Of a DNA stretch of 64,000 nt, positions 1-64,000 are shown in pieces. This DNA comes from a virus. Within the stretch, counting starts at the first letter, position 1. The number at the start of each line of letters is the position of its first letter. A program made the position numbers and the translations under genes. The notes beneath the pieces are model-generated. The model was not told the origin of the DNA. It did not search any database and saw nothing but the letters and a program-made list of their open reading frames with translations. Where the stretch lies: positions 1 to 64,000 of IMG/VR virus record IMGVR_UViG_3300021962_007611; one strand, written 5' to 3'.

Positions 1-120
1 ATGGCAGAAATGTGCCGTACAGCTCTTGACAAGAGCCGCGAAATTGAAGAAGCATACGATAAAGAAGATGAAGAGATGATGATTAGATTAATCAAAGTCC
101 GTCAATCACTTTGGACATAA
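1..120 (+). CDS. Small charged hypothetical protein (39 aa, possibly 5'-truncated)
   Basis: An open frame runs from the first base of the window to a TAA at 118-120. It opens with ATG, but the real start may lie upstream of the window. The product is charged and probably helical (Glu/Asp/Lys rich, ending VRQSLWT). It is followed two bases later by the next gene in the same direction, so it looks like part of the same operon. No function is recognised. Confidence 0.5.
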   Translation: MAEMCRTALDKSREIEEAYDKEDEEMMIRLIKVRQSLWT

Positions 121-121
121 T

Positions 122-337
122 ATGAAATCATCTAGATTTAGAACTTGGGTTAGAGAACTTTGGTACGAAAATTGCGAAGAACATTTTCAAGCAAACATAC
201 CTAAATATACCCATGAGGAATATTTTCAGAAATTTAAATGGTGGCTAAAAAGAGAATATCGACATCAACAAGAAAAGGAAAAGAAACGTGAAGAATACTC
301 AGGAAGAGCTATACCGTCGGTACATGTCATTCAATGA
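122..337 (+). CDS. Small basic hypothetical protein (71 aa)
   Basis: ATG follows the upstream stop by two bases, as in a phage operon. The product is rich in Arg, Lys, Glu and aromatic residues (FKWWLKREYRHQQEKEKK near residues 38-55), with no membrane segment. Its 3' end overlaps the next gene by 50 bases, which is long, so either this stop or the neighbour's start may differ. No family recognised. Confidence 0.5.
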   Translation: MKSSRFRTWVRELWYENCEEHFQANIPKYTHEEYFQKFKWWLKREYRHQQEKEKKREEYSGRAIPSVHVIQ

Positions 338-506
338 ATTAATGCTCGAAGAAAATAAACCTTTAGAAGTAGCGGCCATTATGGCCGTACAGGCCTTGAG
401 CATTTATAGAACTGTTCTTTCGGAAGAAGATTATTTAAAAATGGTAGAATCAATTTACAACAATAGATTTGATGTTAAAAAAATCGAAGGACCGATCATA
501 CAATGA
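288..506 (+). CDS. Conserved-looking hypothetical protein (72 aa)
   Basis: The core (residues about 15-58) is a helical stretch with the motif EENKPLEVAAIMAVQALSIY, which resembles a small protein common in T4-like marine phages (recalled, not searched). It is probably soluble, and its function is unknown. Its stop overlaps the next ATG as ATGA, suggesting translational coupling. Confidence 0.65.
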   Translation: MKNTQEELYRRYMSFNELMLEENKPLEVAAIMAVQALSIYRTVLSEEDYLKMVESIYNNRFDVKKIEGPIIQ

Positions 507-970
507 AGTCACAGACACCAGCAGAAGGCATCATGAAGACCAATGACTTTGGAGATTCAAAGTTTTATAAAGTAGTCTGCGGCTGTGGTCAGGATGATCA
601 CAGCATTGACTTTGAAGTTGAAGCAGCCGAGACTGGCATTAATGTTAATACTTATGTGACAGTAAAAACTGATTATTGGTCAGAATCGATCAAAAAGCGT
701 TACGACATCGATAATCCCTATCTACAAGAACTAGACTGGGCTCTCAAAGACCTTTGGAATGGACTGATCATAAGATTAAAACTTACTTGGACCGTGTGGA
801 CCAAGGGCTATATCAAAACAGAATCTATTGTAGCTATGACTGAACAACAGGCTCTTAACTATGCCGATACAATCAAATCGGCAATTCAAGATGTTAAAGA
901 ATTTCGTAAACAAGTAGATCCAAAAAATAAAGCAGCATCTAAACTAGCAGAAGAAGGAGATTGTGTATGA
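503..970 (+). CDS. Hypothetical protein (155 aa)
   Basis: The ATG at 503 overlaps the previous stop. A second ATG at 530 has a closer Shine-Dalgarno (AGAAGG, five bases upstream) and may be the true start (146 aa). Residues about 25-90 contain a Cys pair (CGCGQDDHS) and several Trp residues. The end overlaps the next gene as ATGA. It looks like a conserved phage protein of unknown role; no catalytic motif is seen. Confidence 0.7.
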   Translation: MKSQTPAEGIMKTNDFGDSKFYKVVCGCGQDDHSIDFEVEAAETGINVNTYVTVKTDYWSESIKKRYDIDNPYLQELDWALKDLWNGLIIRLKLTWTVWTKGYIKTESIVAMTEQQALNYADTIKSAIQDVKEFRKQVDPKNKAASKLAEEGDCV

Positions 971-1956
971 CAACTAATCCCAAGGGTTCCTGGCCGTTTA
1001 TGCCTAGCGATGCTCCCGAACCAACTGCGAAAGACCTAGAAGAACAAAAGATAGCAGAACAACAGAAACTTATTGAAGTTCTAAAATTCACACCACGCAC
1101 ATATAGAATCAGTATGTGGGGTTACGGTGGTGAAAAGGTCATGGGGACCGTAGATCGTAAAATCTATGATTACTTTAAATCTCGTAGATTGGATCTGAGC
1201 GATTTCGCTTGGGATAGTGACTACGCTGATGAACACGAAATCCCCGAAGAGATGTGGCCGTTTCCCCCTGGTAGTTGGTATGAGTGCGATGACATGGGCC
1301 ATGTTAACGGTGTCGATCGTGACAGTGGCACACTACAGATCGAAGATGAAAACGGTAACACTATCATTGAACGAAGTCTAGAAGATATCGATGGCTGTGA
1401 TATTGAATTAAGCTGCGGTGATGAAGTATGGGTCGATTCTAGAGATCCAGGCACTGTAGTCTTTCTCGGAAGCAGTAATGAAAAAGGAACATTCTTTGAA
1501 GGTGAGATTAATCTAACTGCTCCATTTGATCAAGAAAAATTAATCTTATTCTATGATGACTTCGACGGCAATGATATTATAAGCTCAGTAGAATATGACG
1601 GAGAAGAAATAGAAAACTGGGGAGCCAGTACAAATGGCAAGAGTTCGGATTTTGGATTCTATATTGCCGGCTCTTCAAAAGAAGGTAAATGGGAAAGATA
1701 TCGAAATATGGATGATATCGAATATCCTATGACCGAATGGTTTTCTAAAAAGAACAAACCCGTGCTTGAGGGAATTTATGAAATCAAAACCTCCGGCAAA
1801 AATAGTTATCAACATCAGGCTAAATGGACTGGTTCTCGTTGGATCAGTGCGTGGCAAAACGATACCCCTGAAGCCGAAGATTTAAAAATAAAAGAATGGC
1901 GTGGACTATCTGTTGACCCAGATGCTACAGACAGCGAAGGCGGCGAGATTGATTAA
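967..1956 (+). CDS. Acidic hypothetical protein (329 aa)
   Basis: The start at ATG 967 is chosen over a TTG at 961 because AAGGAG lies eight bases upstream and the ATG overlaps the previous stop (ATGA). The protein is strongly acidic and rich in Trp and Gly, with an N-terminal Pro/Glu-rich segment. It has no signal peptide, membrane helix or recognisable motif. The stop overlaps the next start (TAATGG). Function unknown. Confidence 0.75.
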   Translation: MTTNPKGSWPFMPSDAPEPTAKDLEEQKIAEQQKLIEVLKFTPRTYRISMWGYGGEKVMGTVDRKIYDYFKSRRLDLSDFAWDSDYADEHEIPEEMWPFPPGSWYECDDMGHVNGVDRDSGTLQIEDENGNTIIERSLEDIDGCDIELSCGDEVWVDSRDPGTVVFLGSSNEKGTFFEGEINLTAPFDQEKLILFYDDFDGNDIISSVEYDGEEIENWGASTNGKSSDFGFYIAGSSKEGKWERYRNMDDIEYPMTEWFSKKNKPVLEGIYEIKTSGKNSYQHQAKWTGSRWISAWQNDTPEAEDLKIKEWRGLSVDPDATDSEGGEID

Positions 1957-2501
1957 TGGAACCCAGTAAAAGTCCTGATCGACACACTTTTCAGAAGGAA
2001 GGTTATGTAAAACGCCAATCTGAAAACGGTGAACCGGTCAATGAAGATTACCTCGATTACTTTGAAAAGATAATCGAAGATCACAAAACTAAGTTTGACG
2101 ATCCCCAAAGCCGTATTAACAATATGGAATACGATCTCCTAACCACTGATTGGATTTTGGAGAAAGTTCGTGTGTCTGAATCTTACGCTCAAAACTTATA
2201 TTCAGCAATGTGTAACAACGATTTTATCAAAATAGATGTTATTCCTATCCTTAGACAAAATCCAAAAAAAGATTATTGGTCAGCTTCATGGCGTTATGCC
2301 GGGGGCATCGTTGCCGACATGCGACAAGAAGGCGATTATATTGATTGGTACTGTTCAGGAATTCGTGGAGGAATGAGCTACGATGATGATATCAAAGATG
2401 GTTTTGTGCCGGAAGGCATGATAACCGACGAGATCCGGAATGATCTCCAACGTCTTGGCTGGGTGATAGCATCCGGTGGAGATTGGGAAAAGTTTGTTTA
2501 A
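1956..2501 (+). CDS. Hypothetical protein (181 aa)
   Basis: It starts within the stop of the preceding gene. The C-terminal half has a Trp/Tyr/Gly-rich stretch (SASWRYAGGIVADMRQEGDY, about residues 107-126) followed by a moderately acidic tail. It is a soluble protein without an identifiable motif. It belongs to the run of small unrecognised genes at the left end, which in T4-like phages are usually early host-takeover genes (inference). Confidence 0.7.
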   Translation: MEPSKSPDRHTFQKEGYVKRQSENGEPVNEDYLDYFEKIIEDHKTKFDDPQSRINNMEYDLLTTDWILEKVRVSESYAQNLYSAMCNNDFIKIDVIPILRQNPKKDYWSASWRYAGGIVADMRQEGDYIDWYCSGIRGGMSYDDDIKDGFVPEGMITDEIRNDLQRLGWVIASGGDWEKFV

Positions 2502-2526
2502 CCAAATAGGAGAAAAGTAAAATAAA

Positions 2527-2718
2527 ATGACCTGGGAACTCTACGAGGTCTGGTCCGAAGACGATATCGGCCATCAAGAATTGATTGAAACTACCAAAAG
2601 CCTTAAAGAGGCTAGGGCCATCGCCCAAACGACATTAATTGATTATCCAGTCGCTGTCATATATAAAGAAACAGAAGATGGCGATACTGAGGAAATCGAA
2701 CGGTTGACATATGAATAG
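2527..2718 (+). CDS. Small acidic hypothetical protein (63 aa)
   Basis: AGGAG lies about 14 bases upstream of the ATG. The sequence (MTWELYEVWSEDDIGHQEL at the start, many Glu and Asp residues) suggests a small alpha/beta acidic protein. A perfect sigma70 promoter overlaps its 3' end, so it may be the last gene of the upstream transcript. Function unknown. Confidence 0.65.
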   Translation: MTWELYEVWSEDDIGHQELIETTKSLKEARAIAQTTLIDYPVAVIYKETEDGDTEEIERLTYE

Positions 2719-2732
2719 TTTGGTAGTATAAT
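2704..2732 (+). promoter_or_regulatory. Strong sigma70 early promoter
   Basis: TTGACA (2704-2709), 17-base spacer, TATAAT (2727-2732): a perfect bacterial consensus. The predicted start near 2739 gives a leader of about 27 bases containing AAGGAG before the ATG at 2766. The -35 box lies in the 3' end of the upstream gene. Confidence 0.85.
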
Positions 2733-2765
2733 AACTATATTAACTGGAAACCAAGGAGCATTTCG

Positions 2766-3941
2766 ATGGCTGTTACCAAAAGCAAATCTAAACATTTGGC
2801 AGAAGCACGGGCTAGTAAAGGACGCGATCTAAGTCCAAAATGGGACGGCCACGAGACCTGGACTACTGATCAATTCTATAGCCATTTCCGCCGTAGCATG
2901 GATTGGTATCGTATCGAAACCGGTAGTAAAGATCTAAAGCCCAAAGTCATCAATTGGATGTCGCAGGCTGGTTATACCAAAGATCAAATCAAAGCCTTCA
3001 AAGATACCAAAGACTGGCGTTGTAATGGTACTATGGGTGCTATCGCTGCTAACTTGCTCAAGGGTATGCCTATCGTTAGAGCAGACTTCAATAACGGAAA
3101 AAACATCGCTTCATGGTTAGGTGAACGCATCACTGAAGTAATCGAAGCTGGTAAAAACGATTATGAGCCCGAAGAGCCAGTTGAAGAACAAGTAGCTGTT
3201 CCTCAGATCACTATCCAAGATCGTCTTCGTGAAGCTTCCTATAAAATGACCGAAGAACTCGAGGATGCTGTTGAATCGTTCAGCGAAGATCCCGAAGCAT
3301 TTGATCCTAAAGCGTTCAAAGTTTTAAATCTCCTGCGGGGGAAACAGGTCAAAGCTGCTCATGCTCGTATCATCAAAGATCTATACCAGCGGCAATACGA
3401 TGAATATATCGAGCTTCAAGAAGGTAAATGTGATCAGCTTAAAGAAGGCTATTCACATCTATCTAAGGCACAGATCAAGAAAGTAGTGGCGTTCTATCAC
3501 GATATCCTCAGTGCCTGTGACATGCTGATGCAGGAAGCCAAGGTTAACCGTAAGCCACGTGCTAAGAAACCCACTGACAAGGCCAAGATCGTTGCTAAGA
3601 TGAAATATCTCAAACAAGACGACAAGCTGAAATTGGTTTCCGTTAATCCTCAGGATATCATCGGTGCCAAAGAGCTTTGGGTGTTCAATATCAAGACTCG
3701 TAAACTAGGCAAGTATGTCACTTCAGAGTTCGCAGAATTGAATGTCAAAGGAACTACCGTTACTGGTTTTGATGAGAACAAGAGCGTACAAAAGACCCTG
3801 CGTAAGCCCGAGGAACAACTTAAAGAATTTAAGGGTGCCGGTAAGGTACAGTTGCGTAAGTTCTTGGAAGATATTAAAGCTGTGGATATCAAACTCAACG
3901 GACGTATCAACGAAGATACCATTCTACTTAAAGTAGTTTAA
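2766..3941 (+). CDS. Hypothetical protein under a strong early promoter (391 aa)
   Basis: It has AAGGAG upstream of ATG and a consensus host-type promoter. Residues about 20-120 form a Trp-rich domain (DGHETWTTDQFYSHFRRSMD); the middle is acidic; about residues 205-270 are helical; the C-terminal 110 residues look like a compact beta-rich domain (ELWVFNIKTRKLGKYV). No catalytic motif is recognised. The strong promoter suggests high early expression. It ends tail-to-tail with the reverse-strand fibre gene, the two stop codons sharing bases 3938-3941. Confidence 0.8.
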   Translation: MAVTKSKSKHLAEARASKGRDLSPKWDGHETWTTDQFYSHFRRSMDWYRIETGSKDLKPKVINWMSQAGYTKDQIKAFKDTKDWRCNGTMGAIAANLLKGMPIVRADFNNGKNIASWLGERITEVIEAGKNDYEPEEPVEEQVAVPQITIQDRLREASYKMTEELEDAVESFSEDPEAFDPKAFKVLNLLRGKQVKAAHARIIKDLYQRQYDEYIELQEGKCDQLKEGYSHLSKAQIKKVVAFYHDILSACDMLMQEAKVNRKPRAKKPTDKAKIVAKMKYLKQDDKLKLVSVNPQDIIGAKELWVFNIKTRKLGKYVTSEFAELNVKGTTVTGFDENKSVQKTLRKPEEQLKEFKGAGKVQLRKFLEDIKAVDIKLNGRINEDTILLKVV

Positions 3942-6900
3942 CCTATCATACCAACAATATTTTGTGAAACTCCAGCAGGATTAAACACAGTGATCATAGC
4001 TTGACCAGATACAGCAGCTAGAGTAACAGATGTTACACTGGTACCTCCAGCATCTCCCTTGCTCATGTTCACTGCGGCAAAACCTGTAGTTGATATGCTA
4101 GCCTGAACATTGATCTGGCGTGGTGAAGCATTAGTATTTCTTACACATACCCTTACTAGTCTACCTACTGTTAGATTTGTTATAGAAAGGGTTCGTGTGG
4201 CGTCAAAACTTCCTTCCCAATAATATAACTGATATAGAGAAGCATCGACAGTGAAATCACCTGAGCCGCCACCAAAGCCACCCGGATATGTTAAATTTGG
4301 TGTTGTTATAGTCGGTGATGTGCCTAGTACAACGCTACCACTACCTGTAGTCGCCGTTACACCTAGCGTACCATCGCCGCTTGATGTTGTAACAATACCG
4401 TTAGTGGTTAAACTGCCTAGTTTCTTATTAGTTAAACTTTCTGAACCAGCCAGGGTGGCGAGGGTGCCTGTAGTTGGTAGTGTGAGCGATGTTGATGCTG
4501 TTGTTGTAAATGAAAGGGCAAAATTACCAGCTGTGGTAAAATTGTTAGCTAGATCAATATTACCTGCTAATTTAATAGTTCTGTTAGCATTAATTACATC
4601 AAATGTCAGCGTCCTATCTGCGGTAAGTGCTGTTGAAGAGTTAGACGCAACGAATAAATCAAACGCTGTAGTTGTGGTGTCTCGAACTTCTAAAGTAGTG
4701 AAACGTCCGGTGGATGCTGTTGTAGCACCTATGCTCATATTATTGATAGTTCCTACCCCGGTCGAAGTTAACGCAAGGGTTGGCGTATTGCTGGCTGTCA
4801 GTGTTATTAAGTTCGTATAAGCTGTTCCATCAACATCGTAGGCTGCTAAGGATAATGTGTTGGCATTGGCTTTACCGGATTTAAACTGTGTTCCAGAAAC
4901 AAAGAATGCGTTTGCTGTTATGCTGTCGCTGTCATCGCTGCCGAGTGTGGAATTTCCGTTTACCTGTAGATTTCCAGTAAGTGTAAGTGAAGTTCCATTT
5001 AACAGTTTATTAATGTTCCAACTGTCATCTGAAGAAGCATAAGTCAATGATGGTTTAGTGGCAGGGCCTTCTACGGTTATTCCCGCACCATTTGAAGCGG
5101 CTGCTGAGATCGATCCTTTAGCAATCGTGATGTTCAAATCTTCGACATCTAGTGTCGAAGTGTTTAATGTTACGGTGTTACCATTTACAACTAAATCGCC
5201 TTGAACAGTTAGATTACTACCAATAGTTGTAGTGCCCTGAACAGTTAGATTACTGCCGACGGATGTATTTCGTTGTATTATAACATCTTGATCAGCTCTT
5301 ATATCATTGGCTCTAATGTCTGAATTAAAAGTTACAGCAGGAATAAATGTGATACCTGACGAATCGTTAGTATCTATAGTATTGCCTGTAAAAATCAAAG
5401 ATCCAAAATTAATAGTAGTAGCAGCACCGAAGGCATTGACTGTAGTGGCTACAGTATTATAAAGATTCTGTGTTGTTTGTGTACCAACTACTGTCGGATT
5501 ATTGATTGTCAATGTACCTGTGGTAGCACCAATATCGATCGTGGTAGCTGCTCCAAAAGCATTGACAGTAGTTGCTACTGTGTCATAGACATTCTGCGTA
5601 GTCTGAGTACCAACTAGAGTTGGGTTATTAACAGTAATTGTTCCTGTAGTAGCACCAATATCAATTGTGGTAGCTGCTCCAAATGCGTTGACAGTAGTTG
5701 CTACTGTGTCATAGACATTCTGAGTGGTCTGTGTGCCGACTAATGTAGGATTGTTGATCGTGATAGTACCGGTGGTAGCACCTATGTCTATAGTAGTAGC
5801 TGCTCCGAAAGCATTGACTGTTGTTGCTACAGTGTCATAGACGTTCTGCGTAGTCTGGGTTCCTACCAATGTAGGATTGTTGATCGTGATAGTACCGGTG
5901 GTAGCACCAACATCAATTGTGGTAGCAGCACCAAAAGCATTGACTGTGGTCGCCACGGTGTCATAGACGTTTTGAGTTGTTTCAGTGCCTACTAATGTTG
6001 GATTTCTTAAAGTGATCGTTCCAGTAGTGTCACCTATGTTAATCGCAGTAGCATCACCAAACGCATTAACTGTAGTTGCGGTAGTGTCATAAAGATACTG
6101 TGTGGCCACTGTACCTACAAGTGTAGGATTCTCGATAGTTATCGTTCCAGTGTTCGCTCCCATGTTGATCGCTGTCGCTGATCCAAACACGTTAACAGTA
6201 GTTGCGGTATTGTCAATTAAATTAAATGTGGTCTGATCGGTATTAAGTGTCTGGGTTCTTAATTCAACAGCACCCGTACCTGCTGGATCAATGATGATGC
6301 TATCATTAGAATTAGTACCTTGGATGACATTCTGATAGATGTATAATCCATCTGTGTTTATCCTGTCGCGAATATTAATATCACCACGAAGATAAACTTC
6401 ACCGTCAATACGTCCTAGATATAATTCTCCGGCACCTGTGTCAGTGCGGATCATTTCATTAATATAGATAGGACTGATTTCAAATTGTAAATTGATAGGA
6501 AAATCTACATAACCAGTAGACAGGCCTGTCCAGGATGTTATTATTCTAAAGTTTGTTCCAGTAGCATTTGGTTCAGCATAAATGTTCTGTATCGTATAAG
6601 CGTATCTAGCTGTGGTTCCAGAAGCTGAATCTATAGTTACCCAGGTTCCAGGACTTCCCGGTGTTTCTCTTTGTAAAATAACAGAACCAGTAGTTAGAGC
6701 AGATTCAGCTTTGTAACTAGCAGAATATGTCAGTGTACCAGATACAGGAAGAGTGAAATTTATCTGTACAGTTTTACTAGCTTCTGAACTTGCCGGTAAA
6801 TCTATTTCACCAGGACTGTCTAGGGTGCCGTCTCCGGTAAGGTTGATCGGTGATCCTGTAGTTCCTGTAGAGGTAAAATTAGTAACTCCATCTTCTCCCG

Positions 6901-7633
6901 GTATACTTTGTATGATCCCTACTTCGATATTGTTAAGATAAACAGTGTTTGATGTTAGAGCACCTCTCGAAGTTACAGTATGTAACGTGTCAGTTTCAGT
7001 TACGCCTAGTCCTTCGAATCTCAATTCTGTGTCGCTTATACGAGTGATGTTAATACCTCGGTCTACAGAAAATCTAATACTTTGATCGTCTGTAACTACT
7101 GATCCAACCCGACCGTATAATCTTAATTCTGTAGTACCTACAGGAACATCAAAGTCATATTCTGATCCAGATAAGGTAAATGTATCTTGTGCTTCGTTGG
7201 TATTTTCAAATACAATATTGTCTCCAGCGATGATCGTTATACTGTCTCTTACAGAATCTGCTTCTAATTTATAGCCTCCGGGCGGAGTTCCGTTGCCCAA
7301 TAAACGCACTTTTCTAAAGAAATCATAGTAGGCCGCACTATTAGGATAGATGTTAGTTGATTCAAAAGAATGTGTAGATCCCGTACCTATGCCCAACAGA
7401 TCTATAGCGGTACTAGTGATAGCATCATCTTCAGACAGGGCTAATTTAAAGGAATTGACTGAAACTAGAATAACGTAATATTTGTATCCATTAACCAGCC
7501 CGCCAATAGCGGTGCCGCCGCCTGAGTGATATAAAACACCCTGTCGATCTATGTAACCATGTGAATTAATTGTAATAACGTCAGTGCCCGTATTAACGGC
7601 CGTAGACGGATCAAATGTATTTGTTAGCGGCAT
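3938..7633 (-). CDS. Repeat-rich tail fibre-like protein (1231 aa)
   Basis: A very long Thr/Asn/Gly/Ala-rich protein with the low-complexity beta-structured composition of phage fibres. The middle third carries seven copies of a 42-residue unit around ATTVNAFGAATTIDIG, then stretches such as GSNLTVQGTTTIGSNLTVQG and PSLTYASSDDSWNINKLLNG that are typical of fibre shafts. The C-terminal part (FDVINANRTIKLAGNIDL, LTLPTTGTLATLAGSESLTN) is a common marine-phage fibre motif. It lies on the opposite strand from its neighbours and has its own late promoter and AAGGA site. Likely a virion appendage involved in host contact (inference). Confidence 0.85.
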   Translation of the reverse strand: MPLTNTFDPSTAVNTGTDVITINSHGYIDRQGVLYHSGGGTAIGGLVNGYKYYVILVSVNSFKLALSEDDAITSTAIDLLGIGTGSTHSFESTNIYPNSAAYYDFFRKVRLLGNGTPPGGYKLEADSVRDSITIIAGDNIVFENTNEAQDTFTLSGSEYDFDVPVGTTELRLYGRVGSVVTDDQSIRFSVDRGINITRISDTELRFEGLGVTETDTLHTVTSRGALTSNTVYLNNIEVGIIQSIPGEDGVTNFTSTGTTGSPINLTGDGTLDSPGEIDLPASSEASKTVQINFTLPVSGTLTYSASYKAESALTTGSVILQRETPGSPGTWVTIDSASGTTARYAYTIQNIYAEPNATGTNFRIITSWTGLSTGYVDFPINLQFEISPIYINEMIRTDTGAGELYLGRIDGEVYLRGDINIRDRINTDGLYIYQNVIQGTNSNDSIIIDPAGTGAVELRTQTLNTDQTTFNLIDNTATTVNVFGSATAINMGANTGTITIENPTLVGTVATQYLYDTTATTVNAFGDATAINIGDTTGTITLRNPTLVGTETTQNVYDTVATTVNAFGAATTIDVGATTGTITINNPTLVGTQTTQNVYDTVATTVNAFGAATTIDIGATTGTITINNPTLVGTQTTQNVYDTVATTVNAFGAATTIDIGATTGTITVNNPTLVGTQTTQNVYDTVATTVNAFGAATTIDIGATTGTLTINNPTVVGTQTTQNLYNTVATTVNAFGAATTINFGSLIFTGNTIDTNDSSGITFIPAVTFNSDIRANDIRADQDVIIQRNTSVGSNLTVQGTTTIGSNLTVQGDLVVNGNTVTLNTSTLDVEDLNITIAKGSISAAASNGAGITVEGPATKPSLTYASSDDSWNINKLLNGTSLTLTGNLQVNGNSTLGSDDSDSITANAFFVSGTQFKSGKANANTLSLAAYDVDGTAYTNLITLTASNTPTLALTSTGVGTINNMSIGATTASTGRFTTLEVRDTTTTAFDLFVASNSSTALTADRTLTFDVINANRTIKLAGNIDLANNFTTAGNFALSFTTTASTSLTLPTTGTLATLAGSESLTNKKLGSLTTNGIVTTSSGDGTLGVTATTGSGSVVLGTSPTITTPNLTYPGGFGGGSGDFTVDASLYQLYYWEGSFDATRTLSITNLTVGRLVRVCVRNTNASPRQINVQASISTTGFAAVNMSKGDAGGTSVTSVTLAAVSGQAMITVFNPAGVSQNIVGMIG
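5401..6228 (-). repeat. Tandem 126-bp (42-aa) coding repeat, seven units
   Basis: Seven in-frame units of the form xxYDTVATTVNAFGAATTIDIG followed by ATTGTITINNPTLVGTQTTQ. The central copies are nearly identical in protein and strongly similar in DNA; the outer copies have diverged. This is what expected copy-number change by recombination in a fibre shaft looks like. Confidence 0.9.
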
Positions 7634-7652
7634 TATTCGTCCTTGTACTCAG

Positions 7653-7660
7653 TATTTATT
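7653..7660 (-). promoter_or_regulatory. Late promoter for reverse-strand fibre
   Basis: Read on the reverse strand this is AATAAATA followed by C, one base from the T4 late consensus TATAAATA. It lies about 20 bases upstream of the fibre ATG, with AAGGAC between. It is divergent from the forward late promoter at 7674. Confidence 0.65.
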
Positions 7661-7673
7661 GTTACCGCACTAG

Positions 7674-7681
7674 TATAAATA
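7674..7681 (+). promoter_or_regulatory. Consensus T4-like late promoter
   Basis: An exact TATAAATA. The predicted transcription start (about 7687) is only a few bases before the ATG at 7690, so the transcript would be nearly leaderless unless translation starts elsewhere. Confidence 0.7.
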
Positions 7682-7689
7682 TTGATATC

Positions 7690-9129
7690 ATGAAACAAAA
7701 TCACATCGATCAAGTATTAGAATCTCTAGGGCAAACGCTGAAAAACATCGAATCTACAAAGGCCGCTACGCCCTTTGATATCAAAGATGTTACAGATAAA
7801 ATCGGAGATATTGTCAAATCAATTCCGTATAATAGTATATCCGGGGATCAAATCGCAGGCGGAAAGATTAAAAGTTTCTCTAGCACAGGAATACAGGATT
7901 CAGCCGCTGGGCCTACGCTGTTTGTTAAGAACGGTACGATAGAAGCTCCTAGTGCCACGATTCCTGCTCTAAAAGGTCGTGTTTTTGTTGAAGAAAATTT
8001 AATCGCCAACGAACTAACTGTACTAAAAGATCTCACAGTTTCCGGAGTACTTAGAGCCAACGTCGAAGTTAACTACGCAGATTTCTTAAAGCGTATTCCC
8101 AAACAGGCTATCTCGCAGGACCTGTTAGGACCTGGTACAGTTAGGAATTTTGCCAGCACAGGTATCCGTGATCAAAGCACAGGAACTATCAAAATCACTA
8201 TCAAAGACGACGGTGTATTTGTTGACGCTATCTCTATCGCCAAAGTACTAGATAATCTAACTGTAGAAAAAACCATCAAAGCTGAGAGTGCCGAAATCAC
8301 AGGCACGATCAAAGCCAAGCGAATCGAAGTAGCAGAAATTAAATCTGATCTTAGATTAGAACGAACATCAAGTTTAGAATTCAAACACGCACCAGATAAT
8401 CCTATCTTCGGTAAAGGTCTAGCATGGACTGGAATAGGTCCAACTAAACAGTTTGTTCTCAAAGGAGATGACAGTATTTTCTCTACTGAGAATATAGATC
8501 TGCAACCAGGAAAAAGTTTCCTAATCAACAATACAGTGGTCATCAGCGAAAAAGAATTAGGCCCGGGAGTAACCAAGAGTCGTCTAAGAGAATTAGGAAT
8601 TTTAAAAGACCTTACAGTAATGGGGGATTCTAATCTATCAAATTTCGTATTCCTAAATTCTTCAGCAGAACGTATCACTATAGGACTAGGCGAGGCTAAC
8701 GGAAAACTATCTGTATTTGGCAATAACATAGAACTCAAACACGATTTCCTAGATGGTCGAGCTGTATTCGGTACACATGGTTATCAGGATCTATCACTGA
8801 TCACTGACAATACTTCAAGAGTCACCTTACACAATAATGGTAATATTACTCTAGGTAATAAGAATAGTACTCCTTCACAGGTACAGGTTCACGGAAGATT
8901 ATCTATAGGAGTTGGTACGCCAGATCCTAATGTAGACCTACATGTAAACGGTGCTATTAAATTTGGTAATAGACTACATACCTACGGCGATGAAGAACCG
9001 CAGACTGGTAATTATAATCTCGGTGATATAGTTTGGAACGCAGAACCTAAACCTAATCATCCAATAGGTTGGGTATGTACCAGGGCAGGAAATCCTGGCA
9101 CGTGGAGACCATTCGGTATTATCAGCTGA
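7690..9129 (+). CDS. Fibre/virion structural protein (479 aa)
   Basis: It contains fibre-like repeated elements: two related segments built around NSISGDQIAGGKIKSFSSTG and QAISQDLLGPGTVRNFASTG, then shaft motifs (NELTVLKDLTVSGVLRA) and a C-terminal tip-like region (PDPNVDLHVNGAIKFGNR) found in many phage tail fibres. The frame is open back to ATG 7615, but that extension would overlap the divergent fibre start and both late promoters, so ATG 7690 is preferred. The stop overlaps the next start (TGATG). Probably a fibre or fibre-associated protein. Confidence 0.75.
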   Translation: MKQNHIDQVLESLGQTLKNIESTKAATPFDIKDVTDKIGDIVKSIPYNSISGDQIAGGKIKSFSSTGIQDSAAGPTLFVKNGTIEAPSATIPALKGRVFVEENLIANELTVLKDLTVSGVLRANVEVNYADFLKRIPKQAISQDLLGPGTVRNFASTGIRDQSTGTIKITIKDDGVFVDAISIAKVLDNLTVEKTIKAESAEITGTIKAKRIEVAEIKSDLRLERTSSLEFKHAPDNPIFGKGLAWTGIGPTKQFVLKGDDSIFSTENIDLQPGKSFLINNTVVISEKELGPGVTKSRLRELGILKDLTVMGDSNLSNFVFLNSSAERITIGLGEANGKLSVFGNNIELKHDFLDGRAVFGTHGYQDLSLITDNTSRVTLHNNGNITLGNKNSTPSQVQVHGRLSIGVGTPDPNVDLHVNGAIKFGNRLHTYGDEEPQTGNYNLGDIVWNAEPKPNHPIGWVCTRAGNPGTWRPFGIIS

Positions 9130-9713
9130 TGTTGTCCCTGGCTATTGGCAACGGTGAAAGTCGTTCCGGTATCGATCTTGATAAAATCCCCAAAGACATA
9201 ACTGTAGGCTGTAATGCTGTGATCAGAGACTTTGCTGTTGATCATCTCGTCTGCGTTGATCGTAGGATGGTCAGAGAAGCTCTTAACTATTTCGATCAAC
9301 CCATATATACACGACCTGACTGGATAAAAGAGTTTAAACAACATCCTAGAGTAAAACTAGTTCCCGATCTTCCATACGCAGGCAACACTAGAGCAGACGA
9401 TCCTTTTCATTGGGGCAGTGGTCCTTATGCTGTTCTTCTAGCAGCTTCGATCTCCGATACCGTGAGTTTAATCGGTTTTGATCTTTGGAGCAAGGATCAG
9501 CACATCAATAATCTCTATAAAGGCACTGACAATTATAATCATGCCGATCACAGAGCTATAGATCCAAAATACTGGATACATCAGATTTCTATTGTGTTTA
9601 AACATCATCCAGATAAGTACTTCATAGTTTACAATGAGAAGGATTGGAAAATTCCTGATCAATGGCATTTGGCTAATGTTTCTTTTAAAGATCTTGACTT
9701 GTTACGTCAATGA
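9129..9713 (+). CDS. Rossmann-like protein, possibly DUF115/sialyltransferase-like (194 aa)
   Basis: The ATG overlaps the stop of the fibre gene. Near the N terminus is a GNGESR motif followed by VGCNAVIRDFAVDHLVCVD, and later WGSGPYAVLLAASISDTVSL ending in IGFD. This pattern recalls the MptE/DUF115 and GT42-like nucleotide-sugar folds (recalled, unverified). It stands beside other glycosyltransferase-like genes. Cytosolic, no membrane segment. The glycosylation role is inference. Confidence 0.55.
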   Translation: MLSLAIGNGESRSGIDLDKIPKDITVGCNAVIRDFAVDHLVCVDRRMVREALNYFDQPIYTRPDWIKEFKQHPRVKLVPDLPYAGNTRADDPFHWGSGPYAVLLAASISDTVSLIGFDLWSKDQHINNLYKGTDNYNHADHRAIDPKYWIHQISIVFKHHPDKYFIVYNEKDWKIPDQWHLANVSFKDLDLLRQ

Positions 9714-9811
9714 TAGTAAACTAATCAAATAGTGGTCTTCAATGGCATTCATCCCACTCTAAATATTCTGCATGTCATCAAACTTGCTCATTTTTCATAA
9801 GGAGACTAGAG

Positions 9812-10345
9812 ATGGCAAAATATCTTTCAACAAAAACATACGGCAACGACAGAGGTCTTAGTTGCTGTTTCAGACAATGGCGTGCCACACATAGCCATTG
9901 CTCACTACTACACGGCTACTCAATTGGCATCAAACTTGTGTTCGAATGCGACACACTTGATGAAAAAAATTGGGGAATGGATTTCGGTGGATTAAAAGAT
10001 TTCAAAGCATGGGCAGACCATATGTTTGATCACACTACTATAATCGCACAAGACGATCCGCTGTTAGACCGATTCAAAGAAATGGCTGGTTGGAGCAGTG
10101 ATTCGGAACACGATGGTAATCCAGAACGTGTACAAATCGAACCTTTCCGTCGCAAAGGTGTTTGTGATCTACGCATCGTAGAAGGTGTAGGCTGTGAACT
10201 ATTTGCTAAGATGTGCTATGACAAAATGGATTGGCTATTGAAGAATGGCAACCATCGCTATCCTCTTAACCCAACAGTCCGCATCAGAAGTGTAGAGGTG
10301 TTCGAACACGCAGGTAATTCTGCGACCTATGAAGGCGATGCGTAA
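9812..10345 (+). CDS. queD: QueD-like 6-carboxy-tetrahydropterin synthase (177 aa)
   Basis: QueD converts 7,8-dihydroneopterin triphosphate to 6-carboxy-5,6,7,8-tetrahydropterin, an early step to preQ0. The zinc/catalytic region is SHCSLLHGYSIGI (about residues 28-40): H29, C30 and H34 are seen, while the usual HGH is HGY. MDFGGLKDFKAW and FDHTTI are family hallmarks. AAGGAG precedes ATG. A weak late-like TCTAAATA lies at 9758. With FolE (59660) and DpdA (54632) it fits a DNA 7-deazaguanine modification pathway. Confidence 0.88.
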   Translation: MAKYLSTKTYGNDRGLSCCFRQWRATHSHCSLLHGYSIGIKLVFECDTLDEKNWGMDFGGLKDFKAWADHMFDHTTIIAQDDPLLDRFKEMAGWSSDSEHDGNPERVQIEPFRRKGVCDLRIVEGVGCELFAKMCYDKMDWLLKNGNHRYPLNPTVRIRSVEVFEHAGNSATYEGDA

Positions 10346-10496
10346 ACTATGGCATATATGGGCTAAGGCCCTAGGCGAAAAGGCAGGTGCTACCAAGCAG
10401 GAAGCTGATATGGTGGCGCTTGTTCGCACATTCATTGTCCTTTCTTATTTGATCACAAACTGTTTTATTATCGCAGGTGTAATAAGGCACTGGTAA
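10329..10496 (+). CDS. Small single-pass membrane protein (55 aa)
   Basis: A short frame between queD and the glycosyltransferase. The ATG at 10329 overlaps the end of queD (an alternative ATG is at 10338), and the stop overlaps the next ATG (TAATG). The C-terminal half is hydrophobic (FIVLSYLITNCFIIAGVIRHW, about residues 35-55), giving one membrane helix; the N-terminal half is amphipathic (LWHIWAKALGEKAG). It resembles a short membrane protein seen in T4-like marine phages (recalled). Function unknown. Confidence 0.7.
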   Translation: MKAMRKLWHIWAKALGEKAGATKQEADMVALVRTFIVLSYLITNCFIIAGVIRHW

Positions 10497-11191
10497 TGTT
10501 AAATGTTATCTGTTTAAAACACGGTACCAAATACGGTCCAGAATATGTAAACAAATTGTACAATATGGTACAGAGACACCTGCATGTTCCGTATCGTTTT
10601 GTTTGTTTTACAGATGACATCACTGACATAAATCCAAGCATCGAAACAAGGTTACTTCCCCTGTCTACTATATCAGGTTGGTGGTGGAAACCTTATGTTT
10701 TTAAACAAGACCATTTTCCCTACGGTGACACTAATCTTTTTCTAGATCTTGATACAGTCATCGTAAAAAACTTCACACAACTGATAGAATATCTTCCAGG
10801 AAAATTTCTAGGACTTAGAGACGTTGGCCGAGTATTCAGGCCTGATTATCAAAAATTAGGCAGTGCTGTCATGCGTTGGCAAGCGGGCCAATTTTCTGAT
10901 ATTTGGACAGACATGGAAAAGAATCCAGGAATCATGAGAAAGTTTCATGGAGACCAAGATTGGATATGGCACCTACATAAGAACAATATTACGTTTTTTC
11001 CGGATGCGTGGATTAGAAGTTATAAGTGGGAAATTAGATCTAGAGACGAAATACAAGGTCTAGGGCAACGTGCGAGATTTATGTCTGTTAGAAATCCTGT
11101 AGTTCCCACCGATTGTTGTATTTTGGCCTTCCACGGTCATCCAAGAGTTGATCAGGTTCAAGATCCTATTATTTTAGATAATTGGCAATAA
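10496..11191 (+). CDS. GT-A family glycosyltransferase (231 aa)
   Basis: The motif NLFLDLDTVIVKN (about residues 80-92) holds the Asp-x-Asp metal/nucleotide-sugar site of GT8/glycogenin-type enzymes. The N-terminal VICLKHGTKYGPEYVNKLY and FVCFTDD strands match the same fold. A later HGDQDWIW and FHGHP are typical of the acceptor half. The substrate cannot be read from the sequence. Coupled to the small membrane protein upstream. Converges with the reverse gene, overlapping by 23 bases. Confidence 0.8.
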   Translation: MLNVICLKHGTKYGPEYVNKLYNMVQRHLHVPYRFVCFTDDITDINPSIETRLLPLSTISGWWWKPYVFKQDHFPYGDTNLFLDLDTVIVKNFTQLIEYLPGKFLGLRDVGRVFRPDYQKLGSAVMRWQAGQFSDIWTDMEKNPGIMRKFHGDQDWIWHLHKNNITFFPDAWIRSYKWEIRSRDEIQGLGQRARFMSVRNPVVPTDCCILAFHGHPRVDQVQDPIILDNWQ

Positions 11192-11978
11192 GTCTCTGAG
11201 GGACTCCCTGTTCCATTTCTTTCTGTGTCCATTCTGTCCAACAAAGATCGTTAAACCACTGCTGACGATTTGGCCTGATCGGTTCTTCAATAAATTTTAA
11301 ATCCGTATTAGCCACTGGGGCTGCAAGGCTATTAGCTGCTACGAAAGAAGGAACACCTTTGATCACTGCCTGGATTCCGGGATTAGAATTCCATGTCACT
11401 ACGGCCCAAGATCTTTTTATCTCTGTTAAAAAGTCACCGTTACTAAGAGCGATAGGACTGCGTAGTCTTACAGGGCATCGAGGATGAGGACGAAACACTA
11501 TAGGACGATCTGTATATTTTTTCAATTCATTAATTGTCTGTTCTAGCCAAACATTCATAGGAGGATTGGATTCCCATTGATGACTTTTTTCATGTTGACC
11601 GCATATTAGAACCTGCTGTCCACTCATAGTCCAATCATCTAATGACAGCCCTAGATCTTTGGCACGTTGATCATCGTTGTTTGCTTGATTAAAGTATGAA
11701 CCAAGATTGATACCGTTGATTCCGATCTTCCAAGTTTTGTCTCTGATTAGATTCCCGATTTCTAATACAACAACTGGTTTTCCTAAATTCCTATATCTAT
11801 CCCAGATAGTTTTGTTTTCTCTCATTCGGCCGTTCCACAATACACTCCAGATTACCGCAACGTCACCATTATTGTGTTTACCAATTTCATGACCGGCCTT
11901 TACTAATCCCAATCTAAAACTTTCGAAGATTGGAGGACTATTTAGAGCACCATACTGTGGATATAAATCAAAAATCAT
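11169..11978 (-). CDS. Polysaccharide-biosynthesis-like/GT-B-like protein (269 aa)
   Basis: The motif RPIVFRPHPRCP with downstream VVTWNSNPGIQAVIKGVPSF resembles the nucleotide-sugar half of KpsS/capsule-type and other GT-B glycosyltransferases. The start at ATG 11978 (MIFDLYPQYG) is chosen because the longer frame to 12044 would overlap the divergent gene and its promoter. It lies opposite to its neighbours and converges on the GT-A gene. A role in glycan or base modification is possible but unproven. Confidence 0.65.
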   Translation of the reverse strand: MIFDLYPQYGALNSPPIFESFRLGLVKAGHEIGKHNNGDVAVIWSVLWNGRMRENKTIWDRYRNLGKPVVVLEIGNLIRDKTWKIGINGINLGSYFNQANNDDQRAKDLGLSLDDWTMSGQQVLICGQHEKSHQWESNPPMNVWLEQTINELKKYTDRPIVFRPHPRCPVRLRSPIALSNGDFLTEIKRSWAVVTWNSNPGIQAVIKGVPSFVAANSLAAPVANTDLKFIEEPIRPNRQQWFNDLCWTEWTQKEMEQGVPQRLIANYLK

Positions 11979-11988
11979 ACAGTATATA

Positions 11989-12017
11989 TTGACTTTTAGA
12001 TCTACTGACTGTATAAT
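11989..12017 (+). promoter_or_regulatory. Strong sigma70 promoter
   Basis: TTGACT (11989-11994), 17-base spacer, TATAAT (12012-12017). The predicted start (about 12024) coincides with the ATG of the next gene, so its mRNA may be leaderless. Confidence 0.8.
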
Positions 12018-12023
12018 AAGACT

Positions 12024-12326
12024 ATGACTATTACACGCGAACAACTATCCGAACTGCTACATTCAGGCGAATGCGTAGTAGAATTTACCAAAGTAAACGG
12101 TGAGGTGCGTACAATGCCTTGTACACTCAACGAATCTTTAATTCCTCTACCGCCAGCACACGTTACTAATACAGATAATCCTATTGACTTTCCTAAGCCT
12201 AAAAAAGAAAAGAAGGTTAATCTAGATGTAATGAGTGTTTGGTGCCTAGATAAAAAGGAATGGCGATCCTTCCGTATTGCCAATGTAATTTCAGCGAAAG
12301 CCAAAATTGAAGATCACGGCGCATAA
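12024..12326 (+). CDS. WYL_2/DUF2693-like Sm-fold protein (100 aa)
   Basis: The N terminus (VVEFTKVNGEVRTMPCTL, about residues 18-35) and C terminus (SVWCLDKKEWRSFRIANV, about residues 71-88) match the WYL_2 (DUF2693) family of small phage proteins with an Sm-like beta barrel, possibly nucleic-acid binding. A Lys-rich linker (PKPKKEKK) separates the halves. It is directly downstream of a strong early promoter whose predicted start coincides with the ATG. Exact role unknown. Confidence 0.75.
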   Translation: MTITREQLSELLHSGECVVEFTKVNGEVRTMPCTLNESLIPLPPAHVTNTDNPIDFPKPKKEKKVNLDVMSVWCLDKKEWRSFRIANVISAKAKIEDHGA

Positions 12327-12537
12327 AAGTCAAATTCGTACAATCAAACAAGACGATCCCCGTTTTCGTATTGTTGACAAATTCACGAGCTGTGGTAGAG
12401 CAGGATTCGAAATTTCAAAACAATGTCCACGAGAGTACGGATTAATTTTATCCGAATGTATCGATCGAGGTTGGATCCAACCTGTGGCCTATATGACAGA
12501 ACGTGAACTCCTTATTTCGGGATTATCTAATGGTTAA
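12307..12537 (+). CDS. Small hypothetical protein, TTG start (76 aa)
   Basis: It uses TTG at 12307 inside the end of the WYL_2 gene; no ATG is available in frame near the start. The product has two Cys (SCGRAGFEISKQCPREYG) and a C-terminal WIQPVAYMTERELLISG resembling a short conserved phage protein. It overlaps the UvdE start by eight bases, consistent with coupling. Function unknown. Confidence 0.6.
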   Translation: MKITAHKSQIRTIKQDDPRFRIVDKFTSCGRAGFEISKQCPREYGLILSECIDRGWIQPVAYMTERELLISGLSNG

Positions 12538-13588
12538 ACGCATCGGCTTTGCCTGTAAGTGGATCGACGGTCCTTCACAGATCGACGGCATAAAACAGAA
12601 AGATAACTGTAAACAATATAACACTGGCAGCACCACTGTGGCTTGGTTAAATAGACAGTCCAGGGATGTTGCTGAACAGAAGCTATGGGACCTAATGGTA
12701 CAAAATATAGAATCTGTTCGTAAACTTGTTTCTCTGGTAGGAGAACAAGATGAAAATCTTAGAATGGTACGACTCAGTAGCGATATCCTTCCTGTTTACA
12801 CTGAGCCAACTTGGGGCAGGTTCTGGCGGAATACCGACGTCCGATCCTATTGCGAAAGAGAATTTAAGCGAATTGGAGATTTGGCTCGTGCGATGGATGT
12901 TCGCTTGTCTTTTCATCCCGGCCAGTTTACTGTCCTTGCTAGCGATAATCCTGATATTGTAAACAGATCAATTGAGGAATTTGAGTATCATGTGGACATG
13001 GCTCGCTGGATGGGATATGGTCAAACGTTTCAAGACTTTAAAATCAATGTTCACATCGCAGGTCGACAAGGCCCCAATGGAATACGTTCTGCGTTGGCTA
13101 GGATGACGCCCGAAGCACGTAATACACTAACCATCGAAAATGACGAAATGACCTGGGGTATTGAAGACAGTCTTGAACTAGTCAACGACTGTGCCCTAGT
13201 CCTAGACATCCATCATCACTGGATTAAAACTGGAGAATATATTGAAGCATCTGACGACCGTGTTAAAAGGATTATTGATAGTTGGCGTGGTGTTAGGCCT
13301 GTGTTACATTATAGTGTTTCACGGGAAGACATTGTTATTGACCATGCCACAGACACCCTTCCCTCCCTTGATACGCTAATGGATCAAGGGCATAAAAAAG
13401 CAAAACTCAGAGCACACTCAAATTTCTACTGGAATACAGCAGCGAATGAATGGGCACTGAGTTTTAGGGAACAGTTCGATATTATGTGCGAAAGCAAAGC
13501 TAAAAATCTAGCATCGTTCGCACTCTACGAACAGGCAAAGAAGATTACTTTGCCTTTGGCTTGCGACCGCGGCCTGATGCTTTCTTAA
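12530..13588 (+). CDS. uvsE: UV damage endonuclease UvdE/UvsE (352 aa)
   Basis: UvdE is a TIM-barrel metallo-endonuclease that nicks 5' to UV photoproducts and some other lesions. Hallmarks: IGFACKW at residues 5-11, RLSFHPGQFTVLAS at 125-138, NVHIAG (H175), ENDE at 203-206 and LDIHHHW near 225-231, all contributing metal ligands in the family. The start at ATG 12530 matches the family N terminus. Length is normal. The 3' end overlaps the reverse EF-hand gene by 44 bases. Provides repair of sunlight damage in phage DNA. Confidence 0.92.
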   Translation: MVKRIGFACKWIDGPSQIDGIKQKDNCKQYNTGSTTVAWLNRQSRDVAEQKLWDLMVQNIESVRKLVSLVGEQDENLRMVRLSSDILPVYTEPTWGRFWRNTDVRSYCEREFKRIGDLARAMDVRLSFHPGQFTVLASDNPDIVNRSIEEFEYHVDMARWMGYGQTFQDFKINVHIAGRQGPNGIRSALARMTPEARNTLTIENDEMTWGIEDSLELVNDCALVLDIHHHWIKTGEYIEASDDRVKRIIDSWRGVRPVLHYSVSREDIVIDHATDTLPSLDTLMDQGHKKAKLRAHSNFYWNTAANEWALSFREQFDIMCESKAKNLASFALYEQAKKITLPLACDRGLMLS

Positions 13589-13853
13589 CAGTTTCTTTAG
13601 CTTTGGCGGTTGTCTTTTTGGCAACTGCCTTGGCTTTTTCTGTTACGACTTTAACATCTGCGGCATCTACTTTACCGTCTTTGTTTACGTCAGCAGCAGA
13701 TTTAACACCTTCTACTACGTGTTGGACAGCGGCTTTAGCGTCAGCAGCATCTACTTTACCATCATTGTTTACATCCAAACTCTTAGAGTTACGACCGTAA
13801 TAAATGAAAGCACCTAATGCTACTACAACTACTGCGAAAAGTACGATTTCCAT
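13545..13853 (-). CDS. Membrane-anchored dockerin/EF-hand protein with Lys-rich tail (102 aa)
   Basis: Residues 3-20 form a hydrophobic N-terminal anchor. Two near-identical calcium-loop motifs follow, DVNNDGKVDAAD (27-38) and DVNKDGKVDAAD (55-66), the type found in dockerins. The tail (about 73-102) is Ala/Lys-rich like histone H1 and ends in GRGRKPK, close to an AT-hook. AGGAGG precedes ATG and a late-like TGTAAATA lies upstream. No cohesin partner is seen. The combination is unusual; function unknown. Confidence 0.8.
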   Translation of the reverse strand: MEIVLFAVVVVALGAFIYYGRNSKSLDVNNDGKVDAADAKAAVQHVVEGVKSAADVNKDGKVDAADVKVVTEKAKAVAKKTTAKAKETVKKASGRGRKPKAK

Positions 13854-13873
13854 GGATAAATCCTCCTGTGGTT

Positions 13874-13881
13874 TATTTACA
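13874..13881 (-). promoter_or_regulatory. Probable late promoter (reverse)
   Basis: Reverse-strand TGTAAATA, one base from the T4 late consensus, about 20 bases upstream of the EF-hand gene start. It abuts the forward late motif at 13881. Confidence 0.5.
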
Positions 13882-13888
13882 ATAAATA
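13881..13888 (+). promoter_or_regulatory. Probable late promoter for the SOD-iscU-iscA cassette
   Basis: AATAAATAC, the same variant found before other late genes here. It lies just upstream of the SOD ATG at 13894, giving a very short leader. Confidence 0.55.
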
Positions 13889-13893
13889 CAGAT

Positions 13894-14460
13894 ATGACAC
13901 TACATTTTTTGAAATATTTGACTGAAAACTCGGATAGAAGAGAAGTCCATCAACTTAAATTGAGTTTTGAGAAAACAGAACTAGACCCTGTCATGAGTGA
14001 AGCTACTCTAAAATATCACTACGACGGACTTGCTTCTAAATATTTTGATCGATATAACAAGGGAGAAGGAGACCCAGATTTTAATTATGGAGGTGCTATG
14101 CTTCATAATATATTTTTCGGAAATCTTACCCCACCAAGAGCAGCAAATAAACCCACGGGGATCAGTAACGAAATCATAGAGAAAAAATACGATTCTTTTG
14201 ATAAGTTCAAAGAAGCAGTTGAAAAAGAATTTATGGCAGCACAGGGGTCTAATTGGATCTATATGGACTCAACTGGTACGTTACATACTATTCATAATCA
14301 CGAGTATAAAAGAACTATGAAAATAGCATTGTTGATCGATGCTTGGGAACATGCCTGGGCGTTAGATTATCAGCAAGACAAAGCAAAATATCTCTCAAAT
14401 ATTTGGAGAATTATTAATTGGGATGTAGTAAACGATCGTTTAACCACAGCAGGAGATTAA
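13894..14460 (+). CDS. sod: Fe/Mn-type superoxide dismutase (188 aa)
   Basis: Family signature IDAWEHAWALDYQ plus YLSNIWRIINWDVVNDR. All four metal ligands can be placed: H42 (LKYHYDGL), H71 (AMLHNIFFG), D149 and H153. The frame extends to 13804, but ATG 13894 is chosen because the extension overlaps the divergent gene and both promoters; a short non-family N terminus remains. The product would convert superoxide to peroxide and oxygen. It is followed one base later by iscU, suggesting joint protection and supply of Fe-S clusters. Confidence 0.88.
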   Translation: MTLHFLKYLTENSDRREVHQLKLSFEKTELDPVMSEATLKYHYDGLASKYFDRYNKGEGDPDFNYGGAMLHNIFFGNLTPPRAANKPTGISNEIIEKKYDSFDKFKEAVEKEFMAAQGSNWIYMDSTGTLHTIHNHEYKRTMKIALLIDAWEHAWALDYQQDKAKYLSNIWRIINWDVVNDRLTTAGD

Positions 14461-14461
14461 A

Positions 14462-14854
14462 ATGGCATATAGTGACAAAGTAATCGATCACTATGAAAAT
14501 CCACGTAACGTTGGCAGTTTCTCTAAAGATGAGCCCGGAGTAGGCACAGGAATGGTCGGTGCTCCTGCCTGCGGCGATGTTATGAAATTACAGATAAAGG
14601 TAGATGATGATACAGGTATTATTACAGATGCAAAATTTAAAACGTATGGCTGTGGATCGGCTATCGCGAGTTCGAGCCTTGTCACAGAGTGGCTTAAAGG
14701 CAAAACACTCGACGAAGCCGGAACAATCAAAAACTCCGAAATTGCCACAGAACTAGCCCTGCCACCAGTTAAGATACATTGTTCAATACTAGCAGAAGAC
14801 GCTATCAAAGCGGCTGTAAAGGACTATAAAGAAAAGTATGATACAACTAACTGA
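14462..14854 (+). CDS. iscU: IscU Fe-S cluster scaffold (130 aa)
   Basis: IscU assembles [2Fe-2S] clusters from IscS-derived sulfur. All ligands are present: C37 and D39 in APACGD, C64 in GCGSAIASSS, H106 and C107 in KIHCSILAEDAI. LPPVK (100-104), the peptide recognised by the HscA chaperone, is retained exactly. Length is normal for the family. It sits between SOD and IscA, overlapping iscA by 17 bases. No IscS, HscA or HscB is in the window, so it presumably works with host partners (inference). Confidence 0.95.
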   Translation: MAYSDKVIDHYENPRNVGSFSKDEPGVGTGMVGAPACGDVMKLQIKVDDDTGIITDAKFKTYGCGSAIASSSLVTEWLKGKTLDEAGTIKNSEIATELALPPVKIHCSILAEDAIKAAVKDYKEKYDTTN

Positions 14855-15167
14855 ACTAGCAGCTTCTAAAGTAAAAGAAGCGATCGAAAAACGTGGCAAA
14901 GGCCTAGGCATAAAGTTAGGTGTAAAAACCACAGGTTGTTCTGGTTTGAGCTATGTGCTAGAATATGTTGATATAGAACAGGGTAAAGAACACTGTATCG
15001 AGCATCATGATGTAAATGGTGTTCGCATATACATGGATCCAAAGCATAGACCATATCTTTACGGCCTAACTATGGATTGGATTAAGAAAGGCTTAAACGA
15101 AGGATTTGATTTTATCAACCCTAATGAGCGAGATCGCTGCGGGTGCGGCGAGTCGTTTAGGGTCTAA
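14838..15167 (+). CDS. iscA: IscA-type Fe-S carrier (109 aa)
   Basis: HesB/IscA family: TGCSGLSY holds C34, and CGCGESF near the C terminus holds C101 and C103, the three cluster-binding cysteines. Length and spacing match IscA/ErpA. It overlaps iscU upstream and a GC-rich structured segment downstream. With IscU it forms a two-gene Fe-S assembly unit behind a late-type promoter. Confidence 0.93.
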   Translation: MIQLTELAASKVKEAIEKRGKGLGIKLGVKTTGCSGLSYVLEYVDIEQGKEHCIEHHDVNGVRIYMDPKHRPYLYGLTMDWIKKGLNEGFDFINPNERDRCGCGESFRV

Positions 15168-15261
15168 AACACCTACCTTAGGACGTTATCGTTACATAGG
15201 TGTGCCCGGCTGCTGGGCAGGTCGTTATGGGAGTCGTGCCCCGGAATGGCGACCTAAGTGA
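15124..15261 (+). CDS. Possible small protein overlapping a structured RNA (45 aa, doubtful)
   Basis: An ATG frame inside the end of iscA runs to a TGA at 15259-15261. The product is rich in Gly, Arg and Trp (GVPGCWAGRYGSRAPEWRPK). The same segment folds into several stems, so the open frame may be incidental. No ribosome-binding site is evident. Confidence 0.25.
   Translation: MSEIAAGAASRLGSKTPTLGRYRYIGVPGCWAGRYGSRAPEWRPK
15169..15258 (+). ncRNA. Candidate structured RNA between iscA and the amidotransferase gene
   Basis: Stems visible by eye: ACACCTA/TAGGTGT (15169-15175 with 15197-15203); TGCCC/GGGCA (15203-15207 with 15215-15219); AGGTCG/CGACCT (15219-15224 with 15250-15255), which contains GGG/CCC (15229-15231 with 15239-15241). 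CTTAGG (15177-15182) could also pair with CCTAAG (15253-15258), competing with the third stem. The segment is more GC-rich than its surroundings. It could be a cis-regulatory leader for the gene at 15280 or an mRNA-stability element. Confidence 0.4.
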
Positions 15262-15279
15262 GCATTTTTCTATAATCGA

Positions 15280-15918
15280 ATGCCGACAATAGCGATATTT
15301 GTACATCATCCGTTATGTGCCGTTGACTCGATCAACGGTATCATAGAAGCATTATCACCGAATTATCGATTTAAAATTTTCACCAAGCACGACATAGAGG
15401 ATACATATTTCGACGACGTAGACGTTGTCTGTTTTCCCGGAGGTTTAGGTGATAGCGACAGATTTGATGTTATTCTTAATAGGCATGCTGATACCATTCG
15501 TAATTGGGTCAAGGGCGGTGGCAGGTACCTGGGTATTTGTCTCGGTGCTTACTGGGCTAGTCATTATTATTTCGATATTCTCGCTCCGGGCACTAGTGTG
15601 GAACAATACATTAAACGCCCCAATGCCGACACAAGACGTCCTCATGCCAAAGGACAGTTGGTCAGTTGGCAAGGGCAAGTAGAAAGGATGTACTTCTATG
15701 ACGGCTGTACTATTACTGGTAATAATTTGGACATTGTGGCTACCTATAGCAACGGTGATCCTATGGCTGTTATACAGGGGAAAATTGGCTTAATTGGGTG
15801 CCACCCCGAAAGCACTAAAGTCTGGTATGACTATCACTCATGGATGCCCAAACATTGGCACCACGGAAAACATCATAAACTGCTATTAGAATTCGTAGAT
15901 GAGCTGATGCGTCGCTAG
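15280..15918 (+). CDS. Class I glutamine amidotransferase-like/BPL_N protein (212 aa)
   Basis: YLGICLGAYWAS (about residues 83-94) carries a nucleophile-elbow Cys (C87), VCFPGGLGD is the glycine-rich strand, and IGCHPEST is a late His/Glu motif. This arrangement matches the biotin-protein-ligase N-terminal-like (BPL_N) branch of the DJ-1/GATase superfamily. Substrate unknown. It follows the structured segment after iscA and may be in the same late transcript. Ends tail-to-tail with the reverse zinc-finger gene. Confidence 0.75.
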   Translation: MPTIAIFVHHPLCAVDSINGIIEALSPNYRFKIFTKHDIEDTYFDDVDVVCFPGGLGDSDRFDVILNRHADTIRNWVKGGGRYLGICLGAYWASHYYFDILAPGTSVEQYIKRPNADTRRPHAKGQLVSWQGQVERMYFYDGCTITGNNLDIVATYSNGDPMAVIQGKIGLIGCHPESTKVWYDYHSWMPKHWHHGKHHKLLLEFVDELMRR

Positions 15919-16247
15919 TATTTTCCCACAGGTAGCGTTGAACTAGCAGGCATATCCCAAATAGCTTTACGTTCTACTGCTTTTCGTTTAGCAAATCTTT
16001 TAGCATCACAGTTAGCACAGACATGAAAATAATTGTTGCTGAGTCTACGATGATCCATCTGTTTTAAATCTCTTTCAAACTTTTCATCACAGTTATCGCA
16101 ACGAAATAGTGCGACTGTTCGTTCTCTAATATAGGTATGCTCAACACCTAATTTACTGATGCGAACATATTCTGCTGATCTTGTTTCTTTCTTTAGGAAC
16201 ATACAGTTATTTACATTCGGCTTGTAGAATTTTGGGCTAAATATCAA
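15915..16247 (-). CDS. Zinc-ribbon-like hypothetical protein (110 aa)
   Basis: Two CxxC knuckles (FRCDNCDEKFE and HVCANCDAKRF, about 23 residues apart) suggest one structural zinc. The rest is basic (RFAKRKAVERK). It could be a small nucleic-acid-binding protein or an HNH-related remnant, but no HNH motif is seen. It is transcribed opposite to the flanking genes from the short gap before the giant fibre gene. Confidence 0.65.
   Translation of the reverse strand: MIFSPKFYKPNVNNCMFLKKETRSAEYVRISKLGVEHTYIRERTVALFRCDNCDEKFERDLKQMDHRRLSNNYFHVCANCDAKRFAKRKAVERKAIWDMPASSTLPVGKY
16236..16243 (+). promoter_or_regulatory. Possible late promoter for giant fibre gene
   Basis: GCTAAATA, two bases from TATAAATA, 31 bases before the ATG at 16275; an ACGGAG site lies in the leader. 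Confidence 0.4.
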
Positions 16248-16274
16248 TTATAAGGTATCCAACGGAGTCCCCTA

Positions 16275-19200
16275 ATGTCAAGAAAAGAAATTAATATCGG
16301 TATCGAAGGTAATGACGGTACAGGCGACAGTATTCGCGATTCGTTCCAGAAAGTCAACGAAAACTTTACAGAACTCTATGCTATCCTAGGTCAAGGTGGT
16401 AAACTATCCTTTATCGGCCTAGAGGATGTTGAAAAAGAAAGAACAGTTAAAAATTATCGGAGCTCCGATAATAACAGGGTGTTAGTAGTTGATTCTGAAG
16501 GAGAACAGATAGTTTTTAAAGAACTTGTCGGTTCAGAAACTATTATTGTTAACCAAAGTATTCCGGGGCAGATCCGTTTAAGTTCTCTAGCATCAGCACT
16601 TATTAATGACCCTGATCCTACACTACAAACCAATCTCAATGCTAACTTTAAGAGATTAACCAATGTCGGCGAAGCTACAGAAGATACCGATGCTGCTACC
16701 AAAGAATATGTTGATAACAAATTAAGTCTTGACGGCACTGATGCTATTGACGTTAGTGGTAATGCTAGACCAGATTGGGGTCTAATGCGTGGTCCGTTAG
16801 TGTTATCACGAAATCCTATTGAAGAAGATGATCTAGAATACAACGGGCTTGTTGCTGCTACTAAAGCCTATGTTGACAGCAAAACATTTTCTAGCGAATA
16901 TAACCTTTATGTTAGTCCTAAAGGAATCGACGAAAGAACAGATATTCCGCAGAATCAAATAGGTAGATCAGAAGCTACTGCTTACGCTACCATACAAAAG
17001 GCCTGCGAAACCGCAGAAGAAATGGTAAACGAAGCTCCATTAGAGCTAGGCCCATATCAAAAGATCTTAACCTATGCTAATGGAACAAAGTACTGCGAAA
17101 TAGTATCCGTCGAAGAATCTGAACTGTCAGGTGACGGCTGTACCGCAGTGGCAAGGATGGGTATTGACGATGAGGGATCTCTGATACAGATATTAATCGC
17201 AGGTACTGGTTATCAGAAGGACGATATCCTAACACCTAACGGTGGAACATACCTAGGTCAAGAAGCTCAGTTTAGAGTTGTCGCGGTCGATTTCGCTGGT
17301 TCTATTTTACAATTAGCTATGAATGTCGACGCCGACGGAGTAAGACAACAAGGTATCTATAGTATATTACCGCAGTCGCACGTAGACAATGATTATCTTT
17401 TATTAGTCGGAGGTTCAGGTTCAGGTACTGCTCGTGTCCGAGTTCGTTGGACTGTCACACAAATCGACGTAACTGCTACAGGTAGCGGCTATACTTCTGC
17501 TTCTGTTATTTTTAACGGAGGAGGAGGCAGCGGTTCGGAAGCCTTTATTACTGAAATTGGCGGAGAGGTCAAAGAAATCACAGTTACTAAGGGAGGCATC
17601 GGGTACACCGGTATTCCTGATGTAGCAGTATACCTACCAAGGATGTTGATCAAAACTGAAAGATTGAACACAGATTTCTTAGACGATATCAGAGAAGGTC
17701 AAGCTCTTCGAGGCGAAACGTCCGGTGCTCTAGCTAGGATCGTTCAGCACGACGGTTCTTTGAATGAGGACGGCGACGAGATTTTTGAAATTGAAGTTAT
17801 TAATGGTGTTTTTCAAATCGGAGAAAGGCTAAGTTACGCCGACCTAACAAGAAATATACAGATCACAATTAACGTTGAAACTGGAATCTATTATGAGAAC
17901 TATCCATTAAGACTAGCAGAAAACGTAACTATTAGAGGAAACGACCTACGTCGTAGTATCGTTAGACCAAAACCAGGTATCAGTGAATCACCATGGGTTA
18001 GAGTTTTCTTTAGACGAGATAGAGTTATCGATGAGCTAAGAGTAACCGATTATGAATATGGTTATCAGTATCTAACTGATCCTCTAGACTATTCGAGCCA
18101 ACCGAAAAACAACGATGAAATAGATGCTTGTTTAGTAAATGATGCCACAAGGCTTTCCGAGATTTCATTCCAGGGACACGGCGGTTTCGTTATGGTCTTA
18201 GACCCTAACGGACAGATCCTTTCTAAATCACCATATTTCCAAACTGGTACTAGTTTTTCTAAGAGCATCAACGAACACCAGTTCGCAGGAGGACAATTCA
18301 TTGACGGCTTCTCTGGTAACCTAGAAGGTGTCTTGTTGAGACAGGTGCCGGTAGATCCATCAGATCCTGCTTATATCCCCTCTGATCCAACAACCTTCAA
18401 AGAATACCAAAAGGTTATTATCGGTGGTCTGATGCGTCCGCTTAGCCTACCGACGTCATTTACCATAGGTGAAAATCTTTATAGAGTCACCTTATCAAAC
18501 AGAATTGAAACAGGATTCTTCGATACAAAGATTCTATTAGAAAGAAACAGAAGATTTATACAGACCGAAGTTGTATCTTTTGTTAACGGCGAATTTCCTA
18601 CTTTAGATTATAATGAAGACAAATGTTTCCGAGATGTTGGCTTATTAGTCGATGCGGTCGTACAGGACGTTTTATACGGAGGGTACCTAAACAGTACTCA
18701 GGCAGCTAGACTTTACTTCATCGGTGGTAATACTGTAATTTCTGGTCAGGTAGCAGAAACTGTAGCAGCAATACAGAAAATTAAAGAAGTAGCGGTAGCA
18801 GTAATCACACAGGATCTAGACTATGAACGTGTAGGCACAGTAGATCAAGTATTCTTACCAGCATATCCAAGCGGCGGTGATGCTCAGACAGAAGTAGAAA
18901 CAGCTTTTGATCTTATCGCCAACATTGTTGAATATGGCGAAACAATTTACAAAGCCAAAGATCTATTACAGATCAACAAAGAAATCATCCAAGCAGAAAC
19001 AATCGCTTACCTAGATGATCTATATCCTTCATTGAATTACGATCGAGACACCTGTTATCGAGATGTCGGTTACATCGTTGATGCTTGGTCTATAGATATT
19101 TTCGGCGACTTCAACAACACTGTTAGAGCAGGGTATTCGTATTACAAACAAGGCGGGAGAATCATTCCAGATTCTGGTCCTACAAGTCAATTAGCTGAAA

Positions 19201-22200
19201 CTATTGACGGTATTGAATACGCTGCTTTACTAGCTAAAAAGATAGTTAAGAACGAATCGCTGAGCGGGTTTATTAGAACTACCAAAACATTTAATCCCAG
19301 TGCTAATATAGATATTACTGCTAACACTATTACGATTCTAGATCACGGATTCAAGAGTGGTTCTAGAGTCAAGTACAGCAGCGGTGGCGGTTCTTCTATC
19401 GTGGTAGACAATTTAGATGACGAGAATGGAGATCCAATCACCAACTTAAATGATTTAGTCTTCTATGTATACGTAGTTGACGGTGACAACATTCAACTAG
19501 TAGAAAATCTTCCTTTACTGATTGCCAAAGAGAAAGGTGTTAGCACATCGATCGAATTAAACATTGTAGGTGTTGGTAGTGGTGCTTCACATACTTTAGA
19601 ATTCTATCAAGTAACTGATCCCGAAATAGTCTTAGACGATATTACCAATTCCGGTGTTGAAGCAGCAATCACAGCAGGAACGACCTACATCACTACATTA
19701 ATCTCCGGCGAAACTGCTGGCGTTCCTGGGATATATCCTCAATATGAATGCGTATTAGACAGCCCTTATTACGGTAACGGACTATTCGATCAGTCTAAAT
19801 GTGCTAGAGACGTTGGTTTGATTCTTGACGCAGTTAATTATGATATGGTGTTAGGATCTAACTATCAATCTGTCAAAGCAGGTTTATCGTATCTACGATC
19901 ATATTCAAGCGTTGTTATTGATGAACAAAAGCAACAGACCATAAATGGTATCACCAAAACAGAACTCGAATCTCTAGCATTGATTCCAGAGGGCACTTAT
20001 TCTGCTGCTAGATCTGCTCTTTCAGATAGATTTGAAATCATAAGAGATATCATTAGAAACGGTGTTGGTGCTGCTCCTACTGTAACTTATCCTTTACCAG
20101 CCGGTGTGCTAGCAGGTTCAAATAAAGCTAAGGCAGTAGATGTTTTAGTAGATAACAGAGATTTTATAAAAACAGAAATCGTAGCTTGGGTAACTGATAA
20201 CAATCCAGGATTTGAATACGACACTGCTAAGTGTGCTAGAGACGTAGGCTATCTATTAGATGGTATGATCTACGATCTATTATACGGTGGAAATAGCCAG
20301 ACTAAGAACAACGCCGAAACATATTATAGAGACGGAGAAAGTTTTGTTCCTGACCAAGAAATTATCACAGCATCAGCATTTACTAGACTAAAGGTTGTGC
20401 TGTTCTATGTTGTTCAAAATGATACAACAACCTGGACCAAATCTTCCAGCAACACTTTAACACAAGATGTCAGCAATCCTGCTGCCACTGCCACAGAAGG
20501 AACTACACTTCAGAATCTAACAGATATATTGATAGACTACGTAGCAGATGAAGATTATGACACACCAGTCACTGAAGTATTGCCTACACTCACTGGAGCG
20601 AATGCCGACCTATTAGCAGCTAGAACTGAAATCATCGCTGCCAAAGAAACTATCAAGACCACTGTACTAGATTTCTTAGAGAATGTTACAGGTAAAGTGA
20701 CATTGAGCACAGCAGGTAATAAGTCTATGTTAGGTAATGACTTTACACAGGTCAACGACATGGGCTATGGTATTTTCTGTACCAACAACGGGCTTTCTGA
20801 ACAAGTATCTGTGTTTACCTACTATTGCTACACAGCATTTTATTCCCTCAACGGTGCCCAGATTAGATCGTTAAACGGATCATCAGCACACGGTGTTATT
20901 GGTTTAAAGGCTGAGGGAGCAGATCCAAACGAAATTCCAGATTCTGTATTCTTGAAATTCCCGATGATACAGATCGTCGAGGCCTACGAAGACGTCGGCG
21001 ATGAGATCGAAAACGTAAGAAATGGTGATGCTATCTGGGTTACAAACTATCAGTATCTGCCAAGAGCAGGCTGTATTGTAGATATTGACCACACAGGCGA
21101 TCGAACAGATACTATCAATCCAGCAATAGCATTACAGATCGGTACAGAATACGAGATAGCAACACTAGGAACCACAGACTGGAATGCGGCTGCTGGTACT
21201 TCAGCAGTAGTGTATGTTGTCGGAGATAAATTTACAGCAGCTAATTCCGGTAACGGTGACGGTACTGTCTACACACTTACATCCGTAGGTCAAAGATCCT
21301 ATGTCGTTGAAACAGTTACTACATCAGGTTTACCAGCTGGAGTTGCTAAACTACAATTAAGCACTGTGGCTGCTAACGCTGGGTTGGCTATATATGTGGC
21401 GCCTGGCAAAGCATTAATTGTTAGAAGTAACGAAGAATTCGTTCTTGCTGACAAAGAAGAAGTCGTTGCTGTTCGTCCGTCAACTGCTCTTATATTCGAT
21501 GAGAATACTGGTACAGCTATCCGACTATTGAGTTTTAACCAATACGATGATATTGACGCAGTTGCTAATGACCAAATCATTACGACCAGAGACGGTTATC
21601 AATATGTTAAATTGACTATCCTAAAAGACACTGCCGAATTTACCATTCCGGGCGGTTTCGGTCAACTTGCTGACGATCAAGTCATCGTACAAGCTCTCAA
21701 CTTTAGAGATTCTAAACGTGTAGTATTTCCGACTACTGGCGCTATGATCTATGACGGATCTACTACTGGCACCGGTGGTATGATCTTCGGTTTCCATGAT
21801 TCTATGTACGAGATTACTGATTATAAAGTCAATAATCTAGATCCGAATAATATTTTCGGTATTATCACATTCAGGAACGTTACAAATCCTTTAGTTGAAA
21901 CTGACAGAATTTATACATTCTCAGTCACTGGTACATCTCCGGCTCAGCTAGCGTTAACAGCAGATCACAATTTGTCTGATACTAGAAGAGTAAAGATTGG
22001 CAGTTCTAATTACTATGTTAAAAATGTAATTAGCAATGTTAACCATGGACCTCTCAGCGGCACCAATGTAAGTGGAACTGGTACTAGTGCGACATTTACT
22101 ATCACTAGAACTAACAACATTGTCTACGAAGACATACAGGTCAATGTTGCTGGTACAGGTTATGATGTTGGTGACACAATACGAATCCTAGGCACAAGTC

Positions 22201-24791
22201 TAGGTGGCACAACACCAGCTAACGATGTATTAATCACTGTTAACGAAGTCGGGGGTAGCGGAGACATCGTCGAAGCAGTTATATCTCGTGGTGTTGCTAA
22301 ACAGGTAAGGATGGAGTTACAGCTTTACTCCGACGAAGATTTAACGTTAGGAGTTAATTCTAGTGCGTTAGGTGTAGCTACTACAATGACTGTGCTAGGC
22401 GGTCTTACATATTCTCCATTAGAAACCAACGGTACTAATGTATCGTTTGATGCTGGTATACGAGCAGGTGCTACAGGTACTGTTACTGTTAACATTTCAA
22501 CGATGCGAGCCACTGGCCATGACTTCTTAGATATTGGTACTGGTTCTTATGCTGATACTAACTATCCAAGCAATATCTTTGGAGAGCCTGCTAACGAGCC
22601 AGATGTTGAAGCACAGGTAGTTGAAGTAACCACAGGTCGTGTGTTCTATGTAAGTACTGACCAAAACGGTAACTTTAAAGTTGGTGACTTCTTTGCTGTT
22701 GACCAAGGTACTGGTAAACTTACACTTGATGCTAAGATCGACTTGAAGGGTATCGATTCTCTTAAGCTGCGTTCTGGTAACGAGATTTTTGAATTTACCA
22801 ACGACATCACTATGGGCGGCGAAGGTGCTGCTGACCCGCAGGCTGTACCTACTGAATACGCTATTCGAAGCTATATTGACAAACGACTAGGCTTAAATCA
22901 CTTCGGTGTTAGAGTCACAGACGGTCTACGAGGACCAGGGTACCTAGCATTAGACGGTTCGCTGGCAGTTAAAGGCACTATCGAGATGGATGGCAATACT
23001 CTACGTAACTTGCCTGCTCCGAGAAGAGGTGCTGTCGGTGACACAGAAGCTGTTCCTAAATTCTACATGAAACTAGGTAATGTTGAGGATGGTCCTGACT
23101 ATTGGAGACCAGCATTAGGTTCTCCAACTTATGCTATACAGAGAGCTGACATCCTAGCGTTCACAGGAACCGATTCACAGTTTAGCCATGCTACAATAAC
23201 TGGTGCGTTGACTTTCACATTGAATACTACAACACCAACTGATCCATTTATAGTTTCTACTATTAATGACAACGTCATTGTCAATGATGATGTTAACTAC
23301 GATGCGGCTATTTTACAGCACAAATTACAGTTAAATTATATCCGAGACACCGCAGCAGATGGTTTCACAATTACCGCATATACCACAACCGGTGTTCCAT
23401 CCGGCTTTACAAGATTTACAGCTAACGGACACGGTATTAGCGAAAATGACAGTATTGAAATCTTAGGCGAAACTACTGGTACACTAACTGGAATTAATAA
23501 ACGTTGGAAGGCTGTAAGCATTACTACAAACACTTTTGATATTCCTATTACAGGTTTAACAGGTGTGCTCAGTGGTAATGCTAAGGTAAGAGAACCTGGT
23601 ATTCTTAGTGGTGCTAAGACTTCGGAATTCCAAATTTCAAGTACAGGCTTCTTACAACTAAGACCTTCAAGCAGTACCACCACAGGCGTTACATTTGACA
23701 AACTTGCTTATATTGACCCTGCTATATATGACGCTACAGACGAAACTACTTATGCGGGTGGCGGCACAAAATTACTAGGACGTAGATCATTACCGACTTC
23801 AGGTTCCGTGATCGGTCAACCTGTACCAATCGACGCTAGAACTGTGATCAGGGACGGCTACGGTCTTTCTAAATTCGATGTACCTTTAGAAGGTATATTG
23901 GCTAGAGTTGACCTCAGCAATGATCCTACAGATGTTAGTTTTACTTCAATAGGTTACGGTTCATCGAACAGCGGCAACGAGCTTGTTCAAAGAGATGCAT
24001 CTGGTAACTTCCAAGCTAATCAAGTCACTGTTAATGCTTTAATATCTAATGGCGATATAACAACTATTACTGATACTGCTAGTATCTCTAATCCTAAAGG
24101 TATTAGGATGACTATTAATAGTACTACTGCTACTATATTACAGCGTGGATTAGAATCTGGAGCAGACAACGCCTATAAAACTATCCTAAGAAATGGTAAC
24201 GGTGGACAGGGTATTGTCTTAGTTGAAGGTAACAGTGTGGTCAACAAACATACTGATTACTACGCTCAAGAACATAGATTTTATGATAGTAGCGGAGCAG
24301 GTGGTACACTTAACCTTTCTGCCGGTATTCTGAAAGCAGGCACCGGCGGAAGTGCTGGTACTATCCAAGGTGCTTGGCAATTAGCGTCTGGTGCTACTTT
24401 CCAGGCAACATGGGCAGACTTAGCAGAATGGTACAGTTCCGATAGAGAATATGAGCCAGGTACCGTCTTAGAGTTTGGCGGTGATGCTGAAGTTCGATCA
24501 TCATCTAAACAGGGCACAACTAGGGTAGCAGGTGTTGTAACCACTAATCCTGCTTACACGATGAATCACGGACTAGAAGGTACCAAAGCCTGCGTGGCCT
24601 TACAAGGAAGAGTCCCATGTAAAGTCGTCGGCAAAGTTGAAAAAGGTGATCTAATGATCGCAGGTCCTATACCAGGAGTTGCTGTATCAGCGGGAGAAAC
24701 AGCTCAACCCGGAACGATTATAGGAAAAGCTCTACAAAATTACAACAGCGATCATATAGGAATTATAGAAGTTGCTGTAGGAAGATTGTAA
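16275..24791 (+). CDS. Giant tail-fibre/virion protein (2838 aa)
   Basis: The largest gene here. The N terminus (DGTGDSIRDSFQKVNENF, residues about 14-31) is a motif shared with other virion proteins in this cluster and probably attaches to a common partner. About residues 770-1360 contain four repeats around KCxRDVGxLxDA. Gly/Ser-rich beta segments fill much of the rest. The C-terminal 130 residues (TWADLAEWYSSDREYEPGT, VAGVVTTNPAY) resemble an intramolecular-chaperone/G2-peptidase-like fibre tip domain (recalled). Likely a major appendage in the late operon. Confidence 0.85.
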   Translation: MSRKEINIGIEGNDGTGDSIRDSFQKVNENFTELYAILGQGGKLSFIGLEDVEKERTVKNYRSSDNNRVLVVDSEGEQIVFKELVGSETIIVNQSIPGQIRLSSLASALINDPDPTLQTNLNANFKRLTNVGEATEDTDAATKEYVDNKLSLDGTDAIDVSGNARPDWGLMRGPLVLSRNPIEEDDLEYNGLVAATKAYVDSKTFSSEYNLYVSPKGIDERTDIPQNQIGRSEATAYATIQKACETAEEMVNEAPLELGPYQKILTYANGTKYCEIVSVEESELSGDGCTAVARMGIDDEGSLIQILIAGTGYQKDDILTPNGGTYLGQEAQFRVVAVDFAGSILQLAMNVDADGVRQQGIYSILPQSHVDNDYLLLVGGSGSGTARVRVRWTVTQIDVTATGSGYTSASVIFNGGGGSGSEAFITEIGGEVKEITVTKGGIGYTGIPDVAVYLPRMLIKTERLNTDFLDDIREGQALRGETSGALARIVQHDGSLNEDGDEIFEIEVINGVFQIGERLSYADLTRNIQITINVETGIYYENYPLRLAENVTIRGNDLRRSIVRPKPGISESPWVRVFFRRDRVIDELRVTDYEYGYQYLTDPLDYSSQPKNNDEIDACLVNDATRLSEISFQGHGGFVMVLDPNGQILSKSPYFQTGTSFSKSINEHQFAGGQFIDGFSGNLEGVLLRQVPVDPSDPAYIPSDPTTFKEYQKVIIGGLMRPLSLPTSFTIGENLYRVTLSNRIETGFFDTKILLERNRRFIQTEVVSFVNGEFPTLDYNEDKCFRDVGLLVDAVVQDVLYGGYLNSTQAARLYFIGGNTVISGQVAETVAAIQKIKEVAVAVITQDLDYERVGTVDQVFLPAYPSGGDAQTEVETAFDLIANIVEYGETIYKAKDLLQINKEIIQAETIAYLDDLYPSLNYDRDTCYRDVGYIVDAWSIDIFGDFNNTVRAGYSYYKQGGRIIPDSGPTSQLAETIDGIEYAALLAKKIVKNESLSGFIRTTKTFNPSANIDITANTITILDHGFKSGSRVKYSSGGGSSIVVDNLDDENGDPITNLNDLVFYVYVVDGDNIQLVENLPLLIAKEKGVSTSIELNIVGVGSGASHTLEFYQVTDPEIVLDDITNSGVEAAITAGTTYITTLISGETAGVPGIYPQYECVLDSPYYGNGLFDQSKCARDVGLILDAVNYDMVLGSNYQSVKAGLSYLRSYSSVVIDEQKQQTINGITKTELESLALIPEGTYSAARSALSDRFEIIRDIIRNGVGAAPTVTYPLPAGVLAGSNKAKAVDVLVDNRDFIKTEIVAWVTDNNPGFEYDTAKCARDVGYLLDGMIYDLLYGGNSQTKNNAETYYRDGESFVPDQEIITASAFTRLKVVLFYVVQNDTTTWTKSSSNTLTQDVSNPAATATEGTTLQNLTDILIDYVADEDYDTPVTEVLPTLTGANADLLAARTEIIAAKETIKTTVLDFLENVTGKVTLSTAGNKSMLGNDFTQVNDMGYGIFCTNNGLSEQVSVFTYYCYTAFYSLNGAQIRSLNGSSAHGVIGLKAEGADPNEIPDSVFLKFPMIQIVEAYEDVGDEIENVRNGDAIWVTNYQYLPRAGCIVDIDHTGDRTDTINPAIALQIGTEYEIATLGTTDWNAAAGTSAVVYVVGDKFTAANSGNGDGTVYTLTSVGQRSYVVETVTTSGLPAGVAKLQLSTVAANAGLAIYVAPGKALIVRSNEEFVLADKEEVVAVRPSTALIFDENTGTAIRLLSFNQYDDIDAVANDQIITTRDGYQYVKLTILKDTAEFTIPGGFGQLADDQVIVQALNFRDSKRVVFPTTGAMIYDGSTTGTGGMIFGFHDSMYEITDYKVNNLDPNNIFGIITFRNVTNPLVETDRIYTFSVTGTSPAQLALTADHNLSDTRRVKIGSSNYYVKNVISNVNHGPLSGTNVSGTGTSATFTITRTNNIVYEDIQVNVAGTGYDVGDTIRILGTSLGGTTPANDVLITVNEVGGSGDIVEAVISRGVAKQVRMELQLYSDEDLTLGVNSSALGVATTMTVLGGLTYSPLETNGTNVSFDAGIRAGATGTVTVNISTMRATGHDFLDIGTGSYADTNYPSNIFGEPANEPDVEAQVVEVTTGRVFYVSTDQNGNFKVGDFFAVDQGTGKLTLDAKIDLKGIDSLKLRSGNEIFEFTNDITMGGEGAADPQAVPTEYAIRSYIDKRLGLNHFGVRVTDGLRGPGYLALDGSLAVKGTIEMDGNTLRNLPAPRRGAVGDTEAVPKFYMKLGNVEDGPDYWRPALGSPTYAIQRADILAFTGTDSQFSHATITGALTFTLNTTTPTDPFIVSTINDNVIVNDDVNYDAAILQHKLQLNYIRDTAADGFTITAYTTTGVPSGFTRFTANGHGISENDSIEILGETTGTLTGINKRWKAVSITTNTFDIPITGLTGVLSGNAKVREPGILSGAKTSEFQISSTGFLQLRPSSSTTTGVTFDKLAYIDPAIYDATDETTYAGGGTKLLGRRSLPTSGSVIGQPVPIDARTVIRDGYGLSKFDVPLEGILARVDLSNDPTDVSFTSIGYGSSNSGNELVQRDASGNFQANQVTVNALISNGDITTITDTASISNPKGIRMTINSTTATILQRGLESGADNAYKTILRNGNGGQGIVLVEGNSVVNKHTDYYAQEHRFYDSSGAGGTLNLSAGILKAGTGGSAGTIQGAWQLASGATFQATWADLAEWYSSDREYEPGTVLEFGGDAEVRSSSKQGTTRVAGVVTTNPAYTMNHGLEGTKACVALQGRVPCKVVGKVEKGDLMIAGPIPGVAVSAGETAQPGTIIGKALQNYNSDHIGIIEVAVGRL
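18598..20350 (+). repeat. Four diverged protein repeats (KCxRDVG) in the giant fibre
   Basis: Units start near 18598, 19022, 19774 and 20206. Each carries LDYNEDKCFRDVG-like, then a short helix and LYGGN-like segment with a Tyr-rich end. The DNA has diverged, so these are old duplications. Confidence 0.75.
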
Positions 24792-24799
24792 AGAGCATG

Positions 24800-24807
24800 G
24801 ATAAATA
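24800..24807 (+). promoter_or_regulatory. Late promoter
   Basis: GATAAATA, the variant seen repeatedly here, 19 bases before the ATG at 24826. Confidence 0.55.
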
Positions 24808-24825
24808 TTAGATAGAAATCAAATT

Positions 24826-25545
24826 ATGGCTATAGAAACAGTAAACATAGGAAATTTAGTCAACGACGGGCTCGGCGACGATCTACGCACGGCGTTTCAA
24901 AAGGTTAATAATAGCTTATTATCCTTAAACAGCGAACTTGTGCTATCAGGTCGGAGCCTAGGCGACGGTGCGGCTGTGTATAAAAGAAAATCAAATGCTG
25001 GGGGTACCGAAACAATAACTCCAGAGTCAGACTCTGATCGTTTAGAATTTAGATCTATTAAAGGTTCTAGTAATGTTTCTATAACAGAAAACGCTAACGA
25101 TATTACAATATCTAGCCCTTTACAAAATGTTTTTACAAAAATCGCTGTACCAGAAGTCAGTGCTCTAATAGGAGCAGATACTTCCGATACAACACTAACT
25201 CTGATAGGTGGCTTAAACACTACGTTATCAGTAACTGGAAAAACTATCACGATTAACACTGATCCCGTAGGTAATATCTTATCGCAGGATCTAGACCTAA
25301 ACACATTTGACATCATCGGCACTGGTAATATAAACATTAACGGGGATATTACTGCTGATAATTTTACTGGGGATCTTTGGAATTACGACGGTCGCGAAAC
25401 AGTCAGTGCTGTATATTCGATTGATTTTGGAACATTTACTAATGTTTTCAATAATGCTATACAATTTCTCATATCTAACGGAGATTATGATATGGGAACA
25501 ATACCATCCCCGAGTGATCTAGAAATAGATCTCGGAACGTTTTAA
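24826..25545 (+). CDS. Virion protein with shared N-terminal motif (239 aa)
   Basis: Residues about 10-27 (LVNDGLGDDLRTAFQKVN) repeat the N-terminal motif of the giant fibre. The remainder is Thr/Ile/Asn-rich beta structure (NTTLSVTGKTITINTDPVGN) typical of tail fibres or baseplate appendages. It has its own late-type promoter. Structural role inferred from composition and context. Confidence 0.75.
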   Translation: MAIETVNIGNLVNDGLGDDLRTAFQKVNNSLLSLNSELVLSGRSLGDGAAVYKRKSNAGGTETITPESDSDRLEFRSIKGSSNVSITENANDITISSPLQNVFTKIAVPEVSALIGADTSDTTLTLIGGLNTTLSVTGKTITINTDPVGNILSQDLDLNTFDIIGTGNININGDITADNFTGDLWNYDGRETVSAVYSIDFGTFTNVFNNAIQFLISNGDYDMGTIPSPSDLEIDLGTF

Positions 25546-25558
25546 CGGAGAATTATAA

Positions 25559-26929
25559 ATGGCTCTAAGATTAAAAAGAGGAACCACAGCTGAAAGATTA
25601 ACTTACACACCGCTTAACGGAGAGTTAGTCTACGATACAGATCAGAAGGCGATCTATATCGGAGACGGATCACTAGTGGGAGGAAAACTGTTAGCTAGCG
25701 GCGGAACTATTATCGATGACCTTGTGTTAAATGGTTACGACATAACTGGCACAGGTAACATCGATTTCACTGGCGACCTTGATGTTGACGGTAATATACA
25801 CGCCACTGGTAATATCACAGCAGACGGAACTATAACTATAGGTAATGATGACGCAGACGAAGTAGAATTTAAAGCCGAAGTAGTTTCTAATATTGTACCA
25901 GATGTCGACAATAGTTATGATTTAGGAACATCATCAAAGAGATGGAATACAGTACATGCGAATACTGTTGATGCTACAACAATTAACGGCAATACTGTAG
26001 GATATCATACAGGAGATACAACGGGTTCTGTTTTTGCTGACAATTCGACGCTGCTTGTCGATGCTACTTCCGGCAGAATCGTCGGTCCTGTTTTCGCTAA
26101 CGTTACAGGAAACACCACAGGAACACATACTGGTAACGTTATCGGTAATTTGTTAGGTGATGTTAGCGGCAACGTTACCGGTGTTGTAACAGGAACACTA
26201 ATAGGTGCTGTATCTCTGCCTGACGGTACAGTTCTATTTGATACCAGAACAAGCAATGGTCCTCCAACTTTTCCGGCCGATATCATCGGTGATCTCTATG
26301 GCTCTGTGTATGGAGACAATTCAACAAGATTAGTTGATGGTGTAAACAATGTTATCAACACAGAAGGTACAGTCACAGAACTTATCCCTAATACTGATAG
26401 TGCTTATAGAATTGGTACTAGAGAGTATCGATTTACTTTAGGTTATCTAGAAAATGGTTTAAACATCAGCGATCGTCATCTAAGAATAGAAAACAACAAA
26501 ATTTCTAGTTGGGGTGGTGTCAACCATAACGTAGAAGTCGTAACTACTCTTAGTGCTTCGATACCCGACGGATCTAATAATAATTTTACTATTAGTAGTA
26601 CATCAGGAATTCAAAACGGTGCTAAGTTTTATCTAAACGGCACCTCAGAATTAGAAGTACAGAGTATAGTAGGAAATGCTGTAACCGCAACAGGCACTTT
26701 TACATCATCAAATAACGTGCTCGGTCAGACTGTGAGATTTTTTAATCCATCATCAAGCACACCCGGTGTGACTTTTAGAAGTGCTGCTCCTGCTACATCA
26801 AAAGGCCTAAATGGCGATACGCCCGGAATGGTTTTTGCTAACAGCAATTATATCTATTTCTGTGTAGCACCGTGGGATGGCACTAGCGACATTTGGGTTA
26901 GAACTTCAGTTATTTTAGCTACATTCTAA
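25559..26929 (+). CDS. Tail-fibre protein (456 aa)
   Basis: The N terminus (LKRGTTAERLTYTPLNGEL, VYDTDQKAIYIGDG) is the widespread fibre-start motif of marine phages. Shaft segments follow: DITGTGNIDFTGDLDVDGNI and a Gly/Asn/Thr run VTGNTTGTHTGNVIGNLLGD. ACGGAG precedes ATG. Part of the late structural run; probably surface-exposed and involved in adsorption. Confidence 0.82.
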   Translation: MALRLKRGTTAERLTYTPLNGELVYDTDQKAIYIGDGSLVGGKLLASGGTIIDDLVLNGYDITGTGNIDFTGDLDVDGNIHATGNITADGTITIGNDDADEVEFKAEVVSNIVPDVDNSYDLGTSSKRWNTVHANTVDATTINGNTVGYHTGDTTGSVFADNSTLLVDATSGRIVGPVFANVTGNTTGTHTGNVIGNLLGDVSGNVTGVVTGTLIGAVSLPDGTVLFDTRTSNGPPTFPADIIGDLYGSVYGDNSTRLVDGVNNVINTEGTVTELIPNTDSAYRIGTREYRFTLGYLENGLNISDRHLRIENNKISSWGGVNHNVEVVTTLSASIPDGSNNNFTISSTSGIQNGAKFYLNGTSELEVQSIVGNAVTATGTFTSSNNVLGQTVRFFNPSSSTPGVTFRSAAPATSKGLNGDTPGMVFANSNYIYFCVAPWDGTSDIWVRTSVILATF

Positions 26930-26939
26930 GGAATCATGG

Positions 26940-27692
26940 ATGGCACTGTCTTGGATAACTCCACCCGGTCCTCTAGGGAGCATAAATGAAAGAGACAGGC
27001 AAGAAATAACATTACTTGCCTCGTCTAGCCAAGGCCCAGTTACCTTTTCTTTACAAGCAGGTAGTCTACCAAAAGGACTACGACTAGAATCAAATAAAAT
27101 CGTCGGAACCCCTTTTGAAGTTTCAAAGCCTACAACTTCTCGATTTGTTATCAGAGCTTCCGACGGAACAGAAAAGAAAGACAGAACATTTAGTATCGCA
27201 GTAGACGGCTATGACGAACCCAAGTGGGTCACCTCGGAAGGCCTATTACCAGTAGGACCAAATTCAACATTCTTTGTTCTAGATAATGACAAGGTAGATT
27301 TTCAGCTGATAGCTTTAGATCCCGATATGCCTGCTGGAGATACTATAGAATACTTCATACCTTACGACGGCGGAGAATTACCTCCTGGGTTAACGCTATC
27401 TAAATCAGGAAGAATATCGGGATTCACTGATCCTATTTTTGCTTTAGAATATAAAATTTATAGCGGAAATTATGATTTAAATCTTTTTGATTCAGAACCG
27501 TATGACCTAGGTACTAGACCTATTAACGGTTACGATAGTTTTACTTTTGACGAAAGGTCATTTGACTATTTCGACGAAACTGGATTTCCTAGAAGATTAA
27601 CAAGGTACTATCAATTTACTGTAGTTGCCACTGATGGTCTGTTTGAAGATCGAAGAAGCTTCCAGATATATGTAGTAGCGAAGATTTCTTAA
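26940..27692 (+). CDS. Ig-like (He_PIG) virion protein, N-terminal part of a split gene (250 aa)
   Basis: Two putative Ig/cadherin-like repeats are visible by the LPKGLRLESNKIVGTP and LPPGLTLSKSGRISGF motifs (He_PIG type), common in phage structural proteins. The frame ends at TAA 27690-27692. The -1 frame, open from 27647, reads SEDFLRSDNTI straight into the next gene, so the two appear to be one gene divided by a -1 shift near 27675-27679, by mutation, programmed frameshift or sequencing error. Confidence 0.75.
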   Translation: MALSWITPPGPLGSINERDRQEITLLASSSQGPVTFSLQAGSLPKGLRLESNKIVGTPFEVSKPTTSRFVIRASDGTEKKDRTFSIAVDGYDEPKWVTSEGLLPVGPNSTFFVLDNDKVDFQLIALDPDMPAGDTIEYFIPYDGGELPPGLTLSKSGRISGFTDPIFALEYKIYSGNYDLNLFDSEPYDLGTRPINGYDSFTFDERSFDYFDETGFPRRLTRYYQFTVVATDGLFEDRRSFQIYVVAKIS

Positions 27693-27709
27693 GATCCGAT
27701 AATACTATC

Positions 27710-29512
27710 ATGCAGGTCGGCACAGGCATATTCCGTGCTGATAACACCTATGTAAGAACACCAATTTGGATTACAGAAGAGGATCTCGGCATTCGGCGTG
27801 CCAATAATTATGTGACCATATACTTAGATGTGTTCGACCCGCCATCGATGCCCGGATACATTTCATATAGATACGAAACTCTAAATCCAGAATTTAAAGG
27901 AAAATCTGTTAGGATATTCAGAGACGAGACAGATTACATAGAAGTCGATATGATTCCAGATATTAAAGGTAATGTTGGACTTCCGAGAAAAAATCAAAAA
28001 TTTGCTGTGGCCAATGTATATAATTTCTTAGATAGTACCTTAGGAACCTATACGATAACTAACGTAGAAAAAATCGATGGCTACTCAGCAAGATACGGTA
28101 TTACATTCGATCCTAGTCTAGGCGAACGAGTCATTCAAGATGCTGAAATTATTTTTGGCAATGATAGTATTCTACCTCCGGGGTTGAGTCTAGACACTAT
28201 CACAGGAGAAATAGTTGGTAATCTTCCTTATCAACCAAGAGTGACCAAAGACTATCGATTTACTGTAAGTGCTGTTAACACCTACGACAATGGAGTATCT
28301 GCGTCGGCCCCGAGGACATTTAGCCTTAGAGTACTAGGAGAAATCGAAAGCGGTATAGTATGGATTTCGGACCGAGACATCGGGACAATAAGTCCTAACA
28401 AAAATAGTATGCTGTTTGTAAAAGCAGAATCAAAAATAAACGGAGGAAACGTTTTCTATAATCTGCGTTCTGGAGAGTTACCTCCGGGATTAAGATTGTT
28501 GCCGTCTGGCGAAATCTACGGAAAAGTAAATCAGATAGGCAACGAGACTACTCTCGGAATAACAAGATTTTATAACTGGGACGGAAGTTCTGCTAAAGAT
28601 TATACTACAACTACCTACGATAGTAATCTAACATCATTTGATAGAGTATATACTTTCATAATAGAAGCTAGAGATATCTTAAATTATGTAGAGAGTGCTA
28701 AGACATTCCAGATTACTGTATCTACTCAAGCTGATACAGTTTATAGTAATCTCTATTTTAAAGCATATCAAAAGAAGTCTAAAAGAGAAATCTGGAACAA
28801 TTTTATTTCAGATTTTTCAATATTCGTTCCTGAAAAAATTTATCGATACGGAGATCCTGCGTTCGGTATACAGGACGAGATTAAGATGTTAATGTTCGCA
28901 GGCATAGAAAGCAATAATGCCGAGACATTTGTACAATCTATGAGTAGGAATCATTACTTCAAAAGATTAAATTTCGGTCGAATAAAGAAAGCGGTAGCCA
29001 AGGATCAGACAACTCAAGAAATCATATATGAAATAGTGTATGTGGAAATCATTGATCCGTTGGTAAAAGATGGTAAAAGCATTTCTAGTGTGGTAAATCT
29101 TTCAGATACTATTAATAGTCCGTTTTTAGTGAACAGTAACAGAATAAATGTCAGTAGTAATATTCCATTAGCCAGCGATCAAGACTATCAACGCATCTTT
29201 CCAAATTCTATAAAGAATATGCGTAGACGTATCAAGGAAACTGGCGTAAGAGATAGATCTTACCTGCCGTTATGGATGCGGAGTATCCAGGAAGATCAGT
29301 TCGCCGAGCCTGGATTTGTCAGTGCTATGCCTTTGTGCTTTGCTAGACCGGGACAAGCAGACGACATAATATTAAACATAAAAAACAGTAATTTTGATTT
29401 TAAAGTATTAGATTTTGAAATCGATAGATATATCATAGATTCTTTAGACGGGGAAATAGAGGATAAATACCTCGCATTTCCAACATTTCAAGCAGAGAAA
29501 TTTAGACAATAA
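27710..29512 (+). CDS. Ig-like virion protein, C-terminal part of a split gene (600 aa)
   Basis: Further Ig-like modules: LPPGLSLDTITGEIVGNLPY near residues 154-173 and LPPGLRLLPSGEIYGKV near 258-274. The last 240 residues are a different, mixed alpha/beta region (HYFKRLNFGRIKKAV). No Shine-Dalgarno precedes the ATG, and the frame is open upstream to 27647 with convincing coding sequence, so translation probably continues from the upstream gene. Structural, possibly a baseplate or long fibre component. Confidence 0.75.
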   Translation: MQVGTGIFRADNTYVRTPIWITEEDLGIRRANNYVTIYLDVFDPPSMPGYISYRYETLNPEFKGKSVRIFRDETDYIEVDMIPDIKGNVGLPRKNQKFAVANVYNFLDSTLGTYTITNVEKIDGYSARYGITFDPSLGERVIQDAEIIFGNDSILPPGLSLDTITGEIVGNLPYQPRVTKDYRFTVSAVNTYDNGVSASAPRTFSLRVLGEIESGIVWISDRDIGTISPNKNSMLFVKAESKINGGNVFYNLRSGELPPGLRLLPSGEIYGKVNQIGNETTLGITRFYNWDGSSAKDYTTTTYDSNLTSFDRVYTFIIEARDILNYVESAKTFQITVSTQADTVYSNLYFKAYQKKSKREIWNNFISDFSIFVPEKIYRYGDPAFGIQDEIKMLMFAGIESNNAETFVQSMSRNHYFKRLNFGRIKKAVAKDQTTQEIIYEIVYVEIIDPLVKDGKSISSVVNLSDTINSPFLVNSNRINVSSNIPLASDQDYQRIFPNSIKNMRRRIKETGVRDRSYLPLWMRSIQEDQFAEPGFVSAMPLCFARPGQADDIILNIKNSNFDFKVLDFEIDRYIIDSLDGEIEDKYLAFPTFQAEKFRQ

Positions 29513-29515
29513 ATA
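29508..29515 (+). promoter_or_regulatory. Late promoter
   Basis: AATAAATAC, 21 bases before ATG 29537. A second copy, GATAAATAC, lies at 29462 in the upstream coding sequence. Confidence 0.5.
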
Positions 29516-29536
29516 CCAGTACAGCGGAGATAAAAC

Positions 29537-30127
29537 ATGCCAAGGACAAGTAACGTAAACGCAGGGCCAATCGACAATGAGTATCCTGTCGCCGGCGTAG
29601 ACAACGATACGCAGGGATTTAGGGACAATTTTACCTACATCAAGACTGCATTCGGTGCGACCAAAACAGAATTAGAAGAATTATTAAATTACACAGCCAG
29701 AACTGATGTTGACAACAGTTTTAACAGTAAAATTATTTCAAATGCTGTATTCAAACAGAATCAAAGCAGTCTAAACAACTATGGTACTGGATCTGGGGTT
29801 AGCAACCGGATCGATATTAATTTTGGAAATGCCGACTATCAAGTTTATAGACTAAACGATGATGTCACTTTTGAATTTGAAGGTTTTTCAAATGATAATG
29901 TGAACAAAGTAATAATCGAATTACTGTCCGACGGCGGTACTTATACTGTAGATTTTTTTACCGATGGCGCTTATCCTATCAAGAAAAGCAGCAACTTTCC
30001 AACATCATTGACTGTATCTAGTACCTCAAATCCAATATTGATCGAGATCATTACTAGAGCAAAAAGTCAAGATCCAGGTTCATTAGGAAGAACCGTGTTC
30101 CTTAACTATCTAGGGCAATTTGAATAA
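29537..30127 (+). CDS. Virion protein (196 aa)
   Basis: The N terminus (YPVAGVDNDTQGFRDNFTYI, residues about 15-34) is a variant of the docking-type motif shared with the giant fibre and the 239-aa protein. The C-terminal half is beta-rich (TFEFEGFSNDNVNKVIIELL). It resembles a conserved structural protein of T4-like marine phages. AGCGGAGA precedes ATG. Last large gene of the tail-fibre run; its stop overlaps the next ATG. Confidence 0.72.
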   Translation: MPRTSNVNAGPIDNEYPVAGVDNDTQGFRDNFTYIKTAFGATKTELEELLNYTARTDVDNSFNSKIISNAVFKQNQSSLNNYGTGSGVSNRIDINFGNADYQVYRLNDDVTFEFEGFSNDNVNKVIIELLSDGGTYTVDFFTDGAYPIKKSSNFPTSLTVSSTSNPILIEIITRAKSQDPGSLGRTVFLNYLGQFE

Positions 30128-30366
30128 TGCTACATCCGCTTGAGGGAGATCTGAGTCAGTTAACGGATTCTGAGGTCGAATCCAAACTACATGAGTTGAC
30201 TAGAAAATTTTATCAAGCATCTCGTTTGGGAAGCCAAGATCTATTGACACAACTGTCAACATTTGTTACAATATATAAAGAAGAATTGCGTAAGCGACAG
30301 GCTAAAGCACTTTCTAACAATAATGTAACTAATGAGGACTTAGGTCAATTTATCAATGTCGATTAA
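30127..30366 (+). CDS. Small helical hypothetical protein (79 aa)
   Basis: Predicted largely helical (VESKLHELTRKFYQASRLGS). It begins in the stop of the virion gene (TAATG). A good sigma70 promoter lies inside it (30244-30272), so it marks the border between late structural and early genes. Function unknown; similar small proteins occur next to fibre genes in related phages (recalled). Confidence 0.7.
   Translation: MLHPLEGDLSQLTDSEVESKLHELTRKFYQASRLGSQDLLTQLSTFVTIYKEELRKRQAKALSNNNVTNEDLGQFINVD
30244..30272 (+). promoter_or_regulatory. Sigma70 early promoter with palindromic -35 region
   Basis: TTGACA (30244-30249), 17-base spacer, TACAAT (30267-30272). The -35 box is the left arm of the inverted repeat TTGACACAACTGTCAA, a possible repressor site. 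It would drive the early operon from 30356. Confidence 0.65.
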
Positions 30367-30829
30367 TACAGACGAAAATTTATTACAGGGAATACTAAAG
30401 TTTGGTCCAGGAATCTTGGAACATTGCCTTGTAGATAAGAATAATCCAAATATTGAAAATTATTTAGAAAGGATAATGGAAGAAAAACTTCCTTATCCTT
30501 CTGTTCTTACGGAGGAGCCGAAACAAAGAAATTGGTTCATGCCAGCAGAATATCGAGATTTGGACATAGAGAGCTTCTTGGTAGATCAATGCCCGAAAGA
30601 GAACTACGATCGTCTCATTGAAGAATTAGAATTATATAAAAAACATGACATGCTAGACATACTCAAAGTCATGAAATATTTGGTAGATACACTGAGATCT
30701 AACAAAATAGTATGGGGAGTAGGTAGGGGAAGTTCCGTTTCTAGCTACTGTTTGTATCTAATAGGTATACATAAGATAGATAGCGTTAAATATAAACTAC
30801 CTATAACCGACTTCTTTAAAGGAGAATAA
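30356..30829 (+). CDS. C-family DNA polymerase III alpha-like fragment (157 aa)
   Basis: The C-terminal half (YDRLIEELELYKKHDMLDIL, then IVWGVGRGSSVSSYCLYLIG) matches the palm start of bacterial DnaE, where [20 protein letters not shown] binds the incoming nucleotide; LIGIHKIDSVKYKLPITDFF matches the following LGITDIDPLKYDLLFERF. The protein stops before the catalytic Asp-x-Asp, and no PHP domain is present. It cannot be a polymerase alone. It could modulate host Pol III or be a remnant. This phage has its own B-family polymerase. Confidence 0.75.
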   Translation: MSINTDENLLQGILKFGPGILEHCLVDKNNPNIENYLERIMEEKLPYPSVLTEEPKQRNWFMPAEYRDLDIESFLVDQCPKENYDRLIEELELYKKHDMLDILKVMKYLVDTLRSNKIVWGVGRGSSVSSYCLYLIGIHKIDSVKYKLPITDFFKGE

Positions 30830-30830
30830 A

Positions 30831-30932
30831 ATGTCAAAACGAAATAGTCCGCAAAACGTAGCAAAAAGACACGCCAAAAGAATGTTAGAAGGTAGAAAAG
30901 TGGCGAAAACAAGACTTAAAAAGAGGAAATAA
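30831..30932 (+). CDS. Tiny basic peptide (33 aa)
   Basis: A good AAAGGAG site precedes the ATG, and the frame fits exactly between its neighbours. About half of the residues are Lys or Arg (AKRHAKRMLEGRKVAKTRLK), suggesting nucleic-acid binding. Function unknown. Confidence 0.65.
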   Translation: MSKRNSPQNVAKRHAKRMLEGRKVAKTRLKKRK

Positions 30933-30934
30933 TC

Positions 30935-31156
30935 ATGGGAAAAACCTATAGAACTATGCAGGGCAAAGAAATTGATATGGAAAAACTAGCCCTATTAAAC
31001 GAACTAACTCCAGCAGTAGGAAACGTTAGAGTTAACGCTCGAGGTGACGAATTAGGTCCAGGAGGCAAAATCGTCCGATCACGAGAAGACATCGTGTCAG
31101 ACTATTATGAAAAAAATCCTAAGAATGTAAGAGCAGAAAAAAAAGCTAAGGAATAA
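30935..31156 (+). CDS. Conserved-looking hypothetical protein (73 aa)
   Basis: The sequence MGKTYRTMQGKEIDMEKL and VGNVRVNARGDELGPGGKIV look like a family common in T4-like phages (recalled), basic with a Gly-rich centre. It sits two bases after the basic peptide and immediately before the co-chaperonin. Function unknown. Confidence 0.7.
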   Translation: MGKTYRTMQGKEIDMEKLALLNELTPAVGNVRVNARGDELGPGGKIVRSREDIVSDYYEKNPKNVRAEKKAKE

Positions 31157-31157
31157 A

Positions 31158-31517
31158 ATGTCAGCTTTCGAACCTAAAAAAATAAAAATCAAAGCAATCC
31201 GCGATCATGTCATAGTCGCCGATATGGATTTTGGTGAACAAAAAACCAGCTCTGGTATTATTTTAAAGTCCGACGACGGAAAAGTTCATGGTATCAAATC
31301 TCGTTGGGGGAAAGTATATGCCGTGGGTCCTGAACAAGACGATGTTAAAGTAGGACAATGGGTCTTAGTAGAACACGGTAGATGGACCAGGGGCATGGAA
31401 ATTGACGACGGCGATGGCGTAAAGACTATTCGTAAAGTCGAAACGAGTTCTATGCTGGCTGTTTCTGATGAGCCACCAACTTCTGATGATCTTTTCATTC
31501 CTCTGGTAAACTCTTAA
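31158..31517 (+). CDS. GroES/gp31-like co-chaperonin (119 aa)
   Basis: Fold signature of Cpn10: KAIRDHVIVADMDFGEQKTS, then SGIILKSDDGKVHG as the mobile-loop region, RWGKVYAVGP and VGQWVLVEHGRW. In T4, gp31 replaces GroES for folding the major capsid protein. The roof loop differs from bacterial GroES. It is an early-operon gene, coupled to the next gene by overlapping stop and start. Confidence 0.85.
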   Translation: MSAFEPKKIKIKAIRDHVIVADMDFGEQKTSSGIILKSDDGKVHGIKSRWGKVYAVGPEQDDVKVGQWVLVEHGRWTRGMEIDDGDGVKTIRKVETSSMLAVSDEPPTSDDLFIPLVNS

Positions 31518-31759
31518 TGGGCTTCAAGAAAAATTGGGACGCAGCTGATATAGCCAATCAGCTGCATTCTCTAGCAAGAGAATGTGCCAGTCCCTATAAC
31601 GATGGATTCACATCGTTTGAATGTAAAAAAGATTTATACCTTATTAAAAAAATAGTCGACAGTGCTCTAGCCGATGCTCCTGATTTTGGTGAATTAGAAC
31701 AACGTTGGTTAAAAGAGCAAGAACAAAAATCATTGATAAAAATTCTCAAGGAGTCATAA
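31517..31759 (+). CDS. Hypothetical protein (80 aa)
   Basis: Helical, slightly acidic protein (SLARECASPYNDGFTSFECK). A perfect 9-bp inverted repeat with a 7-base loop (31541-31565) lies in its first codons. It starts in the stop of the co-chaperonin gene and overlaps the MazG start by one base. No family recognised with confidence. Confidence 0.7.
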   Translation: MGFKKNWDAADIANQLHSLARECASPYNDGFTSFECKKDLYLIKKIVDSALADAPDFGELEQRWLKEQEQKSLIKILKES

Positions 31760-32124
31760 TGACCAATCCATTCCGGGATCAAGAAAAGTTCATGCGAGCT
31801 TGCGATCAAACAGTAGGTGATTTTAATCAAGATCAATTTAAACTTTATATCAAATTAATGGAAGAAGAGTGGAAAGAACTTAAAGTAGCCATTGATAATA
31901 ATGATAGACTAGAAACACTAGACGCCCTTTTAGATTTCATTGTCGTCACTGTGGGTGCTATACACAGTGGAGGTTACGACGGTGAAGGCGGCTGGAAAGA
32001 AGTTATCGGTACCAACCTTGCTAAAATTGACAAAGAAACCGGCAAGGTGCGTAAGCGTGAAGATGGCAAGGTATTGAAACCTCTAGGATGGACACCACCG
32101 GATCTTAATCCCTATGTAAAATGA
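31759..32124 (+). CDS. MazG-like NTP pyrophosphohydrolase (121 aa)
   Basis: EEEWKELKVAIDNNDRLETL followed by DALLDFIVVTVGAIHSGGY is the ExxE12-28ExxD-type helical metal site of all-alpha NTP pyrophosphatases. Such enzymes hydrolyse (d)NTPs or related nucleotides, and in marine phages have been proposed to act on stress nucleotides or nucleotide pools. The start at ATG 31759 overlaps the upstream stop; an earlier in-frame ATG at 31705 would lie inside the neighbour. Confidence 0.82.
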   Translation: MTNPFRDQEKFMRACDQTVGDFNQDQFKLYIKLMEEEWKELKVAIDNNDRLETLDALLDFIVVTVGAIHSGGYDGEGGWKEVIGTNLAKIDKETGKVRKREDGKVLKPLGWTPPDLNPYVK

Positions 32125-32876
32125 AAAAATTAATACTGATAGCGATATCAGTATTAATGATTTCAACGGCCCATGCGAATGGGCCTTCTCATTTAGTACT
32201 TGATATCTCTGAAAAAGAAACTATATCATCTGTCGCCGATGATAAAGTTAGACCTATTGCGTCCATTACTAAATTGATGACTGCTCTAATTATCGTAGAA
32301 TCAAATATAACGATGAATGAGGAAGTTGACTACAAGGGCGGTATATGGCGAAGCAAGAGAGTAAAAAGATCCGACCTCCTCGAATCGCTATTAATCAAAA
32401 GCGATAATCAGGCAGCAGAAGCATTAGCGGCATCCTTCCCCGGTGGTAAAGAGCTGTTTGTTGCTTTCATGAATATCAAAGCTAAACAGCTAGGCATGAA
32501 AAACACACAGTTTGAGGATCCTAGTGGGTTGGGAAGTCATAACTTAAGTACAGCTAGGGATCTCGCTATTTTGGTAATAAAGGCCTACGAGCATCCAGAA
32601 ATTAGTAATACATCGTCATCTAAATTTTTCAAAGTAGAAATCAAAAAGAAAAGAAAAATTACCTATATGTCAGTCGGTAACACCAATAATGCGTTGTTAA
32701 ATTTATTCGATAATATCACTTTGAGCAAAACTGGATATACAAATCCTGCGGGACGCTGTTTGGCATTAATAGTTGAGAAAAATAATAAAAAGTATGCTAT
32801 AATAATACTAGGAGAAAGAACTTCTGGCGATAGATTTTATCGTGCTAGAAATTTAATTAATATGGTATCAGAATGA
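32121..32876 (+). CDS. Secreted D-alanyl-D-alanine carboxypeptidase-like enzyme (251 aa)
   Basis: A signal peptide (residues 1-19, ending STAHA) directs export. All three penicillin-binding-protein motifs are present: SITK (48-51, nucleophile Ser), SDN (94-96) and KTG (203-205). ARDLAILVIKAY and PSGLGSHNLSTA match PBP5/6-type peptidases. It lacks the C-terminal membrane anchor of PBP5, so it may be free in the periplasm and trim stem peptides. Two strong hairpins lie in the signal-peptide codons. It is in the early operon, not with the lysis genes. Confidence 0.88.
   Translation: MKKLILIAISVLMISTAHANGPSHLVLDISEKETISSVADDKVRPIASITKLMTALIIVESNITMNEEVDYKGGIWRSKRVKRSDLLESLLIKSDNQAAEALAASFPGGKELFVAFMNIKAKQLGMKNTQFEDPSGLGSHNLSTARDLAILVIKAYEHPEISNTSSSKFFKVEIKKKRKITYMSVGNTNNALLNLFDNITLSKTGYTNPAGRCLALIVEKNNKKYAIIILGERTSGDRFYRARNLINMVSE
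32129..32158 (+). promoter_or_regulatory. Perfect 13-bp hairpin with GCGA tetraloop in CDS
   Basis: ATTAATACTGATA and its exact complement TATCAGTATTAAT flank GCGA, a GNRA-type tetraloop. It starts eight bases after the ATG of the DD-peptidase, close enough to limit ribosome loading. Confidence 0.6.
32168..32185 (+). promoter_or_regulatory. Second GCGA-tetraloop hairpin in CDS
   Basis: GGCCCAT, GCGA, ATGGGCC: a perfect 7-bp GC-rich stem nine bases after the first hairpin, with the same tetraloop. Confidence 0.55.
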
Positions 32877-33307
32877 AAAAAGGTTTTACATGTTCAACAT
32901 TTGATCTGTTTCACGCAGGTCATATAATGATGCTCAAAGAAGCAAAGACCCAATGCGATTATCTAATCGTAGGTCTTCAAACTGATCCAACTATCGATCG
33001 TCCAACCGAAAAAAATAAACCAATCCAAAGTATATTCGAACGATATGAGCAGCTCAAAGCCTGTAAGTATATTGACGAAATCCTAGTCTACGAAACAGAA
33101 CAAGATCTTGTAAACATCTTGCTTTCTTATCCTATTAATGTTAGAATACTAGGTGAAGAATATGAAAATAAGAATTTCACTGGACGAAACGAATGTTACG
33201 ATCGAGGTATTGAGCTGTATTTTAACAAAAGAGAACATAATTTTTCAACCAGTGAATTGCGGCAGAGAGTGATTGCTGCCGAAGTTAACAAGGGATTAAA
33301 ACAATGA
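32873..33307 (+). CDS. Glycerol-3-phosphate/choline cytidylyltransferase-like protein (144 aa)
   Basis: Nucleotidyltransferase signature: STFDLFHAGHIMML with HAGH at 14-17, DYLIVGLQTDP, and a C-terminal STSELRQRV in place of ISTTxIR. Size matches TagD-type cytidylyltransferases that make CDP-activated alcohols. Substrate cannot be fixed from sequence. It overlaps both neighbours by four bases, so it is tightly coupled to the DD-peptidase and gp44. Confidence 0.8.
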   Translation: MKKGFTCSTFDLFHAGHIMMLKEAKTQCDYLIVGLQTDPTIDRPTEKNKPIQSIFERYEQLKACKYIDEILVYETEQDLVNILLSYPINVRILGEEYENKNFTGRNECYDRGIELYFNKREHNFSTSELRQRVIAAEVNKGLKQ

Positions 33308-34224
33308 AAGAACTATGGGTAGAAAAGTATCGACCTAAAAGCATTGATGGGTATGTGTTTAGAGACGGCCATCAACGCAAACAAGTAGAGACATGGATCA
33401 AAGATAAGAGCTTGCCGCATCTGCTACTCAGCGGTAGTGCCGGAATTGGTAAGACTACCCTAGCTAAAATTCTTATCAATGAGATAGGTATCGAAGAATA
33501 TGACATTTTAGAAATCAACGCATCACGTACTAACAGCGTTGAAGATGTCCGAGACAAAATTACTAACTTTGTTCAAATGATTCCGTTTGGACCTTTTAAG
33601 GTGGTGTTATTAGATGAAGCTGATTATCTTAGTCCGAATGCTCAGGCAGCGTTACGTGGGGTCATGGAGGAGTATCACTCAACTGCTCGTTTCATCCTCA
33701 CCTGTAACTACCCTAATCGCATTATCCCTGCTTTACATTCACGATGTCAAGGATTTCACGTTGAGCGAACGGATCTTACTGAGTTTACCGCTCGTGTTGC
33801 TACTATTCTTGTTGAAGAGACTGTGGAGTTCGATCTTGAAACGTTAGACAATTATGTCAAAGTAACTTATCCCGATCTTAGAAAATGTATCAATCTTATT
33901 CAACAAAACGTCCAAGAAGGAAAACTCTTGGCTCCTAACAAAGGAGATCAAGGCGAATCTGACTGGAAGTTCGATATGGTCGAGTTATTCAAGGCAGGAA
34001 AAATCGCAGAAGCACGTAAAATGCTCTGCGGCAAGTTACGTGCTGAAGAAATGGAAGAAGTCTATCGTTGGCTTTATGATAATCTCACTATCTTCGGTGA
34101 CGAACAAAAACAAGATTCTGCTATCCTTATTATCAAACAAGGATTAGTAGATCATACATTAATCTCCGATCCGGAGATTAATCTCAGTGCCACTCTAGTT
34201 AAACTAGCAAAATTAACAGCATGA
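33304..34224 (+). CDS. 44: Sliding clamp loader subunit gp44 (306 aa)
   Basis: AAA+ ATPase of the RFC/DnaX family: WVEKYRPKSIDGYVF, Walker A GSAGIGKT (44-51), Walker B VVLLDEAD (100-107), sensor-1 ILTCNYPNRI and arginine finger SRC (146-148). With gp62 it opens the gp45 clamp. Length is close to T4 gp44 (319 aa). gp62 is not recognised nearby. Overlaps dCMP deaminase by four bases. A perfect 11-bp inverted repeat lies in its last codons. Confidence 0.93.
   Translation: MKELWVEKYRPKSIDGYVFRDGHQRKQVETWIKDKSLPHLLLSGSAGIGKTTLAKILINEIGIEEYDILEINASRTNSVEDVRDKITNFVQMIPFGPFKVVLLDEADYLSPNAQAALRGVMEEYHSTARFILTCNYPNRIIPALHSRCQGFHVERTDLTEFTARVATILVEETVEFDLETLDNYVKVTYPDLRKCINLIQQNVQEGKLLAPNKGDQGESDWKFDMVELFKAGKIAEARKMLCGKLRAEEMEEVYRWLYDNLTIFGDEQKQDSAILIIKQGLVDHTLISDPEINLSATLVKLAKLTA
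34158..34182 (+). repeat. Perfect 11-bp inverted repeat near the gp44 3' end
   Basis: ATTAATCTCCG, ATC, CGGAGATTAAT. It ends 39 bases before the dCMP deaminase ATG and has no T-run after it, so it is not a normal terminator. Possible mRNA-processing or translational element. Confidence 0.45.
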
Positions 34225-34736
34225 AACAAAAATTCATAGACCTTTACATGGATTGGGCTAAGAGAGTTTCTGAACTTAGTCATGCCAAAAGACTTCATGT
34301 CGGTGCTGTGATTGTAAAAGACGATATCGTGATTAGCTACGGCTACAATGGCATGCCAGCTGGTTGGGATAACAACTGCGAAGATAAGGAATGGATGGAT
34401 CGAAGTGCTGGGGGTTGGTTAAACCCCGACGAGATCTATGAACGTTGGCCCTATGTTGAATACAACGAAGATGCTGAAGAAGAATATCGATATCGTTTAA
34501 AAACTAAACCAGAGGTATTACATGCGGAATCTAATGCGATTGCCAAACTGGCTCGATCTCAGAACAGTGGTCTGGGTGCTACTATGTTTGTTACCCACGC
34601 TCCATGTATGGAGTGTGCCAAACTTATATACCAAAGTGGTATTAGCAGTGTTCTATATCGGGACGCTTATCGTGATGTTAGCGGTGTCGAGTTTCTTGAA
34701 AAGTCGGGGATCTCAGTCGAAAAGGTAGAAAATTGA
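34221..34736 (+). CDS. cd: dCMP deaminase (171 aa)
   Basis: Zinc-dependent deaminase converting dCMP to dUMP for dTMP synthesis. Motifs: KRLHVGAVIVKDD, GYNGMPAG (41-48), HAE (101-103, zinc and catalytic Glu), PCMEC (128-132). A Trp/Glu-rich insertion between about 57 and 95 resembles T4 Cd. It is part of the gp44 operon, consistent with nucleotide supply for replication. Confidence 0.92.
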   Translation: MKQKFIDLYMDWAKRVSELSHAKRLHVGAVIVKDDIVISYGYNGMPAGWDNNCEDKEWMDRSAGGWLNPDEIYERWPYVEYNEDAEEEYRYRLKTKPEVLHAESNAIAKLARSQNSGLGATMFVTHAPCMECAKLIYQSGISSVLYRDAYRDVSGVEFLEKSGISVEKVEN

Positions 34737-34972
34737 AATACAGATATATGCTAGTTTCCTATCACCAGCGGGGTGATGGAAAATACAATGAACTCACAGA
34801 ATTTAAAAATGTGTTAAAATTAAAGCATAGGCATCATGCTAAGGTCATCCTTGACCTTAAGAAAAAAGAAATACTTAAAAACGAAATGAACTCCAACGCA
34901 TCTTTTAATGATATGTTGGAGTTCTACAAAAAAGTTATAGGTCCTATGTTGCTTGATTACCTCCCGTCATAA
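34733..34972 (+). CDS. Small basic hypothetical protein, TTG start (79 aa)
   Basis: TTG at 34733 overlaps the dCMP deaminase stop, with AAAGG seven bases upstream; ATG 34748 is an alternative. It is Lys/His-rich (LKLKHRHHAKVILDLKKKEI). It overlaps the end of reverse-strand phoH by 16 bases. Function unknown. Confidence 0.6.
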   Translation: MKYRYMLVSYHQRGDGKYNELTEFKNVLKLKHRHHAKVILDLKKKEILKNEMNSNASFNDMLEFYKKVIGPMLLDYLPS

Positions 34973-35697
34973 TCACCATAGATAGCTAAAATTTCTTTTA
35001 CAGCCTGATGTCTTTCAACATCTTCGACACTAAATTGACAAATGTCAACGTGTCTATGATTCTTAAAATTATCATATAGCTTTAGAAATTCAAGCAGCCC
35101 GTTTGATGCTGGCCTGTCTGCCTGCTGTAAATCTCCTGTAACGACCATCCGTGAACCGTCGCCTAATCTAGTTAATAACATCTTCATCTGGCTTGGAGTT
35201 GCATTCTGCATCTCGTCAGCGATAATAAAGCTCTTTTTAAATGTTCGTCCTCTCATATATGCTAAAGGACTGATCTCAATCACCCCCTCTTTGATAAAAT
35301 TTTCTATTTCTTTAGCATAATAGTATTCTTCGAATACATCAAAAATCGGGCGTGTCCAAGGTTCCATCTTTTGCTGTAGAGTTCCTGGTAGGAATCCATG
35401 CTGCTCGTCCACGCTTACAGCAGGTCGAGTAACCACAATCTTGTCAATCTCCCCTTCTTGAAACAGTTTAACTGCCCATTGGCAGGCAAGCATGGTTTTG
35501 CCCGTGCCCGCAGGTCCTATGGCAAATACTATGTTTTTCTGTTCTTCTTGGAGTTTTAAGAGATAATTCTCTTGATTGAGGTTTTTAGGATATATCAGTA
35601 CCCTGTTTTTCTTTTTCGGAAGGAATTTATTTATTTGAACTACGTTATCATGCTCTTGTACAGCTAGATTTTTGACTGATTTTCTTTGTTTTCTCAA
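34957..35697 (-). CDS. phoH: PhoH-family ATPase (246 aa, TTG start)
   Basis: P-loop ATPase: FAIGPAGTGKTMLACQWAV, then VVTRPAVSVDEQHGFLPG, FIIADEMQNATPSQMKMLL and MVVTGDLQQAD. PhoH is common in marine phages; its role (RNA metabolism or phosphate stress) is unsettled. The start is taken at TTG 35697 because AGGAGG lies seven bases upstream and the upstream part of the frame is occupied by a 14-bp hairpin. It is on the strand opposite to its neighbours. Confidence 0.9.
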   Translation of the reverse strand: MRKQRKSVKNLAVQEHDNVVQINKFLPKKKNRVLIYPKNLNQENYLLKLQEEQKNIVFAIGPAGTGKTMLACQWAVKLFQEGEIDKIVVTRPAVSVDEQHGFLPGTLQQKMEPWTRPIFDVFEEYYYAKEIENFIKEGVIEISPLAYMRGRTFKKSFIIADEMQNATPSQMKMLLTRLGDGSRMVVTGDLQQADRPASNGLLEFLKLYDNFKNHRHVDICQFSVEDVERHQAVKEILAIYGDYDGR

Positions 35698-35717
35698 AGG
35701 ATAGCCTCCTAATAAAA

Positions 35718-35760
35718 TGTTCGGCACGGACCTTTCAACCGTTGTGTCCGTGACCGAACA
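35718..35760 (-). promoter_or_regulatory. Hairpin in the phoH leader
   Basis: Arms 35718-35731 and 35746-35760 pair over 14 bp with one bulged A (35753) and a 14-base loop. On the phoH transcript the hairpin ends about eight bases before AGGAGG. A regulatory leader is more likely than a terminator because no T-run follows. Confidence 0.6.
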
Positions 35761-35814
35761 CAAAAGTATTTAAGAATAATTTCAAAAAATAATAACTTAA
35801 GATAATTTTTCTGC

Positions 35815-35822
35815 GATAAATA
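35815..35822 (+). promoter_or_regulatory. Late promoter
   Basis: GATAAATAC, 19 bases before ATG 35842, with TTGGAGA as ribosome-binding site. It would drive the late run ending at the terminator at 39040. Confidence 0.65.
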
Positions 35823-35841
35823 CTATTGGAGACAAAAAGCT

Positions 35842-36360
35842 ATGCGTGACACCCGCGAAATACTACAAAATATCGAGAATATCTATGGGTCAAATAACAG
35901 CCTTAATATCCTAAAGGATTTTGAGCGTGTTTTAGACGAACTAGATCTCTATGTTTATGAGAACTGGATTGACGGTGAGCTCATCGAGGGACCCGAAGAA
36001 TCTAGATACTTTATTACCTGTAAATTTATGTGGCCGGAAAAGAAAATGCCTAATCCTAAAGGAGGCATGCGCCTGCTAGATTACGGATGCAGAGTATTCT
36101 TTGAGTTAGATGAAGTTGCTGAAGTTAGAAAAATTAAGACACCCGACGATATCCGCCCGGGCACTAAGCAAGGCAAAATAGATCATAAACCTGTTTGGAT
36201 CATAGAAATCCGTATGCCTAAAAAATTAATGTTTGATATTAATAAGGGATACAGGAACCTCACTAAGAATAAAGTCGAAAGTCCGCTAGCAGGAGTTACC
36301 ACTGCTGTTCCTCCATCACAACAAAGTCAGGTTGAACCAGCAGAAGGGGAAACACAATAA
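35842..36360 (+). CDS. Conserved late protein, unknown function (172 aa)
   Basis: A helical N terminus (NSLNILKDFERVLDELDLYV) is followed by a beta-rich region with FMWPEKKMPNPKGGMRLLDY and DDIRPGTKQGKIDHKPVWII. This resembles a protein recurring in T4-like marine phages, likely virion-associated (recalled). The late promoter supports a structural role. The stop overlaps the next start. Confidence 0.72.
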   Translation: MRDTREILQNIENIYGSNNSLNILKDFERVLDELDLYVYENWIDGELIEGPEESRYFITCKFMWPEKKMPNPKGGMRLLDYGCRVFFELDEVAEVRKIKTPDDIRPGTKQGKIDHKPVWIIEIRMPKKLMFDINKGYRNLTKNKVESPLAGVTTAVPPSQQSQVEPAEGETQ

Positions 36361-37103
36361 TGACACATTTAAAAGAAGGGCTTAGACCCGATGACTTAGC
36401 AGATATGATTTTCGATAACATCGAAATTGACTCTTTTAAAAGTAAGATGGGCGAGGACAGAGATGTCTGTGTCGTATCTTTTAAAGCTAGAGAAAGAGGA
36501 CCTGCTAGAGACATGATGGAATTCATCGAAAAAGGTTATAACTTTGTATTAGATGCCGATGTCAGTTCCGGTGAGGATCGTAACGGTTACTATCACATAT
36601 TTGTTGAACTTAAGAGGACTCCAGCACTTTATAATCAGATTAATGAATTAATCGACGGTGTAAAGCGTCTAACTGCTATCAACGAATGGAAATTTAGATA
36701 TCATAGAAATAATCGTTTTCAGCCCTTGGATGAAAATACATTAAGAGCAGCGATACCCGGAACACCGGACGCCTACGACATGATGACAGAAAATATTAGA
36801 GTAGAAAGTATTAAAAAATTCTTCTCTAAGACTTTTAAAAATGAACTGGTCGTTGAAGGTAATAAAATTACTATCACTAAACCATTTGGTTCTAAGTTTT
36901 CATTTAACTTAATCGATTTCGGTTCAGCAGATGATCTACAGGTAAAAATCACAGAAACTGTTAAGATTGATACAAAAAGCATGGCTGAAGTAATGTGGCT
37001 AACTAAAGTCTTGGGAGACTTTAACATTACAAAATATGGCGATCAATTCGTCCTTGAGGACGGAAAAAAGTCCATGATCATTAAAATGGAGGAGCAACAA
37101 TGA
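36360..37103 (+). CDS. Late protein, unknown function (247 aa)
   Basis: Alpha/beta protein with charged helices (SFKARERGPARDMMEFIEKG) and two similar C-terminal motifs (FGSKFSFNLIDFGSADDLQV). No enzyme motif or membrane segment. It is coupled on both sides by overlapping codons to the upstream late protein and to the endolysin. Probably virion-associated. Confidence 0.7.
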   Translation: MTHLKEGLRPDDLADMIFDNIEIDSFKSKMGEDRDVCVVSFKARERGPARDMMEFIEKGYNFVLDADVSSGEDRNGYYHIFVELKRTPALYNQINELIDGVKRLTAINEWKFRYHRNNRFQPLDENTLRAAIPGTPDAYDMMTENIRVESIKKFFSKTFKNELVVEGNKITITKPFGSKFSFNLIDFGSADDLQVKITETVKIDTKSMAEVMWLTKVLGDFNITKYGDQFVLEDGKKSMIIKMEEQQ

Positions 37104-37729
37104 GTTTTACATTCGAATTTACCAAAGCACAACTAAAAGAAATGATTGGAAACAATCCTTATCTAGATAATTGGCATAGTGCTCTAAGTGAAATTCTTCC
37201 TGAATACGAAATCAACACCCCCGAACGTGTAGCGGCATTCATTGCTCAATGTGCTCACGAAAGCGGTGGTTTTAAATTCTTAAAAGAAAATCTAAATTAC
37301 AAAGCACCAAGCCTAAGAAAAGTCTTTCCTAAATATTTTCCAGACGATGCTATCGCTGCCGAATACGCAAACAAGCAAGAAAAAATTGCTAACAGAGTCT
37401 ATGCTAATCGCATGGGCAACGGCGACGAAGCAAGCGGTGACGGTTGGAGATTCTGCGGACGTGGACTCATTCAGTTAACCGGCAAAAACAATTACACCTT
37501 CTTTGCTGCCAGCTTAGATATGAAAGTAGAAGACGTTCCCGAATACCTCGGAACATTTGAAGGTGCTGTACAATCAGCTTGTTTCTTCTGGGAACAAAAC
37601 AATCTAAACCAATGGGCGGATAAGAGAGATATCTTAACATTAACAAAACGCATTAACGGTGGCACTATTGGACTTGAAGATCGTCAGAAACATTATAATC
37701 ATGCTCTTCATGTCTTAGGAGTTCACTAA
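37100..37729 (+). CDS. GH19 chitinase-like endolysin (209 aa)
   Basis: Glycoside hydrolase family 19 fold used by phage endolysins to cut peptidoglycan. AFIAQCAHESGGFKFLKEN holds the catalytic Glu (E54); ANRMGNGDEASGDGWRFCGR holds the second (about E110); GRGLIQLTGKNNY is the family hallmark. There is no signal peptide, so it depends on a holin. First gene of the lysis cassette. Confidence 0.9.
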   Translation: MSFTFEFTKAQLKEMIGNNPYLDNWHSALSEILPEYEINTPERVAAFIAQCAHESGGFKFLKENLNYKAPSLRKVFPKYFPDDAIAAEYANKQEKIANRVYANRMGNGDEASGDGWRFCGRGLIQLTGKNNYTFFAASLDMKVEDVPEYLGTFEGAVQSACFFWEQNNLNQWADKRDILTLTKRINGGTIGLEDRQKHYNHALHVLGVH

Positions 37730-37730
37730 G

Positions 37731-38198
37731 ATGTGGCTGACTGGATGGATGCTGAGCTTTATTCCAGACAGCATATTCTTATGGATATCGTATGGATTAA
37801 TGGCAATAGGCATTGGGCTATACATCCTTAGCAAGGTAATCAAATGGTTACCTTTGTTAAGCCAATATAAGTTTCCAGCAGAAATTCTCGGAGTAATAGT
37901 ATTAGTTGTTGGATCGTATGTTTTCGGAAGCTATGGTACCGAAATGGTCTGGAGAGAACGTGTTAGAGAGTTAGAAGAAAAAGTCGCTAAGGCCGAAGCA
38001 GAATCTAAAAAAACTAACGTAATCATCAAAGAAAAAATCGTAAACAAGATAAAAGAAATTAAAGTTTATCAAGACAGGATTAAAGAAGTGATCGTTGAAA
38101 AAGAAAAAATCATTGACGCACAATGTAAAGTTCCTGATGAGGCGTTAGAAATTTTAAATCAAAGTGCCGCGGGCGTTGCCGAAGGAGATAAGAAATGA
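37731..38198 (+). CDS. Inner-membrane spanin-like protein with two membrane helices (155 aa)
   Basis: Hydrophobic segments at about residues 15-33 and 50-68 are followed by a long coiled coil (RVRELEEKVAKAEAESKKTN, then many Lys/Glu/Ile heptads), ending in a small Ala/Gly tail. This fits an i-spanin (Rz), but the second helix is unusual and may add a holin-like or anchoring function. It overlaps the o-spanin lipoprotein by four bases, the standard spanin pairing. Confidence 0.75.
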   Translation: MWLTGWMLSFIPDSIFLWISYGLMAIGIGLYILSKVIKWLPLLSQYKFPAEILGVIVLVVGSYVFGSYGTEMVWRERVRELEEKVAKAEAESKKTNVIIKEKIVNKIKEIKVYQDRIKEVIVEKEKIIDAQCKVPDEALEILNQSAAGVAEGDKK

Positions 38199-38467
38199 AA
38201 CTCTTATTAGCATTCATTCCCGCATTATTGTTAACAGGTTGCTTTACTACTACTGTTCCTGTAAAACGTAACTTTCCTGAAGTTCCGTCTGAGCTAATGA
38301 CCGCTTGCCCGGATTTAAAGAAAGTAGATAAAGGAACTGAACAACTAAGCAAGGTAATAACTGTAGTGACTGAAAATTATACACAGTATCATGAGTGTCG
38401 TGTAAAAGTTGATAATTGGATACTATGGTATGATTCTCAAAAAAAGATTTTTGATGAAGTAAAATAA
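38195..38467 (+). CDS. Outer-membrane spanin lipoprotein (90 aa)
   Basis: Lipobox LLTGC (residues 12-16) predicts cleavage and acylation at C16. The mature part begins FTTTVPVKRNFPEVP, Pro-rich as in Rz1-like o-spanins, with a helical C terminus. It forms with the upstream i-spanin a complex fusing the two membranes at lysis. Gram-negative host implied. Confidence 0.82.
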   Translation: MKLLLAFIPALLLTGCFTTTVPVKRNFPEVPSELMTACPDLKKVDKGTEQLSKVITVVTENYTQYHECRVKVDNWILWYDSQKKIFDEVK

Positions 38468-38485
38468 TCAAAAATGGAGCGGCAA

Positions 38486-38776
38486 ATGACGGGTATAACA
38501 GATCTAGACAAGGATGGAAAAATCAGCAAGAAGGACATTGAGAACAGCGGAGCTTCTCTAGAATTAGAACTACGAGAAGAAAAAGCCGATGCTCATAGAA
38601 AAATGGCCTGGACAGCGATTATTTCTATCATCGCAGTAACGATTGTAGTTATGTCCCCGGGCGTATCCGACTCAAGGGTTCAAGCATTAGGAGATCTGCT
38701 AGGGCTATTTTATATTGCCATGGCTAGTATTGTAGGTGCTTATATGGGAGTAACTGCTTGGATGAGCAGAAAATAA
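38486..38776 (+). CDS. Holin-like membrane protein with EF-hand motif (96 aa)
   Basis: ATG 38486 is preferred over 38474 because GGAG lies between them. An N-terminal DLDKDGKISKKDIE looks like a calcium loop. Two hydrophobic helices follow (TAIISIIAVTIVVMSP and LLGLFYIAMASIVGAYMGV). Size and place next to endolysin and spanins suggest the holin, though that is inferred from context. Confidence 0.7.
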   Translation: MTGITDLDKDGKISKKDIENSGASLELELREEKADAHRKMAWTAIISIIAVTIVVMSPGVSDSRVQALGDLLGLFYIAMASIVGAYMGVTAWMSRK

Positions 38777-38790
38777 TTTAAGGAGTGTTT

Positions 38791-39018
38791 ATGAAACATT
38801 TAATTTTTATTGCAGGTTTGGCACTAGCGGTAGCGTATCCTTCCTATGCCGCTGAAGAAAAGAAAGAAGCAGAAACTGCTAAAGTATGCATCGACATACA
38901 GGGAAAGGACGGAAAACCTGTAATCGATCCAAAGACTAAAAAACCAAAACAGGAATGTAAAACTGTTAAGAAACATCAAAAGCATGAAGGTACAAAAGTT
39001 CCTGACGGAAAAAAGTAA
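38791..39018 (+). CDS. Small exported Lys-rich protein (75 aa)
   Basis: AAGGAG lies five bases before ATG. An N-terminal signal peptide (residues 1-21, ending PSYA) is followed by a Lys/Glu-rich mature part with two Cys (KVCIDIQGKDGKPVIDPKTK). Last gene before the terminator and in the lysis operon. Periplasmic; function unknown. Confidence 0.7.
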   Translation: MKHLIFIAGLALAVAYPSYAAEEKKEAETAKVCIDIQGKDGKPVIDPKTKKPKQECKTVKKHQKHEGTKVPDGKK

Positions 39019-39026
39019 TTCTATTT

Positions 39027-39055
39027 TTGACTTTTCTTTAAGGGTATAGTATAAT
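39027..39055 (+). promoter_or_regulatory. Sigma70 promoter interleaved with a terminator
   Basis: TTGACT (39027-39032), 17-base spacer, TATAAT (39050-39055). The spacer contains the left arm of the terminator stem, and the -10 box begins at its last base and fills the loop. Start near 39062, serving dnaJ. Confidence 0.75.
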
Positions 39056-39074
39056 TACTACTATACCCTTTTTT
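39040..39074 (+). terminator. Rho-independent terminator of the lysis operon
   Basis: AAGGGTATAGT (39040-39050) pairs with ACTATACCCTT (39060-39070), with a 9-base loop and a run of T through 39074. It ends the late transcript. Confidence 0.85.
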
Positions 39075-39079
39075 ACTCT

Positions 39080-39886
39080 ATGATAGATCATTATAAGACA
39101 TTAGGCATAGATCGTTCTGCTACCCAAGATGATATCAAAAAAGCCTACAGAAAGTTGGCTATGAAGCATCATCCGGATAGAGGAGGAGATTCAAAAAAAT
39201 TCCAAGAGATCCAGGAAGCCTATGCCACGCTTGGCGACGACGAGAAGCGTTATCAGTACGATAACCCCCATCAGCACCATTTTACTACCAGCAACATGGG
39301 AGACGATATCTTCACAACTTTCTTTGGAGGAAGCCCATTCGGTTTCGGGTTTCAACAACAACAGAGAAACATTAACATCGGGGCTACGGTCGCAGTTAGC
39401 CTAGAGGATGTCCTCACTGGTAAAACTATAGATGCCGAAATCAGTTTTAGAAATGGCCAAAAGAAATTGGTATCGATCAATATTCCAGCAGGAGTAGAAG
39501 ATAATATTCAAATTAGATATCCAGGAATGGGAGATCATAGTATCGCTAAACTTCCGCCCGGTGATCTAATAGTAACTGTTAGAGTATTACCTCATGCTGT
39601 ATGGCGTAGAGAGAATACTAATCTAGTTTTAGAAAAAGAAATTTCAGTTTGGGAAGCTCTGTTAGGCAGTGAAGTAACTTTCGAAACGATCGAAAAGAAA
39701 ACTCTCAGCATAACAATCCCAGCCGGAACACAACCCGGAACAGTGTTTAGTTGTAAAGGCGAAGGATTACCACATCCAAGATCCGGGGTTAGGGGTGCGA
39801 TATTGATCAAAGTAAAAATCAACATACCAAAAAATCTGTCTGAAGAGGCTAGAAAAAAGATAGAGGATCTCAGCAATGGAATTTAA
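39080..39886 (+). CDS. DnaJ/CbpA-like co-chaperone (268 aa)
   Basis: J domain at residues 1-63 with HPD (31-33), which stimulates Hsp70 ATPase. A Gly/Phe-rich linker (FFGGSPFGFGFQQQQ) follows, then two substrate-binding beta domains (SVWEALLGSEVTFETIEK is a DnaJ C-domain hallmark). No Cys-rich zinc finger, so it is CbpA-type. No phage DnaK is in the window; it would recruit host DnaK. Promoter and terminator overlap just upstream. Confidence 0.9.
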   Translation: MIDHYKTLGIDRSATQDDIKKAYRKLAMKHHPDRGGDSKKFQEIQEAYATLGDDEKRYQYDNPHQHHFTTSNMGDDIFTTFFGGSPFGFGFQQQQRNINIGATVAVSLEDVLTGKTIDAEISFRNGQKKLVSINIPAGVEDNIQIRYPGMGDHSIAKLPPGDLIVTVRVLPHAVWRRENTNLVLEKEISVWEALLGSEVTFETIEKKTLSITIPAGTQPGTVFSCKGEGLPHPRSGVRGAILIKVKINIPKNLSEEARKKIEDLSNGI

Positions 39887-40367
39887 ATTAGGACCACATG
39901 AAACATTAACACAAGTAAGCACAGACTGGGATTTCTCAGTTGATCAAAATGCCGAAGAACTAGAAAAAGAAATGATTGACTTTATGTTGGCCAATAACGG
40001 AATCGGTCTAGCAGCGAATCAAATAGGTCTAGCGAAAAATGTCTTCGTGTTGGGCAGTAAGAACATACAAGGATACGAGCCGATGGCTGTATTCAATCCT
40101 AAAATTTTAGAAGTCAGCAAAGAAACAGAATTGTTTAAAGAAGGTTGTCTAAGTTATCCAGATCTCTGGCTAACGATTAAACGACCCAAGGCTATCATAG
40201 CCGAGTATCAGAACAGCAAGGGCGAAGTCGTTACTGTTGAGATAGACGGATTAATTTCTAGATGTTTTCAACATGAATTCGATCACCTAAAGGGTATATG
40301 TTTCGTTGACAGAGTCAGCCAGATGAAGCTACAATTAGCTATGAAAAAAATTAATAAGAGAAAATAA
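39876..40367 (+). CDS. def: Peptide deformylase (163 aa)
   Basis: All three family motifs: GIGLAANQ (42-49), EGCLS (89-93, Cys metal ligand), HEFDH (133-137). It removes the formyl group from new proteins. Lacks the C-terminal helix of long bacterial forms but is otherwise full length. Overlaps dnaJ by 11 bases and precedes clpA by three, forming a protein-quality operon. Confidence 0.94.
   Translation: MEFKLGPHETLTQVSTDWDFSVDQNAEELEKEMIDFMLANNGIGLAANQIGLAKNVFVLGSKNIQGYEPMAVFNPKILEVSKETELFKEGCLSYPDLWLTIKRPKAIIAEYQNSKGEVVTVEIDGLISRCFQHEFDHLKGICFVDRVSQMKLQLAMKKINKRK
40306..40335 (+). promoter_or_regulatory. Possible sigma70 promoter for clpA
   Basis: TTGACA, 18-base spacer, TACAAT, within the end of the deformylase gene. 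The spacing departs from the 17 bases of the other promoters here. Confidence 0.3.
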
Positions 40368-40370
40368 TCA

Positions 40371-42713
40371 ATGCTAGAACCAAGTAAAAAATTACAAGCA
40401 GTCTTTGAAAAGGCGATCGATATCGCACAAAGACTGGAACACGAATATATCACTATCGAACATTTGACATTTTCTATTATTTCAGATGCAGAAACATACG
40501 CTAGTCTAGGGCAGGCAGGATTCGCTAGCGAGTTTTTAAAAGTCAATCTAGAGCATTTTCTCAAAACAAAATTAGATGATATCAGAACAGGTACATCTAA
40601 TCACAAGCCAAAAAGAACCACATCTGTTGAACGTGTGTTAAACAGAGCGTTTACTCAGGCATTATTCAGCGGTAGGCAGGTCATCGAGGTTGAAGATGTG
40701 CTAATCGCTATTATCGGTGAAAGAAAAAGTTTTAGTTTTTATTACATGACTAAATCAGGTATCACCAAAGAAAAATTAATCGAATACTTCCAAAACAAGT
40801 TCGAAAATGAGCTAGACCTCGAAGAACATCAGCCAAGACTTAATCATAATCAATTGGATAAAATACTTAATCAATTCTGCTCTAATCTTAGCCTATTGGC
40901 CAAACAAAGAAAAATCGATCCTGTGATCGGTCGCGACGAAGAACTAGAAAAAATACAATTAATCCTAGCACGTAGATCTAAGAGTAATGTGCTCTTAGTT
41001 GGAGAACCAGGAGTAGGTAAGACTGCCATCGCAGAAGGTCTTGCTCGCAAGATCTTTGAAAAGAAAGTTCCTAAGTTTATACAAGACCATAATGTTTATA
41101 CACTAGACATTTCGGCATTATTGGCCGGCAGCAAATACCGAGGAGACTTCGAAGAAAGGATTAAGGCAGTTCTAACAGCTCTTGAAAAGAAAGGCAACAT
41201 TATCCTGTTTATCGACGAAGCACATATGATGAACGGAGCAGGTGCTGCTAACGGCTCAGCTAATGATCTTGCCAACATCCTTAAACCTATGCTGACCAAA
41301 GGCACGATGAAAGTTATCGCTTCTACTACATGGGAAGAATATCGCAAGCACTTCGAAAAGGATCGTGCCTTAATGCGTCGATTCCAACGTGTTACTGTTG
41401 ATGAACCTACTCCAGAACTTACGATTAAGATTGTTAAAGGCATCAGAAAGTATTACGAACAATACCATAATGTTAAGATCACCGATGCGGCTATTGAGCA
41501 GGCAGTTAAAATGAGCATCAAATATATGCCCGATAAGAAATTACCCGATAAGGCGATTGATATCATCGATTGTTCTGCGGCTAGATTTAAGATCAAAGAT
41601 CAAGATACTGAGACAGCAGTTAGTGTTGTTGATATTGAAGAGATTATGTTCGAAGTCAGCAAGATGACCAACATGCCATTTGAAACCGTCAGTGAAAAAG
41701 AATCTAAAAATCTTTCTGATTTAGAAAGCAATCTTAAGAATTCTGTATTTGGACAAGAATCTGCTATTTCAAATCTGCTCGATAAGATCTTTGTAGCACA
41801 AGCCGGAATGAAGATTCCTAATAAACCAATCGGTTGTTTCCTTTTTGTTGGTCCTACCGGCTGCGGTAAAACTGAAACTGCCAAACAACTATCAGATAAG
41901 ATGGGTATGCCGTTGGTTAGATTTGATATGAGTGAATATCAAGAGAAACACAGCGTAGCACGATTAATTGGAGCACCTCCAGGCTATGTCGGGTTCGAAG
42001 ATAACGCCGGTCAATTGATCACCAAGTTACAGGAAACTCCTAACTGTGTACTACTATTAGATGAAATCGAAAAAGCACACCCGGATGTTTCTAACATCTT
42101 GCTACAGTTCATGGATAACGGATTTGTTACAGGTTCGAATGGTAAACAAGCTGATGGTCGCAACACCATTCTTATCATGACATCAAACCTAGGTGCCGCC
42201 GATAATGAACGCAACACTATAGGGTTCGGAGATCTAGCCAAAGATGGCGAGGATGACAAAGCAGTTAAGAAATTCTTTGCTCCAGAATTCCGTAATCGTC
42301 TAGACGCTATAGTTAAATTTGGTGGTTTGTCTATGGATACTGTTAAAGTTATTGTTGATAAATTTATGCGAGATCTTAACACACAGATCAAAGACAAAGG
42401 TGTTGAAATTATCTTAACAGACGATTCTAGAGATTGGTTAGCTAAAAATGGTTATAATTCTAAATTAGGTGCTAGACCGTTGAATAGATTGATCGATAAC
42501 GAAATCAAATCCCCAGTTAGTAGAAAAATATTGTTCGGCGATCTTAAGAATGGTGGAAAAGTATTTGTAAATGTAGTTGACAATAAGCTAGATTTTGTTG
42601 TAAAATTACAGGAAGATGAACTAGATAAATTTGAAAAGCGAGCCTTTAAACATCATAGGAGAATCCTCGATGGTGCTCCTTTAATTAAAGATGATCCAAT
42701 ACAAACCAACTAA
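40371..42713 (+). CDS. clpA: ClpA-like AAA+ unfoldase (780 aa)
   Basis: N domain (1-145), first AAA+ module with Walker A GEPGVGKT (211-218), Walker B IDEAH (281-285) and pore loop KYRG (255-258), second module with Walker A GPTGCGKT (494-501), Walker B LLLDEIEK (561-568), pore loop GYVG (538-541). An IGF tripeptide (617-619) is at the ClpP-docking loop. No ClpB-type middle domain. It likely feeds substrates into host ClpP (inference). Coupled to deformylase. Confidence 0.92.
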   Translation: MLEPSKKLQAVFEKAIDIAQRLEHEYITIEHLTFSIISDAETYASLGQAGFASEFLKVNLEHFLKTKLDDIRTGTSNHKPKRTTSVERVLNRAFTQALFSGRQVIEVEDVLIAIIGERKSFSFYYMTKSGITKEKLIEYFQNKFENELDLEEHQPRLNHNQLDKILNQFCSNLSLLAKQRKIDPVIGRDEELEKIQLILARRSKSNVLLVGEPGVGKTAIAEGLARKIFEKKVPKFIQDHNVYTLDISALLAGSKYRGDFEERIKAVLTALEKKGNIILFIDEAHMMNGAGAANGSANDLANILKPMLTKGTMKVIASTTWEEYRKHFEKDRALMRRFQRVTVDEPTPELTIKIVKGIRKYYEQYHNVKITDAAIEQAVKMSIKYMPDKKLPDKAIDIIDCSAARFKIKDQDTETAVSVVDIEEIMFEVSKMTNMPFETVSEKESKNLSDLESNLKNSVFGQESAISNLLDKIFVAQAGMKIPNKPIGCFLFVGPTGCGKTETAKQLSDKMGMPLVRFDMSEYQEKHSVARLIGAPPGYVGFEDNAGQLITKLQETPNCVLLLDEIEKAHPDVSNILLQFMDNGFVTGSNGKQADGRNTILIMTSNLGAADNERNTIGFGDLAKDGEDDKAVKKFFAPEFRNRLDAIVKFGGLSMDTVKVIVDKFMRDLNTQIKDKGVEIILTDDSRDWLAKNGYNSKLGARPLNRLIDNEIKSPVSRKILFGDLKNGGKVFVNVVDNKLDFVVKLQEDELDKFEKRAFKHHRRILDGAPLIKDDPIQTN

Positions 42714-43344
42714 AAAATTGTTTTATGGAAAATGGCTATACAAGGTTAGCTATAAAATAGAAGGTTGTTCGTTTATTCGGCAGAAGTCGCTTGAAGATTT
42801 CGAATCATCTTTTGATAACTTGAAAATAACCAATATCTATCATAGGAAAATCTTAAACAATCGAGAAGATCTGATCCGTATATCTTTCGAATTAAACAGG
42901 ATTCCTAGAGAGTCCTTTGATCTTAGGGTCGAAACTGACATCATTGATGTCTATACCAACGACGAAGCAATCTTTAGCATGTTGATCACTGTGCTTCCGG
43001 AAAAAATACGATTCGCACAAAAACCACAAGATCCTACAGGTCAGCAACTGTCCGATAAAAAAACTATTTTAGTAAAAAAATACCCGCAAGAGAAATTTAA
43101 AATGCGTGTGTATTTAAAACCGCACAAGATGACAGACCCAAAAGAAAAAGGATCGTATCTTCAGTGGTTAAAATCTGTTAATGGAGTATCGATATCAGAT
43201 GCTGTAGAAACTTGGTTTTATAACACGAACTGGAACTGGGACCGCAGATACATACTCGTAGACGACGAAAAGACCCTACTAATGCTGAAACTTAAGAATT
43301 CTAATGTAATCGGCACGATCTACAACCTAGTTTTACAAGATTAA
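42691..43344 (+). CDS. Hypothetical protein (217 aa)
   Basis: It overlaps the clpA end by 23 bases. Alternating Lys/aromatic strands (GKWLYKVSYKIEGCSFIRQK) and a C-terminal Trp-rich region (VETWFYNTNWNWDRRYILVD) suggest an alpha/beta globular protein. No motif recognised. Last gene before a late promoter, so probably the end of the dnaJ-clpA transcript. Confidence 0.7.
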   Translation: MIQYKPTKKLFYGKWLYKVSYKIEGCSFIRQKSLEDFESSFDNLKITNIYHRKILNNREDLIRISFELNRIPRESFDLRVETDIIDVYTNDEAIFSMLITVLPEKIRFAQKPQDPTGQQLSDKKTILVKKYPQEKFKMRVYLKPHKMTDPKEKGSYLQWLKSVNGVSISDAVETWFYNTNWNWDRRYILVDDEKTLLMLKLKNSNVIGTIYNLVLQD

Positions 43345-43370
43345 TTCATTTACCGTTCACAATAGATCAC

Positions 43371-43378
43371 GATAAATA
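43371..43378 (+). promoter_or_regulatory. Late promoter
   Basis: GATAAATAC, 25 bases before ATG 43404; it would drive the presumed head-protein cluster. Confidence 0.65.
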
Positions 43379-43403
43379 CAGTATCATTCTAAAGAGAGAT
43401 ACT

Positions 43404-44132
43404 ATGCGTGATCTATTAAGCAAATTAGACGGTATTGTCAGCGAAACTGCCCTTAATCCTAAAGATCCTAAGAGCGATTATCAAGCGAAATCCCAAGCAC
43501 TAGATGATCTAGAGCAGGATCCTGTTGTAGCAGGCGATCCGGAACTATCTGCGGCTGTTGAACAGAGAAGAGCCGATCTAGAAAAAGAAGCCGAATCTGC
43601 TGGAGTACTAGAAGTAGGTGATGCTTTTGGTATTAGTTTTAACGAAGATTTTGAGATTGAAACAGAAATCGTCGGTTTCTTAGCAGATGGCATTGTTATT
43701 GACCTAGACGAAACAGCTATAGCTCATCTACAAGAAAATAATATAAGCTTCTTAGAGGGCGAAGTAGTCACAGAAGAAAAAATCAAAGGTGTAGATGGAA
43801 AGGCCTGCTGGAAGGGCTACAAACGTATGGGTACCAAACAGAAGGGCGGCAAAACCGTAGACAACTGTGTTAAGGTCGGTGAAGATATCGACGAAGCTAA
43901 GTATCAAGGTCGTGAAGTTCCGCTAGGTAAAAAGATGGCGGGCGATGTTAAAAAATCAAAAGTATATGTACGCAAGCCTAACGGTAATATTGTCAAAGTA
44001 AACTTCGGCGATAAGAAAATGCGTATTAAGAAATCAAATCCGGCACGTAGAAAATCATTCCGTGCTAGACATAATTGTAAAAACCCAGGTCCACGTTGGA
44101 AAGCGAGATACTGGTCCTGTAGGAGCTGGTAA
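43404..44132 (+). CDS. Presumed virion protein with basic C-terminal module (242 aa)
   Basis: Acidic N-terminal two thirds begin MRDLLSKLDGIVSE. A middle segment (KACWKGYKRMGTKQKGGKTV) and the C-terminal module (residues about 166-242, GDKKMRIKKSNPARRKSFRA then RWKARYWSCRSW) recur in marine T4-like phages. IDE-A at 162-165 fits the T4 gp21 cleavage pattern and would release a 78-residue basic fragment. DNA-associated head protein is an inference. Confidence 0.75.
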   Translation: MRDLLSKLDGIVSETALNPKDPKSDYQAKSQALDDLEQDPVVAGDPELSAAVEQRRADLEKEAESAGVLEVGDAFGISFNEDFEIETEIVGFLADGIVIDLDETAIAHLQENNISFLEGEVVTEEKIKGVDGKACWKGYKRMGTKQKGGKTVDNCVKVGEDIDEAKYQGREVPLGKKMAGDVKKSKVYVRKPNGNIVKVNFGDKKMRIKKSNPARRKSFRARHNCKNPGPRWKARYWSCRSW

Positions 44133-44479
44133 TGAGATTGTTTGAAATATTTGGTCATGAACCAGAGAACAAAGACGAGAGGCGTAATTCAGACATTGAC
44201 TATGTGTCTGATTTAAAGTTTTTTATCGACAATGACAACGAGCTGGTCAGCCAAACACTTTTTCCTGCTATTAAGAAACACAGAAAGCTAGGAGGTGATC
44301 CTAGTCAATATCAAATTTACGTCGGTGCTGTAAAGAGTGCTATACCCAAGTACTGCGACGAATATAAAATGACTGATATCAAAGACGACGTGTTTACCAA
44401 TGAAGTCATTGAGGAAGTCTGTAAACGATTTGCCGAAGAGCAGGGCAAATATATAGAACGCGGCGACTATGAGACTTAA
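44132..44479 (+). CDS. Hypothetical late protein with leader-like N terminus (115 aa)
   Basis: It starts MRLFEIFGHEPEN, like the short leaders of its neighbours. The rest is helical and charged (FPAIKKHRKLGGDPSQYQIY). It overlaps genes on both sides (1 and 11 bases). No family recognised; presumed packaged with the cluster. Confidence 0.68.
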   Translation: MRLFEIFGHEPENKDERRNSDIDYVSDLKFFIDNDNELVSQTLFPAIKKHRKLGGDPSQYQIYVGAVKSAIPKYCDEYKMTDIKDDVFTNEVIEEVCKRFAEEQGKYIERGDYET

Positions 44480-45227
44480 CGAATTATTTGAACAACCCGG
44501 CAAAACAGTGGCTGTGAATTTCGGCAGGATGAATCCGCCGACTATTGGTCACGAAAAATTAGTCGGAGTAATATTAAAACAAAAGGCCGATGCTCATTTC
44601 TTGTTTGTGTCACAGACAGAAAAACTCACTGGTAAAAATAAAACTAGACGAGACAATCCTATTCCGTTTAGCATTAAATTAGGACTAGTTAAAAAAGCAT
44701 TTTCAAATATTCCTATTGGCGACACATCAGCAAATACTGTGATCAAAATGATGCAGTTATTGGAAAGTCAAGGATATAAAAATGTGATCTATGTCTGCGG
44801 ACAAGATCGTGTTCCAGAATTTGAAACATTATTAAAGAACCAAAACGGAATTGATTATAACTTCGATAGTATTGAAATAGTTTCTAGTGGAGATAGGGAT
44901 CCCGACGCCGAAGGTGCCGAAGGAATGAGTGCTAGTAAGATGAGGCAAGCTGCTATCGACGATGACTTTGATTCCTTTAAATTAGGTGTCCCGACGAATT
45001 TACAAGGTAATGCCGAAGAAATATTTTCTATGCTTAGAAAATATTTAGAGCCATGGATAGAGGAAAATATTAAATCAGAAGAATATGCTGATGAACATAT
45101 TGGCAAAGTACAAGGCGGTTATAGATTATATTCTAAATCCGGAGGTAAAAATTTAGGTACTTATCCTACCAGAGCCGGAGCCGAAAAACGTGAACGCCAG
45201 GTTCAGTACTTCAAGCATAAAGGATAA
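44469..45227 (+). CDS. NMNAT/cytidylyltransferase-like nucleotidyltransferase (252 aa)
   Basis: A 10-residue leader (MRLNELFEQP) precedes the fold. GRMNPPTIGH (19-28) carries the nucleotide-binding TxGH; VIYVCGQDRVPEFETLL and MSASKMRQAA (in place of ISSTxxR) complete a Rossmann nucleotidyltransferase similar to NadM/NMNAT. A Gly/Lys C-terminal tail (VQGGYRLYSKSGGKNLGTYP) is a separate module. It could make NAD or another dinucleotide. Confidence 0.8.
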   Translation: MRLNELFEQPGKTVAVNFGRMNPPTIGHEKLVGVILKQKADAHFLFVSQTEKLTGKNKTRRDNPIPFSIKLGLVKKAFSNIPIGDTSANTVIKMMQLLESQGYKNVIYVCGQDRVPEFETLLKNQNGIDYNFDSIEIVSSGDRDPDAEGAEGMSASKMRQAAIDDDFDSFKLGVPTNLQGNAEEIFSMLRKYLEPWIEENIKSEEYADEHIGKVQGGYRLYSKSGGKNLGTYPTRAGAEKRERQVQYFKHKG

Positions 45228-45229
45228 TC

Positions 45230-46135
45230 ATGAAAGCCAAAGAAATTATACCAGCAAGCAAACCTAGAAACTTTGTAGCCAAGAATCAAAAGACCGCAGG
45301 TGCCGGAGCTCACAAAGATAAAAAGAAAGCTGAGAAACAAGGCAATGTCAAACACAAACTAAAACAGTTTGAAGATGCTGAGCCAATGGATCGTGAATTT
45401 TCTCTAGTTAAAAAGTTAGGTAGATTAGGTGAACGCATTGTACAGAATCCTAAACTTTGGGACAGATACGAAGAAGAAAACAATAGTGGAGATCCTGATT
45501 GGATCATTAGTTTAATACAGGACGGAACTGGTGCTACATTTGATGAAGTTCTAAAGCTCAGCGATCTGTTTAGCGAGATAGGTGGCGGTATGGGACGCAT
45601 TATAGATTTTGCTTGGGCAGTTAAAGAAGGAACATGGGAAGAAGATTTCATGGACCCTTATAGAAAGCATAGAGATCAAGACGTAGAAGAAGGTGTGTTT
45701 GGTATCGACTCTAGAACTAAAGGCGCTATTCAAAATGTTGTTAGTCAACTTAGCGATATTCCAGGCATGTGGGATCATGCTGCTCAGACATTTACGTCCG
45801 ACGGCTTAGAAAAACTAAAGTCTTTGTTAAAAGACAATCCTAAACATATCAAGTATGCTGTAAACCTAAAAGCAGATGATTACGACGAAAGCATTAACAT
45901 GGAAAGATATAGAGATCCAGAAGATTGGGATGAAGGCAATACAGAACCTCCAAATAACTTTGCTGTTTATATTAACGGCAAGAAGTGGAAAGTGTTCGCA
46001 GGGCGTGGAACCTATGCCGATGACGAAAGAGAAAGAAAACAGTATTATGATCTTAGAGCGTGGGCTCAACGTAAATCCGACGCCACTGGTAAAAAGTGGA
46101 CTGTTTCTATTACCGGTGAACCTCCTACAGCATAA
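45230..46135 (+). CDS. Presumed virion protein (301 aa)
   Basis: The N terminus is MKAKEIIPASKPRNFVAKNQ followed by TAGAGAHKDKKKAEKQGNVK, a basic module that recurs in phages of this type (recalled). VEEG near residue 145 fits a gp21-like site. Residues about 230-301 form a separate domain (NFAVYINGKKWKVFAGRGTY). Located in the late cluster. Function unknown. Confidence 0.72.
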   Translation: MKAKEIIPASKPRNFVAKNQKTAGAGAHKDKKKAEKQGNVKHKLKQFEDAEPMDREFSLVKKLGRLGERIVQNPKLWDRYEEENNSGDPDWIISLIQDGTGATFDEVLKLSDLFSEIGGGMGRIIDFAWAVKEGTWEEDFMDPYRKHRDQDVEEGVFGIDSRTKGAIQNVVSQLSDIPGMWDHAAQTFTSDGLEKLKSLLKDNPKHIKYAVNLKADDYDESINMERYRDPEDWDEGNTEPPNNFAVYINGKKWKVFAGRGTYADDERERKQYYDLRAWAQRKSDATGKKWTVSITGEPPTA

Positions 46136-46362
46136 TGGATATCAAAGATTTAAAACGTCTCGCTGGTATTACAGAATTCAAAGGATTCACTCCGTATACC
46201 ATTGAGCAAGGCAGCAATATCAGTTTGACCGGAAATGAAAAAGGCGAACTAATGAAGAAACACAATATTAGACCAGGAACACCTGAATGGTTTAAATTGT
46301 GGTTTAGTTTACCGTATATGACAGGAGAAAAACCTGTAGGAAAAGACGAATGGTTGAGATAA
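46135..46362 (+). CDS. Small hypothetical protein (75 aa)
   Basis: It begins [15 protein letters not shown], an N-terminal leader-like pattern of this cluster. C-terminal part contains [19 protein letters not shown], which resembles a short motif of phage proteins. It starts in the upstream stop and overlaps the A-type carrier by 13 bases. Confidence 0.65.
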
Positions 46363-46676
46363 CAGAATCAGCAAAAGCTAAAGTAATCGATCTTCTAAAC
46401 GAAGAAAATAATCCCGGTTTGATGTTGCGTACATTCGTCCAGGGCGGCGGCTGCTCTGGTTTTCAATATGGGTTTACCTTCGATGAAGAACAGAATGATG
46501 ATGATTTTGAAATCGCACTCGACGATCGTTGGAGAGTTGTCATCGATGCTATGAGCATGCAGTATCTCGCAGGTGCCGAGATTGATTATAAAGAAGATCT
46601 CAACGGTAGTCAATTTACTATTAAAAATCCCAACGCCCAAACAACCTGTGGGTGTGGAAGTAGTTTTTCAATATGA
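46350..46676 (+). CDS. ErpA/HesB-type Fe-S carrier (108 aa)
   Basis: Second A-type carrier in the window. [12 protein letters not shown] holds C35, and TTCGCGSSF holds C100 and C102. It is closer to ErpA than to the first carrier (109 aa, C34/C101/C103). Unlike its neighbours, it lacks the leader peptide. Could deliver clusters to host or phage enzymes late in infection. Confidence 0.92.
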
Positions 46677-46750
46677 ACGAGAATCAATATCCAGTATACC
46701 CCGAAGACGACGGAACAGATCGTCCTATTAATCCCTACGGACAACATTAA
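46673..46750 (+). CDS. Tiny peptide coupled on both sides (25 aa)
   Basis: ATG overlaps the carrier stop (ATGA), and the TAA overlaps the next ATG (TAATG). Composition is acidic with many Pro and Tyr ([20 protein letters not shown]). Such exact packing suggests real translation; function unknown. Confidence 0.55.
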
Positions 46751-47913
46751 TGAGAGCGAAAGAATTAAATCAATTACCGCAAGGAGTTACTGTCTATGTT
46801 GATATGGACGGTGTTCTCGCAGACTTGTTTAACTACGCCGGTGAAATTAATAACGTAGAACATTATAATAAAATGACTCCGGATCAATGGGAAAAATTCT
46901 TTAAGGATTCTAATGCCTACGAACTGTTTAAGAATCTTCCAGCATTTCCAACAGCTAATAAATTATTATCAATTGTTAAAAATTTCGCAGGCGGATATAA
47001 GATCCTTAGCAGTCCTTTAAACTTTGATAAAGCTGGTAGTATCAAAGGCAAAAAAGAATGGTTGGCAAAGCATATCAATGTACCTGCTGATGCATGGATA
47101 TTTGAACACGAGAAACAGATATATGCCAACACCAACGGCGTGCCTAACATCCTAATCGACGACTACGGTGTTAATATCAGAAAGTGGCAAGCTGCTGGCG
47201 GAATAGCTATCAAATATCAAGCAGACGAAGATAGTCTTAAGAAAGTTCTCGACGGTCTCAGAGATGCTAAAGATATCCTAGCAAATGAACCTACAGAAAG
47301 CATAGAAGAAGCTAAAAAGAAAAAAAGACGCAGTAGATGGGCCGCATATGGGCCCGGTCCATATGGGTACTATGGCACAGCAGTAGGCTACAGCGGTGAC
47401 GGAGGAGACGTCGGAGAGGATTACGATATCAACGATCCTCCACCAGGTCCAGAAACTAAGCCGACAATGCCTAGAGGTACTGTTCGTGTAGATGTCAGCG
47501 ATGTCTATGATTGGTACAAGTTAGGTCAGCATATTAGCAATTTAAAAGGTCTCGGTAAGCACGACTTCGGCAAAGGACCACCAAGTGCTATTATGTCATT
47601 CGGCAGTGAAGAAGAAGAACACGAGTATATTAAAAACCTAATGAAAACCGGGTTGACTACTACTGATATTGATCCGGTTGATCCTAAACAACCAAAGAAT
47701 ATGAAACGTCAAAAAACAGATCCTACATATAATGTAGAAAATTTTGCTGACGGGAAAGTCAAGGGAAAAAGCCGACCTGGGCGTGTCAAACGCAGTGGTG
47801 CCAGCTGTGACGGCTCAGTAACTGATCTCCGACAACGTGCTAAAAATGCTAGCGGAGAAAAAGCCAAGATGTATCACTGGTGTGCTAACATGAAAAGCGG
47901 ACGCGGTAAATAA
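46750..47913 (+). CDS. HAD-type 5'(3')-deoxyribonucleotidase-like fusion protein (387 aa)
   Basis: A 12-residue leader ([12 protein letters not shown]) precedes a HAD domain: VYVDMDGVLADLF (DMDG at 18-21) and NILIDDYGVNIRKW give the nucleophile and late Asp pair. IEEA near residue 182 fits a gp21-like site, followed by a Lys/Arg run and Gly/Tyr-rich linker. The C-terminal 50 residues (SCDGSVTDLRQRAKNASGEK) are a recurrent phage module. The enzyme would dephosphorylate deoxynucleotides. Confidence 0.8.
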   Translation: MRAKELNQLPQGVTVYVDMDGVLADLFNYAGEINNVEHYNKMTPDQWEKFFKDSNAYELFKNLPAFPTANKLLSIVKNFAGGYKILSSPLNFDKAGSIKGKKEWLAKHINVPADAWIFEHEKQIYANTNGVPNILIDDYGVNIRKWQAAGGIAIKYQADEDSLKKVLDGLRDAKDILANEPTESIEEAKKKKRRSRWAAYGPGPYGYYGTAVGYSGDGGDVGEDYDINDPPPGPETKPTMPRGTVRVDVSDVYDWYKLGQHISNLKGLGKHDFGKGPPSAIMSFGSEEEEHEYIKNLMKTGLTTTDIDPVDPKQPKNMKRQKTDPTYNVENFADGKVKGKSRPGRVKRSGASCDGSVTDLRQRAKNASGEKAKMYHWCANMKSGRGK

Positions 47914-47917
47914 TACT

Positions 47918-48103
47918 ATGAGAATTGAAGAGTTTACTAATCAGTTCAAATTTTTTGCTGCCAAAGTACGGGTAAAGCAGACTAATTACAGTCAGGTTAT
48001 TGATACTACGGTAACTGCTAAAAATCAAGAGATGGCAAGAAGGTTGATCAAAGCACAATACGGAAAAACAGCACTGGTCAGTAATGTTAGAGAAATAAAA
48101 TGA
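47918..48103 (+). CDS. Small hypothetical protein (61 aa)
   Basis: Starts MRIEEFTNQFKFFAAKVRVK. The C-terminal part (QEMARRLIKAQYGKTALVSN) is a compact helix-strand unit seen in small phage proteins. It overlaps the next start by four bases. Function unknown. Confidence 0.65.
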   Translation: MRIEEFTNQFKFFAAKVRVKQTNYSQVIDTTVTAKNQEMARRLIKAQYGKTALVSNVREIK

Positions 48104-48291
48104 AAATCAAAGATATCGTACAAGAATCAGCAACAGCAGGATCTACATCAGCAGCTAATGTTACAGTAGGCGTAGTTTACCCTAACGTCAAAGGAAAACA
48201 GCCTAAAAAACGCAAAGACGGAACTGCTCCTAACGCCCTAGATATAAAAGGCGGAAATCTGCTTTCGGGCGGGTCTTTGGTAAAAAGATAA
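48100..48291 (+). CDS. Small basic hypothetical protein (63 aa)
   Basis: MKIKDIVQESATAGSTSAAN is a leader-like start, followed by a Lys-rich segment (VKGKQPKKRKDGTAPNALDI) and a Gly-rich end. This pattern is common in related phages (recalled). The 3' end overlaps a late-promoter sequence. Confidence 0.65.
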   Translation: MKIKDIVQESATAGSTSAANVTVGVVYPNVKGKQPKKRKDGTAPNALDIKGGNLLSGGSLVKR

Positions 48292-48294
48292 ATA
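48287..48294 (+). promoter_or_regulatory. Late promoter
   Basis: GATAAATAC overlaps the stop of the upstream gene. Its predicted start falls on or next to the ATG at 48300, so the mRNA may be leaderless for that gene. Confidence 0.55.
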
Positions 48295-48299
48295 CTACT

Positions 48300-48647
48300 A
48301 TGAAAAACAATGTGTTTAATGAAGATAACGATCTAGGTCCTCAGGACCACGAAGCTTCTATGGCTAGAGCAGAGCTTTACAAATCTGCTGAATATGCCAT
48401 TAAAATCTTCCATATGATCCAGCCCGGTGATAATTTAGAAGGCTGGGTCTCTGCTAAAATCACTAAAGCAGCAGATTATCTTGATTCCGTAGCACATTAT
48501 ATGGAATATCAAAAGAAATTTGAAGAACCAAAGGCAGACGACGAAATGTCTGATATGTCTTTGGACGACAAGCCTGACGAATCATTAACTGCTGAAGTAG
48601 CTGAAAATCTCGTCGATCAATGGAAAAAATTTAAGACACAAGGATAA
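48300..48647 (+). CDS. Late hypothetical protein (115 aa)
   Basis: Helical protein with a recurrent motif HEASMARAELYKSAEYAIKI and GWVSAKITKAADYLDSVAHY, known from T4-like marine phages but without assigned function (recalled). Acidic C terminus. It lies between small late genes and the large scaffold-like protein. Confidence 0.72.
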   Translation: MKNNVFNEDNDLGPQDHEASMARAELYKSAEYAIKIFHMIQPGDNLEGWVSAKITKAADYLDSVAHYMEYQKKFEEPKADDEMSDMSLDDKPDESLTAEVAENLVDQWKKFKTQG

Positions 48648-48651
48648 GAAC

Positions 48652-50109
48652 ATGGATTTTAAATCTATACTCAATAAACTAGACACTCTTTCTACTCCAC
48701 CAAAAGGTGTTGAGGCACCTAAATTGCCTGATCCGATTAGATTAGACGAAGATATCGCTATGCACGTGTTAGCAGGTACTAAGACCCTAACTGAAGCTGC
48801 TGACCTAATGGAAAAGAAATTGTCTAAAGCAGAAAAAGACAAAAAAGAAGAAGTAGTTAAGTCTATGAAGAAAGACAAGAAGGGCTTCGAAAAGAGATAT
48901 GGTAAGCGTGGCGAAGAAGTTATGCATGCCACTGCTACCAAGATCGCTAAAAAGAAAGCTGAAAGTGTCGATCTAGATGACGAAGCTATCGCTGAAGAAA
49001 TGAAAGTCGGCGATACAAAGAAAACCCAACACGGTACGTTGACCAAGACATCAACCGGTGTTAAACATACAAGAGATCATAAGCCAGAAGATGACGACGA
49101 CTATGTTCCACCTAAGAAAGAAAAGAAAACAGCGATGACTGGTGCTGAGCGTCGTGAGCAAAAGGCCAAAGACAAAGAGCAGTCTAAGGCATCTAAAGAT
49201 TATGAAAAGAAACATCCAGGTTCTGTAAAACGCTATGTCGACGGTAAACTCGTCAAAGAAGGCGGCATGGATCCAGTCGGTAAGGAAGATGATGACATCA
49301 ATAACGATGGCAAAAAAGACAAGACTGACAAATATCTAAAAGCAAGACGCACTGCGATTTCAAAAGCTGTAGATAAAAAAGGTTCAACTAAAGAATCTCT
49401 ATCATTCGCAACAGCACTAAAGGTCGTTAAAGAAAGCCGTGGTCAATTCCAAATTGATCCTATGGACAAGAACCTATGGACCTGGGCAGAACGTGTAGGC
49501 AAGAGCAAGTTCACAGAATCTGTTCAAGCACAGGCATTTGCTGCTGCTACCTACGAAAGAATGGGCGGTGAGTGGGGCCTACATAAAGTTATCACGGAAA
49601 CTCAAAAAAAAACTTTAAGTGAGAGTCAAGTTCTCGACGAGGGCATGATTAACAAAATCATGTCCTTTATTATGTCTAAAGTTGCTCCTAAGTTTTCAAG
49701 TGAAGAACAAAATCAAATGAAAGCTGTTGCACAAAAAGTTCTAGGAAAACCAAGTGCTGATACTTCGGACTTTACATTAGATAATATCAAAGCCGTTGCC
49801 AAGGCATTAGGTGTTAAACAACCTGCTGCTGCTGAATCTATCGAAGAAGGACCAATAGATGCTGTAAAAGACTTTTTTGGTCAAAAGAAAGTAGATCCAA
49901 AAAGCGGCAAGGGAACTTTAGGTCCTGTTGATGCTTGGCACAAGGATGCTACCTTAGGAGATAAACTAACTAGTGTTGCCGGAACCTTAGGCGGAACTGC
50001 TGCTACAATCGCTGGTTTCTTTGGAGGGCCAGGATGGTTGATTATTCCAGGTATTTTAGCATTAATGATTTTAAGTCAAGTTGGTCTGAGCAAGAGCGAC
50101 GCTACCTAA
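48652..50109 (+). CDS. Large charged late protein with EF-hand and C-terminal membrane helix (485 aa)
   Basis: Long Lys/Glu/Asp-rich helical regions (residues about 50-220) resemble a scaffold or internal head protein. DINNDGKKDKTDKYLKARR (about 223-241) is an EF-hand-like motif. LDE-G (about 329-332) and IEE-G (about 398-401) fit gp21-like cleavage. The last 45 residues include a hydrophobic segment (GWLIIPGILALMILSQVG). It ends the late cluster, just before a terminator. Confidence 0.72.
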   Translation: MDFKSILNKLDTLSTPPKGVEAPKLPDPIRLDEDIAMHVLAGTKTLTEAADLMEKKLSKAEKDKKEEVVKSMKKDKKGFEKRYGKRGEEVMHATATKIAKKKAESVDLDDEAIAEEMKVGDTKKTQHGTLTKTSTGVKHTRDHKPEDDDDYVPPKKEKKTAMTGAERREQKAKDKEQSKASKDYEKKHPGSVKRYVDGKLVKEGGMDPVGKEDDDINNDGKKDKTDKYLKARRTAISKAVDKKGSTKESLSFATALKVVKESRGQFQIDPMDKNLWTWAERVGKSKFTESVQAQAFAAATYERMGGEWGLHKVITETQKKTLSESQVLDEGMINKIMSFIMSKVAPKFSSEEQNQMKAVAQKVLGKPSADTSDFTLDNIKAVAKALGVKQPAAAESIEEGPIDAVKDFFGQKKVDPKSGKGTLGPVDAWHKDATLGDKLTSVAGTLGGTAATIAGFFGGPGWLIIPGILALMILSQVGLSKSDAT

Positions 50110-50126
50110 ATTATCATTTGGTAAAC

Positions 50127-50159
50127 AAAAGCCAGTCAACCCATTGACTGGCTTTTTTA
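50127..50159 (+). terminator. Rho-independent terminator
   Basis: AAAAGCCAGTCAA (50127-50139), loop CCCA, TTGACTGGCTTTT with a T run to 50159. It closes the head-protein transcript. Confidence 0.9.
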
Positions 50160-50172
50160 TTGACTATATAAT
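50144..50172 (+). promoter_or_regulatory. Sigma70 promoter sharing its -35 with a terminator arm
   Basis: TTGACT (50144-50149) is the first part of the terminator's right arm; 17-base spacer; TATAAT (50167-50172). Start near 50179, serving the DsbA-like gene and those after it. Confidence 0.75.
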
Positions 50173-50197
50173 ATACATTATTAACCGGAGTCAATAA

Positions 50198-50458
50198 ATG
50201 GCAAAAATGTACGGACCTGAAGAAAAGGCTAAACTAGAAAGATTAATCAACGAAGGCGGAAACGTACTTCGTGAAATTGAAGATTTACAAGAGGGTCTAA
50301 AAGAAACTGTTAAGGCGGTAGCAGACGAACTTCAAGTCAAACCCAGCATCATTAACAAAGCGATCAAGATCGCACACAAAGATAATTGGAAAGCCCACGA
50401 AGAAGAATGGGATGAAATTGAAATGATTCTCGGTGTTACTAAAAAGTTACCTGAATGA
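50198..50458 (+). CDS. T4 DsbA-like dsDNA-binding protein (86 aa)
   Basis: The core (EDLQEGLKETVKAVADELQV, then KPSIINKAIKIAHKDN) resembles T4 DsbA, a small protein that binds late-promoter regions. Helical, acidic. CCGGAG precedes ATG. It lies just after a strong early promoter. The assignment rests on recalled similarity. Confidence 0.6.
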   Translation: MAKMYGPEEKAKLERLINEGGNVLREIEDLQEGLKETVKAVADELQVKPSIINKAIKIAHKDNWKAHEEEWDEIEMILGVTKKLPE

Positions 50459-50748
50459 TTAATACAATATTTGGCCCTACTATACAATGGATCAAAGATG
50501 ATTGGCATAGCAGTCCTTTCCGTTTTATCATCGAGCTGCTTGCTTGGGCTATATCGATCGGCTGTTCAATCACAATGGCCCTTACAGTCCCAACTCCACC
50601 TTTGCTCATTCTTTATCCTATTTGGATCCTCGGCTGTGCTATGTATGGTTGGGCTGCTTATACTAGGAAATCATTTGGCATGTTGGCTAACTACCTCTTG
50701 CTAGTCACTATAGATAGCCTCGGCCTGATAAGAATGATAATTAATTAA
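50455..50748 (+). CDS. Membrane protein, three helices (97 aa)
   Basis: Hydrophobic segments at about residues 22-43 (FRFIIELLAWAISIGCSITM), 47-68 (PPLLILYPIWILGCAMYGWA) and 76-95. N terminus carries Trp/Asp residues. It is coupled to the DsbA-like gene by a four-base overlap and precedes gene 43. No function recognised. Confidence 0.72.
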   Translation: MINTIFGPTIQWIKDDWHSSPFRFIIELLAWAISIGCSITMALTVPTPPLLILYPIWILGCAMYGWAAYTRKSFGMLANYLLLVTIDSLGLIRMIIN

Positions 50749-50788
50749 TATACAGTAAGGTTCGGTCAGCCATAAATGATCTGTTTGG

Positions 50789-50813
50789 TTTGCCAGCCGC
50801 AAGTGGCAAGGAG
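50789..50813 (+). promoter_or_regulatory. Candidate gene 43 translational operator hairpin
   Basis: TTGCCA (50790-50795) pairs with TGGCAA (50804-50809), enclosing an 8-base loop GCCGCAAG. A G-U pair can extend it at 50789/50810. The 3' arm overlaps AAGGAG (50808-50813), the ribosome-binding site of gp43. Stem size, loop size and position match the known T4 gp43 autoregulatory operator. Confidence 0.72.
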
Positions 50814-50819
50814 AAAAAT

Positions 50820-53486
50820 TTGAGTTACGTTGACGCATTTTACAATCGCGATCAGGATACTATCCATATCGTTGAACGAGACGATAAAGGAAATAGGCAT
50901 TTTAAAGAATATCCTGCTCGTCATATCTTTTATTTCCAAGACCCTAAGGGCAAATACACAAGCATCAATGGCGATCCTTTAAGCCGTGTGACTTGTAAGA
51001 ATCTCAAAGATCTACACAAAGAATTAAAAATACACAGCGGAATGAAGCTGTATGAATCCGATATCAATCCGATATATCGAATATTAGAAGATCAATATCT
51101 TAATCAAGATTCCCCTAAATTATATACAGCGTTCTTTGATATTGAAGTTGATTTTGATCCCGAACGTGGATACGCATCCCCGGAGGATGCGTTCATGCCG
51201 ATTACCGCTATCGCTGTCTATCTTCAGTGGTTAGAGACTATGGTCTGCTTGGCTATTCCGCCAAAAACTATGACTATGGAGCAGGCCGTTGAAGCAGTTA
51301 AAGAGTTTCCTAATACATATATTTTCGAAACCGAAGCAGAGCTGTTAGATAACTTTCTTAATCTGATTCAAGATGCTGACATCTTAAGTGGCTGGAACTC
51401 AGAAGGCTTTGATATTCCCTATACTGTTAATCGTGTTACCAAAGCATTAAGCAAGGACGATACTCGCAGATTCTGTCTTTGGGAGCAATATCCTAAAAAG
51501 CGTGAATATGAAAAATATGGTAGAACGGCATTAACCTATGATATCGTAGGCAGAGTCCATATAGACTATCTTGAGCTGTATCGCAAATATACTTATGAAG
51601 AACGCCATACATATCGATTAGATGCTATCGCAGAATACGAGCTGGGAAAGACTAAAACACAATACGAAGGCACATTGGATCAACTGTATAACAATGATTT
51701 CCGTAAGTTCATCGAATATAACAGACAAGACTGTCAACTTCTAGACGATCTCGATAAGAAACTACAGTTCCTAGATCTTGCCAATAAGATCGCACACGAA
51801 AACACAGTTCTATTACAGACCACAATGGGTGCTGTAGCTGTTACTGAACAGGCCATCATTAACGAAGCACATCGCAGAGGTTTTATAGTACCCAATCGAA
51901 TCAGAAGAGAACCCGGTTCAGAACCTGCGGCAGGTGCGTATGTTGCCTATCCTAAGAAAGGCATCCACGAATGGATCGGATCTGTTGACATCAACTCACT
52001 GTATCCTAGTGCTATTCGTGCCTTGAACATGGCGCCCGAGACCATCATAGGTCAATTACGCCAAGACTACACTAAAAACTATATTGATCAAGAAATGGGC
52101 AAGGGCAAGTCATTTGCTGCCGCATGGGAAGGTGTATTTGGTAGTTTAGAATATGAGTTCGTTATGGAACGAAATGTCGCTAAGGAAATCACCATCGACT
52201 GGGAAAGTGGCGGCAGCGATATCCTCAGCGGTGCCCAAATCTATGATCTTATATTTGAAAGCAACCAGCCTTGGATGCTAAGTGCTAATGGCACTATCTT
52301 CACTTACGAAAAAGAAGGTATCATTCCTGGACTGTTAAAGCGTTGGTATGCTGAACGTAAAGAGATGCAGGCTAAACTCAAAGAATGTATACAAGCAGGC
52401 AACAAAGTTGAAGAAGAATATTGGGACAAGCGGCAATTGGTTAAGAAAATTAACTTGAACAGTTTGTATGGTGCTATTCTTAATCCCGGTTGTAGATTCT
52501 TTGATAACCGCATCGGCCAATCAACTACACTCAGCGGTAGGCAGATTGTCAAGCACATGGCTAGTAAGATCAACGAGATTGCCACAGGCGAATACGATTA
52601 CAAAGGCAAAGCAGTTATCTACGGCGATACTGACTCTTGTTACTTCTCTGCGTATCCTGTGCTGAAAAAAGAAATAGAGTCTGGCAAACTTCCTTGGACT
52701 AAAGAAACGATCGTACAACTCTATGATCAAATCGCAGATGAAGTCAATGCCAGCTTTCCTAAGATGATGCAGGATAAATTCCATTGTCCAAAGACCCGTG
52801 GCGAAGTAATTAAAGCTGGACGTGAAATCGTCGCATCAAAAGGTTTATTCATTACAAAGAAACGGTATGCTGTTCTTTATTACGATAAAGAAGGTAAACG
52901 AACAGACGTAGATGGTAAGCCAGGTAAGATCAAGGCCATGGGCTTGGATCTAAAACGTAGCGATACTCCTGTGATCATCCAAGATTTCTTGAGTCAAGTA
53001 TTAGAAAAAGTACTAAATGGTGTGCCCAAGGACGAAATCCTCGAGTATATAACCAATTTCAGAACTGAATTTAAAACTAGACCTGGCTGGGAGAAAGGTT
53101 CTCCAAAACGAGCTAATAATATTACAGAATATGCGGCCAAGGAAAAGAAACAAGGCAAGGCAAATATGCCAGGTCACGTTCGTGCTTCTTTGAATTGGAA
53201 TACTTTAAAGCGTATGCATGATGACAAATATTCTATGGGCATCACTGACGGTGCTAAAGTCATCGTCTGTAAGGTCAAAGATAATCCAATGGGATATACA
53301 TCAGTTGCTTATCCTGTTGATGAACTTAGGTTGCCGCAATGGTTCAAAGACTTGCCCTTTAATGACGGCGAGATGGAAACTGCCGTCATTGATGAAAAAC
53401 TAGAAAACCTTATCGGTGTTTTGGAATGGGACATCAGCAGTACAAGGTCGGATAATACATTCAATAAATTGTTTGACTTTGAGTAA
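50820..53486 (+). CDS. 43: B-family DNA polymerase gp43 (888 aa)
   Basis: The replicative polymerase. An N-terminal 3'-5' exonuclease (AFFDIEVDFDPERG holds DIE) is followed by polymerase motif A (SVDINSLYPS), motif B (KINLNSLYG) and motif C (YGDTDS). Length matches T4 gp43 (898 aa). The start is TTG 50820, chosen because AAGGAG lies six bases upstream; an earlier TTG at 50790 is inside the operator hairpin. It works with gp44 and gp45 in this window. Probably autoregulated through the hairpin. Confidence 0.96.
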   Translation: MSYVDAFYNRDQDTIHIVERDDKGNRHFKEYPARHIFYFQDPKGKYTSINGDPLSRVTCKNLKDLHKELKIHSGMKLYESDINPIYRILEDQYLNQDSPKLYTAFFDIEVDFDPERGYASPEDAFMPITAIAVYLQWLETMVCLAIPPKTMTMEQAVEAVKEFPNTYIFETEAELLDNFLNLIQDADILSGWNSEGFDIPYTVNRVTKALSKDDTRRFCLWEQYPKKREYEKYGRTALTYDIVGRVHIDYLELYRKYTYEERHTYRLDAIAEYELGKTKTQYEGTLDQLYNNDFRKFIEYNRQDCQLLDDLDKKLQFLDLANKIAHENTVLLQTTMGAVAVTEQAIINEAHRRGFIVPNRIRREPGSEPAAGAYVAYPKKGIHEWIGSVDINSLYPSAIRALNMAPETIIGQLRQDYTKNYIDQEMGKGKSFAAAWEGVFGSLEYEFVMERNVAKEITIDWESGGSDILSGAQIYDLIFESNQPWMLSANGTIFTYEKEGIIPGLLKRWYAERKEMQAKLKECIQAGNKVEEEYWDKRQLVKKINLNSLYGAILNPGCRFFDNRIGQSTTLSGRQIVKHMASKINEIATGEYDYKGKAVIYGDTDSCYFSAYPVLKKEIESGKLPWTKETIVQLYDQIADEVNASFPKMMQDKFHCPKTRGEVIKAGREIVASKGLFITKKRYAVLYYDKEGKRTDVDGKPGKIKAMGLDLKRSDTPVIIQDFLSQVLEKVLNGVPKDEILEYITNFRTEFKTRPGWEKGSPKRANNITEYAAKEKKQGKANMPGHVRASLNWNTLKRMHDDKYSMGITDGAKVIVCKVKDNPMGYTSVAYPVDELRLPQWFKDLPFNDGEMETAVIDEKLENLIGVLEWDISSTRSDNTFNKLFDFE

Positions 53487-53493
53487 ATTGCGG

Positions 53494-53522
53494 TTGCTTT
53501 TTACTCTAGATCTAAATATAAT
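53494..53522 (+). promoter_or_regulatory. Sigma70 promoter for gene 45
   Basis: TTGCTT (53494-53499), 17-base spacer, TATAAT (53517-53522). Leader of about 17 bases contains AGGAG before ATG 53546. Confidence 0.7.
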
Positions 53523-53545
53523 CTTAATATACAGGAGAACTTTCA

Positions 53546-54283
53546 ATGAAAGACATTTTACAAGACATCGTGTCACATACACAAAACCTAGGCTTCTTAA
53601 CTACAGTTAAAGTAACAGGCTCTGAAAAAGGCACAGACATTTTTTCTATGGCAGATGATCGTTCAGTGATCATGGAAGCTGCTACGCACAATCCATATCC
53701 AGATATGATCGGTACTTTTGGTATGCCTCAATTACAGAAATTGAAATATCTGCTAGATGGACCGGAATACAAAGAAGATGCTAAGATCAATATTATCTCA
53801 GCAGAACGCAACGGTGAAACGATTCCAGTAGGCATCCACTTTGAAAATAAAGGCGGTGACTTCAAAAACGATTATCGTTTTATGAATCAGGAAATCATCA
53901 ATGAAAAGATGAAGACTGTTAAGTTCCGTGGTGTTAAGTGGGACGTAGAGGTTGAACCAAGCGTTGCATCTGTACAGCGTTTCAATTTTCAAGCAGGTGC
54001 TCACAGCGAACATCCAACATTCTTAGCCAAGACAGACGGCGGTAACCTAAAGTTCATCTTCGGCGATGCGTCGACACACGGTGGCGAGTTTGTATTCGCA
54101 CAGAACGTAGCAGGTAAACTTGATCGCGGATGGACTTGGCCGGTGCTACCAATCCTAAGTATCTTAAAAGTAGCAGACGTAAACAATACAAAGATGAGCC
54201 TAAGTAACGAGGGTGCTATACAGATCACTCTAGACAGTGGTGTGGCAGTTTACAAATACATTATTCCAGCACAACAGCAATAA
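53546..54283 (+). CDS. 45: Sliding clamp gp45 (245 aa)
   Basis: T4-type PCNA-like clamp, trimeric ring giving processivity to gp43. Characteristic segments: NLGFLTTVKVTGSEKGTDIF, MIGTFGMPQLQKLKYLLDGP and the C-terminal AVYKYIIPAQQQ. Slightly longer than T4 gp45 (228 aa). In T4 it also activates late transcription, linking replication to the late promoters here. It has its own promoter. Confidence 0.92.
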   Translation: MKDILQDIVSHTQNLGFLTTVKVTGSEKGTDIFSMADDRSVIMEAATHNPYPDMIGTFGMPQLQKLKYLLDGPEYKEDAKINIISAERNGETIPVGIHFENKGGDFKNDYRFMNQEIINEKMKTVKFRGVKWDVEVEPSVASVQRFNFQAGAHSEHPTFLAKTDGGNLKFIFGDASTHGGEFVFAQNVAGKLDRGWTWPVLPILSILKVADVNNTKMSLSNEGAIQITLDSGVAVYKYIIPAQQQ

Positions 54284-54648
54284 TGATCAAAGGTTTACAA
54301 GGCACAATAGGTATTACGGTTAGTGCCGGCAATACCTCCCTACCGTATGTAGGACCAAACACGAGCAATCCAATGACTGGAATGATTCGTATCAACGGTA
54401 CTGAACTAGAAGTATTCAACGGTAGCAATTGGCAGACAATATCTACCAGCTATGCCACAGTAAGCCTAGATCAAGATGTTTTAGACATTGTACAATGGGC
54501 TCGTAAAAAACGTCAAGAAGAAGATGATTGGTACAAACTGGCTTCATCTAATGAAGCAGTTCGTATCGCATTAGAACAACTAGAACAGGCAAAGACAAGA
54601 TTAGAACTTACAACAATTTTAGCGAGAGATCATGAAACAACCAGTTAA
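54283..54648 (+). CDS. Hypothetical protein with fibre-like N terminus (121 aa)
   Basis: The first half (MIRINGTELEVFNGSNWQTI) looks like a small beta module common in phage structural proteins; the second half is a charged helix (LDIVQWARKKRQEEDDWYKL). It starts in the gp45 stop and overlaps dpdA by 17 bases. Location among replication genes suggests an early gene. Function unknown. Confidence 0.68.
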   Translation: MIKGLQGTIGITVSAGNTSLPYVGPNTSNPMTGMIRINGTELEVFNGSNWQTISTSYATVSLDQDVLDIVQWARKKRQEEDDWYKLASSNEAVRIALEQLEQAKTRLELTTILARDHETTS

Positions 54649-56155
54649 CCTAACACCATTACAAAAAGACTACGCAGTCTATTTGCCTGCGATTAGTTGC
54701 TTTTTTTCAACATACGTCAGCAAACAACGATACGAAGAATTTGTTCCGCAGGATCGTATTCCTAAAGGCTTTGACCGCGGCATTGAGGGCATGAATTTCC
54801 TTAATCCTGAACAAGGGTACTTTACTTACAAATATGGATTATATTCAGCAGGTCACGCACAGTTAGATCTTGAAAAAACAATGAAACAAGACAGCATGAT
54901 CCAACAACGCGATCGTGCTAATACAGTGATCGTCGGTGATTCAGGCGGATATCAGATTGGTAAAGGTGTTCTTAAATTTGACTGGCAAAACTTTGATGGT
55001 CCTAGTGCCAACAAAACTCGTGATAGTATTCTTAATTGGTTAGAGTTAACTGCTGATTGGTCTATGTTATTAGACGTTCCTACTTGGGCCTGTGACCATA
55101 TTCATAGTCCAAAGACTGGTTTAAAGAGTTTTGATGATTGTCTAGATAAAACACTACACAATAACGATTACTTCATCCGTAATCGATTAGGACAAACTAA
55201 ATTCCTAAATGTTCTACAAGGCAGTGACTGGGAAACAGCACAGGCTTGGTACGAAGCAGTTAAACATTTGCCCACCGAAGGTTGGGCGATGGGTGGTAAA
55301 AATATGTGCGATATGGAAGTCGCATTAAAAAGGCTTATTATTCTAAGAGACGAAAAGCTCTTAGATGATAGGAACTGGATGCACTTCTTAGGTACAGCCC
55401 AGTTAGATTGGAGTTGTTATTTAACGTCGATTCAACGACAAGTGAGAGAACATATCAATGAAAACTTTACCATATCTTTTGATTGTGCCAGCCCGTTTAT
55501 CGCAACAGCACACGGACTCGTCTACACAAATGCCCAACACACAAACAAACGCTGGTCAGTCATCATGGACAAAGCCCCAGACAACAAAGCCCTTAGCCAG
55601 GCTTTTCATGTCCCATTCCCGTTCGAATCAGAGATCGGACGCAGACTCAGCCAAGGCGACATCTGCTGGTACAAACCAGGAATGCTCAACAAAGTAGGAA
55701 AAGAAGGCAAAACATCGTGGGATAGTTTTGGCTATGCTCTAATGATGGCGCATAACACCTATTGCCATATTGTCGCTGTACAACGAGCCAACAATCTCAC
55801 TGATATCGAAACTACTAGATTCGCCCCCGATTGGAGAGAATGGAAAAAGATCAAAGATGCTGATATGAGTGACGAATACTCAGATTGGGTTCCTAGAAAT
55901 GTTTTATATTTTGATCGATTTGTTAAAGAGCTGTTCAAAAGCGAAACACCGATGCAGATGATTGATGATGCTAAACCTATGTTAGCGGATATGATGGGTA
56001 TGCGACTCAAAGGTGGCGTAGCCAAAAATAATTTCAATTCACTATTCCAAGAAGAACAAAAATTGGGCAGTGTCGAAGATTTCATGGATCCCGAAGATGA
56101 AAAACTTCGTGAACTTGAAGAACTTTATTACGAACAGGAGGCTCAGAATGTATGA
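54632..56155 (+). CDS. dpdA: DpdA-like DNA 7-deazaguanine transglycosylase (507 aa)
   Basis: TGT-superfamily TIM barrel. VIVGDSGGYQIGKG (D103) matches the substrate-site DSGG(F/Y)Q, and SFDCASP (D284) matches the FDCVxPTR segment carrying the nucleophile Asp of tRNA-guanine transglycosylase. DpdA exchanges guanine in DNA for a preQ0-type base. The RNA-binding zinc site of tRNA enzymes is not obvious. With QueD and FolE it supports deazaguanine DNA modification that protects phage DNA from restriction. Confidence 0.85.
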   Translation: MKQPVNLTPLQKDYAVYLPAISCFFSTYVSKQRYEEFVPQDRIPKGFDRGIEGMNFLNPEQGYFTYKYGLYSAGHAQLDLEKTMKQDSMIQQRDRANTVIVGDSGGYQIGKGVLKFDWQNFDGPSANKTRDSILNWLELTADWSMLLDVPTWACDHIHSPKTGLKSFDDCLDKTLHNNDYFIRNRLGQTKFLNVLQGSDWETAQAWYEAVKHLPTEGWAMGGKNMCDMEVALKRLIILRDEKLLDDRNWMHFLGTAQLDWSCYLTSIQRQVREHINENFTISFDCASPFIATAHGLVYTNAQHTNKRWSVIMDKAPDNKALSQAFHVPFPFESEIGRRLSQGDICWYKPGMLNKVGKEGKTSWDSFGYALMMAHNTYCHIVAVQRANNLTDIETTRFAPDWREWKKIKDADMSDEYSDWVPRNVLYFDRFVKELFKSETPMQMIDDAKPMLADMMGMRLKGGVAKNNFNSLFQEEQKLGSVEDFMDPEDEKLRELEELYYEQEAQNV

Positions 56156-56345
56156 AAGAAGAATTAAGCATTTGGAAGAAGCCCACAGGGCTATTGATAA
56201 ACAGATTGAAACTTTGGAAAGAACTGGCAATTTTACCGACCAACGATTAACTGATTTGAAGAAACATAAGTTGACTTTGAAGGATGAAATTGTTATACTT
56301 AAACAAAAGCAATTAGCACACGACAACAAAATAATCCAATCATGA
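56148..56345 (+). CDS. YdcH/DUF465-like coiled-coil protein (65 aa)
   Basis: The pattern RIKHLEEAHRAIDKQIETLE, a short Asp turn and LKKHKLTLKDEIVILKQ is the two-helix DUF465 hairpin. The start at ATG 56148 overlaps the dpdA end. A sigma70 promoter for the next gene lies in its 3' half. Function of the family is unknown. Confidence 0.8.
   Translation: MYERRIKHLEEAHRAIDKQIETLERTGNFTDQRLTDLKKHKLTLKDEIVILKQKQLAHDNKIIQS
56271..56299 (+). promoter_or_regulatory. Sigma70 promoter
   Basis: TTGACT (56271-56276), 17-base spacer, TATACT (56294-56299), within the coiled-coil gene; start near 56306, before ATG 56342. Confidence 0.6.
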
Positions 56346-56794
56346 AAAAAGAATTAGACGAAGCACTCTGTGCCAAGTATCCTAAGATATTTAGAGATCG
56401 TCATGCGCCTATGACCGAAACTGCTATGTGCTGGGGATTTGATGTAGGTAATGGATGGTATCAGATACTTGACAGTCTCTGCGGCAATATACAACACTAT
56501 GTTGATTGGAAGAATCGTAGTGCTGAAGCAGGCTACAAAGATTTTAAACCAGTTCCGCAAGTAGTTGCTGTACAAGTTAAGGAAAAGTTCGGTGGTCTTC
56601 GTTTCTACTATGAGGGCGGTGACGAAAATATTTCAGGTATGGTGCGTATGGCCGAATCCTGGGCAAGTCATACCTGCGAAGAATGCGGTCAGCCTGGTAA
56701 GCATCGCAGTGGTGGTTGGATCCGCACACTCTGTGATAAACATGAAGAAGAATATCAAGAACGCAATCTTCTTAAACAAGGACTCGAAGGATGA
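56342..56794 (+). CDS. Conserved zinc-binding hypothetical protein (150 aa)
   Basis: The N terminus (LCAKYPKIFRDRHAPMTETA, then MCWGFDVGNGWYQILDSL) and a C-terminal metal site (CEECGQPGKHRSGGWIRTLC) match a protein shared by phages and bacteria, of unknown role. QVKEKFGGLRFYYEGG is another hallmark. Early-type promoter upstream, four-base overlaps both sides. Confidence 0.78.
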   Translation: MKKELDEALCAKYPKIFRDRHAPMTETAMCWGFDVGNGWYQILDSLCGNIQHYVDWKNRSAEAGYKDFKPVPQVVAVQVKEKFGGLRFYYEGGDENISGMVRMAESWASHTCEECGQPGKHRSGGWIRTLCDKHEEEYQERNLLKQGLEG

Positions 56795-57348
56795 AGCGTA
56801 ATTATAAAGAAGGTGTTCATTCCGAGATTACATTCTTTACAGGGGTAGAGATTGAAAAGACTCCTGCCTACGGGATGAAGACTTTGTTCGTAGTCGGAGT
56901 TCACGATCCTTATACAATTTTAGATATTGTAAAAGAATCTAGATCATATACTGATCAATCTAAACATATAACACACATTTACTTTGGTGCTAATCAAAGT
57001 TTTCATACTAAAGGTGTAAATGATGCCGAAGGATGGCGTCCTTGGGAGAACATGATTTATGTTTGCCTAGACAGCGAATATGATCTTTGGTGTACATTAG
57101 ATTTTGATGTCAGCGAAACGGAAGGATTACTTGAGAGCGGTCTTACCGAAAAACGTAGATTTATTCCGCAGATTAGTGTAAAATTACCTTATCTAAATCA
57201 ATTAGGCTACAATGCTACATTAAAGATAGACGACAAAAATTTTAAAGCAACCAATCCTGGGGTATGGTGCCATAACCTACAGGACCTTTTAGGAAGAGAT
57301 CGCTTCACTGATTGGGATCAATATGGCAAAGATGAGATTATAAAATAA
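56791..57348 (+). CDS. Hypothetical protein (185 aa)
   Basis: Soluble alpha/beta protein. Regions include FFTGVEIEKTPAYGMKTLFV, THIYFGANQSFHTKGVND and LWCTLDFDVSETEGLLESGL. It looks like a conserved phage protein (recalled) without known function. Coupled to neighbours by overlapping codons. Confidence 0.72.
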   Translation: MKRNYKEGVHSEITFFTGVEIEKTPAYGMKTLFVVGVHDPYTILDIVKESRSYTDQSKHITHIYFGANQSFHTKGVNDAEGWRPWENMIYVCLDSEYDLWCTLDFDVSETEGLLESGLTEKRRFIPQISVKLPYLNQLGYNATLKIDDKNFKATNPGVWCHNLQDLLGRDRFTDWDQYGKDEIIK

Positions 57349-57698
57349 TGGGTACAATGGGATATGCCAATGTTGTTGGCTCTAAACAAGCAGCAATTAG
57401 GCCTGCTCGTAAAATTAGGAAAGAAAAAGTGAAACTTACATTTAAACAACGCATTCGTAATTGGTTGAATAGCGATGAGCTAGAACAAGATATTCCGCAA
57501 CTAGTAGAAGGCGATCGTCTGTCTAGCGAAGGTATGCGTCTACAAGTTTATAGAGCCAGCGGCGGATATGTTGTAGAAACTCGTAGTTACGATCATCACA
57601 AGGATCGCAATCTTAATTCAATGCATGTAATCACTGAAGATCAAGATCTCGGTGACGCACTGGGTAAAATTGTTATGATGGAGGCACTAAAGAGATGA
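57348..57698 (+). CDS. Conserved-looking hypothetical protein (116 aa)
   Basis: A basic N terminus (AIRPARKIRKEKVKLTFKQR) is followed by a beta-rich acidic domain (LSSEGMRLQVYRASGGYVVE). Resembles a T4-like phage protein of unknown function. Starts in the upstream stop (TAATG). Confidence 0.7.
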   Translation: MGTMGYANVVGSKQAAIRPARKIRKEKVKLTFKQRIRNWLNSDELEQDIPQLVEGDRLSSEGMRLQVYRASGGYVVETRSYDHHKDRNLNSMHVITEDQDLGDALGKIVMMEALKR

Positions 57699-57913
57699 AA
57701 CAAAATTTTAAATCCTATACTGTTAAAGAAAGCAAGGCATATCGTGTTCGAATTGAATCTTGGGAAGCATTGGCTCCGAAAGGATTGGTTTCTATTGAAA
57801 TCATTCAAGAATGCCTAAATAGCGACGGAGAGGTTGATTCTAGTAGCACATACAGTTATAATATGACTAGAGACGAAATTGCTAATCTTTGTAAAGGCCT
57901 TCTAGCAGCATGA
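57695..57913 (+). CDS. Hypothetical protein (72 aa)
   Basis: Small protein with a beta meander (SYTVKESKAYRVRIESWEAL) and a helical end. It carries a promoter-like sequence near its end. Overlaps both neighbours by four bases. Function unknown. Confidence 0.68.
   Translation: MKQNFKSYTVKESKAYRVRIESWEALAPKGLVSIEIIQECLNSDGEVDSSSTYSYNMTRDEIANLCKGLLAA
57834..57862 (+). promoter_or_regulatory. Possible sigma70 promoter
   Basis: TTGATT (57834-57839), 17-base spacer, TATAAT (57857-57862) inside a coding gene, 48 bases before ATG 57910. Confidence 0.4.
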
Positions 57914-58308
57914 CAACTATTCGACAAGACGTTCGACCCAATAAAATGATTTGGGTCACTTTCCGCAAAGAAGGTATCCACAAGTATCCCGCAGCCGCAA
58001 CAGACCCCAACCTAGCAACAGGAGATGAATATGATGTTTCGTTTTTGGCTAATCCTCATCGCCATATTTTTCACTTTAGGGTTTGGCTTAGTGTCACCCA
58101 CAATGACAGAGATGTGGAATTTATACAATTCAAGCGATGGCTCGAAAAACTGTATTCTAGCAACGAAGGTGTATTGTCGCTAGACTACAAAAGTTGTGAG
58201 ATGATGAGCGATGATTTATACGCTCAGATTCACGCAAAATATCCAGACCGTGAGGTTTGGATTGAGGTCTCCGAAGATGGAGAAAATGGTTCATTCATCA
58301 AATACTAA
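57910..58308 (+). CDS. Hypothetical protein (132 aa)
   Basis: Contains MIWVTFRKEGIHKYPAAATD, FLANPHRHIFHFRVWLSVTH and FIQFKRWLEKLYSSNEGVLS: a compact His/Trp-rich alpha/beta protein found in related phages (recalled). Function unknown. Four-base overlap with the upstream gene. Confidence 0.72.
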   Translation: MTTIRQDVRPNKMIWVTFRKEGIHKYPAAATDPNLATGDEYDVSFLANPHRHIFHFRVWLSVTHNDRDVEFIQFKRWLEKLYSSNEGVLSLDYKSCEMMSDDLYAQIHAKYPDREVWIEVSEDGENGSFIKY

Positions 58309-58327
58309 ATTAAAAGGAAATATCACG

Positions 58328-58531
58328 ATGAAACCGCAAGTTGAGAAAATTTTTGACGATCTCGACCGTTACTTAGATTTTTGCCGTTTTGAGTTGCGTG
58401 ATTTTAATCCCGCACATCTATATAACAAAGATAATGAAAATTATCGTGCGTTCGTAAACAGTCAACGTCCACCAAGACGTTGGGATAATAATAACCGAGG
58501 CTATAAGCCTTATCAAAAGCGTTATGGCTAA
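58328..58531 (+). CDS. Small basic hypothetical protein (67 aa)
   Basis: ATG 58328 has AAAGGAAA about eight bases upstream and is preferred over ATG 58211. An acidic helix (MKPQVEKIFDDLDRYLDFCR) leads to an Arg/Asn-rich tail (PPRRWDNNNRGYKPYQKRYG), suggesting interaction with nucleic acid or RNA polymerase. Overlaps the glycosyltransferase start by eight bases. Confidence 0.65.
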   Translation: MKPQVEKIFDDLDRYLDFCRFELRDFNPAHLYNKDNENYRAFVNSQRPPRRWDNNNRGYKPYQKRYG

Positions 58532-59618
58532 AATATTTCTTGTTGACTTAGAAGCCGTTGAAACAAGATATACAGGCGAGTGGAAATCCCACTTGCCTGC
58601 CTTGCTGCGAAAGAGAGGACACGATGTTCAAGTTATATCTGGCCCTGAGGATATTCCTGCTGCCACTACTCCTGGCGCCTTTCTTAATTTTGGGGGGACT
58701 AATATATACAAGTCTCGACAAGTTGAAGAATTCAGTCGTTTATTTACATCCGGATCAGTTAAGCATGGGGATCATTTTATTTTTACTGATGCTTGGCATC
58801 CTGGCATCATAAATTTAAAATACATGAGCGAACTTCTTGGTATTAAGATCAAGATCCATGCTCTATGGCATGCTGGTAGTTATGATCCTCAAGACTTCTT
58901 AGGAAGACTTATTGGTAATGCTCCGTGGGTTAGGCATGCCGAGAAATCATTCTTCGCAGCCATTGACCATAATTACTTTGCCACTAACTTTCATATTGAC
59001 ATGTTCCATCATAATCTACTAAATGACGGGCTTGTTGAAAATCCTTGGGAAGAAGAAGATAAAGCAGATATGCTAGAAAGTGGAAAATATGTCCGCTCAG
59101 GATGGCCTATGGAGTATATGGCAGATACATTGCTGATGTATAAGAATATGCCTAAGCGTGATCTTATTCTTTTCCCGCATCGCATCGCTCCAGAAAAGCA
59201 ATTACCGATCTTTGAAGATCTTAAAAAGCATTTGCCGCAATATGAATTCCGTGTATGTCAAGAATATCCGCTGACTAAAAACGAATATCATAACCTATTA
59301 GGTGAATCTAAACTGGTATTCAGTGCTAATCTACAAGAAACACTAGGTATCAGTTGGTATGAAGGTGCGATAGTTGATGCTATTCCCATGGTTCCGGACA
59401 GACTAAGTTATAGTGAGATGGCATTTGATACATTTAAATATCCCTCAGAGTGGACGGAGAGTTACGAATCCTACGAAGTTCATAGAAAAGAAGTTTGTCA
59501 TAAGATTGTCCAGTATATGGAAAATTATGAAAAATTCCTTCCAAGCCTAAATAAACAGGTACATGCGTTAACTGAGAATTATTTCAGTTGCGACAATCTA
59601 TTAAAGATGTTAAAATAA
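58524..59618 (+). CDS. GT-B-type glycosyltransferase-like protein (364 aa)
   Basis: Two-lobed pattern: N-terminal HLPALLRKRGHDVQVISGPE, C-terminal RDLILFPHRIAPEKQLPIFE and NLQETLGISWYEGAIVDAIP, which correspond to the donor-binding half of GT-B enzymes (the ExxGxxxxE-like region). The acceptor is unknown; glucosylation of phage DNA or host glycans are both possible. Lies directly before folE. Confidence 0.72.
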   Translation: MAKIFLVDLEAVETRYTGEWKSHLPALLRKRGHDVQVISGPEDIPAATTPGAFLNFGGTNIYKSRQVEEFSRLFTSGSVKHGDHFIFTDAWHPGIINLKYMSELLGIKIKIHALWHAGSYDPQDFLGRLIGNAPWVRHAEKSFFAAIDHNYFATNFHIDMFHHNLLNDGLVENPWEEEDKADMLESGKYVRSGWPMEYMADTLLMYKNMPKRDLILFPHRIAPEKQLPIFEDLKKHLPQYEFRVCQEYPLTKNEYHNLLGESKLVFSANLQETLGISWYEGAIVDAIPMVPDRLSYSEMAFDTFKYPSEWTESYESYEVHRKEVCHKIVQYMENYEKFLPSLNKQVHALTENYFSCDNLLKMLK

Positions 59619-59659
59619 CTATTACATGACATCCACGTCATTAACTCGGAGAACAATAA

Positions 59660-60484
59660 TTGACCAGCGAATTTAAACCAGATCCTATCATAAACGAACC
59701 CATCGATAGATCCTTTAAGAAAGATGAATACGAACCTCTAGGTAAAGAAGTATATGTAAAAGCTTCAGATATGATGTCTGATAAAGGCTATCAAGAAGCA
59801 TACTTAGGCGATGCGATCCGCTTTAAGATGAAACGTGATAAAAAACGTTTCTGGGCAGGCGATAACATCAGTGACTATATTAGCGAAGAAGATAAAGCAA
59901 AGCTAATCGACGAAGCAACCGAAGCATTTGAACTAGTGCTCGATAGGTTACTTATTGATCGAGAAAACGATCCTAATAGTCAGGGCACAGCACGTCGGTT
60001 GGCTAAAATGTATTTTAACGAAATAATGGCAGGTAGATATGACCCAGCACCAGACGCAACAAGTTTCCCCAACGATTCGGCGGATCGTTATGAAGGTATG
60101 TTGGTTGTTCGTAGCGAGCTTCGCAGTATGTGTAGCCATCATCACCAACCCGTTAGTGGCGTTGCTTATATTGGTATTATTGCGGCTCAGAAACTCATCG
60201 GACTTAGCAAGTATACAAGGATCGCTCAGTGGTGTGCCCGTCGAGGTACTCTCCAGGAGGAACTTGCTAATGACATTGCTAGGGAAATCGAAAAAGCCAC
60301 AGGAGCCAAAGACCTAGGCGTGTATATTCAAGCAGTACATGGATGCTGCGAGAATCGCGGCATCATGGCGCATTCATCATTGACTCAAACTACAGTATTA
60401 AAAGGTGCTTTCAAAGAAGATGGCGATACTAAGAAAGAGTTCTTTGACAATATTAAACTACAACAGGAGTTTGCCCCGAGATGA
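59660..60484 (+). CDS. folE: GTP cyclohydrolase I (274 aa, TTG start)
   Basis: FolE converts GTP to 7,8-dihydroneopterin triphosphate, the first step to tetrahydrofolate and 7-deazaguanines. MCSHHHQPVSG and AVHGCCENRGIMAHSS contain the zinc Cys/His/Cys; KLIGLSKYTRI and QWCARRGTLQEELANDI are family hallmarks. It is longer than typical FolE (about 220 aa) because of an extended N terminus. TTG 59660 has CGGAGA eight bases upstream. Supplies the substrate of QueD. Confidence 0.93.
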   Translation: MTSEFKPDPIINEPIDRSFKKDEYEPLGKEVYVKASDMMSDKGYQEAYLGDAIRFKMKRDKKRFWAGDNISDYISEEDKAKLIDEATEAFELVLDRLLIDRENDPNSQGTARRLAKMYFNEIMAGRYDPAPDATSFPNDSADRYEGMLVVRSELRSMCSHHHQPVSGVAYIGIIAAQKLIGLSKYTRIAQWCARRGTLQEELANDIAREIEKATGAKDLGVYIQAVHGCCENRGIMAHSSLTQTTVLKGAFKEDGDTKKEFFDNIKLQQEFAPR

Positions 60485-60696
60485 ATTCTGTAGATATGGC
60501 TAACGATCTAATTAATCGTGCGAAAAATTTAAAAAAGTTTGAAGTAAAGCGTATGCTAGAAGATGGTATACTGTTTAATGGTCCTGTGCCTTTTGATGTC
60601 AAAGGCAAAGACGATTGCTTTTGGATCTATGCGTATGCTGTTACGCAGGAAGAAGCAGAAGCAAAAGTAGATATGTGGCTACAAGATAAAACATGA
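60481..60696 (+). CDS. Small hypothetical protein (71 aa)
   Basis: Helical N terminus (MANDLINRAKNLKKFEVKRM) and an acidic C terminus ending QEEAEAKVDMWLQDKT. It overlaps folE and the small membrane gene by four bases. Unknown function. Confidence 0.68.
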   Translation: MNSVDMANDLINRAKNLKKFEVKRMLEDGILFNGPVPFDVKGKDDCFWIYAYAVTQEEAEAKVDMWLQDKT

Positions 60697-60812
60697 TTTG
60701 GTATATATTAGCTCTAATCTGCGGAGTCATTAGTATAGTAAGCATGGATCATGTTGTACTAGCACTAGGTCTTATTTTTTCAGTAATAGGAATAATAAGA
60801 GAACGCCAATGA
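60693..60812 (+). CDS. Tiny two-helix membrane protein (39 aa)
   Basis: ATG overlaps the upstream stop (ATGA) and the TGA overlaps the next ATG. Almost the whole chain is hydrophobic (MIWYILALICGVISIVS and VVLALGLIFSVIGII), giving two membrane helices with a short MDH turn. Function unknown. Confidence 0.6.
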   Translation: MIWYILALICGVISIVSMDHVVLALGLIFSVIGIIRERQ

Positions 60813-61246
60813 CACAAGCACTGAGAGACGATCTCATGGTACAACAGCAGTTGCCGGCCACCGATCGTCGAGAGTGGGCTTGGCAACATATGGTAGCTGT
60901 TATCATGCTAAATCAAACTGGGCGAAAAGCAGTCAAATATGTGCTGCCTCTTTTCTTAGATCGTTGGCCAGGACCTGGAGAGTTTCTTTGGGCTATGGAA
61001 GATGAAGTTAAAGAAGTAATTTGGCCTTTAGGAATGTATAACACTCGTTTCAAAAGACTCAAACGAATGACTGCCGATTTCTTGACTTGGGACGGAAACG
61101 ATGCTACAATGTTATACGGCATTGGCAAATACGGTAGCGATAGTTATGAAATCTTTTTCAAACAAAACTACACAGTTGAGCCTACGGATAAAGAACTAAA
61201 ACGCTATCTTGAAGAAGAGGTATTTAATGTTGTTGAAACTGCTTGA
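60809..61246 (+). CDS. MBD4-like HhH-GPD DNA glycosylase (145 aa)
   Basis: The C-terminal segment MLYGIGKYGSDSYEIFFKQN followed by VEPTDKELKRYL closely parallels the glycosylase domain of MBD4 (LHGIGKYGNDSYRIF, HPEDHKLNKY). The hairpin LYGIGKYG binds DNA, and the Asp of PTDKEL sits at the catalytic Asp. AVIMLNQTGRKAV matches the first helix. It would excise a mispaired or damaged pyrimidine. No Fe-S cluster cysteines. Smaller than endonuclease III; normal for a single-domain MBD4-like enzyme. Confidence 0.8.
   Translation: MTQALRDDLMVQQQLPATDRREWAWQHMVAVIMLNQTGRKAVKYVLPLFLDRWPGPGEFLWAMEDEVKEVIWPLGMYNTRFKRLKRMTADFLTWDGNDATMLYGIGKYGSDSYEIFFKQNYTVEPTDKELKRYLEEEVFNVVETA
61082..61110 (+). promoter_or_regulatory. 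Possible sigma70 promoter
   Basis: TTGACT (61082-61087), 17-base spacer, TACAAT (61105-61110), within the glycosylase gene, about 117 bases before the next start. Confidence 0.45.
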
Positions 61247-61691
61247 ACGACTAGGCCGTAAACGTATCATCATGGATAGGGTCGATAACGAACCCTACCT
61301 AGAACGCTACTATCTTTTTCTTAAAGATCGCGAGCGTTTTCCCTTTAACATATTCTTACATAAGTTCTTAAAAGGTGATCCTGATGATGTTCACGATCAT
61401 CCATGGCCGTATGCTACACTAATTCTCGCTGGTGGTTACTACGAATGGGTACTAGTGTTTAACACCCTAGGTAAAAAAATTAACGAAATAAAATACTGGC
61501 GTGGGCCCGGTCATTTCAGAATTTGTAGTCCGAACAGTTATCATCGCATCGAGCTAAAAGATGGAGTAACTGCTTGGACGTTATTCATGCCCGGGCCTCA
61601 AAAAAGAGATTGGGGATTTCTTGTTAACGATCAATGGATACAAAACGAAAAATATATAGCACAACGTAAGGAGTCTAATGTTAAAGCGTAA
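61227..61691 (+). CDS. Cupin-fold protein (154 aa)
   Basis: The motif HDHPWPYATLILAGGYYEWV and later GPGHFRICSPNSYHRIEL match the two conserved cupin boxes; the histidines could bind a metal. Start at ATG 61227 is preferred over TTG 61209. Cupins include dioxygenases and isomerases; the substrate cannot be told. It overlaps the phosphoribosyltransferase start by 14 bases. Confidence 0.75.
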   Translation: MLLKLLERLGRKRIIMDRVDNEPYLERYYLFLKDRERFPFNIFLHKFLKGDPDDVHDHPWPYATLILAGGYYEWVLVFNTLGKKINEIKYWRGPGHFRICSPNSYHRIELKDGVTAWTLFMPGPQKRDWGFLVNDQWIQNEKYIAQRKESNVKA

Positions 61692-62247
61692 AGTTAGTTG
61701 GATAGAATTCCAAGGATTAGTTTCAAAAATTTGCCGAGATATCAGTTTAGGTAGTTGGCGTCCCGATTATGTAGTTGGTATTACACGGGGAGGTCTTCTT
61801 CCTGCTGTTATGATCAGTCAATATTTTAATATACCTTGCGAAGCATTGAAAGTAAGTCTCAGAGACAACGGTGGTGAACATGCTACTGAAAGCAATCTGT
61901 GGATGGCTGAAGATGCTTTCGGAAATCCCCACCACGAAGTTGATTTCTATGAAGGCAATCCTATGTCTTTGTTTGAAAACGACACAGCCAAACAGATATT
62001 AATCGTCGACGATATTAACGATACTGGAGCTACCATTAATTGGATTTTAAAAGATTGGCCTAGCGGATGCTTCCCCAATGATCCAGAATGGGACAATATA
62101 TGGAACAATAACGTTCGGTTCGCTACTATATTTGATAATCTAGCCAGCAAGTCTGAAGTTAAGATGGATTACGTCGGTGAAGAAATTAATAAAGCAGAAA
62201 AACCTGTATGGATTGAGTTTCCTTTCGAAGAATGGTGGACAAAATGA
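61678..62247 (+). CDS. Type I phosphoribosyltransferase (189 aa)
   Basis: ILIVDDINDTGATI (about residues 106-119) is the PRPP-binding loop, and YVVGITRGGLLPAVM is the N-terminal nucleotide-binding loop. Closest to xanthine/hypoxanthine phosphoribosyltransferases of the Gpt type. AAGGAG precedes ATG. It may salvage purines for phage DNA synthesis or supply a modified purine; the latter is speculation. Confidence 0.85.
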   Translation: MLKRKVSWIEFQGLVSKICRDISLGSWRPDYVVGITRGGLLPAVMISQYFNIPCEALKVSLRDNGGEHATESNLWMAEDAFGNPHHEVDFYEGNPMSLFENDTAKQILIVDDINDTGATINWILKDWPSGCFPNDPEWDNIWNNNVRFATIFDNLASKSEVKMDYVGEEINKAEKPVWIEFPFEEWWTK

Positions 62248-62471
62248 TAGATGCTAAAATAAAAATTCGCTGTACAGACAATGGTAAAGATGTCGAAGCA
62301 CATATTCTTAATTATAAACCTCGAGCGTTTTTAGAAGTAGCATTTCAAACTGTAAAGCTTCGTATGGTATACAAAGAAAATACAAAGGTATTCTTCGGAA
62401 GCCTTATGGGGAGAGAATTTGTTATTAAAGAAGATTCATTGCCGCAAGAACGTAAGGAATTTCAACGATGA
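62244..62471 (+). CDS. Small basic hypothetical protein (75 aa)
   Basis: ATG 62244 overlaps the upstream stop (ATGA) and is preferred over GTG 62232. Beta-rich (DAKIKIRCTDNGKDVEAHIL), overlaps the HIT gene by four bases. No function recognised. Confidence 0.68.
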   Translation: MIDAKIKIRCTDNGKDVEAHILNYKPRAFLEVAFQTVKLRMVYKENTKVFFGSLMGREFVIKEDSLPQERKEFQR

Positions 62472-62866
62472 ACGACGATACTGTTAAAGTTATAAAGGAT
62501 CAGCCTCCTTTTATTGAGGACGGCGATGCTCCCTGGGACAATCTCATCGAAGAAGATTATCATGTTAAAGTGTTCGCTGACAAATATCCAGTAACAGAAG
62601 GTCACGTTTTATTTGTGCCTAAATATAACACGGTAGCAGTACTTATGGATGCGTTTGAATATGCCGTAGTAGACGGATTAAAGATGGTTAAAGATGGAAG
62701 GTGCGACGGGTTTAATATTGGATTTAATTATGGCACGGCAGCTGGTCAGACAGTTCCATGGCCACACGTTCATTTAATTCCCCGGCGTACCGGAGATATG
62801 GAAGATCCCACAGGGGGTGTAAGACATGTTATTCCTGAAAAGGGAAATTATAGGAAATCAAAATGA
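62468..62866 (+). CDS. HIT-family nucleotide hydrolase/transferase (132 aa)
   Basis: TVPWPHVHLIPRR carries the catalytic HxH of the HIT motif; the first of the usual three His is Trp here. FADKYPVTEGHVLFVPKYNT is the N-terminal family strand and MEDPTGGVRHVIPEKGNY is seen in a phage/bacterial HIT branch. HIT enzymes act on AMP-linked compounds such as AppppA. Four-base overlaps with both neighbours. Confidence 0.88.
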   Translation: MNDDTVKVIKDQPPFIEDGDAPWDNLIEEDYHVKVFADKYPVTEGHVLFVPKYNTVAVLMDAFEYAVVDGLKMVKDGRCDGFNIGFNYGTAAGQTVPWPHVHLIPRRTGDMEDPTGGVRHVIPEKGNYRKSK

Positions 62867-63066
62867 AAAAAGAAATCGTAGAAACATTGAAGCAACATTT
62901 CGGAGCACACATTCTTAAGCATAAAATGAATGTTGATATCATGTTAGCCAATCCTATGGCTATTCACGATCACACAGATCTAATGGATGCTATCGAAAAA
63001 GAAGTTAATCAGATTGCTGAATATATGGATAAACTTGAAGTAATGGAAAAATATTTTAATGACTGA
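62863..63066 (+). CDS. Small hypothetical protein (67 aa)
   Basis: Helical, His-rich (HFGAHILKHKMNVDIMLANP and IHDHTDLMDAIEKEVNQIAE). Overlaps neighbours by 4 and 8 bases. Function unknown. Confidence 0.68.
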   Translation: MKKEIVETLKQHFGAHILKHKMNVDIMLANPMAIHDHTDLMDAIEKEVNQIAEYMDKLEVMEKYFND

Positions 63067-63253
63067 AATTAAAATACCCTGGAAAAATCAAAGTAATGTT
63101 TTTTGGAACGAAACATGTGCCAAAATTCTTGAACACTTTGGTTTACCGGGGGACAAATACACTACTGAAGTATCCGCCGACGATATGAGATTCTTTTTTA
63201 AAAATGAAAAAGATGCTTTCTTTTGCAAGCTAATGATCAGCGAGGAAATATGA
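63059..63253 (+). CDS. Small hypothetical protein (64 aa)
   Basis: Begins MTEIKIPWKNQSNVFWNETC. Compact alpha/beta pattern with paired Phe (RFFFKNEKDAFFCKLMISEE). Overlaps the next gene as ATGA. Function unknown. Confidence 0.68.
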   Translation: MTEIKIPWKNQSNVFWNETCAKILEHFGLPGDKYTTEVSADDMRFFFKNEKDAFFCKLMISEEI

Positions 63254-63453
63254 GAGACAGGATTATCATAATCATAGCGGTGATATTTTGTGTATTCATT
63301 ATGTTAACTTCCGACTTAGGAAACCCGCGGACTAAAATTTATGATTGTACTATATCCGAAATTAGCCCCGACTTTCCTATCGAAGTCAAAGAAGAGTGTC
63401 GTAGATTACGAAGAGAATATCACGAAAAAAATAACAGCAGGTATACTACATGA
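63250..63453 (+). CDS. Small membrane-anchored protein (67 aa)
   Basis: One N-terminal hydrophobic helix (RIIIIIAVIFCVFIMLTSD, residues about 4-22), then a charged domain ending with Arg/Glu (KEECRRLRREYHEKNNSRYT). ATG 63250 is preferred over 63223. Function unknown. Confidence 0.65.
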   Translation: MRDRIIIIIAVIFCVFIMLTSDLGNPRTKIYDCTISEISPDFPIEVKEECRRLRREYHEKNNSRYTT

Positions 63454-64000
63454 GTAGAGCATTATTTTTAGGCGATAGTCATACGTGCGGATACGTAACT
63501 ATTCCTGGTAAGGTCGGGGTTGGCAGTTATAGTATGTGGAACGATAATAGTTACGCAGAGTCATATGCTGAAGCTTTTTCTAAGCCAACATCAGTGTATG
63601 CGTTGCCGGGTGTATGTAATCGAATGTATCCAGATTGGTTACGTGTTATGTTAGATAAACACCCCGACATTGACGAGGTGTATGTTTTATTATCTAGTTT
63701 TAATAGATTTGTTCTTGCGTTTAACGAAACTCTTTCGCAAGATACATTACCAGCAGATTTTTTTACACTGAAACACGAAAAAAAGAATCTGTTAGTTGAT
63801 CTGTATTATGATCAAATATTTAGAGACGATCGTTTTCAACTTCTTAATAAACCAACATTTGAGGATTTTGGAAAAATTGCTGATATTAATTTTGACTACC
63901 AGAATGGTTTACTGAAACCAGATCTCCGAAAAGATACATTTATGGATGTAAAATTATTCTTTGATCTAAATACCCATCTAGAACAAAGAGATTTTTTTAA
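63450..64000 (+). CDS. SGNH-hydrolase-like protein, cut by window end (at least 183 aa)
   Basis: The ATG overlaps the upstream stop. LFLGDSHTCGY at the start is the GDSx block I of SGNH/GDSL hydrolases. The frame stays open to the last base, so the C terminus (with Asp/His) is not seen. Substrate unknown; phage SGNH proteins include esterases acting on glycans. Confidence 0.68.
   Translation, partial: MSRALFLGDSHTCGYVTIPGKVGVGSYSMWNDNSYAESYAEAFSKPTSVYALPGVCNRMYPDWLRVMLDKHPDIDEVYVLLSSFNRFVLAFNETLSQDTLPADFFTLKHEKKNLLVDLYYDQIFRDDRFQLLNKPTFEDFGKIADINFDYQNGLLKPDLRKDTFMDVKLFFDLNTHLEQRDFF

Follow-up and report, generated by a model that had tools for sequence, protein, structure and literature searches.

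Why does a phage gene that encodes a secreted enzyme of the cell wall open with two strong RNA hairpins, just past its overlap with the gene before it? The question arises in a window of 64,000 nucleotides, the whole stretch of DNA analysed here, whose source record is a 64-kb virus fragment. On its + strand, a mazG-like gene (31759-32124; Pfam PF01503) is followed by a gene for a secreted D,D-peptidase of the Peptidase_S11 family (32121-32876; PF00768, E 1.1e-42), and the TGA stop of the former (32122-32124) shares the sequence ATGA with the start of the latter. The peptidase carries the signal peptide MKKLILIAISVLMISTAHA, and the SxxK, SxN and KTG motifs required of the family appear in the translation as SITK, SDN and KTG. 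No Shine-Dalgarno match of at least 4 nt is present at the peptidase start. The site is therefore an overlapping gene junction, a setting in which the part played by structure in reinitiation is debated.

The genes are arranged in the order groES-like, an 80-aa gene, mazG-like, peptidase, cytidylyltransferase-like and clamp loader. The closest named phages to the clamp loader are the PA5oct-like Pseudomonas jumbo phages (Arenbergviridae), at 55%. Four viral contigs (L001-L004) encode close relatives of the peptidase, with protein identities of 84, 80, 78 and 77%, and make up, together with the window, a clade of five members. The hairpin region has no DNA match among cultured phages, where the best protein match is 36%, and the genome contigs searched contained no relative. 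Over the 64-kb window, no Rfam family reached its gathering score, and the tRNA search gave nothing. Of the 80 loci retrieved through the neighbouring cytidylyltransferase (L015-L094), only eight match the DD-peptidase. Judged from these loci, the DD-peptidase appears to be accessory in the interval that runs from mazG to the cytidylyltransferase.

The first-pass annotation had described two tandem perfect hairpins of 13 and 7 bp, both with GCGA loops and separated by a 9-nt spacer, within the opening 65 nt of the peptidase ORF, and this description is exact to the base. Hairpin 1 (32129-32158, + strand) is a 13-bp perfect stem closed by a GCGA loop at 32142-32145. Its conserved core, TACTGATA-GNRA-TATCAGTA (32134-32153, + strand), comprises 8 bp and starts at +14. 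Hairpin 2 (32168-32185, + strand) has a 7-bp stem, which reaches 9 bp in L001 and L003, and a GCGA loop at 32175-32178. In the window, hairpin 1 can be lengthened until each arm measures 20 nt, with 90% complementarity (TGAAA..TTTCA, 32122-32165), and then runs into the ATG; this outer TGAAA/TTTCA extension is not conserved among the relatives. The consensus fold also predicts a possible closing helix on the + strand, P1, in which AAATGA (32119-32124), containing the start and stop codons, would pair with TCATTT (32189-32194), so that P1 and the two hairpins would meet in a three-way junction. As P1 has no covariation and shows mismatches in two other members (L001 and L004), it is only a suggestion.

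The stability of this region is exceptional. Positions 32100-32220 fold at -38.1 kcal/mol (z -5.96), and none of 200 dinucleotide shuffles is as good. When 80-nt windows are moved along the + strand in steps of 20, 32121-32200 has the lowest MFE (-32.1 kcal/mol) and the third-lowest z (-6.6) of 3196 windows, while the first 45 nt of the peptidase ORF give -17.8 kcal/mol. A scan of the 64 kb finds 41 perfect stems of at least 7 bp, and only hairpins 1 and 2 are GNRA-capped on either strand. When the protein is kept fixed and the codons are drawn according to the phage's own usage, the mean of the recoded sequences is -10.0 kcal/mol versus -32.1, and none of 2000 recodings equals the window. In the relatives, synonymous recodings that fold equally well number 0 of 2000 for L001 and for L003, 7 of 2000 for L004 and 87 of 2000 for L002.

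Comparison within the clade separates the two hairpins. All four relatives keep TACTGATA-G[CT][AG]A-TATCAGTA, in genes that are 72-83% identical in nucleotides, and the loop variants of hairpin 1 (GCGA, GCAA and GTAA) are all GNRA. The inner 8 bp do not vary, although G-U pairs and synonymous codons would permit change. Codons 6, 7, 9, 10 and 11 (L6, I7, I9, S10 and V11) are identical in the five genomes, which is the longest such run in the gene. Over the gene, 42 of the 153 degenerate codons with an invariant amino acid are identical in all five members, and in pairwise comparisons 50-65% of the same-residue codons are identical. The chance that the five hairpin codons are all identical is about 8e-5, an approximation obtained as the product of residue-specific rates outside the hairpin. 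Codons 226-232 of the same gene have third-position conservation equal to that of the hairpin.

Five sequences provide few independent covariation events: the outer pair of hairpin 1 changes from T-A to C-G on both sides in L002 and L003, probably as one event, and a pair of hairpin 2 changes from C-G to T-A in L003 and L004. In the alignment, 98.3% of the cells pair in hairpin 1 and 84.4% in hairpin 2, and a shift of the partner columns by 1-3 lowers pairing from 92% to 24-58%. Hairpin 2 is retained in three of the five members, being absent in L002 and mostly gone in L004, where the peptide differs as well. The tandem arrangement is less conserved than hairpin 1. Consequently, the initial statement that chance occurrence of the pair is very unlikely holds strongly for hairpin 1 across the relatives and less strongly for the two in tandem, given the two clade members in which hairpin 2 is wholly or largely lost. 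The synonymous-site comparison and the synonymous-codon control, both proposed in the first-pass annotation, speak for selection on the RNA structure, at any rate in hairpin 1, and the case that it had named as contrary evidence, the same protein with a broken and uncompensated stem, was not encountered for this hairpin. As read from the five genomes, the conservation of hairpin 1 demonstrably exceeds what the protein requires, and the structure is present and under selection. Its retention almost letter for letter by related phages indicates a real RNA signal, and provides a clear case, backed by an evolutionary test, of RNA structure selected within a phage coding region.

Outside the clade the situation is different. 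Homologues at 37-59% identity have neither hairpin; their signal peptides differ, and some are found in the same mazG context. This indicates that the feature arose within, or survived only in, the close clade. The structure is missing even from homologues at 57-58% identity in the same mazG context, and hence the gene works without the hairpins. A general feature of phage DD-peptidases was considered and rejected, since 63 distinct homologue starts average a z of +0.45 and the close clade alone is structured. A feature of the mazG stop itself was likewise rejected, as relatives that lack the peptidase are mostly unstructured there or have a terminator. The motif has nine matches in viral contigs, four in this clade and five in unrelated places, which by our estimate is about the chance level for a large collection. 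In L008 a similar peptide, LLLIAISV, is encoded in a short unrelated ORF and is taken as a coincidence.

The position of hairpin 1 relative to mazG suggests what it may do. In a synthetic operon, a stable structure just past the stop codon reduced downstream expression; such structures were named ribosome termination structures (RTS), and they are depleted inside operons (Chemla et al. 2020, PMC7518266). The peptidase hairpins are similar to an RTS in that a stable mRNA structure stands directly 3' of a stop codon, not covered by the terminating ribosome, where two genes closely adjoin. They differ in lying inside the coding sequence of the next gene, at an operon-internal ATGA overlap, and in being conserved by sequence and not by stability alone. 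The segment 32121-32200, after the mazG stop at 32124, is more stable than the level of about -6 kcal/mol per window that characterizes an RTS, with window and energy settings that differ from those of PMC7518266, and as the + strand minimum of the 64 kb it exceeds the stability of its surroundings. The stem of hairpin 1 lies 5 nt, and its core 10 nt, downstream of the last base of the mazG stop, and the core, at +14 from the AUG, is placed just outside an initiating or terminating ribosome.

Because the hairpin occupies the RTS position, we tentatively favour the possibility of an RTS-like hairpin in the early coding region that, at the mazG/peptidase junction, would hold back both reinitiation on the peptidase gene and the first steps of its elongation. 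Its location in the zone of strong early folding, which these phages show genome-wide, also counts in favour. A ribosome finishing mazG would sit at the ATGA with its leading edge against the core of hairpin 1 (about +14). The stable stem would then cut the odds of reinitiation on the overlapping ATG, which has no Shine-Dalgarno sequence, and the ribosomes that do reinitiate may be slowed over the first codons. The output of the cell-wall enzyme would be set low relative to the upstream gene, below the full operon level. Hairpin 1 probably limits how much enzyme is made. Given the depletion of RTSs inside operons, the occurrence of an RTS between two genes of one operon calls for an explanation, and limiting a cell-wall enzyme is our guess at it. 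The peptidase hairpins can be regarded as an RTS-like, early-coding structure in an unusual place, with a function that we infer from its sequence and position. Of the roles suggested initially, a translation brake stays viable in this form, and no evidence was found for a thermosensor.

The main rival is a generic one. For 45% of organisms, Peeri and Tuller (2020, PMC7063772) report strong folding early in the coding region, at 30-70 nt. In a scan with windows coarser than those of PMC7063772 and with shuffles that preserve dinucleotides and not codons, an excess of this kind is present genome-wide in the window and in relatives of 269 kb (G003) and 188 kb (G004), with mean z values of -1.03, -1.08 and -0.93 over +20..+100, and of -0.38, -0.35 and -0.55 over +100..+180; PA5oct and T4 give -0.70 and -0.68 over +20..+100. 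The peptidase hairpins, which also fold strongly about 30-70 nt past the start, are an extreme case of this peak: the gene ranks 1 of 63 in the window both for the start region and for +20..+100, 2 of 141 in G004 (start region) and 13 of 225 in G003 (+20..+100). Several other window genes have early hairpins as well. The structure could then act without any gene-specific regulator, spacing ribosomes or preventing mispairing of the start region, and these observations make it the principal competitor of a specific restraint. We nevertheless regard it as rather unlikely, since the first rank of the peptidase stands far above the average, and a discrete hairpin with an invariant core is conserved in its exact sequence, beyond mere stability. 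A structure specific to coupled genes was also rejected, because in three related genomes overlapping junctions are no more structured than non-overlapping ones (mean z -1.08 vs -1.10), and genes with a Shine-Dalgarno sequence equal those without.

The accessibility of the start bears on two further proposals. Opening positions -15..+15 costs 6.5 kcal/mol in the window, whose genes have a median of 7.2; it costs 8.7-9.6 kcal/mol in L001-L003 and 11.8 kcal/mol in L004, and is therefore ordinary in four of the five members. In all five, opening is more costly than for the average synonymous variant; individually, only L004 (0 of 250) and the window (0.028) stand out. The start region is thus not unusually open, nor opened relative to synonymous variants, and the insulating version of the generic explanation, in which folding keeps the start open, is not supported. 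On the other hand, the ordinary costs imply that the clade does not share simple occlusion of the start, and a translation brake is not supported in that form. Occlusion has a precedent in the T4 genes e, soc, 49 and I-TevI, where a hairpin of the early transcript masks the site of initiation and an unstructured message is made later from a late promoter (PMC3014915). As in T4, a phage gene carries a hairpin at the 5' end of its mRNA, and gene e likewise acts on the cell wall; moreover, the extended hairpin 1 of the window reaches the ATG and the cost in L004 is high. The T4 hairpins, however, hide the SD or AUG, and gene e escapes through nearby late promoters, whereas here the conserved core is outside the footprint and no late motif of the ATAAATA type occurs on the + strand between 29509 and 35816. 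With both defining features failing, an occluded start of the T4 lysozyme type is distinctly improbable.

The MS2 replicase operator is a small, sequence-conserved hairpin near a start site, bound by the MS2 coat protein. T4 gp43 has a comparable operator hairpin (PMC3014915). Hairpin 1 shares these features, and a phage or host protein could bind the GNRA-capped stem and repress or protect the message. No G-U variant occurs in the inner 8 bp, so that a protein could be recognizing the sequence itself, the loop changes stay within GNRA, and the window and the 269-kb relative each contain the motif once. The same single exact copies led to the rejection of a regulon operator. As the loop's G and final A are fixed by coding constraint, the site lies within the ORF and not over a ribosome-binding site, and the binder is purely hypothetical, an RNA operator appears quite unlikely. 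Its more detailed form is less likely still: a single-copy operator in the signal-peptide coding region of this PA5oct-related group, where a putative phage protein would set the output of the secreted enzyme and the LIAISV codons would double as its site, with protein and RNA codes co-selected. A palindromic DNA operator for a transcription factor, with RNA folding incidental, would explain the perfect dyad TACTGATA-N4-TATCAGTA. Yet RNA is favoured over DNA by the GNRA loop, by the single copy per genome and by positions in L002 and L003 that pair only as G-U, and there is no promoter evidence at the site, which makes a DNA operator highly improbable. We give an equally low standing to a transcription attenuator or RNase processing, in which hairpin 2 would be terminator-like or the pair would form a cleavage or protection element. 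A simple scan does place hairpin 2, with its 7 bp and TTCTCATTTA tail, among terminator-like elements, but it passes only this loose scan, has a poor T tract (5 T of 8), is absent or mostly absent in two of the five members, and differs from the likely true terminators of these phages (AAAGGG..CCCTTTCTTTTT).

Other elements were noted in these phages. At 50127-50175 of the window, the loop or 3' arm of a terminator-like hairpin doubles as the -35 box for a promoter of the sigma-70 type; in one example, AAAGGGTCT-TGAC-AGACCCTTTCTTTTTCTATATAAT provides TTGACA, followed after 17 nt by TATAAT. Such fused terminator-promoters occur at several junctions in the phage group and once in PA5oct, among them L272:15256 and L285:6478, and directly after mazG in L105, L112, L117, L125, L137, L140 and L162. 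At 43360-43420, a late-promoter-like GATAAATAC is directly followed by a hairpin (AGTATC..GATACT) reaching as far as the ATG of a gene that begins at 43404, whose start-opening cost is high (15.3 kcal/mol). This hairpin is retained in G003 and G004, with an altered stem in the latter (AGTATGA/TCATACT). In the first 100 nt of the 80-aa gene at 31517 (31541-31617), strong hairpins of 9 and 8 bp abut each other and are joined by a third of 7 bp, and the gene's homologues have comparable but rearranged stems. The gene at 58524 carries an early-coding hairpin (about 58573-58600), CAGGCGAGTGG..CCACTTGCCTG, which is kept in two relatives, in L261 near 18020 and in L273 near 4240. The late-promoter-like motif ATAAATA is found eight times on the + strand of the window (e.g. 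24801, 29509, 35816, 43372 and 48288) and twice on the - strand, and six of the eight + strand sites precede a gene start by 12-75 nt. Finally, TATAAATA is depleted in the window, with 1 occurrence versus 6.9 expected.
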